Source: Candidatus Gastranaerophilales bacterium
Lineage (GTDB): Bacteria; Cyanobacteriota; Vampirovibrionia; Gastranaerophilales; Gastranaerophilaceae
DNA: 36,949 bases
Assembly: GCA_944325575.1 (NCBI GenBank)
Contig: CALVAR010000024.1
Location: forward strand, 1-36,949
Direction of reading: 5' to 3'
The notes beneath the pieces were generated by a model. That model saw only the letters and a list, made by a program, of their open reading frames with translations, made no database searches and had not been told where the DNA came from. Below, piece after piece: positions 1 to 36,949 of the stretch (its first letter is position 1; every line of letters starts with the position of its first letter). The position numbers and the translations under genes were made by a program.

Positions 1-198
1 GAAAAAGTGAGCGGATATTTTGTGAAAACAAAATAAAGCGAACGGCTTGAAGGCGTGAAGCAATAATCCAAGAGCGGTTTTGCCTTCTTTTCTTAGCGAG
101 CTGAGGCGAGCTAAAGAAAATGGCGTCACGGAGATACATAGGATTTTTAAAGCTGTAAGGGTCTGTAAATAGTGACAGAAGTGCAAAAGATATATGCG
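1..198. repeat. Repeat-derived intergenic DNA at the left edge
   Basis: No credible gene is visible here. Bases 1-18 (gaaaaagtgagcggatat) recur exactly at 31602-31619. The order of short blocks AAGTGAGC, AAAGCGAACG, GCGTGAAG and AATCCAAGAG across 5-75 also matches the hairpin module at 33019-33118. A second imperfect inverted repeat (TTTTCTTAGC ... GCTAAAGAAAA) lies at about 87-120. The stretch looks like remnants of small palindromic repeats, and its left limit is cut by the window edge. Confidence 0.5.
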
Positions 199-580
199 TT
201 GGGCAGGTATGCCCAACTTACATTACTTAGAATGGCGATTATTTGTCATCCTGAGGAGCGTAAGCGAGCTCAGGATCTTACCGATTCTTTGATAACACAT
301 CAAGTGTGTAAGATTCTGAACATAGCAGTATCATTACAGAAAAGCATATTTTATGCTTCAGAATGACATGATTTATTGTGTTGGGCAGGTATGCCCAACC
401 TACAACTCAGAATGACTACCATTTGTCATCCTGAGGGAACAAAGTGACCGAAGGATCTTACAGATCTTGTTGTCTCTTATCAGACCGGTAAGATTCTGAA
501 CACAGCAATATTTTTGCGGCAAAACATATTTGATGCTTCAGAATGACATGTTTTATTGCGCTGGGCAGGTATGTCAACCC
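199..580. repeat. Tandem pair of MITE-like palindromic units
   Basis: Two 123-bp units, 245-367 and 425-547, each begin with GTCATCCTGAG and end with TTCAGAATGAC, which are imperfect terminal inverted repeats. The period is 180 bp. Each unit is preceded by the perfect palindrome TTGGGCA-GGTA-TGCCCAA (199-216 and 381-398), and a decayed third palindrome starts at about 562. The units are about 70-80 percent alike by eye, with several compensating differences. They encode nothing recognisable and resemble non-autonomous mobile repeats or multi-hairpin intergenic repeats. The spacers are not short and uniform, so this is not a CRISPR array. Confidence 0.7.
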
Positions 581-611
581 CGCGGCCTTAAATCCATACA
601 GACGGTATAAT

Positions 612-3236
612 TTAAAACTGTTTCAGGCAGTTTTTAGGTGCGACCACCGTAAGTACATACGGCTTAGAAAAGTATTTGTTTGCCGTTTTTATTACATCTG
701 ACGGAGTTATACTTTCTATAATCTGCGGAAATTCGTTTATATAGCCGAATCCTCTGCCTGATAGCTCAAACCATCCGAGCGTGGAGGCTTTTTCCATGTT
801 TGTTTCCTGTGAAAGCACAAAATTGCCCAGTATTTTATCTTTTGCTTCTCTAAGTTCTTTGTCTGACACGAACTCTTTTTGCAAATAGTTTATTTCTTTC
901 AGAAGTTCCTGTTTTGAGTGGAGAGCGGTTTTTGGATTGGTGCCTATATAAACAACAAACATTCCTTTATTAACATTTGCCGCAAATCCGGAACCTACCT
1001 GATAAGCAAGCCCCTGCTCACCTCTCAGGTTGCTGAAAAGTCTTGAGCTCATACCTCCGCCCAGAATAGAGTCTATTATCTGCAAAACGGCGGCATCTTT
1101 TTTATTTTCTACACCGTCTGTGAGCCATCCGAGTATTACCCATGCAGCTTCCGAATTCTGTGCTTTTGCAACTGTTTTTACACCCGCAAGAGGTTTAAAT
1201 ATATTTTTGTATGCGGAATACTCAAATTTTTTGCTGTTTTTGTCCGAACTGCCGGAAAAAATATTTTCTATATTTTTTATTATTTCTTTGTCATCCACAT
1301 TGCCGTTGATTGATATTACAAGGTTTTGCGGATCAAACAAATCCGCATAGTATTGAAGAATGTCGGATTTGTTGATATACGGTATTGTTTTTTCATAAAC
1401 TTTTCCCGTAGTTGCGTACGGTGTATTTTTCCATATTTCTGTTTTAAATTCCTCAAAAGCTATGTTGGAAGGTGTGCTTCTGCTTTTTTGTATTGCAAGA
1501 ATTTTTTCTGATTTTATTCTTTCAATCTCATTTTCATCAAATGATGCATTGTTAACAATTTCATTTAAAAGGTCAAAAGTTAAGGGAAGGTCATTTTTTG
1601 TAGTTTTGACTGAAATTGAAAAATAGTCCGAGCCGTTTGCGGGTGCAATTTTGATTCCGTTTTGTTCCATTATCTGGGACAAATCAAGAGCAGAATATTT
1701 TTTTGTACCCTTAAGCATGGCAGAAGCAGTCACAGAGCCAATGCCTGCTTTCTTTTCAACAAAGCTTCCGCCTTTTGAATAAATCTGCATTGCAACAATA
1801 TCATTGAGGGTATTGTGATTAATTATGAGATTTATGTTATTTGAAAGTTTATACTGTGTAATGTTTTTGTCCTGCTTTACAACAACCGGAGGCGTTTTTT
1901 GTACGTTACTTATTTTTTTAATATTTTCCTGAGGCTGTGCTTCCGGAAGCATTATGGAAATTACGGCATGCTGCGGATTCAGGTATTTTTTTGCAGCATT
2001 TATAATGTCGGCTTTTGTAACTTTTTTTATATTTGCTATATATTCGTCATAAAATTTTGTATCTCCGTATACAAGAGTTGTATATCCGAGTTCGTTTGCA
2101 ATGTTTGATGTTGATTCTCTTGAATAGAAAGTATCTCTTTCTATTATGCTTTTTGCGGTATTTATATCCTGTTCGTCGATATTTCCGTTTCTTACCCTGT
2201 TTATTTCATCAAAAATTGCTTTTTTAACTTTATCCTTATTTTCGGGTATAAAATTGGCGCTGATAAAAACTATACTGTCTTCTTTCATGGAAGCATGACC
2301 TGCGGAAATACTGTAGGCAAGCTGTTTTTGCTCTTTTACTGCCTGATACAGTTTTGAAGAGCGTCCGTCGCCAAGTATTGTCGCAAGTACGTCAAGAGCA
2401 TATCCGTCGCTTCTTTTTTCCTGAGGAACACCTCTGAAGCCAATCATCATATAGCCGGTCTGTACTTTATCGCAGGCTTCGACCTGAAGCTGGCGGTCTA
2501 TATTTTTATCATTTTTATAAACGGGTTTGGCTGTTTTTCCGTTTGCTTTTTTATTAAAGTTTTGTTTAACTGCACTCAATGCGTCCTGTGTATTTACATC
2601 CCCGACTATAACCGTAATCATGTTGGAGGGATTGTACCAGTTATTATAAAAGTCCAGAATTTCTTCACGTGTTATATTTTCGATTATTTCTTTTTTCCCT
2701 ATAACTTTTCTTTTATACGGATGGTTCACGTAAAAACCGTTAATCATGTTTTCATAGAGTTTATTCTCAGGGTTATCGTTAGTTTTTGCTATTTCTTCTA
2801 TTACGACTTTTCTTTCTTTTTCAAGTTCTTTTCTGGGTATAAGAGGATTCATAAGCATATCTGCGTGGAGCTCTATAGCGGTGTCAAAGTCTTTTGAGGG
2901 GATAGTTATATAATAATGCGTAAAATCTTTGCTCGTTGCCGCATTGGTTATTGCGCCTTTTGTTTCTAGTATTTTATCAAATTCGCCAGTCGGGTGTTTT
3001 GTTGTGCCTTTAAAAAACAAATGCTCAAGAAAATGCGCGACGCCGTTGTTTTTATCATTTTCATTTACTGAACCTGTTTTTATCCAGGTGTCTATTGTCA
3101 CTATCGGGTTGTCATGGACTTCTTTTATGATTACGGTCTGCCCGTTATCAAGTTTGAAGGTTGAATAATCAATAGCAAGTACACTCTGGCTTATACTGAA
3201 AAATAATATAAAAACAAAAATCGCAATTTTTCTCAT
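612..3236 (-). CDS. Secreted M16 family zinc metallopeptidase, two-repeat form
   Basis: This is an 874-residue insulinase-type (M16) peptidase. The inverted zinc motif HFLEH is at residues 68-72, and VVIEE lies further on, where the third metal-binding glutamate is expected. Residues 1-21 form a signal peptide ending SVLA, so the protein should be exported. The length fits two tandem M16 units. The second (from about residue 460) has no HxxEH, as in the non-catalytic half of PqqL-like and processing-peptidase-like proteins. A ribosome site (AAGGGG) precedes the ATG. It stands alone, divergent from the Hcp-like gene. In this family such enzymes degrade or process peptides in the periplasm; the substrate cannot be told. 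Confidence 0.9.
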   Translation of the reverse strand: MRKIAIFVFILFFSISQSVLAIDYSTFKLDNGQTVIIKEVHDNPIVTIDTWIKTGSVNENDKNNGVAHFLEHLFFKGTTKHPTGEFDKILETKGAITNAATSKDFTHYYITIPSKDFDTAIELHADMLMNPLIPRKELEKERKVVIEEIAKTNDNPENKLYENMINGFYVNHPYKRKVIGKKEIIENITREEILDFYNNWYNPSNMITVIVGDVNTQDALSAVKQNFNKKANGKTAKPVYKNDKNIDRQLQVEACDKVQTGYMMIGFRGVPQEKRSDGYALDVLATILGDGRSSKLYQAVKEQKQLAYSISAGHASMKEDSIVFISANFIPENKDKVKKAIFDEINRVRNGNIDEQDINTAKSIIERDTFYSRESTSNIANELGYTTLVYGDTKFYDEYIANIKKVTKADIINAAKKYLNPQHAVISIMLPEAQPQENIKKISNVQKTPPVVVKQDKNITQYKLSNNINLIINHNTLNDIVAMQIYSKGGSFVEKKAGIGSVTASAMLKGTKKYSALDLSQIMEQNGIKIAPANGSDYFSISVKTTKNDLPLTFDLLNEIVNNASFDENEIERIKSEKILAIQKSRSTPSNIAFEEFKTEIWKNTPYATTGKVYEKTIPYINKSDILQYYADLFDPQNLVISINGNVDDKEIIKNIENIFSGSSDKNSKKFEYSAYKNIFKPLAGVKTVAKAQNSEAAWVILGWLTDGVENKKDAAVLQIIDSILGGGMSSRLFSNLRGEQGLAYQVGSGFAANVNKGMFVVYIGTNPKTALHSKQELLKEINYLQKEFVSDKELREAKDKILGNFVLSQETNMEKASTLGWFELSGRGFGYINEFPQIIESITPSDVIKTANKYFSKPYVLTVVAPKNCLKQF

Positions 3237-3380
3237 TCTAAATCCCCTTTGTCATTGAATACCAAATTATACTATATATTTTAAAACATACGCATAGTCT
3301 TAACAGACTATAAAGAGAAGAATTAAATAATAGCTCTTTCGGTCAATGGTTTTATCGTATTTGTTATTTAAAATACGTTT

Positions 3381-5060
3381 ATGTTTAACCAACCGGAAAA
3401 TGACAAATATACAAAAAATCTAAACCCGTCAAATTTTAATTTTCCGCGGGATATCTCCGCTGATTTTGATAAATTTTTAGACGGAGGTTATGGCGAAAAC
3501 AGAGCCTACAACGATTGTGCAATAGACGGCTATTGCAGTGTGGATCCTATTATTTATTCTCTTATGGAGGTTCTTTTATACGAGCTTAAGCAGATTACTT
3601 ATTATTATATTAAAATGCAGGAGCTCGGCTATGAAAACAAAAAAATAAAAGACAATATAATTAATTATCTGTCTTTAATCCTTGTCGGTTACGAGTTTAA
3701 CCGCAAAGAGTTTGAGATTCTTTTGAGCAATATAAACAAAGAAAAAGAATCCGTAAAAGATACTTATATAACACTGTGTGAAAAGAAAAATCTGGACTGC
3801 CAGATTTTAAAGTCGGGAATAAAGTTTAAGCAGTTTGATCTTATGTCAATTGTCAATCAGGGAGAGCAGCAAGCCATTCAGCGCAACAAAATGCTCAGAA
3901 CAGATACAAAAAATTTGTACGAAATTATCCTGAATCTGATTAAAAGCGCAAGCATAAGACTTGTAGAGCTAAAATGCTACACGGAAGATTACCTTCCGGA
4001 AGAAGATGCCATACTGAGACTTTTTAACAATCTGAATTTTTCTGCGGCATCAGAAGAAAAACTTACCCGTAAAATAAATGAATTTGCACAAATAAATTAC
4101 AAAATACATACAAAGCTTCACCGTTTTAAAGAAGAATATTACGGCGGCATAACTCTGAATGATGTAGAAATAGGTGTAGAAGAGGGCAAGTCCGTTCTTG
4201 TTTCCGGGCAAAATCTAAAAGATCTGGAAAATGTTTTGCAGGCGGTAAAAGATACGGATATAAACGTCTATACACATAACGGTCTTATTGTTGCCCATGC
4301 TTACCCAAAATTTGCCGCTTATACAAATTTAAAAGGGCATTTTCAAATGTCTCTGGACAGTGTACAGTTTGACTTTGCTTCTTTTAAAGGGCCCGTTCTT
4401 ATTATAAGAAATTTTCAGTATCTGCTGGACAAGCTATACAGAGGAAGGCTTTTTACAACAAATCTTATTGCCGGTAAGGGTATGACCCGTATAGAAAATA
4501 AAGATTTTCAACCTCTTATAGACGCAGCACTTGAGTCAAAAGGCTTTGAACATGAGCATAAAATAGCATCCGTTAAAGTCGGATATGACGAAAATTTTGT
4601 TATGCAAAAAGTTGACGAAATTGTTGAAAAAATTAAAAACAAAAGAATAAAACATCTTATAATCGTAGGGCTTCTAAACCATTCTCCCATGCATTCCGAT
4701 TATTTCAGCAAAATGGAACAGATATTGCCGGAAGATTATTATGTTATTTCTACATTAATTCCGTCAATTAAACATAATATTTTGTATTTTGAATCTTTCT
4801 TTAATTCATCTTTAATATACAAAATACTGTCTCACATAAAAGAGTCCGTTGATTTTGAAACATTCCCGGTTTCCGTATTTATCACAACCTGCAACCAGCA
4901 TACAATTTCTCACCTTTTTAATCTCAGATATCTGGGTATAAAAAATATTTACCTGCCTGTTTGCACTTCCAATGTTGTTACGCCCGGTATGTTAAAATTT
5001 TTGAAAGAAAAATTTAACTTTAAACAAGCCGGCACAAACCCTAAACAGGATATTTTGTAA
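3381..5060 (+). CDS. Hcp (hybrid cluster protein) homologue lacking the hybrid-cluster ligands
   Basis: This 559-residue protein aligns along its length with hybrid cluster protein (hydroxylamine/NO reductase). Clear landmarks are GKSVLVSGQNLKDL (269-282), INVYTH (294-299), FKGPVL (335-340) and LGIKNIYL (518-525). By eye-alignment to recalled E. coli and Desulfovibrio Hcp sequences, the seven residues that bind the Fe-S-O cluster are all replaced: His by G256, Glu by G301, Cys by F345, Cys by L432, Cys by I460, Cys by F474 and Glu by N505. Of the four N-terminal cluster cysteines only the CX5C pair (C46, C52) appears kept, and about 40 extra residues precede it. The frame is long and intact, so it is probably expressed, but not as a classical Hcp. 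No clear ribosome site precedes the ATG. Its role is unknown. Confidence 0.75.
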   Translation: MFNQPENDKYTKNLNPSNFNFPRDISADFDKFLDGGYGENRAYNDCAIDGYCSVDPIIYSLMEVLLYELKQITYYYIKMQELGYENKKIKDNIINYLSLILVGYEFNRKEFEILLSNINKEKESVKDTYITLCEKKNLDCQILKSGIKFKQFDLMSIVNQGEQQAIQRNKMLRTDTKNLYEIILNLIKSASIRLVELKCYTEDYLPEEDAILRLFNNLNFSAASEEKLTRKINEFAQINYKIHTKLHRFKEEYYGGITLNDVEIGVEEGKSVLVSGQNLKDLENVLQAVKDTDINVYTHNGLIVAHAYPKFAAYTNLKGHFQMSLDSVQFDFASFKGPVLIIRNFQYLLDKLYRGRLFTTNLIAGKGMTRIENKDFQPLIDAALESKGFEHEHKIASVKVGYDENFVMQKVDEIVEKIKNKRIKHLIIVGLLNHSPMHSDYFSKMEQILPEDYYVISTLIPSIKHNILYFESFFNSSLIYKILSHIKESVDFETFPVSVFITTCNQHTISHLFNLRYLGIKNIYLPVCTSNVVTPGMLKFLKEKFNFKQAGTNPKQDIL

Positions 5061-5120
5061 TTTTTTAAGATTGTTTGAGGCGGCTTCGCTTGTAGAAGTG
5101 TACACGGAGTGCGAGTGACG

Positions 5121-5241
5121 CCAAGTCTAGCATTTTGCGGAAGTGACCCCATGCACTTGTTGCCTGTGCCGGACTTATTGAACAAAACAGACTTGCCAAT
5201 TGCACAGGTTCTACAAGTAGTCGGAGTCAGTTGACTATATG
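5121..5241 (+). repeat. Interspersed palindromic repeat, copy 1 (uninterrupted)
   Basis: This 121-bp element sits between the convergent 3' ends of the Hcp-like and prepilin peptidase genes. It starts with CCAAGTCTA, contains GTGACCCCAT (5143-5152) and the inverted pair CCTGTGC (5163-5169) / GCACAGG (5202-5208), and ends with TAGTCGGAGTCAGTTGACTA (5218-5237). The same blocks in the same order occur at 32845-33143, and the right end occurs inverted at 36882-36949. Its minus strand has an open frame through the whole element that includes the peptide YSQLTPTT, also seen at the end of ProS. Confidence 0.8.
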
Positions 5242-5355
5242 AAAAATTAATTATGCAGGACTCAAACAAATGGAACTTACAGTTGTTTAGTTTAGTCTCT
5301 GTAAAATCGAAGTATCAGGTTTTATAAATAAATCTCATGGGGGTAATCCAAGAGT

Positions 5356-6339
5356 TTAAAGTATAAACATTATTAAAAATGCCGCAAAAATCAATGCCGG
5401 ACCGTAAGGGATTACCGTAGCCTTACCGCCGTTTTTTACTGATGCAATAATAAGTCTGCAAGTATTTAAACCGATTGCAGCAACAAGAAGAAAAGCAAAC
5501 CAGTGGAACAGATTGGAACTGAACACGTTAAATAATTCACCCGCCCAGAAAAGCAGCGCCGCTATAATAAAAAGAATAATGGAGCATAAAAGCTTGTAAT
5601 TTTTGCTTTTAAACCATCTGTACATAAACATCGGTATAGAAACACCGCCCCAGACGAAAATACTCAGTATTAGAATCACAATGGCATTTACTATACCAAA
5701 AAACGAGCCCAAAGCTCCCAGTATATAGGCATCTCCTTCGCCAAAACAGTCTCTTTTGGTTATTAATTTCAGAATAAAAGCAATCCCTGCCATTGCGCCG
5801 AATCCGAGAATAAGCCCGAGAATTGAATAAATAAAAGCCTGATATATAGTGATTTTTAAACCGAACAGCCAGAATGTTATTTTTGTGGTATTCTCTCCTG
5901 CAAGGTTGAAAAAATTATAAACAAGACCAAGCGCAGCAAGTATATATGCGTGTGTATCCAGAATAACTTTTTCTTTTATATCAGTTACCGCCAGCACTAT
6001 ACATAAACCGGCCGCAATCATCAAAAACAGAGTATTCCAATTAAAACTTCCGCCCGCATATTTATAATATATTCCGGCAAATATGAGGCCGGTAAAAAGT
6101 TCAACAAGCGGATACTGAATACTTATTTTTTCATTGCAATAACGGCATTTGCCTCTCAAAAAAAGATAAGAAAAAACAGGTATGTTGTCATACCACGCCA
6201 GTTTATGATTGCATTTTGTACAGTGAGAAGGAGGCAGAACAATTGATTCTCCGCTCAAACCTCTCAACACAACAACATTTAAAAAGCTGCCGATGCACAG
6301 TCCGATTATAAAAACATAAAATATCCAAAAAACACTCAT
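5356..6339 (-). CDS. pilD: Prepilin peptidase (type IV leader peptidase, A24 family)
   Basis: This 327-residue polytopic membrane protein cleaves the leader of type IV prepilins and related pseudopilins and usually N-methylates the new first residue. The cytoplasmic zinc loop is intact, with C40/C43 and C65/C68. The two catalytic aspartates are D120 (in VTDIKEK) and D203 (in FGEGDA, the GxGD signature). The rest is hydrophobic helices. Its ATG overlaps the stop codon of the upstream sigma factor by one base (TAATG), so the two are translationally coupled. A substrate, the pilin-like protein at 20620-21174, is in the same window. Confidence 0.95.
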   Translation of the reverse strand: MSVFWIFYVFIIGLCIGSFLNVVVLRGLSGESIVLPPSHCTKCNHKLAWYDNIPVFSYLFLRGKCRYCNEKISIQYPLVELFTGLIFAGIYYKYAGGSFNWNTLFLMIAAGLCIVLAVTDIKEKVILDTHAYILAALGLVYNFFNLAGENTTKITFWLFGLKITIYQAFIYSILGLILGFGAMAGIAFILKLITKRDCFGEGDAYILGALGSFFGIVNAIVILILSIFVWGGVSIPMFMYRWFKSKNYKLLCSIILFIIAALLFWAGELFNVFSSNLFHWFAFLLVAAIGLNTCRLIIASVKNGGKATVIPYGPALIFAAFLIMFIL

Positions 6340-7124
6340 TATGCGCTCTGTTTTTCCTGAATTATATCATGCAGCAGGTTCAAGGCTTTTTTTAATTTTC
6401 TTGAAACTTGCATTTGAGAAATACCCAGTTTATTTGCTATTTCCACCTGACTCATATCTTTAAAATAAGTCATTTCCACAATTTGTTTCAACTCCGGCTC
6501 AATATTCTGAAGTGATTCTGTCAGCATAATTCTGTCTTCTCTGAGGCTTTGTACGTTTTCATAGTTTACATCAGCTATTTTATCACCCCAGTTGGAAAAA
6601 TTGTCATCATCATCCTGAAAAGCAAGCTGATCAAGAGATATTGTTGTTTTACGTCTGTCAGCGTCAATAGCTTCTTTAACCTTTTCCACGGGCAGTTCCA
6701 TCTTATGTGCAATCTGTTTATCAGTAGGTTTTTCGCCCATTTCTTCAATCATTTCAAGAGTCATCTTGTGTACACGGTATGCAAGCTCCTGAATAGCTCT
6801 CGGTGCTTTTATCATAGAAGCTTTGTCTCTCAAATAATGTCTTATCTCACCTGTTATAAGATATGTTGCATAAGATTTAAAATTTCTGCTTATTTGAGGA
6901 TTATAAAGTCTTATTGCTTTAATCAAACCGAGACTGCCTACCTGAATAATATCTTCAACAGGGTCGGTGCTTCTTCTTGCCAGAGTACGTGCAACTTTTT
7001 TTACAAGGGGCATACAGGTTATTGCAATAAGATTTTGCAGCTGCTCCTTGCTCTTTTTTGAGTCCATTTTTTGGTATTCTTCAAGCCAGTCTACTACCTG
7101 CTCAAAGTTTATAAGTTCTGACAA
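6339..7124 (-). CDS. Alternative RNA polymerase sigma factor (group 3, SigF/SigB/FliA-like)
   Basis: This 261-residue sigma-70 family factor has region 2 at about 30-100 (DIIQVGSLGLIKAI, then FKSYATYLITGEIRHYLRD), region 3 at about 105-165 (EMGEKPTDKQIAHKM), and a region 4 helix-turn-helix at about 205-253 (MSQVEIANKLGISQMQVSRK). It lacks region 1.1 and the long spacer of a housekeeping sigma. The start is TTG (7122-7124) with AGAGGAA nine bases upstream, since no ATG is suitably placed. In cyanobacteria SigF controls pilin genes and motility. Coupling to prepilin peptidase here fits that role, but the regulon is inferred. No anti-sigma gene is adjacent. Confidence 0.9.
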   Translation of the reverse strand: MSELINFEQVVDWLEEYQKMDSKKSKEQLQNLIAITCMPLVKKVARTLARRSTDPVEDIIQVGSLGLIKAIRLYNPQISRNFKSYATYLITGEIRHYLRDKASMIKAPRAIQELAYRVHKMTLEMIEEMGEKPTDKQIAHKMELPVEKVKEAIDADRRKTTISLDQLAFQDDDDNFSNWGDKIADVNYENVQSLREDRIMLTESLQNIEPELKQIVEMTYFKDMSQVEIANKLGISQMQVSRKLKKALNLLHDIIQEKQSA

Positions 7125-7154
7125 ATTATTAATTCCTCTTGTGGTTTCAGTTCT

Positions 7155-7163
7155 ATTATATCA
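7155..7163 (-). promoter_or_regulatory. Extended -10 promoter for the sigma factor operon
   Basis: The minus strand reads TGATATAAT here, which matches the extended -10 form TGnTATAAT, about 30 bases upstream of the TTG start. No good -35 hexamer is visible, which is usual for extended -10 promoters. Confidence 0.5.
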
Positions 7164-7218
7164 TTTTAATAAAAAATTTGGTAAAATAAAAATCACGGGT
7201 CTAAATGAAATATTAAAA

Positions 7219-7848
7219 ATGAAAAACGAAATTATTAAATACGGAAAAAAACTTGGAGACAAAAACATGTCTCCGGCAACATCAGGAAATATCAGCGTAA
7301 GATACGGTGAAAATATTTTGATTACCGCATCCGGCACATGCCTTTCGGATTTGGCGGAAGAAGATATTGTTTTGATTGATAAAAATGCAAATGTGCTGGA
7401 AGGTGACAAAAAACCTTCATCAGAAAAGAATCTGCACATAGCGGTATACAATCTCCGTCCTGATATCAACGCAATTATTCACTGTCATGCTCCGTATACA
7501 TCTGCATTTGCGGTAAGCCATATACCTTTATCCAAGCCGATTATATCGGAAAATGTATTCTACTTTGGCGAAATTCCGGTTGCGCCCTATGCACTTCCCG
7601 GCTCGGACAAGCTTGTGGAAAATACGGCAAAGTTTTTTGTAAAGCATGATGCTGTGCTTCTGGCAAACCACGGCATTGTCATAGGTGCAAAAGATATTAA
7701 AAATGCATATTACCTAATGGAAACAGCAGAAACATTTGCGCAGATATATCTAAACTCCATGCTTCTCGGCGGGGCCAAAGAACTTTCTCAAAAAGAGATT
7801 GAAGAAATTTATGACCTGAAACAACGCAGCATTCAGACTTCGTGCTAA
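7219..7848 (+). CDS. Class II aldolase/adducin family protein (FucA-like)
   Basis: This 209-residue protein has the fold of L-fuculose-1-phosphate aldolase. Zinc ligands are H88 and H90 (IIHCHAP) and H151 (LLANHGIVIGA), and the catalytic acid is E69 (PSSEKNLH). The N-terminal SPATSGNISVR matches the phosphate-binding loop. The ATG at 7219 gives the usual family length; the longer open frame upstream runs back through the sigma-factor gene and has no homology. The family also includes methylthioribulose-phosphate dehydratase and other sugar-phosphate enzymes, so the substrate is not fixed. rsmD starts nine bases after the stop, so the two are probably co-transcribed. Confidence 0.85.
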   Translation: MKNEIIKYGKKLGDKNMSPATSGNISVRYGENILITASGTCLSDLAEEDIVLIDKNANVLEGDKKPSSEKNLHIAVYNLRPDINAIIHCHAPYTSAFAVSHIPLSKPIISENVFYFGEIPVAPYALPGSDKLVENTAKFFVKHDAVLLANHGIVIGAKDIKNAYYLMETAETFAQIYLNSMLLGGAKELSQKEIEEIYDLKQRSIQTSC

Positions 7849-7857
7849 AATTTTTGT

Positions 7858-8403
7858 ATGCAGATTACAGGCGGATATCTAAAATCCAGAAAAATTGACT
7901 CTCCTAAAAGCAGCAACGTGCGTCCCACCCTGTCTCAAATCAGAGAGAGTATTTTCAGCGTGCTTTTTTCCATAACGGATTTTGACGGGAAAAGCTTTCT
8001 GGATGCTTTTGCAGGCTCCGGCATTATGGGGTTTGAAGCTGTATCAAGAGGGTTTTCAAGTGTCTGTTTTTTTGAAAAAGACAAAAAAACATTTTTTTTA
8101 CTTAAAGATAATGCGAAGAAACTCGGCGTACAAGCGGATTTCTACCTTGGAGACACAATAAAGCTGCTTTCAAAACTTTCAAAAGACGGCAAAAGCTTTG
8201 ATGTGATATATGTAGACCCGCCGTATCAAAGCGGCCTGTATGACAGTGTGCTGAAAACAGTAAAAGAAAAAAATTTGCTCACCGATAACGGAATTATTAT
8301 ACTCGAACACCCTGCGGATTTGGGCATTAAGATTGACGGATACGAATTAATAAAGCAAAAAACATATTCCGGCAAAACTTTGAGCTTTTTAAAGAACAAT
8401 TAA
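7858..8403 (+). CDS. rsmD: 16S rRNA (guanine(966)-N2)-methyltransferase RsmD
   Basis: This 181-residue SAM-dependent methyltransferase modifies G966 of 16S rRNA on the assembling small subunit. Signatures are the N-terminal RPTLSQIRESIFSVL (22-36), the SAM-binding loop DAFAGSGIMGFEA (49-61) and the catalytic DPPY (120-123). Length matches the family. There is no ribosome site of its own; the ATG lies nine bases after the aldolase gene stop, which suggests coupled translation. In other bacteria rsmD often precedes coaD; here it is followed by ctpA instead. Confidence 0.95.
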   Translation: MQITGGYLKSRKIDSPKSSNVRPTLSQIRESIFSVLFSITDFDGKSFLDAFAGSGIMGFEAVSRGFSSVCFFEKDKKTFFLLKDNAKKLGVQADFYLGDTIKLLSKLSKDGKSFDVIYVDPPYQSGLYDSVLKTVKEKNLLTDNGIIILEHPADLGIKIDGYELIKQKTYSGKTLSFLKNN

Positions 8404-8544
8404 TCTGTTTCAAACGCTGCAAGATTTACAAAAATTAAACATTACATAAAATAATGAAACAAAAAAATTTTTTTGCAGTCTTAAGGGGTAAGAGTAGAGA
8501 GGAAGGTTTATCAATATTTCCGATATTAAATTAGCGGAGCTTTG

Positions 8545-8553
8545 TGTTATTAT
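8545..8553 (+). promoter_or_regulatory. Possible extended -10 promoter for ctpA
   Basis: TGTTATTAT matches TGnTATnnT and lies about 45 bases before the TTG start of ctpA, after a 192-base gap following rsmD. No clear -35 element is seen. Confidence 0.35.
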
Positions 8554-8595
8554 ATTGTTAACCTAAGGATACAATAGGGAAAAAGAGGTAAAATT

Positions 8596-9825
8596 TTGAA
8601 AATTAATTTGAAAAAATACGGTTTAATCGCTTTTACACTGCTGGTAATTTTTGCTGCAGGAGCGCTGACAAACTCGGGCGGAGTATTTGCATCTTCTCCG
8701 CAGCAGCTGTATGAGCAGGTTTGGAAACTTATAAATTCAAAATATGTTGATTATACAAACAATCAACAGGATTGGAAAAGATGGCGCAACAAATACGACA
8801 AAGTTATAAAAACCGATGAAGATGCTTATGTTGCTATCCAGACAATGCTAGCCAGCTTGAATGATCCTTATACAAAATTTTTGGATCCCAAAGAATTTGA
8901 AGAAGAAACAAGTTCTATCAAGGGTTCTTTAAAGGGTATAGGTGTCCAAATAGGTTTGAGAGAAGGTAAACTGCTTATTATCGCACCTATTGAAGATACA
9001 CCCGGCGAAAAAGCAGGACTGCTCGCAGAAGACGAAATTCTGGAAATTGACGGAAAATCCACAAAAGGTATCACAATTGATAAAGCCGCAGATAGAATCA
9101 GAGGAGAAGAAGGAACTTATGTTACACTGCTGATTAAACGTAAAAATCAGCCGAACAAACTCTACAAAATTCAGCGTGCGGAAATAGAAATAAAATCAGT
9201 TTCAACAAAAGTCCCTGAAAATGCCAAACTTGATGACAAAGTAGGCTATATAAGACTGAGCTCTTTTATCAGCAAAAATGCAACAGGAGAGTTTGAGGCA
9301 GCTTTGAACCAGTATAAGGATAAAAAAGGCTATATCATAGATCTGCGTTCAAATCCCGGCGGACTTTTAAGCAATGCTATTTTGATTTCGGATATGTTTC
9401 TGGACGGCGGTATTATAGTCAGCACCGTAGACAGAGACGGGTATAAAGAAACCACACGTGCAACAAAAAAATATGTTACGGATAAACCGATTGTAATACT
9501 TATAAACAAAGGTTCCGCTTCCGCAAGCGAGATATTCTCCGGCGCAATGAAAGACAACAAACGTGCGCTTCTGGTAGGAGAAAATACCTTCGGTAAAGGA
9601 CTTGTACAGGAAGTTAACAAACTTATTGGCGGTTCCGGTGCAAATATCACAATCCAAAAATATTTGACACCAAACGGTACTGACATCAATAAAAAAGGAA
9701 TTGCTCCGGATGTTACCGTTGAGCTGACAGAAGAAAATATAAAAGCCAAAGATGATGTTCAACTCAAAAAAGCTAACGAACTGCTTGTACAGATGATAAA
9801 AAACCAGTCCGTCTGCACCAAGTAA
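8596..9825 (+). CDS. ctpA: Carboxyl-terminal processing protease CtpA (S41 family)
   Basis: This 409-residue exported serine protease has an N-terminal hydrophobic anchor or signal (about 8-33, ending GGVFASS), a PDZ domain (about 108-195, with GIGVQIG and AGLLAEDEILEIDG), and the tail-specific protease core. The catalytic pair is S309 (KGSASASEI) and K334 (TFGKG), with the same 25-residue spacing as E. coli Tsp. It trims C-termini of envelope proteins. In photosynthetic cyanobacteria CtpA matures the D1 protein, but nothing photosynthetic is seen here. The start is TTG, with GAGG (8585-8588) upstream and the mature family sequence right after it. A strong hairpin follows the stop. Confidence 0.95.
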   Translation: MKINLKKYGLIAFTLLVIFAAGALTNSGGVFASSPQQLYEQVWKLINSKYVDYTNNQQDWKRWRNKYDKVIKTDEDAYVAIQTMLASLNDPYTKFLDPKEFEEETSSIKGSLKGIGVQIGLREGKLLIIAPIEDTPGEKAGLLAEDEILEIDGKSTKGITIDKAADRIRGEEGTYVTLLIKRKNQPNKLYKIQRAEIEIKSVSTKVPENAKLDDKVGYIRLSSFISKNATGEFEAALNQYKDKKGYIIDLRSNPGGLLSNAILISDMFLDGGIIVSTVDRDGYKETTRATKKYVTDKPIVILINKGSASASEIFSGAMKDNKRALLVGENTFGKGLVQEVNKLIGGSGANITIQKYLTPNGTDINKKGIAPDVTVELTEENIKAKDDVQLKKANELLVQMIKNQSVCTK

Positions 9826-9851
9826 ACTAAAAACCGGAACAAATTTTTATA

Positions 9852-9886
9852 AACAGAGCCTGTTAACATAACAGGCTCTGTTATTT
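9852..9886. terminator. Bidirectional terminator between ctpA and recJ
   Basis: A 13-bp perfect stem, AACAGAGCCTGTT (9852-9864) and AACAGGCTCTGTT (9870-9882), is followed by a T-rich run. The right arm runs into the stop codon of recJ on the other strand, so it probably ends both convergent transcripts. Confidence 0.85.
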
Positions 9887-12256
9887 TAAAACTATTTCTT
9901 CCAGAGGAAGTGTACAGAGTTTTTGGCGGTAATCATAGATTTTTGCAAGTTCTGATTCGAGTTCTTCATACATATCAGATTCTTTTATTTTAGAAAACTC
10001 AATGGCATGGATGAAATTTATTTTATAATTCTGAGCATTTTTTTCTATAATTTCAAACATACCCAAATTTTCCAGCATATCAAAACACAGTTCCGTTACT
10101 TCATCCGAAATAGCAAGAAAGTCCGAGATATCACACAGATTTACTTCTCCGTTTTTGCCGCTTTGCGGGTTGCAGACGTATTTCAGCATGCCTGATATAT
10201 TTTTAATAAGCTCCTGAGCATCAATCTTTTTGTTGTTATAGTTCATAAAATGAAAGACCTTTGCATCGGATTTTTGAAGCAGTGTATGCATGATATTTTC
10301 ACTTGCCGGATAGTCAAAAAACATTATCTGCGAACATTTTGTGAGATTTTTTCTGCTTTTTAATTTTTCCGCAATTTCCTTGTATTGTTTTAGAGTGTCA
10401 CAGATATTTTTGTTCTGCGCAAAAATCTGGGTAGATATTTTTGTTGTTAAAAGGTAATCGCAAATCTGCCTGAAGATATTTGTTTTTTTTCTGTGGTCAT
10501 AGAGTTTCAGTTCTGTTTTTTCTTCTTTTATTTCAAATTCCGATTTAATGTCCTGAATATCCAGTTGTATTGTAGTCACACCGTTAAATGTATTGAGCTT
10601 GGGGTAAAAAACAATTTCAAACTCCTTGCCTTCGGGAATATTCAATGTGCCATGATTCCAAAAAACACATTCAAAAGGTTTTCCGTCTTTGTTTTCGCAA
10701 AAGATTTTGAGGTGGTTGCTTTTTTGTCCCACTGTTTTAAAACTGTTCAGTATAAGATTTTTTGTTATAAATAAAGGCGCCTTGTTCCCTTCGGCAAAAG
10801 GTTCGAGTTTTTTCAACTCTTCGATTAAATCAACGGAAATTTCTGAAGAATCAATCAGCGCATCAGCTTCAATAGTCGGGACAATATTTTTTCCGTCAAG
10901 CATGGTTTTAATTGATTCATTTAAAGCAGCTTTTACCTTTTCAAAAGAAGATTTTTTAGGGTCAAAAACAAGTCCCGCTGCCTGAGCATGCCCGCCGAAA
11001 TATTCAAAAAGTTCAGAGTTGTCAGCGATTACATTTCTGATATGAACTTCGGGTATACTCCTTGAGGAGCTGCGGATTAGTCCGGTATTTTCATCAAGCG
11101 TCATCAAAAATACCGGTTTATAGAATTTTTCAACAAGTTTTGATGCCACTATACCTATAATACCTATGTGCCATCCACGCTTATAAAGGATTATGCCCTC
11201 CTGAGGCGGTTCGTTTTGAATCATTTCAACGGCTTCGTTAAAAATATTTTCGCAAATGTCCTGTCTTATGCTGTTAAAATTATTTAATTCTTCTATGCAC
11301 ACATCTATTTCGGATTTATTTTCCGATATTAAAAGTTTAATTGCGCTTTCTACCGTATCGAGCCTGCCTGCGGCATTTATCCTCGGAGCTATACCAAATG
11401 CAATGTTCTCGGAGGTTATCCCGTTTGCGGCATCATAGCCGCATGAGGCGAGAAGTTTAGTCAGACCGTAATGTCTGCCTGATTCAATAAGTTTTAGACC
11501 CGCAGCAACAAACGAGCGGTTTTCGTACAATACGGGAACAACATCCGCAATCGTTCCGACCGCAACAAACGGCAAAAGTTCGTTTACAAAATCATAATCC
11601 TTTTTTTGTTCCAGCAACGCACATGCAAGTTTGAAAGCTACACCAACACCGGCAAGTTCATTAAGCGCTTCGATTTGCTCCAAAGGCAAGTCTTTTTCAA
11701 GAGCATTAAGTGCTTTCGGATTTAATATTGCAAAAGCCTCGGGCAGAATATCAGGGGCTTCATGGTGATCCGTAATAATTACATCAACCTTAAAACCGTT
11801 TGCAAAATTTATCTGCTCAACATCACTTACCCCGCAGTCCACTGTGACAATAAGCTTTGCTTTTTGTTTTGCTATCAGCTGCACAAGCGCCTTTGTATTA
11901 AGCCCGTGGTTTTCTTTTTCACGATTAGGGATATAATAATCGGCATTAGCGCCGAGATGTTTTAGTGTTTTATATAAAAGTGCGGTAGAAGTAACTCCGT
12001 CACAGTCAAAGTCACCGTATATGATAATCTTTTCCTGCGAATCAATTGCACTGAAAATTCTTTCCACTGATTTTTGCATGTCCGTAAAAACAAAAGGAGA
12101 GGATATTTTCATTTTTGCGGGATTTAAAAAATCATGAATTTTCGAAACGGTATCCATGCCTCTTTGCACGAGAAGCTCTGCAGCAAGCCTGCTGCCCGCT
12201 GCTTTTATAAGTTCATCGGAAACTTCTTTACTTTCTTTTATTTTCCATTGCTTCAT
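9881..12256 (-). CDS. recJ: Single-stranded-DNA-specific exonuclease RecJ, long form
   Basis: This 791-residue DHH-family 5'-3' exonuclease acts in recombination and mismatch or excision repair. Motifs in order: GDFDCDG (81-87), VDCG (139-142), DHH (163-165), GTIADVVP (234-241), PRINAAGR (291-298) and the DHHA1 motif GGHAQAAG (421-428). An OB-like segment follows at about 450-560. The remaining 230 residues have no recognised motif; long RecJ proteins of Firmicutes type also carry a C-terminal extension, against 577 residues in E. coli. It is last in the fixC-fixX-unknown-recJ cluster, 23 bases after the 128-residue gene. Confidence 0.93.
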   Translation of the reverse strand: MKQWKIKESKEVSDELIKAAGSRLAAELLVQRGMDTVSKIHDFLNPAKMKISSPFVFTDMQKSVERIFSAIDSQEKIIIYGDFDCDGVTSTALLYKTLKHLGANADYYIPNREKENHGLNTKALVQLIAKQKAKLIVTVDCGVSDVEQINFANGFKVDVIITDHHEAPDILPEAFAILNPKALNALEKDLPLEQIEALNELAGVGVAFKLACALLEQKKDYDFVNELLPFVAVGTIADVVPVLYENRSFVAAGLKLIESGRHYGLTKLLASCGYDAANGITSENIAFGIAPRINAAGRLDTVESAIKLLISENKSEIDVCIEELNNFNSIRQDICENIFNEAVEMIQNEPPQEGIILYKRGWHIGIIGIVASKLVEKFYKPVFLMTLDENTGLIRSSSRSIPEVHIRNVIADNSELFEYFGGHAQAAGLVFDPKKSSFEKVKAALNESIKTMLDGKNIVPTIEADALIDSSEISVDLIEELKKLEPFAEGNKAPLFITKNLILNSFKTVGQKSNHLKIFCENKDGKPFECVFWNHGTLNIPEGKEFEIVFYPKLNTFNGVTTIQLDIQDIKSEFEIKEEKTELKLYDHRKKTNIFRQICDYLLTTKISTQIFAQNKNICDTLKQYKEIAEKLKSRKNLTKCSQIMFFDYPASENIMHTLLQKSDAKVFHFMNYNNKKIDAQELIKNISGMLKYVCNPQSGKNGEVNLCDISDFLAISDEVTELCFDMLENLGMFEIIEKNAQNYKINFIHAIEFSKIKESDMYEELESELAKIYDYRQKLCTLPLEEIVLK

Positions 12257-12279
12257 GATACCGGCTGAGTGATATTGTC

Positions 12280-12666
12280 TTATACTTCGTCTTCTTCGTC
12301 GTCCTGCTCGTCTTTATCTTCTTTAATTTTGTCTACGACCATTTTTGCCATTTCCTTGGCAACAGCTTTTTGAACGGGCACAGGGCTGTTTTCAAGCATG
12401 TTTATTGCAGTTCTTACAGTTGTATCAAGATCATACCATCTGCTTTTGCCCTTTTCTACAAGCCCTTCTTCTACAGATTCCATCATATCTTCCACGCTTG
12501 TAAATGTGTGTTCCGAAATGTTGTGCTCAATAATGATTTTTATAAGATTCAATGCAACTTTAATCTGTGTTTCGTCATCAGATTTTTCCAATGTGCTCAT
12601 GGACTTAGACAAGATAGGATCTTTGTCATACCATCTGCGGTAATTGTGGCTGTATTCTTCTTTCAT
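12280..12666 (-). CDS. Unknown acidic protein with duplicated RWYD motif
   Basis: This 128-residue soluble protein is not one I recognise. It contains two copies of one motif, RRWYDKDPILSKSMSTLE (10-27) and SRWYDLDTTVRTAINMLE (75-92). Each is followed by a helix-forming stretch (IKVALNLIKIIIEH; VQKAVAKEMAKMVVDKI), so it looks like an internal duplication of about 65 residues. The last 15 residues are almost all acidic or polar. A strong ribosome site (AAGGAGAGAGG) precedes the ATG. It sits 35 bases after fixX and 23 before recJ, and is probably co-transcribed with them. No function can be assigned. Confidence 0.8.
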   Translation of the reverse strand: MKEEYSHNYRRWYDKDPILSKSMSTLEKSDDETQIKVALNLIKIIIEHNISEHTFTSVEDMMESVEEGLVEKGKSRWYDLDTTVRTAINMLENSPVPVQKAVAKEMAKMVVDKIKEDKDEQDDEEDEV

Positions 12667-12701
12667 ACCTCTCTCCTTTTTAGTTTTTATTTATATGCAG
12701 A

Positions 12702-12977
12702 CTAACTTTTTTTGAATATTACTCCCTTGCCGCTTTTGGGATATTTCCAGTCAATATATTTGCATGCAATCCTGCAGGCCCCGCATTCAAGGCATTTTTC
12801 ATAGCTTACAGTAATTTTTTTATCAGTTTCACTATAGTTGTATACATTTGCAGGACATACAATTGTACAGGTTTTTTCAAGACAATGCAAGCATTTTGAT
12901 TCATCCGGAATCAAATGACATTCGGTGTCTGTTTTATATTTTAGTGTATAGAGTTTGTCTTCAATTTTTTTGTCCAT
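12702..12977 (-). CDS. fixX: Ferredoxin-like protein FixX
   Basis: This 91-residue ferredoxin is the partner of FixC in passing electrons from electron transfer flavoprotein to quinone. It has two cysteine groups: CLHCLEKTCTIVC at about 29-41 and CLECGACRIAC at about 61-71. The second is a classical CX2CX2CX3C [4Fe-4S] site; the first (CX2CX4CX3C) is the FixX/ETF-QO variant. Its ATG follows the fixC stop by one base, so the pair is coupled. Length equals other FixX proteins. fixA and fixB, which encode the flavoprotein, are not in this window. Confidence 0.9.
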   Translation of the reverse strand: MDKKIEDKLYTLKYKTDTECHLIPDESKCLHCLEKTCTIVCPANVYNYSETDKKITVSYEKCLECGACRIACKYIDWKYPKSGKGVIFKKS

Positions 12978-12978
12978 T

Positions 12979-14286
12979 TTATTTTAAAATCCCGAATACT
13001 ATTTTTATGCCGGCAATTGCATCTTTAAATAATTCTGACAGACTTCTTTTTGTAAAAAAGTCCTTTGTGAATTTTTGAAATTTTTCTTTTTTGGGCTTAC
13101 CGTCCGCACAGGTAAATATATCAAAAAATTTGTTGATACTGTAAGGATAATAATTTAAAAATGCACCTGTTCTTGAACCCAGAATATGAACTACATCTTT
13201 ATATGTTTTCATATCTTTCATAACAAAACTGTTTTCCAGTTTTTTTGCATACAGACAAAGCATGTTTGAAGAAAAATCATTGTGCTCCAGTGCATTAAGC
13301 GCTGTTTCTCCGGCGTATTTGCCGCTCATCATAGCGAGATTGGTTCCTTCAAAATGAACATTGTTTACAAGCCCTGCAGCATCTCCTGTAACCATTACCC
13401 CGTCTGCATAAAGTTTTGGTATTGCCCTGTATCCGCCTTCCGGTATAAGATGTGCGGAATATTCAATAAGCTCGCCGCCCTGTATTAAATCAGCAACAAA
13501 CGGGTGTTGTTTCAGTCTGTCCAAAAGTTCATAAGGTTTTATTTTATGATTTTTTAAATCTTCTAAAGAAACCCCGAATCCGACTGCAATCGAGTCTTTA
13601 TTTGTATAGACAATACCCATCCCGAAAAGATTTTCCAAAGGCTTGCCTACAATCTCCATTGCACATCCCTGAATGTTCTCCAGTGCAAACCTTTTGTTTA
13701 TAACTTCCTGAGGCAGTTTTATTACTTCTTTTACCCCGAGGGCAACATTCTTTGGTTTTATATTTTTTCTCAGCCCGATTTGTTTTGCAAGAAGAGAGTT
13801 TACGCCGTCTGCGATTATTACAATATCCGCATAATAATCTTCAAAATCTGTTTTGATTCCGCAGACTTTTCCGTCTTTTAAAATAAGTTCTCTTACAAGA
13901 GTATTCGGTGCAAAATACACCCCCTCTTTCATTGCCTGCTCAACACACCATTTATCCCACTTTGCACGAATTGCAACAAACGCATTTTTTTCGTGTTCGG
14001 GATTTTGGTAAGAAATTTGTGTGGAATCTTTCTCCGACAAAAGCACGTAACTGTGTTTTGCAATATATCTTTCTATGGGAGCTTCTTCAAAATTAGGAAA
14101 AATTTCCTTTGCCGCATGGGTATATATAACCCCTCCGTACATATTTTTTGCACCGGCAAAAGGTGCACGCTCTACAAGCACAACACTTTTCCCGCCGCGT
14201 GCAACAGTTATTGCGGCGCTGACTCCGGCAGGTCCTGCGCCAATTACTATTACATCTGTTTTGTTTTGCAAATTTTCTTCTGCCAT
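12979..14286 (-). CDS. fixC: FAD-dependent oxidoreductase FixC (ETF-quinone oxidoreductase type)
   Basis: This 435-residue flavoprotein of the FixC/ETF-QO/geranylgeranyl reductase superfamily carries an N-terminal FAD dinucleotide-binding motif GAGPAGVSAA (16-25) and, later, GVMVTGDAAGLVNNVHFEG, the second FAD contact seen in FixC. It lacks the C-terminal ferredoxin domain of mitochondrial ETF-QO; that part is the separate FixX next door. It should take electrons from an ETF and pass them to the quinone pool or, in bifurcating systems, to a low-potential acceptor. It is first in a four-gene minus-strand cluster, with ribosome site AGGGAG before ATG. Cofactor partner genes fixAB must lie elsewhere, if present. 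Confidence 0.9.
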   Translation of the reverse strand: MAEENLQNKTDVIVIGAGPAGVSAAITVARGGKSVVLVERAPFAGAKNMYGGVIYTHAAKEIFPNFEEAPIERYIAKHSYVLLSEKDSTQISYQNPEHEKNAFVAIRAKWDKWCVEQAMKEGVYFAPNTLVRELILKDGKVCGIKTDFEDYYADIVIIADGVNSLLAKQIGLRKNIKPKNVALGVKEVIKLPQEVINKRFALENIQGCAMEIVGKPLENLFGMGIVYTNKDSIAVGFGVSLEDLKNHKIKPYELLDRLKQHPFVADLIQGGELIEYSAHLIPEGGYRAIPKLYADGVMVTGDAAGLVNNVHFEGTNLAMMSGKYAGETALNALEHNDFSSNMLCLYAKKLENSFVMKDMKTYKDVVHILGSRTGAFLNYYPYSINKFFDIFTCADGKPKKEKFQKFTKDFFTKRSLSELFKDAIAGIKIVFGILK

Positions 14287-14307
14287 AAAACTCCCTTTGC
14301 AAAATCA

Positions 14308-14337
14308 ATTATACTATTAAACCGCACACTCCCGCAA
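14308..14337 (-). promoter_or_regulatory. Promoter of the fixC-fixX-recJ cluster
   Basis: On the minus strand TTGCGG (14332-14337) and TATAAT (14308-14313) are separated by 18 bases, about 20 bases before the fixC start. The -10 is a perfect match and the -35 is fair. Confidence 0.55.
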
Positions 14338-14451
14338 TAAACCGTTTGTCCTAAAACTATATAAATAAATTCAGAGAATACGCCTAATATATTGATAATA
14401 TGTATTACCAATATCATCTTAAAATTTTGAGATTGTATAAATATCGCAGTA

Positions 14452-14500
14452 AAAAACAGCCCTTTATTCTTAAATTTTAGAGATAAAGGACTGTTTTTAT
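14452..14500 (-). terminator. Terminator downstream of pyk
   Basis: An interrupted inverted repeat, AAAAACAG-CCCTTTAT and ATAAAGGA-CTGTTTTT, flanks a 15-base loop just after the pyk stop (14516). The arms pair over about 14 bases with one mismatch, and a T run follows on the minus strand. Confidence 0.65.
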
Positions 14501-14515
14501 ATTATCTAAAACAAT

Positions 14516-15949
14516 TTAAAATGCGCACATTCTGTGAACACGTACAAAGTTTGTTCTGCCTGTAATCAGGTTAGGAATTGAACCTATGATGATTACTCTG
14601 TCGTCTTTTTTGTATTCTGTTTTTTCGAGTAACAGTTTATCGATTTTTTTGAGCAATTCATCGTTCAATACTACATCCCAGTCTTTTTGATAAGGATGCA
14701 TATCCCAGAACAAATTGAGTTTTCTGCAAGTTTTTTCATTGTCAGAAATTGCCAGTACAGGAACTGATGGTCTCAATTTTGAGAGCAGTTTTGGTGTATA
14801 ACCTGTATGAGTAAAAGCAAGTATAGCTTTTGCTTCCAAATCTTTTGCCATTTTAACGGCAGCAGCAGCAATAGCCTGCGGAGTAGGCTCATACATAGGA
14901 TTCATAGGCAGATCAAGATTGTAGCTTACAAAATTGCTCTGTTCTACATCATGTGCAATCATTGCCATCATTTTTACGGCTTCTACAGGGTATTTACCCG
15001 CTGCAGTTTCACCCGAAAGCATTACGGCATCGGCACCGTCAAGGATAGCGTTTGCCACGTCGGAAGCCTCTGCTCTTGTCGGGATAGGTTCTTCTATCAT
15101 AGATTCAAGCATCTGTGTAGCAACAATACATGTTTTTCTGTGAGCAAATGCTGCATCTACAATTTGTTTTTGTACCATAGGAACTTTTTCCGGAGCAAGT
15201 TCTATACCGAGGTCGCCTCTGGCCACCATTACGGCATCTACAACATCAAGAATAGATTCTATATTTTTTACTGCTTCGGGTTTTTCTATTTTTGCAACTA
15301 TAGGAATATCCGCACCAAAGTGGCTCAGATATTTCTTTGCAAGCATAACATCATCTTTGTCTCTTACAAAAGAAAGAGCAAGATAATCTGCACCGTTATC
15401 CACTGCAAATTTTATAAAATCTACGTCACGTTCTGTAATAGCAGATACGCTTTTTGTTCCGCCGGGGATATTGATGCCTTTTCTGGGTTTTAAAAGTTCA
15501 CCATGGAGTACTTTTACATGAACTTTTGTGCCTTCTTTTTTTGTAACTTCAATTTTAATCTTACCGTCATCGAGGAGTATACATTCACCTACATGTACAT
15601 CTTCTGCAACTCCCTTGTAGTCTACGGGAACAATATTAGGATCTGTTTGTTCCAGACCGTATTCGAGTACCAGTTCTTTGCCCGGTTCAATAGGTATAGG
15701 TTCAATTAAGTTGCCTACTCTGATTTTTGGACCCTGAAGGTCAACCAGAACAGGGATAAATGTCTTTAATCTTTTTTCAACATTTCTGATTTTTTCAATC
15801 GTTGCTGCATGTTCTTCCGGTGTATTATGAGATGTATTGATTCTGAACATAGTAGCACCGGAGAGAATCATGTCCTCAATAATTTTTTCGTCACGGCTTG
15901 CAGGACCGAGAGTGGCAACAATTTTTGTTTTGTTTTTTTTGATAATCAT
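14516..15949 (-). CDS. pyk: Pyruvate kinase
   Basis: This 477-residue enzyme makes pyruvate and ATP from phosphoenolpyruvate and ADP, the last step of glycolysis. It has the N-terminal KIVATLGPAS, B-domain at about 75-165, catalytic K220 (IVAKIEKPEA), metal-binding E222 and D246 (MVARGDLG), and the TQMLESM block from 278. The C-terminal allosteric domain is complete, and there is no PEP-utiliser extension. One oddity is the usual RxNFSHG loop, which reads RINTSHN at 36-42, keeping R36, N38, S40 and H41 but replacing Phe and Gly. AAAGGA precedes the ATG. It has its own terminator, and another separates it from fabI. Confidence 0.96.
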   Translation of the reverse strand: MIIKKNKTKIVATLGPASRDEKIIEDMILSGATMFRINTSHNTPEEHAATIEKIRNVEKRLKTFIPVLVDLQGPKIRVGNLIEPIPIEPGKELVLEYGLEQTDPNIVPVDYKGVAEDVHVGECILLDDGKIKIEVTKKEGTKVHVKVLHGELLKPRKGINIPGGTKSVSAITERDVDFIKFAVDNGADYLALSFVRDKDDVMLAKKYLSHFGADIPIVAKIEKPEAVKNIESILDVVDAVMVARGDLGIELAPEKVPMVQKQIVDAAFAHRKTCIVATQMLESMIEEPIPTRAEASDVANAILDGADAVMLSGETAAGKYPVEAVKMMAMIAHDVEQSNFVSYNLDLPMNPMYEPTPQAIAAAAVKMAKDLEAKAILAFTHTGYTPKLLSKLRPSVPVLAISDNEKTCRKLNLFWDMHPYQKDWDVVLNDELLKKIDKLLLEKTEYKKDDRVIIIGSIPNLITGRTNFVRVHRMCAF

Positions 15950-16012
15950 TTTTCTACGTCCTTTTATTAATGTTTCGTTTAATTATTATTTTATTCCGGA
16001 AAATTTTATAAC

Positions 16013-16038
16013 AAAAGGGGCAATTAATGCCCCTTTTT
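16013..16038 (-). terminator. Terminator downstream of fabI
   Basis: Stem AAAAGGGGCA (16013-16022) and TGCCCCTTTT (16028-16037) with a five-base loop lies 11 bases after the fabI stop. It precedes pyk and would separate the two transcripts. Confidence 0.85.
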
Positions 16039-16048
16039 AAATTATAGT

Positions 16049-16867
16049 TTAATTTTGATGTTCTTTTTGATATGCGTATGTAGCTTCCATTTCTTCTACC
16101 GAAGCATAAACAGAGTGGCAGCCGCAATCAACGTGAACAATTTCGCCTGTTACACCGGAAGACAAATCGGAAACGAGGTACAAGCCTGTTTTACCGACAT
16201 CTTCAAGTGAAACATTTCTTTTTAAAGGTGCTTTTAATATAGCAGCTTTAAGCATTCTGTCAAAGCCGGAAATACCCTTAGCTGCAAGAGTTTTTACAGC
16301 CCCTGCGGAAAGGCAGTTTACTCTTACGCCGATTTTACCGAGGTTGTCTGCAAGGTATCTTGCGGAAGACTCTAATGCAGCTTTTGCAACACCCATTACA
16401 TTATAGTTTGCAACTACATATTCCGAACCCAGATATGTCAGGGCAAGTATTGCACCGCCTTCGTTGAATAAAGGTTTTGCGTTTCTTGCAAGAGTAACAA
16501 GAGAATATGCGCTTACACCAAGAGCTGTATCCCAGCCTGCTTTAGATGTATCAATAAAGTCGCCCATTAAATCTTCTTTATTAGCAAATGCAACTGCGTG
16601 GATAACAAAGTCCAGTTTTCCGTAAGTTTTTTCATATTGTTCAAATACTTTTTTAACCTGTTCTTCGTTTGTAACATCGCATTCTACAATCATTTTTGCA
16701 TTCATTTCTTCTGCCAGCGGACGAACACGTGATTCCATTGCTTCATTTGCGTATGTAAAAGCAATATCCCCGCCTGCCTCATAAATCTGTTTTGCAATAG
16801 AGTATGCAATACCTCTTGCGTTTGAAACTCCAAAAATAATACCTTTTTTACCTTCCATTAATTTCAT
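16049..16867 (-). CDS. fabI: Enoyl-[acyl-carrier-protein] reductase FabI
   Basis: This 272-residue short-chain dehydrogenase catalyses the last reduction of fatty-acid elongation using NAD(P)H. The cofactor region reads GVSNARGIAYSIA (13-25). The FabI-specific active site is complete: Y145 (TYLG), Y155 and K162 (NYNVMGVAK), the Y-x6-K spacing of FabI. The segment KTLAAKGISGF matches the substrate-binding loop near the triclosan site of this family. The start ATG at 16867 has AAGGAG seven bases upstream. No other fatty-acid gene is nearby; it forms a single-gene transcript ending at a hairpin. Confidence 0.96.
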   Translation of the reverse strand: MKLMEGKKGIIFGVSNARGIAYSIAKQIYEAGGDIAFTYANEAMESRVRPLAEEMNAKMIVECDVTNEEQVKKVFEQYEKTYGKLDFVIHAVAFANKEDLMGDFIDTSKAGWDTALGVSAYSLVTLARNAKPLFNEGGAILALTYLGSEYVVANYNVMGVAKAALESSARYLADNLGKIGVRVNCLSAGAVKTLAAKGISGFDRMLKAAILKAPLKRNVSLEDVGKTGLYLVSDLSSGVTGEIVHVDCGCHSVYASVEEMEATYAYQKEHQN

Positions 16868-16940
16868 AGAAAATCTCCTTAATTAGTCTGTAAATATGAT
16901 AATATTAACAAACTTTGATGTCCATATTTTAATAATTATA

Positions 16941-16985
16941 AAAAATAAAAAGAGCCCCAAATTGAGCCCTTTTTATTTTTATCGA
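16941..16985 (-). terminator. Possible terminator after the amino-acid permease
   Basis: AATAAAAAG and CTTTTTATT flank a 16-base loop, and T-rich sequence follows on the minus strand. The inner GC blocks are direct rather than inverted repeats, so the hairpin is AT-only and weaker than the others in this window. Confidence 0.4.
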
Positions 16986-17006
16986 ATTCGCTATCGTAAA
17001 ATTCCA

Positions 17007-18635
17007 TTAGTTTGTCTTTGTAGCAGCTTGTTCTCTTGCCGCTTTATTTTGTTCTCTTTTTTCTTCTATTTTTTCGATACGTCGGTTTCTCTTATATCCG
17101 TATCCCGCATAAATAGCAAGACCAATAAAGAGCCACAACGGGAAGAGAAGAGCATTTTTGCCCATACTACTTATAGCAACACACATCAAACCGCCGCAAA
17201 GCAGTATACCCAAAGACGGAAATAACGGAGAAAACGGAACCTTGAAAGGTCTTTCTCTGTCAGGATCTGTCTTTCTCAGTATTAATACGCTTATACATAC
17301 AACAATAAAAGATGTAAATACACTAAAAATACAAAGCTGTGCCGCAAGGTTCAAATCAAGGAACAAGCATCCTATCATCATTGCAATACCTACAATCCAG
17401 GTAATAATATGCGGTGTTTTGTATACAGGGTGAACCTTCTTAAGTATTGTCGGGAAGAAATTGTCTCTGGCCATAGAGAACAGAATTCTTGTTGCAGCAA
17501 GCTGCATAACAAGTAATACAGAAGTCAAACCTGTCAATGCACCGAGTGAAATCAAACCAGCAAACCAGCTCTGGCCGGTCATTTGTATTGCGTGAGCAAT
17601 AGGCGCATTTATATTAATCATATTCCAGGGAACAATACCTGTTAATACAAGTGCTACGAATATATATACAACCGTACAAACAAGCAGTGTACCGATAATA
17701 CCGATTGGAACATCTTTCTGCGGATTTTTTGTTTCTTCCGCAGCTGTTGATATAGCATCAAAACCTGTATATGCAAAGAAAATAGTAAACGCACTGACAA
17801 GCACGCTGCCAAATCCGTTAGGAACAAAAGGTGTCCAGTTTGCAGGTTTTACATAAAATGCACCAACAGCAACAAACAAACCTATAACAAGAAGTTTTAT
17901 TACAACCATTACACTTGCCATATTCTTGGACTCGGAAATACCTTTTACAAGAATATAAGTAACAAGCAGTATCATTAACATTGCGGGAATGTTTAAACAT
18001 ATCGGAATCACACCGAATAAATAAGGAATATGATCCGCAGGGTTCAATCCCATTTTCAAATAAGCCGCTTTGGCAGAACCAAGATCACTGATAAGCCACA
18101 ACGGCGGATACATTATATGATGACAAATACTATGCAAAACAGGCGGAAGATTCGCCGTATAAGCTTCAAAACCGCGCAAGAATTGGAACAGATACCCTGT
18201 CCAGCTGCAAGCTACAGCGATATTACCGATTGTATACTGGAGCATCAAAACCCAGCCTACCATCCAGGCAGCAAGCTCGCCGAGTGTAGCGTATGTATAT
18301 GTGTATACACCGCCTGAGACAGGTATCATTGAAGCAAATTCCGCATAGCACAATGCGGAAAATATACACGCAATTGCTGCAATTACCATAGATATTACAA
18401 TTGCAGGACCTGCACCGTCATGATGTGCGCCCACAACGGCCGTACCAACCATTGAAAATATACCTGCACCGATTACCGCACCGATACCGAGAATAATCAA
18501 ATCCACCCAGTTTAATGTCTTGTTTAATCCGGTTTCTTTAGATTGCGCAAGCATATCATCGGGATTCTTTGTTTTCAATAATTTGGAGACAAAATTCTCC
18601 ATCAATCCGGCTTCTGTTACATTGTTTTGACTCAT
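17007..18635 (-). CDS. APC family amino-acid permease (cationic amino-acid transporter type)
   Basis: This 542-residue inner-membrane transporter of the amino acid-polyamine-organocation superfamily has about 12-14 hydrophobic helices. The substrate-binding unwound helix 1 reads LGIGAVIGAGIF near residue 50. The loop EFASMIPVSGGVYTYTYATLGE follows helix 3, and the helix-6 region reads FAYTGFDAISTAAEE. Charged tails lie at both ends, including a Lys/Arg/Glu-rich C-terminus. It most resembles the CAT/YfnA branch, which takes up basic or branched amino acids; the substrate is not certain. AAGGAT precedes the ATG. It lies 31 bases after glyQ and may be co-transcribed with it. Confidence 0.9.
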   Translation of the reverse strand: MSQNNVTEAGLMENFVSKLLKTKNPDDMLAQSKETGLNKTLNWVDLIILGIGAVIGAGIFSMVGTAVVGAHHDGAGPAIVISMVIAAIACIFSALCYAEFASMIPVSGGVYTYTYATLGELAAWMVGWVLMLQYTIGNIAVACSWTGYLFQFLRGFEAYTANLPPVLHSICHHIMYPPLWLISDLGSAKAAYLKMGLNPADHIPYLFGVIPICLNIPAMLMILLVTYILVKGISESKNMASVMVVIKLLVIGLFVAVGAFYVKPANWTPFVPNGFGSVLVSAFTIFFAYTGFDAISTAAEETKNPQKDVPIGIIGTLLVCTVVYIFVALVLTGIVPWNMININAPIAHAIQMTGQSWFAGLISLGALTGLTSVLLVMQLAATRILFSMARDNFFPTILKKVHPVYKTPHIITWIVGIAMMIGCLFLDLNLAAQLCIFSVFTSFIVVCISVLILRKTDPDRERPFKVPFSPLFPSLGILLCGGLMCVAISSMGKNALLFPLWLFIGLAIYAGYGYKRNRRIEKIEEKREQNKAAREQAATKTN

Positions 18636-18666
18636 GTAAATATCCTTATATTAAATTGTAACTTTT

Positions 18667-19557
18667 TTAAATTATAGCTTTTTCTTTCTTTAGCAGGGGG
18701 AAACCTAACTCTTCTCTCTGTTCTACATACAGTTTTGCCACCATGGCTGCCATTCTTCTCACTCTGTTGATGAAATTGATTCTTTCATCTTTAGAAATTA
18801 CACCTCTTGCATCCAAAAGGTTAAAAGTATGAGAACATTTTAAAACATAGTCATAAGCAGGCAGAACCAGCTTATTTTCTACGCAGTTTTCAACTTCTTC
18901 CTGAAAAATATCAAACATTTTAAACAGTCTCTGTGCGCTGGAAACTTCAAAGTTATATTTTGACTGTTCTATTTCATTTTGGAGATATATTTCTCCGTAT
19001 TTTAATTCTTTGTTCCACATAACATCGTATACAGAATTTACATTCTGTAAATACATAGCAATACGTTCAAGTCCGTATGTGAGCTCTAACGCAACCGGCT
19101 TGATTTCCAGACCGCCAACCTGCTGGAAATAAGTAAACTGTGTAATTTCCATACCGTCAAGCCATACTTCCCAGCCTACACCTGCAGCGCCAAGCGTAGG
19201 TGATTCCCAGTTGTCTTCCACAAATCTGACATCATGCTGAGAAAGGTCAATGCCCATTGCTTCCAAACTTTTTAAATATAATTCCTGTGCATTATCGGGA
19301 GATGGTTTTAAAATTACCTGATATTGAAAATAATGTCCCAGACGATTAGGATTTTCACCGTAACGTGCGTCTGTAGGACGTCTGCAAGGTTCCACCATAG
19401 CAGTGTTCCAAGGTTCAGGTCCCAATGAACGTAAAAAAGTTGCGGGATTCATGGTAGAAGCACCCTTTTCAATATCATAAGGCTGCTGAATTATACACCC
19501 GTAATCCGACCAAAATTTTGATAAATTTAAAATTAATTCTTGAAAGGTTAAAGCCAT
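18667..19557 (-). CDS. glyQ: Glycine--tRNA ligase, alpha subunit
   Basis: This 296-residue protein is the catalytic subunit of the bacterial alpha2-beta2 glycyl-tRNA synthetase. Conserved blocks include [63 protein letters not shown] and [13 protein letters not shown]. Length is as expected. The beta subunit gene (glyS), which follows glyQ directly in many bacteria, is not here; the next gene is an amino-acid permease. Split glyQ and glyS loci also occur in cyanobacteria. The start ATG is preceded by AAGAGAG. Confidence 0.96.
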
Positions 19558-19894
19558 TCTCTCTTGATTTCCAGTACCATATTATAAATTGATTACCAAA
19601 CCGGATCCCGATAAAATATCCCTATATAAGCAATAAAGCCTTAGACATGCTTTATCTGCCGTTTCAGCTCTACTATTATAATATAATAATTTTCATTTTA
19701 CAAACGATTGTAATGATTACACTTAAAATTGTTACATGTGTAATTTAAAAAAATGAAATTAACAAAAAATAAATTTATAAAAATTGCATTAATCAGTTAA
19801 ATTTTTTAAAATTCCGCATGGAAATAACTCTTAAAAAGAAAAATTTTAAAGAAAATAAAGATTTTTATTATCAAAAAAAACAACTTTACAATGA
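19558..19894. other. AT-rich gap upstream of glyQ, no gene seen
   Basis: This 337-base stretch separates tsaC and glyQ, both on the minus strand. It must hold the glyQ promoter. Several TATAAT-like matches occur on the minus strand (for example near 19580 and 19680), none with a good -35. I see no small ORF with a ribosome site, no terminator with a strong stem and no known riboswitch. Confidence 0.5.
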
Positions 19895-20497
19895 TTAATC
19901 AATCAAGACTTCACCCTGACGGAGCACTTTTATATTATCGTCCAGAGCAAGCGCAACTGTAGAGGCAAGCCCCTGACAATGACAACCGTAATCCTCAAAA
20001 ACATAATCGACATGAGACCCGACAAACTCTACTGCCTCATCATAATTCAGAGCAGGTGGCTGATGAGACAAATTGGCGCTTGTTGTAGCCAGCACATGCC
20101 CGTCAGTTACCTCACACAGGCGTTTAAAAACATGGTTGTCCGGAACTCTGATACCCACTGTATTTTTAAAAGAAGTAACAAAGTCAGGCGTTTTATCAGA
20201 TTTTTCAAAAATCAGAGTCAAAGCTCCGGGGAAATATTTTTTCATAAGTTCCTGCGCAGATTGAGGAATATCTTTTACATAAGGCAGCAGATGCTCTACG
20301 CTGTCGGACATCAGTATCAAAGGTTTTGTGCGGTCACGATTTTTAAGCGCATAAATATTTTCCACACCCTTTTCGTTATCCGGAAGACACCCAACGCCCC
20401 ACACAGTATCTGTAACAAAAGATACCACACCGCCTTGATGTAATTTTTCATTTAATTCTTTTACAAAATTTGTATCATCAAAAATCATTTTTTTCAT
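19895..20497 (-). CDS. tsaC: L-threonylcarbamoyladenylate synthase (TsaC/Sua5/YrdC family)
   Basis: This 200-residue enzyme makes threonylcarbamoyl-AMP from threonine, bicarbonate and ATP, the first step of t6A modification at tRNA position 37. Family motifs are SFVTDTVWGVGC (near 26-37), ALKNRDRTKPLILM, the PGALTLI stretch, GIRVPDN and the ATTSANLS loop near 140. It is the short YrdC-domain-only form without the Sua5 C-terminal domain. Two Met codons, at residues 1 and 4, are possible starts and neither has a clear ribosome site. The t6A ligase genes (tsaB, tsaD, tsaE) are not nearby. Confidence 0.93.
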   Translation of the reverse strand: MKKMIFDDTNFVKELNEKLHQGGVVSFVTDTVWGVGCLPDNEKGVENIYALKNRDRTKPLILMSDSVEHLLPYVKDIPQSAQELMKKYFPGALTLIFEKSDKTPDFVTSFKNTVGIRVPDNHVFKRLCEVTDGHVLATTSANLSHQPPALNYDEAVEFVGSHVDYVFEDYGCHCQGLASTVALALDDNIKVLRQGEVLID

Positions 20498-20565
20498 ATA
20501 TTCAAAATACCGCTTATGCTTTTGTCAGTCAACGTAGTTTATCTCTGCAATATTCTATTCAAAAA

Positions 20566-20600
20566 ATAACCCTGCTAGTATAAGCAGGGTTATTTTAAAT
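20566..20600 (-). terminator. Terminator after the pilin-like gene
   Basis: Perfect 11-bp stem ATAACCCTGCT (20566-20576) and AGCAGGGTTAT (20583-20593) with a six-base loop. The T-rich run is on the minus-strand side, 27 bases after the pilin stop. Confidence 0.85.
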
Positions 20601-20619
20601 TCTTTATACTATACTAAAA

Positions 20620-21174
20620 TTATTTTTCGTATAATACTTTACCCATTGTTTCACCAGCCGGTAATGCTTTTTGCGGGTAGATAACAATTGTAAAGATATC
20701 AAAGATTCTTGTTGTAGATTCAGTCGGTTTGTTAGGACCTTTAGCACCGTTTACGTCAACTGTAACCATTGCACAAGCGTTACCTGTTGTTGCCTGATCG
20801 TTAGCATTACAACTAGATGCTGGTGTAATACCGCCGTAAGAATCACCTGTGGACTTAAACCACATACCGTCAGCTGTATACATTTCTTGACTAGTTGTGT
20901 TAGATGACATAACATTTAATCTCTGAGTCAATAGTGAGAAGAAATTTGTACCAGTATAGTCTGTAGCGTCACGTCCGTCCAGTGCGTAGTTAAGAGTAAC
21001 AGCCTGGTTAATCATAGAAACTGCTTTTTTGTAAGCTGCTTTGTATTCCTGTTGAGCTGTAGACTGCATCAAAGAAGGAATTGTCATAGCTGCGATTACA
21101 CCGATAATCATCAATGTAACCAAAACTTCTGCCAGAGTAAAACCTGATTTTTTGTTGTTTAACTTCATGTTCAT
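20620..21174 (-). CDS. Type IV pilin-like protein with prepilin leader
   Basis: This 184-residue protein has a class III leader. The leader MNMKLNNKKSG is cut before F12, E16 is Glu+5 of the mature form, and the hydrophobic helix TLAEVLVTLMIIGVIAAM follows. The sequence after it, PSLMQSTAQQEYKAAYKKA, is the pattern of the many pseudopilins found in Gastranaerophilales-type genomes. The globular domain has C118 and C128, which could form a disulphide. The likely processing enzyme is the prepilin peptidase at 5356-6339. Either of two Met codons (residues 1 and 3) could be the start; GAGGA lies just upstream. It is a single-gene transcript with its own terminator, probably well expressed. Whether it is a pilus subunit or a secretion pseudopilin cannot be told. 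Confidence 0.9.
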   Translation of the reverse strand: MNMKLNNKKSGFTLAEVLVTLMIIGVIAAMTIPSLMQSTAQQEYKAAYKKAVSMINQAVTLNYALDGRDATDYTGTNFFSLLTQRLNVMSSNTTSQEMYTADGMWFKSTGDSYGGITPASSCNANDQATTGNACAMVTVDVNGAKGPNKPTESTTRIFDIFTIVIYPQKALPAGETMGKVLYEK

Positions 21175-21192
21175 AATCCTCGTTCTTTCTTA

Positions 21193-21220
21193 TGTATAAT
21201 AAGTATTATTTTCACACCAA
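21193..21220 (-). promoter_or_regulatory. Likely promoter of the pilin-like gene
   Basis: On the minus strand TTGGTG (21215-21220) and TATACA (21193-21198) lie 16 bases apart, about 19 bases before the pilin start. Both are fair sigma-70 matches. I saw no FliA/SigF-type element. Confidence 0.4.
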
Positions 21221-21407
21221 TTATTATTAATATAAATCATGTATATAAAAATTGCAATACTTATAAAATATGATTGACAAAATTCTTAAAAATATCAATA
21301 AAGCCATCCTCTCAGATATAATTCCATAATGCCACGGATTGCGGATATATAGAAATTATTGTTAAGAAAAAACAATATTTATAGATTAATTACAAAACAT
21401 ATATAAT

Positions 21408-21465
21408 GACGACGCAAGCTATAAGCCGGAATGTTTCAGACTAATTACCCCGGTCGATGTAACGA
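21408..21465. other. GC-rich island with stem potential in an AT-rich gap
   Basis: Within the AT-rich gap 21175-21584 this short stretch is distinctly richer in GC. The + strand carries ACGCAAGC and then GCCGG (21425-21429), which can pair with CCGGT (21450-21454), followed by CGATGTAACGA. It does not match any riboswitch family that I can confirm. The rest of the gap is AT-rich and holds only the promoters listed separately. Confidence 0.35.
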
Positions 21466-21490
21466 TTTTTCCAAATTAACGGCAAAGGGG

Positions 21491-21519
21491 TTTTCAAATT
21501 TCTAAAAATGTAGCATAAT
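21491..21519 (+). promoter_or_regulatory. Possible promoter of the 58-residue small ORF
   Basis: TTTTCA (21491-21496) and CATAAT (21514-21519) are separated by 17 bases on the + strand, about 65 bases before the GTG start of the small ORF. The match is moderate. Confidence 0.35.
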
Positions 21520-21584
21520 AGTCTTGGTCTTATTAATTTATTTTATGTGTTTATTATTTTAACTGCGAGAAAAGAGGTCTTATT

Positions 21585-21761
21585 GTGAATAGATTAAATG
21601 ACAAAACTATGTTTAAAAAAGCTGCATCAAACTCTGATGATGTAAAAAAAGAAGGTTCTTTCTCTTTTAGAAAAAGTGTAACGGAAAGATTATCGTCTAC
21701 TTTTCAGAATAAACAAATACTGGAGAGAGTGCCGGGACATGATATGCTGACATTTGAATAG
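21585..21761 (+). CDS. Small ORF encoding a 58-residue basic protein
   Basis: A GTG start at 21585 has AGAGGT (21574-21579) upstream and opens a 58-codon frame ending TAG. The protein begins MNRLNDKTMFKKAASN and ends LERVPGHDMLTFE. It is polar and lysine/serine-rich, with no hydrophobic segment or cysteine. A strong hairpin terminator follows at 21813-21840. A ribosome site, complete frame, candidate promoter and terminator together make it look like a genuine single-gene transcript rather than chance. I recognise no family. Confidence 0.55.
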   Translation: MNRLNDKTMFKKAASNSDDVKKEGSFSFRKSVTERLSSTFQNKQILERVPGHDMLTFE

Positions 21762-21812
21762 TATTTGCGGTTCTGCTAATTTAGCTATATAATAAAGAAC
21801 CATTCGGTATTA

Positions 21813-21844
21813 AAAAGGCTTAGAATTTTCTAAGCCTTTTGTTT
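21813..21844. terminator. Bidirectional terminator
   Basis: Perfect 11-bp stem AAAAGGCTTAG (21813-21823) and CTAAGCCTTTT (21830-21840) with a six-base loop, flanked by A and T runs. It lies between the small + strand ORF and the minus-strand winged-helix-like gene and can end both. Confidence 0.85.
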
Positions 21845-22500
21845 TATTTAATCTCTAAGATAAACCCGCCGTTATCAGCATTTTGGATTGCATTTTCGTT
21901 CATTTTTGCTCTGAGATTTTTAATATATTTGTATACATAGTCTCTGGGCAAATCAAGAACCTGTGCGAGTTCTTTTGCATATACAATGCTGTTTTTGTGG
22001 TTCATAAAATGTTCAAATACAGCCTGTTCACGGGGTGTAAGATTCTTTTTAAATGTAACCTGCACCTCTTCTTTTACAATGCTTGCTTTAGGCAAAACTG
22101 GTTTAACTTCTTTAACCCTTGCTGTAGTTTTTGCTTTGTGGGTTTGTTTTATTTCTGCTTTTACCTCAGATTTTTTAGCGTCTTGTTTTTGTGCCTGCTG
22201 TGCCTTTTTCAGTTCTCTTTTTACTTTTTCAAGAGATATTTCTTTTTCTCTTTCAAACGACTGCTGTGCAAGAGCGCTTATTTTTTCAGCTTTAAAATTA
22301 TTATTTGTACCAGCTGTTGTTTCGTTAGAAACATATCTGACCTCTGAAGAATGGTGTTTGTATACTACATCGACCATGTCATTTGTTTCTTTTTCGTTAT
22401 TTATTACTTTGCCAAGTCTTTTTGCGTATTCCTCTAAAGTAATTCTTTCCAAAGAGCTTCTCCACTGTCTGATTTCTTCTTTGGTCAAATAATCCGGCAT
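21844..22500 (-). CDS. Unknown protein with C-terminal winged-helix-like domain
   Basis: This 218-residue protein starts at MPDYLTKEE, where AAGGAG lies ten bases upstream; a longer open frame to 22596 has no support. The N-terminus (about 1-90) is polar. The middle (about 90-150) is a Lys/Glu/Gln/Ala-rich, probably coiled-coil or disordered linker. The C-terminus (about 155-218) reads LTPREQAVFEHFMNHK, then a helix-turn-helix pattern AKELAQVLDLPRDYVYKYIK, and ends GGFILEIK, which resembles the wing and last strand of a DNA-binding winged helix. It may be a transcription factor. I know no named family for it. Confidence 0.7.
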   Translation of the reverse strand: MPDYLTKEEIRQWRSSLERITLEEYAKRLGKVINNEKETNDMVDVVYKHHSSEVRYVSNETTAGTNNNFKAEKISALAQQSFEREKEISLEKVKRELKKAQQAQKQDAKKSEVKAEIKQTHKAKTTARVKEVKPVLPKASIVKEEVQVTFKKNLTPREQAVFEHFMNHKNSIVYAKELAQVLDLPRDYVYKYIKNLRAKMNENAIQNADNGGFILEIK

Positions 22501-22713
22501 ATTAATAAATCTCCTTAAATAAAATATTGTCTGTCTTTTACCTAACCCTCGTTGTGCATTGAAGCAAATAATTCTAAGACCACTCCTCTTAGACAACAGT
22601 TTATAAATTTCTCTTTCAACTTACCAATGGGGCTTAAGTTATTTATAACCTTAGCATGAAACTTCAACAAAAATCTCAAAATATGTAGCAAATTTTACAA
22701 AAAACTAAAAAAT

Positions 22714-22923
22714 TTATTTTAATAAATCAATTAAACTAACCCCGAGAGCCTCTGCCAGTTTATCCGCGGTTTTTAGATTAATGCACCGTTTTGCGAGTTC
22801 ATATTTGCCAATGGTGGATTTATCAAGACCTACTTCAAAGCCCAATTCTTCTTGTGACAAGCCTTTTTCGATACGCATATGATATAAATTTTTACCAAAG
22901 GTTTTACAAATATCTTTACTCAT
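22714..22923 (-). CDS. XRE/Cro-family helix-turn-helix regulator
   Basis: This 69-residue protein is nearly all one HTH_3 domain. It reads FGKNLYHMRIEKGLSQEEL, then GLDKSTIGKYELAKR as the recognition region, and ADKLAEALGVSLIDLLK at the end, the common pattern of small Cro/C1-type repressors. It is a free-standing regulator without an effector domain. It lies 213 bases upstream of the winged-helix-like gene on the same strand, and no toxin gene is adjacent. The ribosome site is weak. The target is unknown. Confidence 0.88.
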   Translation of the reverse strand: MSKDICKTFGKNLYHMRIEKGLSQEELGFEVGLDKSTIGKYELAKRCINLKTADKLAEALGVSLIDLLK

Positions 22924-23016
22924 TAACTTGTATTGTGCTATATTTATAAAAAATTGTCGTAGACATAGTGTCTACTAAATACACACAAACCCGCTAATAT
23001 ACAGGATTACAAGCAT

Positions 23017-23445
23017 ATGTTACATGCTCTGTCCGACATCCAGTCACATAATATCGGAGAAAACACAAATATATGGCAGTATTGTGTTATACTGCCAAAT
23101 GCAAAAATCGGTTGCAATTGCAATATTTGTTCACATGTTTTTATAGAAAACGATGTAATTATAGGGGACAATGTAACCATAAAATGCGGTGTGCAATTAT
23201 GGAACGGAATAACTGTTGAAGACAATGTCTTTATCGGTCCCAATGTAACTTTTTGCAATGACAGATACCCGAGATCAAAAAATAAAAATTTTAATTTAGA
23301 AAAAATTACCGTTAAAAAAGGTGCATCAATCGGTGCCAATTCGACAATACTTCCGGGAGTAACAATCGGAGAAAATGCGATGATTGCTGCAGGCAGCGTT
23401 ATTACAAAAGATGTTCCGGATAATATTACTTACATAAAGAAATAG
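23017..23445 (+). CDS. Left-handed beta-helix sugar N-acyltransferase (FdtC/QdtC/WbpD-like)
   Basis: This 142-residue protein is built of hexapeptide repeats (for example [44 protein letters not shown]). The fingerprint [19 protein letters not shown] is typical of enzymes that N-acylate 3-amino sugars on dTDP or UDP for O-antigen and S-layer glycans. Acetyl-CoA is the usual donor. No sugar aminotransferase or other glycan gene is nearby, so it is an orphan. Its last 20 bases overlap the 3' end of dxr on the other strand. An AGGA lies about ten bases before the ATG. Confidence 0.85.
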
Positions 23446-24568
23446 ATTTTACCTTTTCTCTTGTAATAAGGTCTTGTTCAATGATTTGTTCTAAAGAAGG
23501 ATTTTTTATATTTGTGTGTTCTTCCATCATTCTTTTTGTAATTTCGTATATATCCCACAGAGAAATCTTTTTGTCCAAAAACAAAAATACAGCTTCTTCA
23601 TTAGCGGCATTCATCACAGCAGGAAGCGTTCCGCCCTGTTTACCCGCTTCAAAAGCAAGTTTTAAACACGGAAATTTTTCTAAATCAGGTGCTTCAAAAT
23701 CGAGCCTGCCCGCTTTTATAAAATCAAAACTTTTTGTTTCTATGCCTTCCATCCTGTGCGGGTAAGTAAGCGTATATTGTATCGGGATATGCATGGAAGG
23801 AAATCCTAATTGTGCGATAACACTTCCGTCAACATACTCTACGGCACTGTGTACAATACTCTGCGGATGAACAACAACCTGAATTTTGTCATAAGGCATA
23901 TTAAACAAATGGTGTGCTTCTATAACCTCGAGCCCCTTATTCATCAAAGTGGCTGAATCTATAGTGATTTTTTTGCCCATATTCCATCTTGGATGGTGCA
24001 AGGTTTCTTCTACGGTTGCATTTTTTATATCATCAATACTTTTGTTTCTGAATGGTCCGCCCGAAGCTGTTATTATAAGTTTTTCAACTTCGTTTCTGTT
24101 AGACAGGCACTGATGGATTGCACCGTGCTCAGAGTCCACGGGCAGAATTTTTGTACCTGTTTCTTTTGCTCTTGCCATTACAATATCACCTGCCATAACA
24201 AGGGTTTCTTTATTTGCAAGAGCAACATCAATTTTGTTTTCAATAGCGGCAAGAGTCGGTTTCAAGCCTGTTTTCCCCGACACTGAAACGAGTATTCTGT
24301 CATTTGTCGTGTCTTTTGCAATCTCTGTTAATCCCTCGTCGCCGTGCAAGATGTTTATTTTAGGAAATTCTTTTTTTAATAAAAGCGCATTATCCTCTGA
24401 TTTTACACAAACATTTTTCGGGTTTAAAAGTTTAATTTGTTTTCTTAATTCATCAATATTATTTCCGCCGCATAATGAAACAATTTCAAAAAAATCCGGC
24501 ATTTTTTGTATTACTTCGACAGCCTGTCTGCCTATAGAACCTGTTGAGCCCAAAATTGAAATTTTCAT
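23426..24568 (-). CDS. dxr: 1-deoxy-D-xylulose 5-phosphate reductoisomerase
   Basis: This 380-residue enzyme of the non-mevalonate (MEP) isoprenoid pathway turns DXP into MEP with NADPH. The start chosen is [16 protein letters not shown], the N-terminal NADPH-binding motif; a longer frame to 24598 adds ten residues without homology. Active-site blocks are [33 protein letters not shown] and the metal/substrate segment [23 protein letters not shown]. The C-terminal helical domain includes [18 protein letters not shown]-repeat gene lies upstream but is separated by a terminator. The stop-side overlaps the acyltransferase gene. Confidence 0.96.
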
Positions 24569-24632
24569 AACTAAACTCTTAATCTCCCTCTTCCACAATT
24601 ATAGGATAAATATTTTAATTTTATACAAAAAT

Positions 24633-24664
24633 AAAAGCTCCTTAAAAATTAAGGAGCTTTTAAT
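24633..24664 (-). terminator. Terminator after the HEAT-repeat gene
   Basis: Perfect 11-bp stem AAAAGCTCCTT (24633-24643) and AAGGAGCTTTT (24651-24661) with a seven-base loop, 31 bases after the HEAT gene stop and upstream of dxr. Confidence 0.85.
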
Positions 24665-24691
24665 CTTTAATTCGGGTAAGTCTATTTCAGA

Positions 24692-25546
24692 CTACACACC
24701 TGCTGTCTTTTTTTGAGGAGCAGCACCCGGTATAGCCTGCCAGTTAGCAGCCATGATTTTTTTGAATGATTTCAAAGCTGTATCTTCGAGTTCACCGAGT
24801 TCATCGGCAGCCATAATGAGTTCTCTCAACGGCATCAATGCTCTTTGATCTCTCAAAACGCCCAATGCAGCTGCTGCACCGGCTCTTACAAGATCATTTT
24901 CTTTTTTGTTCTGCATTACTTCAATCAATGCAGGTACTGCTTTTGTATCATTCAATTTACCAAGAGATGTAACTGCGTAAATTCTGACATTTACCCATTC
25001 ATCGTTCAGCATAGTGATAATTTTATCAACTGCTTTGGGGTTGCCGATTTCGCCCAATGCTCTTGTTGCATCGCATCTTACGTTAACTTTTTCGTGATCC
25101 AAAGATTCCATAAGAGCATCTGTAGCAACATCACCAATTTCGATTAAAGCATCGGTAGCAGTGATACAAACCTGAGGGTTTTCATCGTTGAGTGCTTCAA
25201 CAAGCGGCTCAACAACTTCTTTGCCGCCCAAACGACCGAGCGCACGGGCTGCACGAACTCTAACATCAACGTTTCTGTCTTCTCTTAAAGATTCAATAAG
25301 AGGAGTAGTGGCGCTAACATCGCCAAGCTCGCCTAATGCTCTTGCAGCATAAAGACGTACAGAACCGTTTTTATCATTTTTTAATACGTCAATAAGCGGT
25401 TCTACAGCTTGGGAATCACCGATTTCACCAAGAATACGAGCCGCATTATATCTGACTTTTTCTGAATTGCTTGTTCTTAAGTCATTAAGTAATTCATCAA
25501 ATGATTTTTTAGCCTGTTTTTTTCTTGAGTTCACACTAATTGTCAT
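24692..25546 (-). CDS. HEAT-repeat protein (PBS-lyase-type repeats)
   Basis: This 284-residue protein is made of about seven HEAT repeats of 31 residues, each with the pattern VRxxAARALGELGDxxAVxPLIExL. Examples are YNAARILGEIGDSQAVEPLI near 33-52 and RAARALGRLGGKEVVEPLV near 97-115. This is the repeat type of phycobilisome lyase subunits (CpcE) and NblB, but also of many general scaffold proteins. Without phycobiliprotein genes a lyase role is unlikely, and a protein-binding scaffold is the safer reading. A strong ribosome site (GGAGGAAA) suggests good expression. The tail (AAPQKKTAGV) is flexible. Confidence 0.85.
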   Translation of the reverse strand: MTISVNSRKKQAKKSFDELLNDLRTSNSEKVRYNAARILGEIGDSQAVEPLIDVLKNDKNGSVRLYAARALGELGDVSATTPLIESLREDRNVDVRVRAARALGRLGGKEVVEPLVEALNDENPQVCITATDALIEIGDVATDALMESLDHEKVNVRCDATRALGEIGNPKAVDKIITMLNDEWVNVRIYAVTSLGKLNDTKAVPALIEVMQNKKENDLVRAGAAAALGVLRDQRALMPLRELIMAADELGELEDTALKSFKKIMAANWQAIPGAAPQKKTAGV

Positions 25547-25923
25547 GTCTTTCCTCCGACATTACCTACTTCAAAATAATTCCTACTAATATATTTAAAA
25601 CATTGAATTCAAATTAATTGACTTTTTATTATATTTTGTAAACAATTTCTTTACATATCTTAAATAAGGGTAAAGAGAACACTTATTCTTCTCTGTTTTT
25701 CTATTATAACATTTTTTTGAGTCCATGGAATACATCTAAAGTCTAATTAATATAAAAATATTAGTTTGTTTTTTTAATATTAGAGTTCTTAATGTAAAAT
25801 TAATATGTAATTTTAAGCATGAATTTGTAACAATTTTTTAACAAAATTGAAATGCTTTATTTTTGTGCACTTAACAAAAATTTTCCTGAAAAATTTGTGA
25901 TAAAAAGAACTCTGAAAAATGAA
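25547..25923. other. AT-rich gap upstream of the HEAT-repeat gene
   Basis: These 377 bases separate the DUF2085 gene from the HEAT-repeat gene; both are on the minus strand. A perfect TATAAT lies on the minus strand at 25628-25633 but no convincing -35 is at the right distance. The sequence is very AT-rich with T runs. I see no small ORF with a ribosome site, no strong hairpin and no known RNA. Confidence 0.45.
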
Positions 25924-26388
25924 TTACCAGCCTTTTTTGCCTTCCAGCCAGTCGAGTATTTTAATAAACAGCATTCCTAAAAATGCACCAAGAAAAAATC
26001 CGTCTATTAGTCTTATAAAATCATTTGTTACAAATAAATTGAAATATTCTGCTGCAATTTCGCCAAGTGCAAGTGTTCCGATTATTATGAAAATAATTTT
26101 GTCCATTTTAAACTTGTGTAAATATGCGTAAAGGATAATAGCCGCACTGATATAAGAACCGATACAGCGTGCACATATTCCAATAGGATGATTCAATATA
26201 GTAAAGATATTTGTACCGTGCATTTTACAAAGTTTATGCAAAAAGTCGTACAAAACATTTGCCGCGGGAGAAAAATTAGAATGTGCCAAAACAGGTGCCA
26301 AAAACGCACACGCTATTACCACTACACAAAACAGGCAGCCCAATCCCACCAGCGCATTTTTAAAACTCCACTTTAATATATTACTCAT
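25924..26388 (-). CDS. DUF2085 family membrane protein
   Basis: This 154-residue protein has about four hydrophobic helices: VGLGCLFCVVVIACAFLAPV near the N-terminus, AAIILYAYLH, IIFIIIGTLALGEIAA and a last one near 125-145. Between helices 1 and 2 it carries HKLCKMHG followed by HPIGICARCIGSY, which is the DUF2085 signature (usually CHQxxxR ... CARCTGIY). The paired cysteines suggest metal or redox binding, but the family has no proven function. It is a single gene between intergenic gaps, with GGAG upstream of ATG. Confidence 0.82.
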   Translation of the reverse strand: MSNILKWSFKNALVGLGCLFCVVVIACAFLAPVLAHSNFSPAANVLYDFLHKLCKMHGTNIFTILNHPIGICARCIGSYISAAIILYAYLHKFKMDKIIFIIIGTLALGEIAAEYFNLFVTNDFIRLIDGFFLGAFLGMLFIKILDWLEGKKGW

Positions 26389-26476
26389 TTCCTAAACTCC
26401 GACAAAATAATTTATATAAATAAATTATACATGTAAAAGCCGGATTTTATAGTTTTGTTCTTAAAATTTTTATAAA

Positions 26477-27931
26477 CTATTTCTTGATAACTTCCAGATA
26501 TTTGTAAGAGTTCAAATACGGCATATGCTCTTGTGTAATAAGCTCTCCAGGAAGGAGAATAGAAATTCCGGGCGGACATTCCGCTATAACTTCCGCAGAG
26601 ATTCTGCCCACTGCTTTTTCTTTTTCAATTGTTTCTTTATCGCTGTAGTATGCTTCACGGGGATTCATAACAATTTTTGGCGTGAGCATCGGCATGTGTT
26701 TTCTTTTTTCAATATAGTAAATATCGGAATAATTTGAATGTGCTATTTTTTCGATTGCATCAACAAGATATTGAATTTCCTGTTTTGTGTTCCCGATATT
26801 GATAAGCAGTAAAACACCTATGTCGCTTGCTGATTCGACTTCTATATCAAAATCAATTTCGAGAATACTTTCAAGTCTCTTGCCGGATAAGCCGTCAACT
26901 TTAACAAATATTTTTGTAATATCCTGATTGAAATTTTCGCTAGCCTCAAGAACATGCACACCTTCTATTTTGTGCAGTCTTTTTCTTACAAATTTTGCGT
27001 ATTGAATTGCACGGTTGAGCTGTTTTCTGCCGTGTTTTGATTCCAGATTTGCACGTGCTGCATCCAGACTTGCCATCAAAAGCATAGACGGGCTTGTTGT
27101 CTGCAAAAGCTGCAGGGTGCGTTCTATTTCATCGGGGTCAAACTTTGAACCCTCCGGTATATGTAGCATAGAACTCTGAGACATACTGCCGCCTGTTTTG
27201 TGCAATGAATGTACAACAGCGTCAGCACCGAGGTGCAAAGAGGATTCCGGCAGATTTTTGTTGAAATTCCAGAGACATCCATGCGCCTCATCCACAATCA
27301 GAGGGACATCATACTTTTTGCAGATGTCTGATATTGCTTTGATATTGGATACAACCCCTTCATAAGTCGGGTTTGTAAGCCATACCATTGCCACATCGTC
27401 GTTTTCTTTCAAAGCTTTTTCTATCTCAGCAGGTTCTATTTCTCCCCACAAAGACCATTCATTTAATTTTTCCGGTAAAATCCATACGGGCTCCGCACCG
27501 GAGATAATCATACCTGTTAATATCGAGCGGTGGCAGTTTCTGTTGACAATAACTTTTTTGCCTTTTTTAGACATGCACATTGCCAGTGTAAGATTGCCTA
27601 TAGTGGAGCCTCCAAGCAAAAAGAAAGTTCTTTTTGCGCCGAATGCCTGTGCGGCAAGTTCCTGAGCTTCTTTTATAGGGCCTGTAGCGGGGTGGAGAGT
27701 ACCAAGATTATCAAATTCATCAGTTGTATCTAAAAGTAAAGCACGGCTGCCGATGAGCTTTTTGAACGGACGGTATGAAGCACGTCCTGCAGTGTGTCCC
27801 GGAATGTGAAATTGCATCATCGGATTTTTATAAAATTTTTCCAATGCTTCCACAAGCGGTGCTTTTACATCGCTTCTTAAATCATCTGCAATTCTTCTGA
27901 ATTTACGTGTTTTTGTCTTTACTTTTAACAT
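26477..27931 (-). CDS. Orn/Lys/Arg decarboxylase family, short PLP-dependent form
   Basis: This 484-residue fold-type I PLP enzyme decarboxylates a basic amino acid (arginine, lysine or ornithine) to make a polyamine precursor. Motifs are FHIPGHTAGR (41-50), the PLP-stacking LLGGSTIGN, DEAHG (214-218) and the Schiff-base lysine K245 in HSLHKTGG. It lacks the N-terminal response-regulator-like wing of E. coli SpeC/CadA/AdiA and fits the shorter YaaO/SpeA class found in Gram-positives and cyanobacteria. Which amino acid is used cannot be decided here. No other polyamine gene is adjacent. Confidence 0.92.
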   Translation of the reverse strand: MLKVKTKTRKFRRIADDLRSDVKAPLVEALEKFYKNPMMQFHIPGHTAGRASYRPFKKLIGSRALLLDTTDEFDNLGTLHPATGPIKEAQELAAQAFGAKRTFFLLGGSTIGNLTLAMCMSKKGKKVIVNRNCHRSILTGMIISGAEPVWILPEKLNEWSLWGEIEPAEIEKALKENDDVAMVWLTNPTYEGVVSNIKAISDICKKYDVPLIVDEAHGCLWNFNKNLPESSLHLGADAVVHSLHKTGGSMSQSSMLHIPEGSKFDPDEIERTLQLLQTTSPSMLLMASLDAARANLESKHGRKQLNRAIQYAKFVRKRLHKIEGVHVLEASENFNQDITKIFVKVDGLSGKRLESILEIDFDIEVESASDIGVLLLINIGNTKQEIQYLVDAIEKIAHSNYSDIYYIEKRKHMPMLTPKIVMNPREAYYSDKETIEKEKAVGRISAEVIAECPPGISILLPGELITQEHMPYLNSYKYLEVIKK

Positions 27932-28093
27932 TTAGCATAAAGTCTCCACTAATTTTGATACGCGTATTTTATATTATACAATAAAAATTATATTTGTAGT
28001 ACCATCATAGATATTAATAAATGAGATACTAAATTAAATAAAACATGTAAAAAATAAATTTGCCAGCATTAATAGCACAGAGGAAAAAGATTT

Positions 28094-29107
28094 ATGTTAA
28101 TAATAATGAATGCCAACGCAACAGACGAACAAATACAAAATGTTGTCAGTTTTATAAAAAGAAAAAATTTCGATGCACATGTTTCAAAAGGTGAAGTCCA
28201 GACTGTCATAGGTGCTGTGGGCGGAAAAATCATTGACCCGAGAGATATTGAACTTTTAGATGGAGTAAAAGAGGTAATAAGAATCACCTCGAGCTATAAA
28301 CTTGCAGGAAGACAATTTAAGCCGGAAGATACAATTATAGAAGTCAACGGCGTAAAATTCGGCGGGGATAATATCGGACTTATTGCAGGACCTTGTACCG
28401 TCGAAAGTTACGAACAAATGGACGAAACAGCAAAACAGCTGAGTGCCATGGGTGTTAAAATTTTAAGAGGAGGGGCATTCAAACCAAGAACTTCACCATA
28501 CGCATTTCAGGGACTTGGTGAAGAGGGATTGAAAATCATAAGAGATGTAGCAGACCGTTACGGTATGGCTGTTACTTCCGAGGTTATGGAAATTTCGCAA
28601 ATTCCTATGTGCCTCAAATATGTTGATATCCTTCAGGTTGGTGCACGCAACATGCAGAACTTTAATCTTCTGCGGGAACTGGGTTATGTAAACAAGCCCG
28701 TTATTGTTAAGCGCGGCTTGTGCAACACAATAGAAGAAATGCTTATGGCTGCCGAATATGTAATGTCAGGCGGCAACAGAGAAGTAATCCTGTGTGAAAG
28801 AGGTATCAGAACTTTTGAAAGAATAACAAGAAACACTCTTGATTTGAGTGCAATACCGGTAGTAAAAAAACTGAGCCACTTGCCGATTATTGTGGATCCG
28901 TCTCATGGCACGGGCTTGCGTGACAAAGTTGCGCCTATGTCCAGAGCTGCTGTAGCCGCCGGATGCGATGGTCTGATTATCGAAGTACATTATGACCCTG
29001 ACACAGCACTGTGTGACGGAGCGCAATCACTCTATCCTTCGGAGTTTGAAGCACTAAAAGGCGATATAGAAAAAATTGCTCCGATAATAGGCAAAAATGT
29101 AAATTAA
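28094..29107 (+). CDS. aroF: 3-deoxy-7-phosphoheptulonate (DAHP) synthase, type I-beta
   Basis: This 337-residue enzyme condenses PEP and erythrose 4-phosphate, the first step of the shikimate pathway. Residues 1-70 form a ferredoxin-like regulatory domain (MLIIMNANATDEQ ... VIRITSSYKLAGR), as in Thermotoga DAHP synthase, where it gives feedback control by aromatic amino acids. The barrel follows with GPCTVES (99-105), KILRGGAFKPRTSPYAFQG (from 122), the metal-site segment CERGIRTFE and DPSHGTG. The start has AGAGGA nine bases upstream. No other aro gene is nearby. Confidence 0.95.
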   Translation: MLIIMNANATDEQIQNVVSFIKRKNFDAHVSKGEVQTVIGAVGGKIIDPRDIELLDGVKEVIRITSSYKLAGRQFKPEDTIIEVNGVKFGGDNIGLIAGPCTVESYEQMDETAKQLSAMGVKILRGGAFKPRTSPYAFQGLGEEGLKIIRDVADRYGMAVTSEVMEISQIPMCLKYVDILQVGARNMQNFNLLRELGYVNKPVIVKRGLCNTIEEMLMAAEYVMSGGNREVILCERGIRTFERITRNTLDLSAIPVVKKLSHLPIIVDPSHGTGLRDKVAPMSRAAVAAGCDGLIIEVHYDPDTALCDGAQSLYPSEFEALKGDIEKIAPIIGKNVN

Positions 29108-29162
29108 GACAAATTAACAATAGCGGATTTGATTGCCTGAGTCAGCAGGTGATACCAAATAA

Positions 29163-29765
29163 TCAGCCTTTAAATTTCATACACTGAAGGGTGATAAAAT
29201 TCATTTCTTCTTTGGAAATATCAGTAAATGTTACGGCTGTTAAAAATTTGAATGTATTATCCACTCTTATCGGATTGGAATAAACAAGCTCCGCATGTGT
29301 TCTTATTACTTTCCCTTCAAGATAGAGCTCAACTTCCATATTGGTATAAGCGCTCATCTGCCTGTCCGCAATAAACGCTATACCTTTGGCACAGATATTT
29401 TTTGTTGTGGAAATAATTTTGTCCACCTGTGTACCGTCTAGACTCAAAGTAAGAGCAAAATCGGTTTCTATATTTGCTCTCAAAAATTCACGTCTCTGCG
29501 AGTGTTTTATATTAGACGGGAAAGAAAGCATATAAAAAGTGGTTTCATTCAGATAATTGCTGGACAAAATCCTGCTTGTTGCGTTGTATATGCCGTCTTC
29601 CGCATAGATATTAATTTCTATTTCTTTTTCAGGCAGTTCTGTTTGCTGGTCAAAAAATACCGTCAATTTTTCATTTTCAACGTAATAAATCGTGCAAAAG
29701 TAGCTTTTGCCGTCCAGTATAATTTCCAATTTATTAGAAGGTTTTAAAAAACTGTAACTATCCAA
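29163..29765 (-). CDS. PilZ-domain c-di-GMP receptor, YcgR-like
   Basis: This 200-residue protein has an N-terminal YcgR-like beta domain (about 1-85) and a PilZ domain (about 88-200). The c-di-GMP-binding RxxxR is R92-EFL-R96 in SQRREFLRA. The second motif, usually (D/N)xSxxG, is NICAKG at 123-128, where Cys replaces Ser. Proteins of this build act as brakes on flagella or regulate type IV pili. No flagellar gene is seen, but pilus genes are in the window, so a pilus or secretion role is more likely. The start is TTG (29763-29765) with GGGAG upstream. Confidence 0.88.
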   Translation of the reverse strand: MDSYSFLKPSNKLEIILDGKSYFCTIYYVENEKLTVFFDQQTELPEKEIEINIYAEDGIYNATSRILSSNYLNETTFYMLSFPSNIKHSQRREFLRANIETDFALTLSLDGTQVDKIISTTKNICAKGIAFIADRQMSAYTNMEVELYLEGKVIRTHAELVYSNPIRVDNTFKFLTAVTFTDISKEEMNFITLQCMKFKG

Positions 29766-29816
29766 ATCTGACTCCCGTGTATTTCAAAATTATTATAACA
29801 TCATGATTCCACTTTG

Positions 29817-29845
29817 TTGTGAAATTTACACAAAAAAGCTATAAT
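29817..29845 (+). promoter_or_regulatory. Sigma-70 promoter of leuA
   Basis: TTGTGA (29817-29822), a 17-base spacer and a perfect TATAAT (29840-29845) lie 36 bases before the leuA ATG. Transcription would start near 29852, which excludes the longer GTG start at 29819. Confidence 0.7.
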
Positions 29846-29881
29846 ATTTCATATTTTATACAAGCATATGGAATTTATAAA

Positions 29882-31405
29882 ATGACAAGACAACCGTTTT
29901 TTTATGATATTACACTTCGTGACGGAAACCAATCACTCAAAAAGCCATGGAACATTAAGGAAAAAGAACTTATATTTAACAAACTGGTTGATTTCGGGGT
30001 ACAGGCAGTAGAGGCTGGATTTCCGGCTGCATCAGAAATGGACTTTGACGCTGTTAAACGCCTCGCTGAAATTGCTCCGTCTAATCTTGTCATAAGCGGA
30101 CTTGCACGTGCTGTCGAGCACGATATAAAAAAAGGAATTGAGGCAATAAGTATCTGTAAAAGGCCCAGACTTCATACTTTTATTGCAATGAGCCCTTTCA
30201 ATATGAAATATGTACTGAATAAAAACCCGGAAGATGTAAGAAAAACCGCAATAGAGGCTGTATCATTTGCTAAATCGGAAATAATAAAAGTAAATAAAGA
30301 TGCAGAAGTGCAATTTTCCGTAGAACACTTTGGTGATTGTATGGAGAATCTTCCTTTTGTTATTGACACACTTAAGGAGGTTGTAAAAGCAGGCGCAACG
30401 GTTATAAACCTGCCTAATACGGTTGAAAGGACAAGGGTAAAAACATTTGTTGATATGGTGGAACAGGTCTACAATGCATTGCCGAAAGATATTATGATAG
30501 CCGTGCATTGCCACAATGACCTCGGTATGGCAACTGCAGCTACGGTAGAAAGTTATTTTGCCGGTGCAACACAGCTGGAGTGCTCGCTTAACGGGCTGGG
30601 AGAAAGAGCCGGCAATACAAATATGTACGAAGTCGCTGTAGCGCTTCACAACAGCGGAGTGGATGTACCTTTAAATCTTGGTGAAATATATGAACTGGCG
30701 CTTACAATTTCCGACATGTCAAAGGTTCCTGTTGCCGAAAAAGCACCTCTTATAGGACCGGAGGCGCTTGCTCACAGAAGCGGTATACATCAAGACGGCG
30801 CAGTTAAAACAAAAGATATGGAAAAAGGAGCATACCGTCCTATACACCCGACACTTATCGGCAGAAAAGATGACGAAAAAATCGGCTTTACAAGCCAGTC
30901 GGGCAAGACAGCCGTATTTGAAATTATTTCTGATGCGGGTTATCCGATAACTATACAGGAAGCTGTAAGAATTACGCCTATTGTAAAAGAGGCTGCGGAA
31001 AAAGCAGGTGAATTGCCTACACGCAGCATTATTGATATTTATTTTAATGAAATATTTAATGTTAAGGGCGATTTCAGACTCGTTTCTTTTGAAAAGCTTG
31101 CTGAAAATGTGTTTAATCTCAAATTTTTCCATAAAACAGAATTTTTTGATATGAATGCACAGGGTAACGGACCTGTAGATGCCTGCCTATCAGCATTAAA
31201 GCAGGCAGGGTTTCCGCAGAAGCTTGTTGATTATGAACAGTATGCTCTTGACGGCGAAATATCAGGCTCAGGTGCTTCTGCCATGACGGTTATCCATTTT
31301 GAAGATTTACAGGGAAATGTCATACTCGCCAGAGGCAAAGATGAAAGCACGCTAAAAGCCAATGTTAAAGCGATATTTAACGGCTTGAACCTGATGAACA
31401 GATAA
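29882..31405 (+). CDS. leuA: 2-isopropylmalate synthase
   Basis: This 507-residue enzyme joins acetyl-CoA and 2-oxoisovalerate, the first committed step of leucine synthesis. The TIM barrel starts at DITLRDGNQSLKKPW (9-23), with the metal-binding AVHCHNDLGMA and catalytic GLGERAGN segments mid-protein. The C-terminal portion includes LSGSG-like EISGSGASAMT, the LeuA dimer or regulatory domain that senses leucine. The GNQSLKKPW loop resembles the LeuA type II group more than E. coli LeuA. Citramalate or homocitrate synthases are alternatives, but the C-terminal domain favours LeuA. The start follows from the promoter position and homology. leuBCD are not nearby. Confidence 0.88.
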   Translation: MTRQPFFYDITLRDGNQSLKKPWNIKEKELIFNKLVDFGVQAVEAGFPAASEMDFDAVKRLAEIAPSNLVISGLARAVEHDIKKGIEAISICKRPRLHTFIAMSPFNMKYVLNKNPEDVRKTAIEAVSFAKSEIIKVNKDAEVQFSVEHFGDCMENLPFVIDTLKEVVKAGATVINLPNTVERTRVKTFVDMVEQVYNALPKDIMIAVHCHNDLGMATAATVESYFAGATQLECSLNGLGERAGNTNMYEVAVALHNSGVDVPLNLGEIYELALTISDMSKVPVAEKAPLIGPEALAHRSGIHQDGAVKTKDMEKGAYRPIHPTLIGRKDDEKIGFTSQSGKTAVFEIISDAGYPITIQEAVRITPIVKEAAEKAGELPTRSIIDIYFNEIFNVKGDFRLVSFEKLAENVFNLKFFHKTEFFDMNAQGNGPVDACLSALKQAGFPQKLVDYEQYALDGEISGSGASAMTVIHFEDLQGNVILARGKDESTLKANVKAIFNGLNLMNR

Positions 31406-31733
31406 GCGGCTGCAAAATATAAATGTGCGGTTATACTAAATAAGAGAATTATATAGGATTTTTCACAGGATATTCTAAAAAGGTTGTAGTGTTATTACTA
31501 TATATTAATCAATTAAGTGACAGTTTTTATGTAATGATACTATTTATTGTAGCGGATTATGTGTAGAGTAAGGGCAAAGCCCGAAACTCGAAAAAAATGC
31601 CGAAAAAGTGAGCGGATATATACAAGAATGACAATGATGTTAGCAGACTAAAGTTACCCTGCAATTTCGATATGTCAATACACCTTATAAAAATTCCCGC
31701 AAAATATTTAAATCAAACTATGTATACAAGAAA
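31406..31733. other. AT-rich gap with a repeat fragment
   Basis: This 328-base region between the convergent ends of leuA and prfA holds no supported gene. Bases 31602-31619 (gaaaaagtgagcggatat) are identical to window bases 1-18. AGGGCAAAGCCCGAAACTCG just before could form a small GGGC/GCCC hairpin (31572-31581). I see no strong terminator for leuA or prfA in the usual position. Confidence 0.45.
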
Positions 31734-32816
31734 TTAATTTATCTCAGCAAGTTTTTCGAGTTTAAGTTTCTGGTCATGTTCCATAAGCAGGTTAATAAGC
31801 TCATCCAGCTCACCGTCAATAACAGTCCATACATTGAGGTTTTGACCGATACGATGGTCTGTAAGCCTGCCCTGCGGGAAATTGTATGTTCTGATACGTT
31901 CGGAACGGTCTCCCGTACCTACCTGTGAACGTCGAAGATCTGTTATTTCCTGCATTTGTTTTTGTACTTCCATGTCGTACAATTTTGCCTTCAAAATCTG
32001 CAATGCACGTTCTTTGTTTTGTAATTGTGAGCGTTCTTCCGTACAGAAAATCATAATACCTGTAGGTTTGTGGAACACTCTTACAGCAGTTTCCACTTTG
32101 TTTACATTCTGTCCGCCCGCACCGCCGGAACGTGCAGTAGAAATTTCCAGATCATTGGGATTAATTTCAACCTCAACATCGTCAACCTCCGGCATTACCG
32201 CAACAGTAGCCGTTGAAGTATGTACACGACCCTGTGATTCTGTCTGCGGAACTCTCTGTACACGGTGTACGCCGGATTCGTATTTAAGTTTTGAATAAAT
32301 ACTGTCGCCTTTTATTGAGATAATAACTTCTGACACACCGCCTGCTTCGCAATCGGTTTTGCTCAATATTTGTGACTGCCAGCCCTGTTTGTCAGCGTAT
32401 CTGAGATACATTCTCATCAGGTCGCCAGCAAAAATGTTTGCTTCATCCCCGCCGGCACCGCCTCTGATTTCGAGCATAATGTCTTTGTCATCCATGGGGT
32501 CGCGCGGAAGCAGAAGAACCTTCATTCTTTCTTCAAGTTCTTTGTTTTTTGCTTCGTTTGTTTCTATTTCCTGATGCAAAAACTGTTTCATATCATGGTC
32601 GGATTCCGACTTTAGCATTTCTTTTGCATCTTCAATTGCGTCTTCATTATTTTTCCACTGATGATAAACATCTACGGTTTCTTCCATGGCCTTTCTCTGT
32701 TTTGAAAGGTCTCTGAATTTTTCATAATCCGCAATTACTGCCGGATCGGACAGTATTTTGCCAAGTTCTACATATTTTTCTTCTATCTGAAGAATTTTAT
32801 CTAACATATCTTTCAT
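31734..32816 (-). CDS. prfA: Peptide chain release factor 1
   Basis: This 360-residue class I release factor ends translation at UAA and UAG. The peptidyl-tRNA hydrolysis motif GGQ is at 234-236 ([11 protein letters not shown]), and GGAGGDE is at 119-125. The stop-codon-reading tripeptide is PQT (190-192) within [15 protein letters not shown]. coli has PAT. The start MKDMLDKIL at 32816 gives exactly the E. coli length, with AAGGAA six bases upstream. An open frame continues 35 codons further, but only because it enters the repeat copy at 32845-33143. prmC, the methyltransferase for the GGQ glutamine that often follows prfA, is not here. Confidence 0.96.
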
Positions 32817-32844
32817 ATTTAATTCCTTTATAACAAACTCGGAA

Positions 32845-33143
32845 CCAAGTCTACTATTTTTCGAAGGTGACCCCATCTGTCTTAAAATCAGACGTTCGGG
32901 AAAAGCGTGGTTTTCCCTCACAAGGGGCGTTCCTTTCAGTCAGCCCCGTCAGATTTCGCTATTGCCTGTGCCGGACTTGTTGATAAAAATGTACTTGTTT
33001 ATTGCACAGGTTCAATAAGCGGATTTTCGGACGGACAAAGTCCGGGGCGCGAGGTACAAAGTGAGCACAAGCGAAGCAAAGCGAACGATTGTACCGAGCG
33101 TGAAGAAAATCCAAGAGGTAGTCGGTCTCAGTTGACTATATAA
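32845..33143 (+). repeat. Interspersed palindromic repeat, copy 2, with two insertions
   Basis: This copy carries the same ordered blocks as 5121-5241: CCAAGTCTA (32845-32853), GTGACCCCAT, CCTGTGCCGGACTTGTTGA (from 32965), GCACAGG (33004-33010) and TAGTCGG-CTCAGTTGACTATA (33119-33140). Two extra stretches are present. About 80 bases (32877-32960) contain the stems GGGAAAA/TTTTCCC (32898-32917) and GGGGC/GCCCC (32924-32947). About 100 bases (33019-33118) contain GGATTTTC/GAAAATCC (33021-33112), GGTACAA/TTGTACC (33053-33095) and CGGAC-AAA-GTCCG (33032-33044). It fills most of the gap between the divergent prfA and glmU, 28 bases from the prfA start. Confidence 0.8.
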
Positions 33144-33270
33144 AAATACTATCGCAAGAATAAATTTTATAAAACCCATATACTGTAAAATTCTTATTAC
33201 TTGTTACAAATTACCGGACAATATTTTTTGATATAGAATTAATGTTAGTAGTGACTTAGAGGAAAGATTT

Positions 33271-34560
33271 ATGGAAAAGACGATAAAAACAATAATTCTG
33301 GCTGCAGGCAAAGGCACAAGGATGAAATCGGAAACTCCCAAAGTTTTGCACAAAATTTTTAATAAAGAGCTTTTGGGTTATGTGCTGGATGCAGCAAATA
33401 AAACAGGCATGACGGAAGAAAATTTTGTCATAGTAGGACATTGCGCACAGGAAGTAGAAAAGTATGTTCAGGCAAATTATAAAAATGCAAAGTGTAAACT
33501 GCAGTCTCCGCAGCTCGGAACAGGGCATGCCGCTTTTCAGGCTTATGAAGATTTAAAAGGGTTTGACGGAGATGTGTTGATTTTAAACGGAGACATTCCT
33601 CTTCTTACTTCGGAGACTCTTTTAAAATTTATTGATACACACAGAAAAAACAACGCCGCATTGACTGTTATGTCGGCTGTTTTTGAAAATCCTTCCAACT
33701 ACGGCAGGATTGTAAGGGACGAAAATGACAATCTTAAAGCTATTGTTGAAGAAAAAGACGCATCTGAGGAACAGAAAAAAATAAAAGAAATTAACACCGG
33801 CGTATATCTTCTTGACTGGGCAAAAGTACATGAGGCATTTTTAAATATGAAGGCTGACAATGCACAGCATGAATACTACCTCACAGACATTGTAAAATGG
33901 ACAATAAATCAGGGACTCAAAGCACAGTCATACGTAATGGAAAACAATGAAGAGTCTTACGGAATAAACTCTAAAAAACAGCTGGCTGAAGCAGCAAAAA
34001 TTTTAAAAGACCGTGTTATGGACAAACTTTTTGCTGAAGGTGTTACAATAGTAGACCCAGACACAACTTACATTTCACCGGAAACGGAAATAGATGCGGA
34101 TGTTATTATTTATCCCTGCACATATATAGAAGGCAAAAACAAAATAGCAAAGAGCTGCAAGATAGGACCTTTTGCCAGACTAAGAGGCGATGTGGAACTT
34201 GGCGAAGGGGTAAAAATAGGCAACTTTGTAGAGATAAAAAAATCAAAAATAAAAGCACATACAAATGTATGCCACCTGAGCTATGTCGGTGACAGCACAC
34301 TGGGCAGCAATGTAAACATAGGCGCCGGTACTATCACTGCAAATTACAACCACATAACTAAAGAAAAGTTCCAAACAGTGATAGACGATAATGCATCAAC
34401 AGGCTCAAATTCCGTAATCGTTGCGCCTGCTCATATAGGAGAAAATGCCTCAATAGGCGCAGGTTCCGTTATAAGCAAAGATGTGGAAGCAAACGCACTG
34501 GGCTTGACAAGAGCGCCTTTGAGAATTGTAAAAGACTGGTTTTCACGAATGAAAAAATAA
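33271..34560 (+). CDS. glmU: Bifunctional GlcNAc-1-P uridyltransferase / GlcN-1-P acetyltransferase
   Basis: This 429-residue enzyme makes UDP-N-acetylglucosamine for peptidoglycan and other glycans. The N-terminal nucleotidyltransferase has LAAGKGTRM (10-18), the PKVLH lysine at 24-25, LGTGHA and a GDIPLL metal site. The C-terminal left-handed beta-helix acetyltransferase has GPFARLRG, the catalytic His in NVCHLSYVGD and GAGTITANYN. It ends about 25 residues sooner than E. coli GlmU, lacking part of the tail. GAGGAAAG precedes the ATG and a strong terminator follows. Its promoter must lie just downstream of repeat copy 2. Confidence 0.96.
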   Translation: MEKTIKTIILAAGKGTRMKSETPKVLHKIFNKELLGYVLDAANKTGMTEENFVIVGHCAQEVEKYVQANYKNAKCKLQSPQLGTGHAAFQAYEDLKGFDGDVLILNGDIPLLTSETLLKFIDTHRKNNAALTVMSAVFENPSNYGRIVRDENDNLKAIVEEKDASEEQKKIKEINTGVYLLDWAKVHEAFLNMKADNAQHEYYLTDIVKWTINQGLKAQSYVMENNEESYGINSKKQLAEAAKILKDRVMDKLFAEGVTIVDPDTTYISPETEIDADVIIYPCTYIEGKNKIAKSCKIGPFARLRGDVELGEGVKIGNFVEIKKSKIKAHTNVCHLSYVGDSTLGSNVNIGAGTITANYNHITKEKFQTVIDDNASTGSNSVIVAPAHIGENASIGAGSVISKDVEANALGLTRAPLRIVKDWFSRMKK

Positions 34561-34571
34561 AAAATTTATAT

Positions 34572-34608
34572 AAAAAGAGCCTTATACCAAAAATAAGGCT
34601 CTTTTTTT
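34572..34608 (+). terminator. Terminator of glmU
   Basis: Perfect 14-bp stem AAAAAGAGCCTTAT (34572-34585) and ATAAGGCTCTTTTT (34593-34606) with a seven-base loop and a run of seven T. Confidence 0.9.
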
Positions 34609-34680
34609 AAACTTTAAAAATTAAATTTTAATTCTAAAACAAAATTTGCTCAAACCCGCAAAAGAGGGAAACAATAAATA

Positions 34681-34711
34681 AAAAAGACTCCGAAAAACGG
34701 AGTCTTTTTTA
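34681..34711 (-). terminator. Terminator of rpmE
   Basis: Perfect 12-bp stem AAAAAGACTCCG (34681-34692) and CGGAGTCTTTTT (34698-34709) with a five-base loop, 15 bases after the rpmE stop. It could act on either strand. Confidence 0.88.
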
Positions 34712-34726
34712 AATTTGTCCTGATAC

Positions 34727-34927
34727 TTATTTGTTTTCGTATCTTTTTTTGAATCTTTCAACACGTCCTTCAGTATCCATGATTTTTTGGTTGCCTGTGT
34801 AGAACGGGTGGCATTTGTTGCAGATTTCAACAGTGATGTTTTCTTCGATAGATCCTGTTTCGATTTCGTTTCCGCAAACGCATTTGATTTTCATTTTTTT
34901 ATATTCCGGATGAATACCTTGTTTCAT
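34727..34927 (-). CDS. rpmE: 50S ribosomal protein L31, zinc-binding type
   Basis: This 66-residue large-subunit ribosomal protein begins [12 protein letters not shown]. Four zinc cysteines are present in KCVCG near 16-18 and [12 protein letters not shown] near 35-38, so this is the C+ form used when zinc is plentiful. The family landmark HPFYTG is followed by [13 protein letters not shown]. An upstream in-frame ATG at 34936 sits only one base from the ribosome site AGAAGGG, so the ATG at 34927, ten bases away, is preferred. It is a single-gene transcript divergent from proS. Confidence 0.95.
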
Positions 34928-35040
34928 TTTTTTCATTCCCTTCTGTAAAATTAGCTTAGTAGTTAAATTTTAGACTGCTGAAAAATTATTATCAAGTTTT
35001 TTTGTGATAATATTAAAGAAAAATTAAGTAATAAAATAAG

Positions 35041-35091
35041 AGGGGTGCGTCTTACAGCTGAAAAAGCGGAAGAGAAAAAGGCGAAACCCTT
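35041..35091 (+). promoter_or_regulatory. Potential structured leader of proS
   Basis: Between rpmE and proS, GGGT (35043-35046) can pair with ACCC (35086-35089). The nested CGTCTT (35048-35053) can pair with AAGGCG (35078-35083) using one G-U pair. A purine-rich loop holds a small GCT/AGC stem. The element ends 22 bases before the start codon and would be in the proS mRNA. I cannot match it to a known riboswitch or T-box. Confidence 0.35.
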
Positions 35092-35112
35092 ATTAGAAAA
35101 GGTATAACAACT

Positions 35113-36909
35113 ATGAAAATGTCACGTCTTTTTGTACAAACATTGAGAGAGTATCCCTCGGATGCCGAGGTTATAAGCCACAAACTGCTTGTCAGAGCAG
35201 GCTATATAAGAAAACTTGCACAGGGTGTATACAATTATATGCCTTTGATGTGGAGAGTTTTAAAAAAAGTTGAAAATATCGTAAGAGAAGAAATGGATGC
35301 TGCAGGCGCTCAGGAAATGCTTATGCCGTTTGTTCAACCGGAGGAACTCTGGCAGGAATCCGGAAGATGGAACGTATACGGCAAAGAACTTATGAGGCTG
35401 AAAGACCGCCACGGACGGGGTATGTGCCTCGGACCTACGCATGAAGAGGTTATTACCTCCGTGGCAAGAGAAGGTATAAAGTCTTACAAACAGCTGCCTG
35501 TAAACCTTTATCAAATCCAATCCAAATTCCGTGATGAAGTGCGCCCGAGATACGGACTCTTAAGAGGACGTGAATTTATTATGAAAGATGCATACAGCTT
35601 TGATTCTTCTCAGGAAGGGCTTGAAAAATCATATGCTGACATGGCAAAAGCTTATTACAAAATATTTGAACGCTGCGGGCTGGAAACAAAAGCAGTACAA
35701 TCAGACTCAGGTGCAATAGGCGGTGCTGTTTCTCACGAGTATATGGTATTGATTGATGACAATGAAAATAACGCAGGCGAAAACGACGTGTTCTTCTGTA
35801 AAAATAAGTCTTGCGGTTATGCCGCCAACGCAAACCATGCTGTTTCCGTGCTTGAGAGTGCAGAAGTTGACGGTGCAAAATTCGGTTTTAACGGGTTTAA
35901 GAAAGTTGATACACCTGACACAACCACTATTGAAGAACTGGCTGCTTTCTTGAAAATCCCTGCAACAGTTATTTTAAAATCCATGATATATGTTGCGGAT
36001 AACAAAATAGTCATGGCGTTAATCAGAGCGGATAAAACTTTTGAAGAGACAAAAGTTATGAATGCCGTAGGCGCAAACGAAATCAGAAGCGCTGCTCCTG
36101 CTGAGCTCGAAGCAATATTCGGCGCAAGTAAAGGATTTGTCGGCCCCAAAGATATTGAGCAGGTAAAAATACCCGAAGAATACGAAGGTGAAAAAATCAC
36201 GGTTGTTGCTGATTTAACGGCTCAGGAAATGAAAAACTTTGTAATAGGTGCAAATGAAACAGACAAGCACTTTACAGGAGTCAACTGGTCAGATTTGAAT
36301 ACACCGATATTTGCGGATATCAGGCTTGTTGAAGCGGGTGAAAAATGTCCTGATTGCGGTGAGCCTCTTTATGTAACAAAGGGTATTGAAGTAGGTAACA
36401 TTTTCCAGCTTGGTACAAAATACTCAAAAGCCATGAATGCCGTTTATCTTGACGAAAACGGCAAGACTCAGCCTTTTATTATGGGCTGTTATGGTATTGG
36501 TATCTCGAGAACCGCTGCAGCAGCTGTTGAACGCCACCATGACGAACACGGTATCAAATGGCCGATTGCAATTGCGCCTTACCATGTGGATATTGTACCT
36601 GTAAATATTCAGGATGAATTGCAGATGAAAGTGGCAAATGAAATTTATGAAAAACTTCTTGCCGCAAAGGTCGAAGCCGTACTGGATGACAGAGATGAAA
36701 GAGCCGGAGTTAAATTTAAAGATGCGGATTTAATCGGATTCCCCTTCAGAATCACTGTAGGTAAAACTATTACGGAAGGTCTGGTTGAATTTAAGGTAAG
36801 AGAAACAGATGAAGTATTCAAGGTTAAGCCTGAAGAGGCAGCGGAAAAAATCATTGAATACGTAAAACCTTATATAATTTCATATTGTCAACTGACTCCG
36901 ACTACTTGA
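35113..36909 (+). CDS. proS: Proline--tRNA ligase, bacterial type with editing domain
   Basis: This 598-residue class II synthetase charges tRNA-Pro. Motif 1 lies near 30-65 (YIRKLAQGVYNYMPL). Motif 2 is FRDEVRPRYGLLRGREFIMKDAYSF (near 137-161). The YbaK-like editing insertion is at about 230-400, motif 3 is GCYGIGISRTAAAAVE, and the anticodon-binding domain is last. Family members end soon after KIIEYVK. Here the frame continues through ISYCQLTPTT to a TGA, and those last codons lie in an inverted copy of the interspersed repeat (36882-36949). The same YxQLTPTT peptide is encoded by repeat copy 1. The tail is therefore repeat-derived, and the enzyme body is complete. Confidence 0.95.
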   Translation: MKMSRLFVQTLREYPSDAEVISHKLLVRAGYIRKLAQGVYNYMPLMWRVLKKVENIVREEMDAAGAQEMLMPFVQPEELWQESGRWNVYGKELMRLKDRHGRGMCLGPTHEEVITSVAREGIKSYKQLPVNLYQIQSKFRDEVRPRYGLLRGREFIMKDAYSFDSSQEGLEKSYADMAKAYYKIFERCGLETKAVQSDSGAIGGAVSHEYMVLIDDNENNAGENDVFFCKNKSCGYAANANHAVSVLESAEVDGAKFGFNGFKKVDTPDTTTIEELAAFLKIPATVILKSMIYVADNKIVMALIRADKTFEETKVMNAVGANEIRSAAPAELEAIFGASKGFVGPKDIEQVKIPEEYEGEKITVVADLTAQEMKNFVIGANETDKHFTGVNWSDLNTPIFADIRLVEAGEKCPDCGEPLYVTKGIEVGNIFQLGTKYSKAMNAVYLDENGKTQPFIMGCYGIGISRTAAAAVERHHDEHGIKWPIAIAPYHVDIVPVNIQDELQMKVANEIYEKLLAAKVEAVLDDRDERAGVKFKDADLIGFPFRITVGKTITEGLVEFKVRETDEVFKVKPEEAAEKIIEYVKPYIISYCQLTPTT

Positions 36910-36949
36910 TGAACCTGTGCAATAAACAAGTCAGTTTTTAAAAACAAGT
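36882..36949 (-). repeat. Interspersed palindromic repeat, copy 3, inverted and cut by window end
   Basis: The reverse complement reads ACTTGTTTATTGCACAGGTT, then CAAGTAGTCGGAGTCAGTTG, matching the right ends of the copies at 5121-5241 and 32845-33143. It overlaps the last nine codons and stop of proS. The window ends inside it, so its full length is not known. Confidence 0.8.

Follow-up and report, generated by a model that had tools for sequence, protein, structure and literature searches.

Does a homologue of Hcp that seems to have lost the ligands of its hybrid cluster represent a gene on its way to decay, or a protein that has been kept for another purpose? The question is raised by a gene in a 36,949-nucleotide contig of a Candidatus Gastranaerophilales bacterium (CALVAR010000024.1, assembly GCA_944325575.1), referred to below as the window. 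An earlier note, made by reading the letters of this DNA, had described the product as a full-length Hcp homologue without any hybrid-cluster ligand. The gene stands singly, flanked on the opposite strand by two genes whose sequences we read as those of a divergent M16-type peptidase and a peptidase of the prepilin type. The gene and its N-terminal part are located as follows:

3381-5060, + strand: coding sequence of the putatively cluster-free Hcp-like protein, an intact open reading frame of 559 aa
3381-3536, + strand: residues 1-52, an N-terminal extension and the remnant of the [4Fe-4S] module, predicted to be disordered (pLDDT < 50)

The homology of the 559-aa protein to Hcp is beyond doubt. 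It matches the Pfam Prismane family (PF03063) with an E-value of 5.5e-35 and 121 bits, against a gathering score of 27, and its best sequence matches in the PDB are all Hcps (8cnr, with an E-value of 2.1e-37, 7de4, and 1e1d). TIGR01703 also matches it over residues 44-558 (E 1.6e-64), at a score of 218 bits that lies below the equivalog cut-off of 361, and the cut-off of NF003658 is likewise not reached. The protein contains seven cysteines in total, and a canonical Hcp uses eight for its two clusters.

What, then, has become of the cluster ligands? In the Hcp of D. vulgaris, the hybrid-cluster ligands are His244, Glu268, Cys312, Cys406, Cys434, Cys459, and Glu494, numbers that were matched to the aligned residues of the phmmer comparison. 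The corresponding columns were mapped with phmmer, two MAFFT alignments, and profile-profile alignment with hhalign, and the methods agree:

4209-4211, + strand: Q277, in the His244 column (phmmer, MAFFT, hhalign)
4281-4283, + strand: G301, in the Glu268 column (phmmer, MAFFT, hhalign)
4413-4415, + strand: F345, in the Cys312 column (phmmer, MAFFT, hhalign)
4674-4676, + strand: L432, in the column of Cys406, the persulfide ligand (phmmer, MAFFT, hhalign)
4758-4760, + strand: I460, in the Cys434 column (phmmer, MAFFT, hhalign)
4797-4802, + strand: F473/F474, at the Cys459 column, adjoining a deletion of about eight residues (MAFFT, hhalign)
4893-4895, + strand: N505, in the Glu494 column (hhalign); Asp or Asn in most family members
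3516-3518, + strand: C46, aligned with the third cysteine of the N-terminal cluster and present in some 90% of family members
3534-3536, + strand: C52, aligned with the fourth cysteine of the N-terminal cluster, mostly kept or lost jointly with C46

None of the seven hybrid-cluster ligands is retained by phmmer, MAFFT, or hhalign, and this concordance rules out misalignment as the cause of their absence. Of the four N-terminal cluster cysteines, two are kept (C46 and C52) and the other two are gone. The main claim of the earlier note is thus borne out by three alignment methods and by the fold described below, and the MAFFT alignment likewise confirms its statement that only C46 and C52 remain of the N-terminal cluster. 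Five of the positions that it had assigned by eye (G301, F345, L432, I460, and N505) are the same in our alignments. The residue in the His column is Q277 and not G256, and the residue at the Cys459 column is placed by alignment at F473 instead of F474, a shift of one residue beside a gap that leaves a phenylalanine in either case.

A model predicted with AlphaFold2 from an alignment of 85 relatives has a pLDDT of 86.3 and a pTM of 0.86, with residues 1-52 disordered. When this model was used in a Foldseek search, the best matches were class I and class II Hcps (8cnr and 1e1d at E-values of about 1e-28), and comparison by VIA with the Hcp of D. vulgaris gave a Z-score of 30.7 over 502 residues with an rmsd of 3.8. 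The full class I/II Hcp fold is therefore predicted, and the Foldseek and VIA matches rule out a different fold. In a second prediction, for a shorter relative whose gene is linked to a glutaredoxin gene (L109), disorder is limited to the first 20 residues, around the two remaining N-terminal cysteines. In a class III Hcp, the loss of one [4Fe-4S] ligand likewise leaves the module disordered and the body still folded (PMC10502027).

By fold and descent, the window protein is a member of the Prismane/CODH superfamily. With class I Hcps (D. vulgaris, 1e1d/1e2u; M. thermolithotrophicus, 8cnr; TIGR01703), it has the whole fold in common, including the middle helical region, at 20-23% identity over about 500 residues; unlike them, it lacks the seven hybrid-cluster ligands and two of the four [4Fe-4S] ligands, and it falls below the cut-offs of both TIGR01703 and NF003658. 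Ni,Fe-CO dehydrogenases, including CooS-V (7b7q), are more distant fold relatives that rank after the Hcps in VIA (Z about 15.8, compared with 30.7), and they differ from the window protein in being dimers with further clusters and in having their metal ligands present. The same genome also encodes, at a different locus, a canonical Hcp with 510 aa (G000:C4, locus L001). This short Hcp, of class III length, is a paralogue, 30% identical within the C-terminal part that aligns, and, in contrast to the window protein, it has all ligands, no middle region, and an adjoining Crp/FNR-type regulator gene. The cluster ligands are stated to be conserved in all three HCP classes (PMC10502027). Because these defining ligands were looked for in the window protein and are absent, it should not be filed as an Hcp, and, since the cluster would be missing, activity as an NO or hydroxylamine reductase appears unlikely from the sequence.

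How could such a protein have arisen? Relatives in the same order display intermediate states. The long Hcp of families f2-f4 is intact in all ligands. Two forms occur in family f7, one of which keeps the four N-terminal cysteines together with E268, C312, and C406, and the other two N-terminal cysteines together with E268 and C312; in family f6, C406 and C434 are kept. In a tree of 57 rows, which has long branches and whose support is given as SH-aLRT and not as bootstrap values, the partial forms of f6 and f7 are placed between intact Hcps and the clade of the window's family, which is monophyletic (SH-aLRT 100), and the TIGR01703 scores drop along the same series (773, 374, 203, and 139 bits). 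Because of this intermediate position and these falling scores, the comparison supports a stepwise loss of ligands, starting from an ancestor of class I type; f6 and f7 may also have lost theirs independently. The partial-loss proteins (L237, L239, L242, and L243) belong to the same lineage; they differ from the window's clade in keeping some cluster ligands, in having no C504 (see below), and in having no glutaredoxin neighbour. A far-diverged group (L191 and L247-L250) is also ligandless, with a match restricted to the N-terminal two thirds, and L251, a hit from another part of the phylum with missing columns, contains masked sequence and was set aside. It should be mentioned that one partly stripped Hcp of a sister family (L237, 803-2446) scores 374 bits against the TIGR01703 cut-off of 361; several of its ligands are gone, and it would therefore be misnamed as a hydroxylamine reductase.

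The ligandless form is not peculiar to one genome. In the window's genus, 22 of the 23 genomes have a full-length orthologue (69-84% identity), and these orthologues are ligandless in the same columns in the MAFFT alignment. In the window's family, the profile finds a match in 147 of 150 good genomes of a phylum-wide sample, and such matches nearly always outscore the short canonical Hcps of that family. The carriers on named contigs are Candidatus Gastranaerophilales / Melainabacteria, mostly from animal-gut and other metagenome genomes. Among 136 distinct family proteins, a count that leaves out eight intact long Hcps (seven ligands each) let in by a name filter, 98 keep no ligand, 25 keep one, 10 keep two, and three keep three. 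In pairwise whole-gene Nei-Gojobori estimates, dN/dS is 0.072 and 0.088 between the window protein and its two nearest orthologues and 0.07-0.12 across the genus; the median over 63 close family pairs (dS < 1.5) is 0.10, the same value as for the canonical Hcp. In other words, the losses are common to genus and family, with no sign of random decay, and the gene is under purifying selection. In some genera, two or three cluster-free Hcp-like genes follow one another in tandem (L057, 6120-10985; L060, 429-3688; L081, 1015-4220).

The family-wide conservation, the dN/dS of about 0.1, the stepwise loss, and the presence of a separate true Hcp in the genome argue together for selection for a retained, changed role, and the window protein is almost certainly a selected, cluster-free paralogue of Hcp. 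The earlier note had gone further and proposed selection for a new non-redox role, as a scaffold or sensor. The selection stands, on the evidence of conservation and dN/dS; the non-redox scaffold or sensor is unsupported in that form, for a fixed new pair of cysteines and a neighbouring glutaredoxin rather suggest thiol redox chemistry. The cysteines concerned, with a third that is specific to the family, are:

3777-3779, + strand: C133, a family-specific cysteine in the middle domain, in 98% of 44 diverse members
4890-4892, + strand: C504, a new cysteine in the Tyr493 column, beside the lost Glu494 ligand, in 133 of 136 family members and 93% of the 44 diverse members
4962-4964, + strand: C528, a new cysteine in the Thr column of the canonical 'GPTLPAF', in 93% of the 44 diverse members

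C504 and C528 are both present in 134 of 137 rows and both absent in the other three, which represent two events on the tree; no row has one alone. In the AlphaFold2 model, they follow consecutive beta strands (497-501 and 522-525), and, with the distance taken from topology, they would be neighbours at the cluster end of a Rossmann-like sheet. Of 80 named relatives, 47 have a glutaredoxin gene (CPYC, CPYS, or CPFC) directly upstream of the Hcp-like gene and on the same strand; the spacing is -31 to +8 bp between stop-to-stop frames, so that the real gaps are slightly larger. The same upstream position held no glutaredoxin in any of 20 intact, partial, or far-diverged loci. Upstream of the intact long Hcps there are instead genes for an Rrf2 regulator and for a ferredoxin-like protein of the 4Fe-4S kind. 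At L233 (4479-5804) and similar loci of f3 and f4, the protein encoded beside such an Hcp, together with the Rrf2 regulator, has 273 aa and 4Fe-4S motifs and is likely to be the dedicated electron donor. Each of 16 genomes tested contains one or two glutaredoxin genes, together with GCS2, whose product catalyses the first step in making glutathione.

The reading that we consider best, with belief and doubt about evenly balanced, is that the window protein is a cluster-free, thiol-based descendant of Hcp served by glutaredoxin. A class I-type Hcp was kept in the Gastranaerophilales line, where relatives with graded ligand loss survive, and in the window's family it is now fixed, fully folded, and under purifying selection, and lacks both a usable hybrid-cluster site and a complete [4Fe-4S] site. 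In domain III, C504 and C528 would each sit at the C-terminal end of one of two successive parallel strands, at the edge of the former cluster cavity, and would form a redox-switchable pair that may be disulfide-bonded, glutathionylated, or S-nitrosylated. Glutaredoxin and glutathione would reduce this pair, in place of the ferredoxin that adjoins the intact long Hcps. The physiological task is perhaps, at a guess, the handling of nitrosative or oxidative stress. That the chemistry is thiol redox linked to glutaredoxin falls slightly short of an even chance in our judgment. Against it stand one member linked to glutaredoxin (L055) without C133, C504, or C528 and a second glutaredoxin-linked group without C46 and C52, as well as the small number of tree events (two) behind the joint loss of C504 and C528 and the behaviour of the glutaredoxin genes described below. 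More tentatively still, we suggest that a whole family has passed from an Fe-S-O metalloenzyme to a cluster-free protein of thiol-disulfide chemistry, that glutaredoxin has replaced ferredoxin as the electron donor, and that the steps can be seen in living sister lineages.

It may be objected that the protein is simply a cluster-free scaffold or regulator, in which the Hcp body binds a partner, the cysteines are structural, and the glutaredoxin neighbour is a matter of old gene order. Every ligand is gone, and yet the fold and the core glycines are retained, as would suit such a role. Nine near-complete genomes without the Hcp-like gene were tested, and all have kept glutaredoxin; in six of them, wecB-grx-rpsG are still together with the Hcp-like gene cleanly absent. 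Glutaredoxin is therefore independent of the Hcp-like protein, the adjacency being partly a conserved gene order, and this test of co-loss gives no support to an obligate pair. Nor was a glutaredoxin gene found beside the Hcp-like gene in the window's own genus, where the glutaredoxin genes lie elsewhere in the genome, so any link there must act in trans. Against the scaffold, two separate types of glutaredoxin (by Pfam) adjoin the gene in unrelated settings, which we read from the sequences as wecB-grx-hcp-like-rpsG-rpsL, yebC-TPR-grx-hcp-like, and a few others. The strict pairing of C504 and C528 also exceeds the obvious needs of a scaffold. We regard this alternative as unlikely.

Could the new cysteines instead bind a metal? 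C133, C504, and C528, and possibly the Asp or Asn at 505, might hold zinc, iron, or a small cluster; three new conserved cysteines in one family speak for such a site, as does the location of C504 and N505 in the old ligand loop. Among the three cysteines, the only pair that covaries is 504-528, and its corrected mutual information places it at rank 2103 among 136004, which is a weak contact signal on its own. A metal site that draws in C133 by covariation with the other two is thus not borne out. C133 alone is lost in several members that keep C504 and C528, and no conserved fourth ligand was found in the family. We consider a new metal or Fe-S site rather improbable.

It is harder still to believe that C46 and C52 share a [2Fe-2S] cluster with ligands from a partner, namely, glutaredoxin and glutathione, as in Grx-BolA pairs. 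The two cysteines are mostly kept and a glutaredoxin is often next door; against this, glutaredoxins of the CPYC/CPYS kind are usually not cluster carriers, one group linked to glutaredoxin has neither C46 nor C52, and the region around these residues is predicted to be disordered. Slow decay of a pseudoenzyme without a selected function, for which one might cite the absence of the gene from about 4% of good genomes in an order-wide sample, sometimes by clean deletion, is ruled out for practical purposes by the dN/dS of about 0.1, the full length of the frame in almost every one of several hundred genomes, and the fixation of the new cysteines.

The thiol-based descendant served by glutaredoxin would, if real, be a new type of protein with a new glutathione-linked function, for example, in the reduction or sensing of S-nitrosothiols. 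Ligand-free Hcp, folded and under selection, is present across an entire bacterial family, and Pfam would still class it as Prismane/CODH. The living intermediates in the sister families make it directly testable what the body of an Hcp does once its cluster is gone and how a metalloenzyme is converted, and the strains that have naturally lost the gene can serve as controls. The open-licence literature, searched in the contexts of pseudoenzymes, Gastranaerophilales/Melainabacteria, and glutaredoxin, contained no cluster-free Hcp, so the remark in the earlier note that no family of this kind had been described holds within that literature; an earlier mention elsewhere is possible.

Two repeats in the window should also be mentioned. 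A few bases past the stop codon of the Hcp-like gene, at 5066-5260, there is an intergenic repeat of about 180-195 bp, of which further pieces lie at 32962-33019 and 36878-36949. Across the genome, BLAST finds 45 pieces of it on both strands, about 30 of them near full length, at 80-100% identity; as a candidate RNA feature downstream of the gene, 5066-5260 gave no Rfam match and no excess folding. The second, at 225-580, is a tandem pair of a 176-nt unit, whose copies are 75% identical and contain motifs such as GTCATCCTGAG and CAGAATGACAT.
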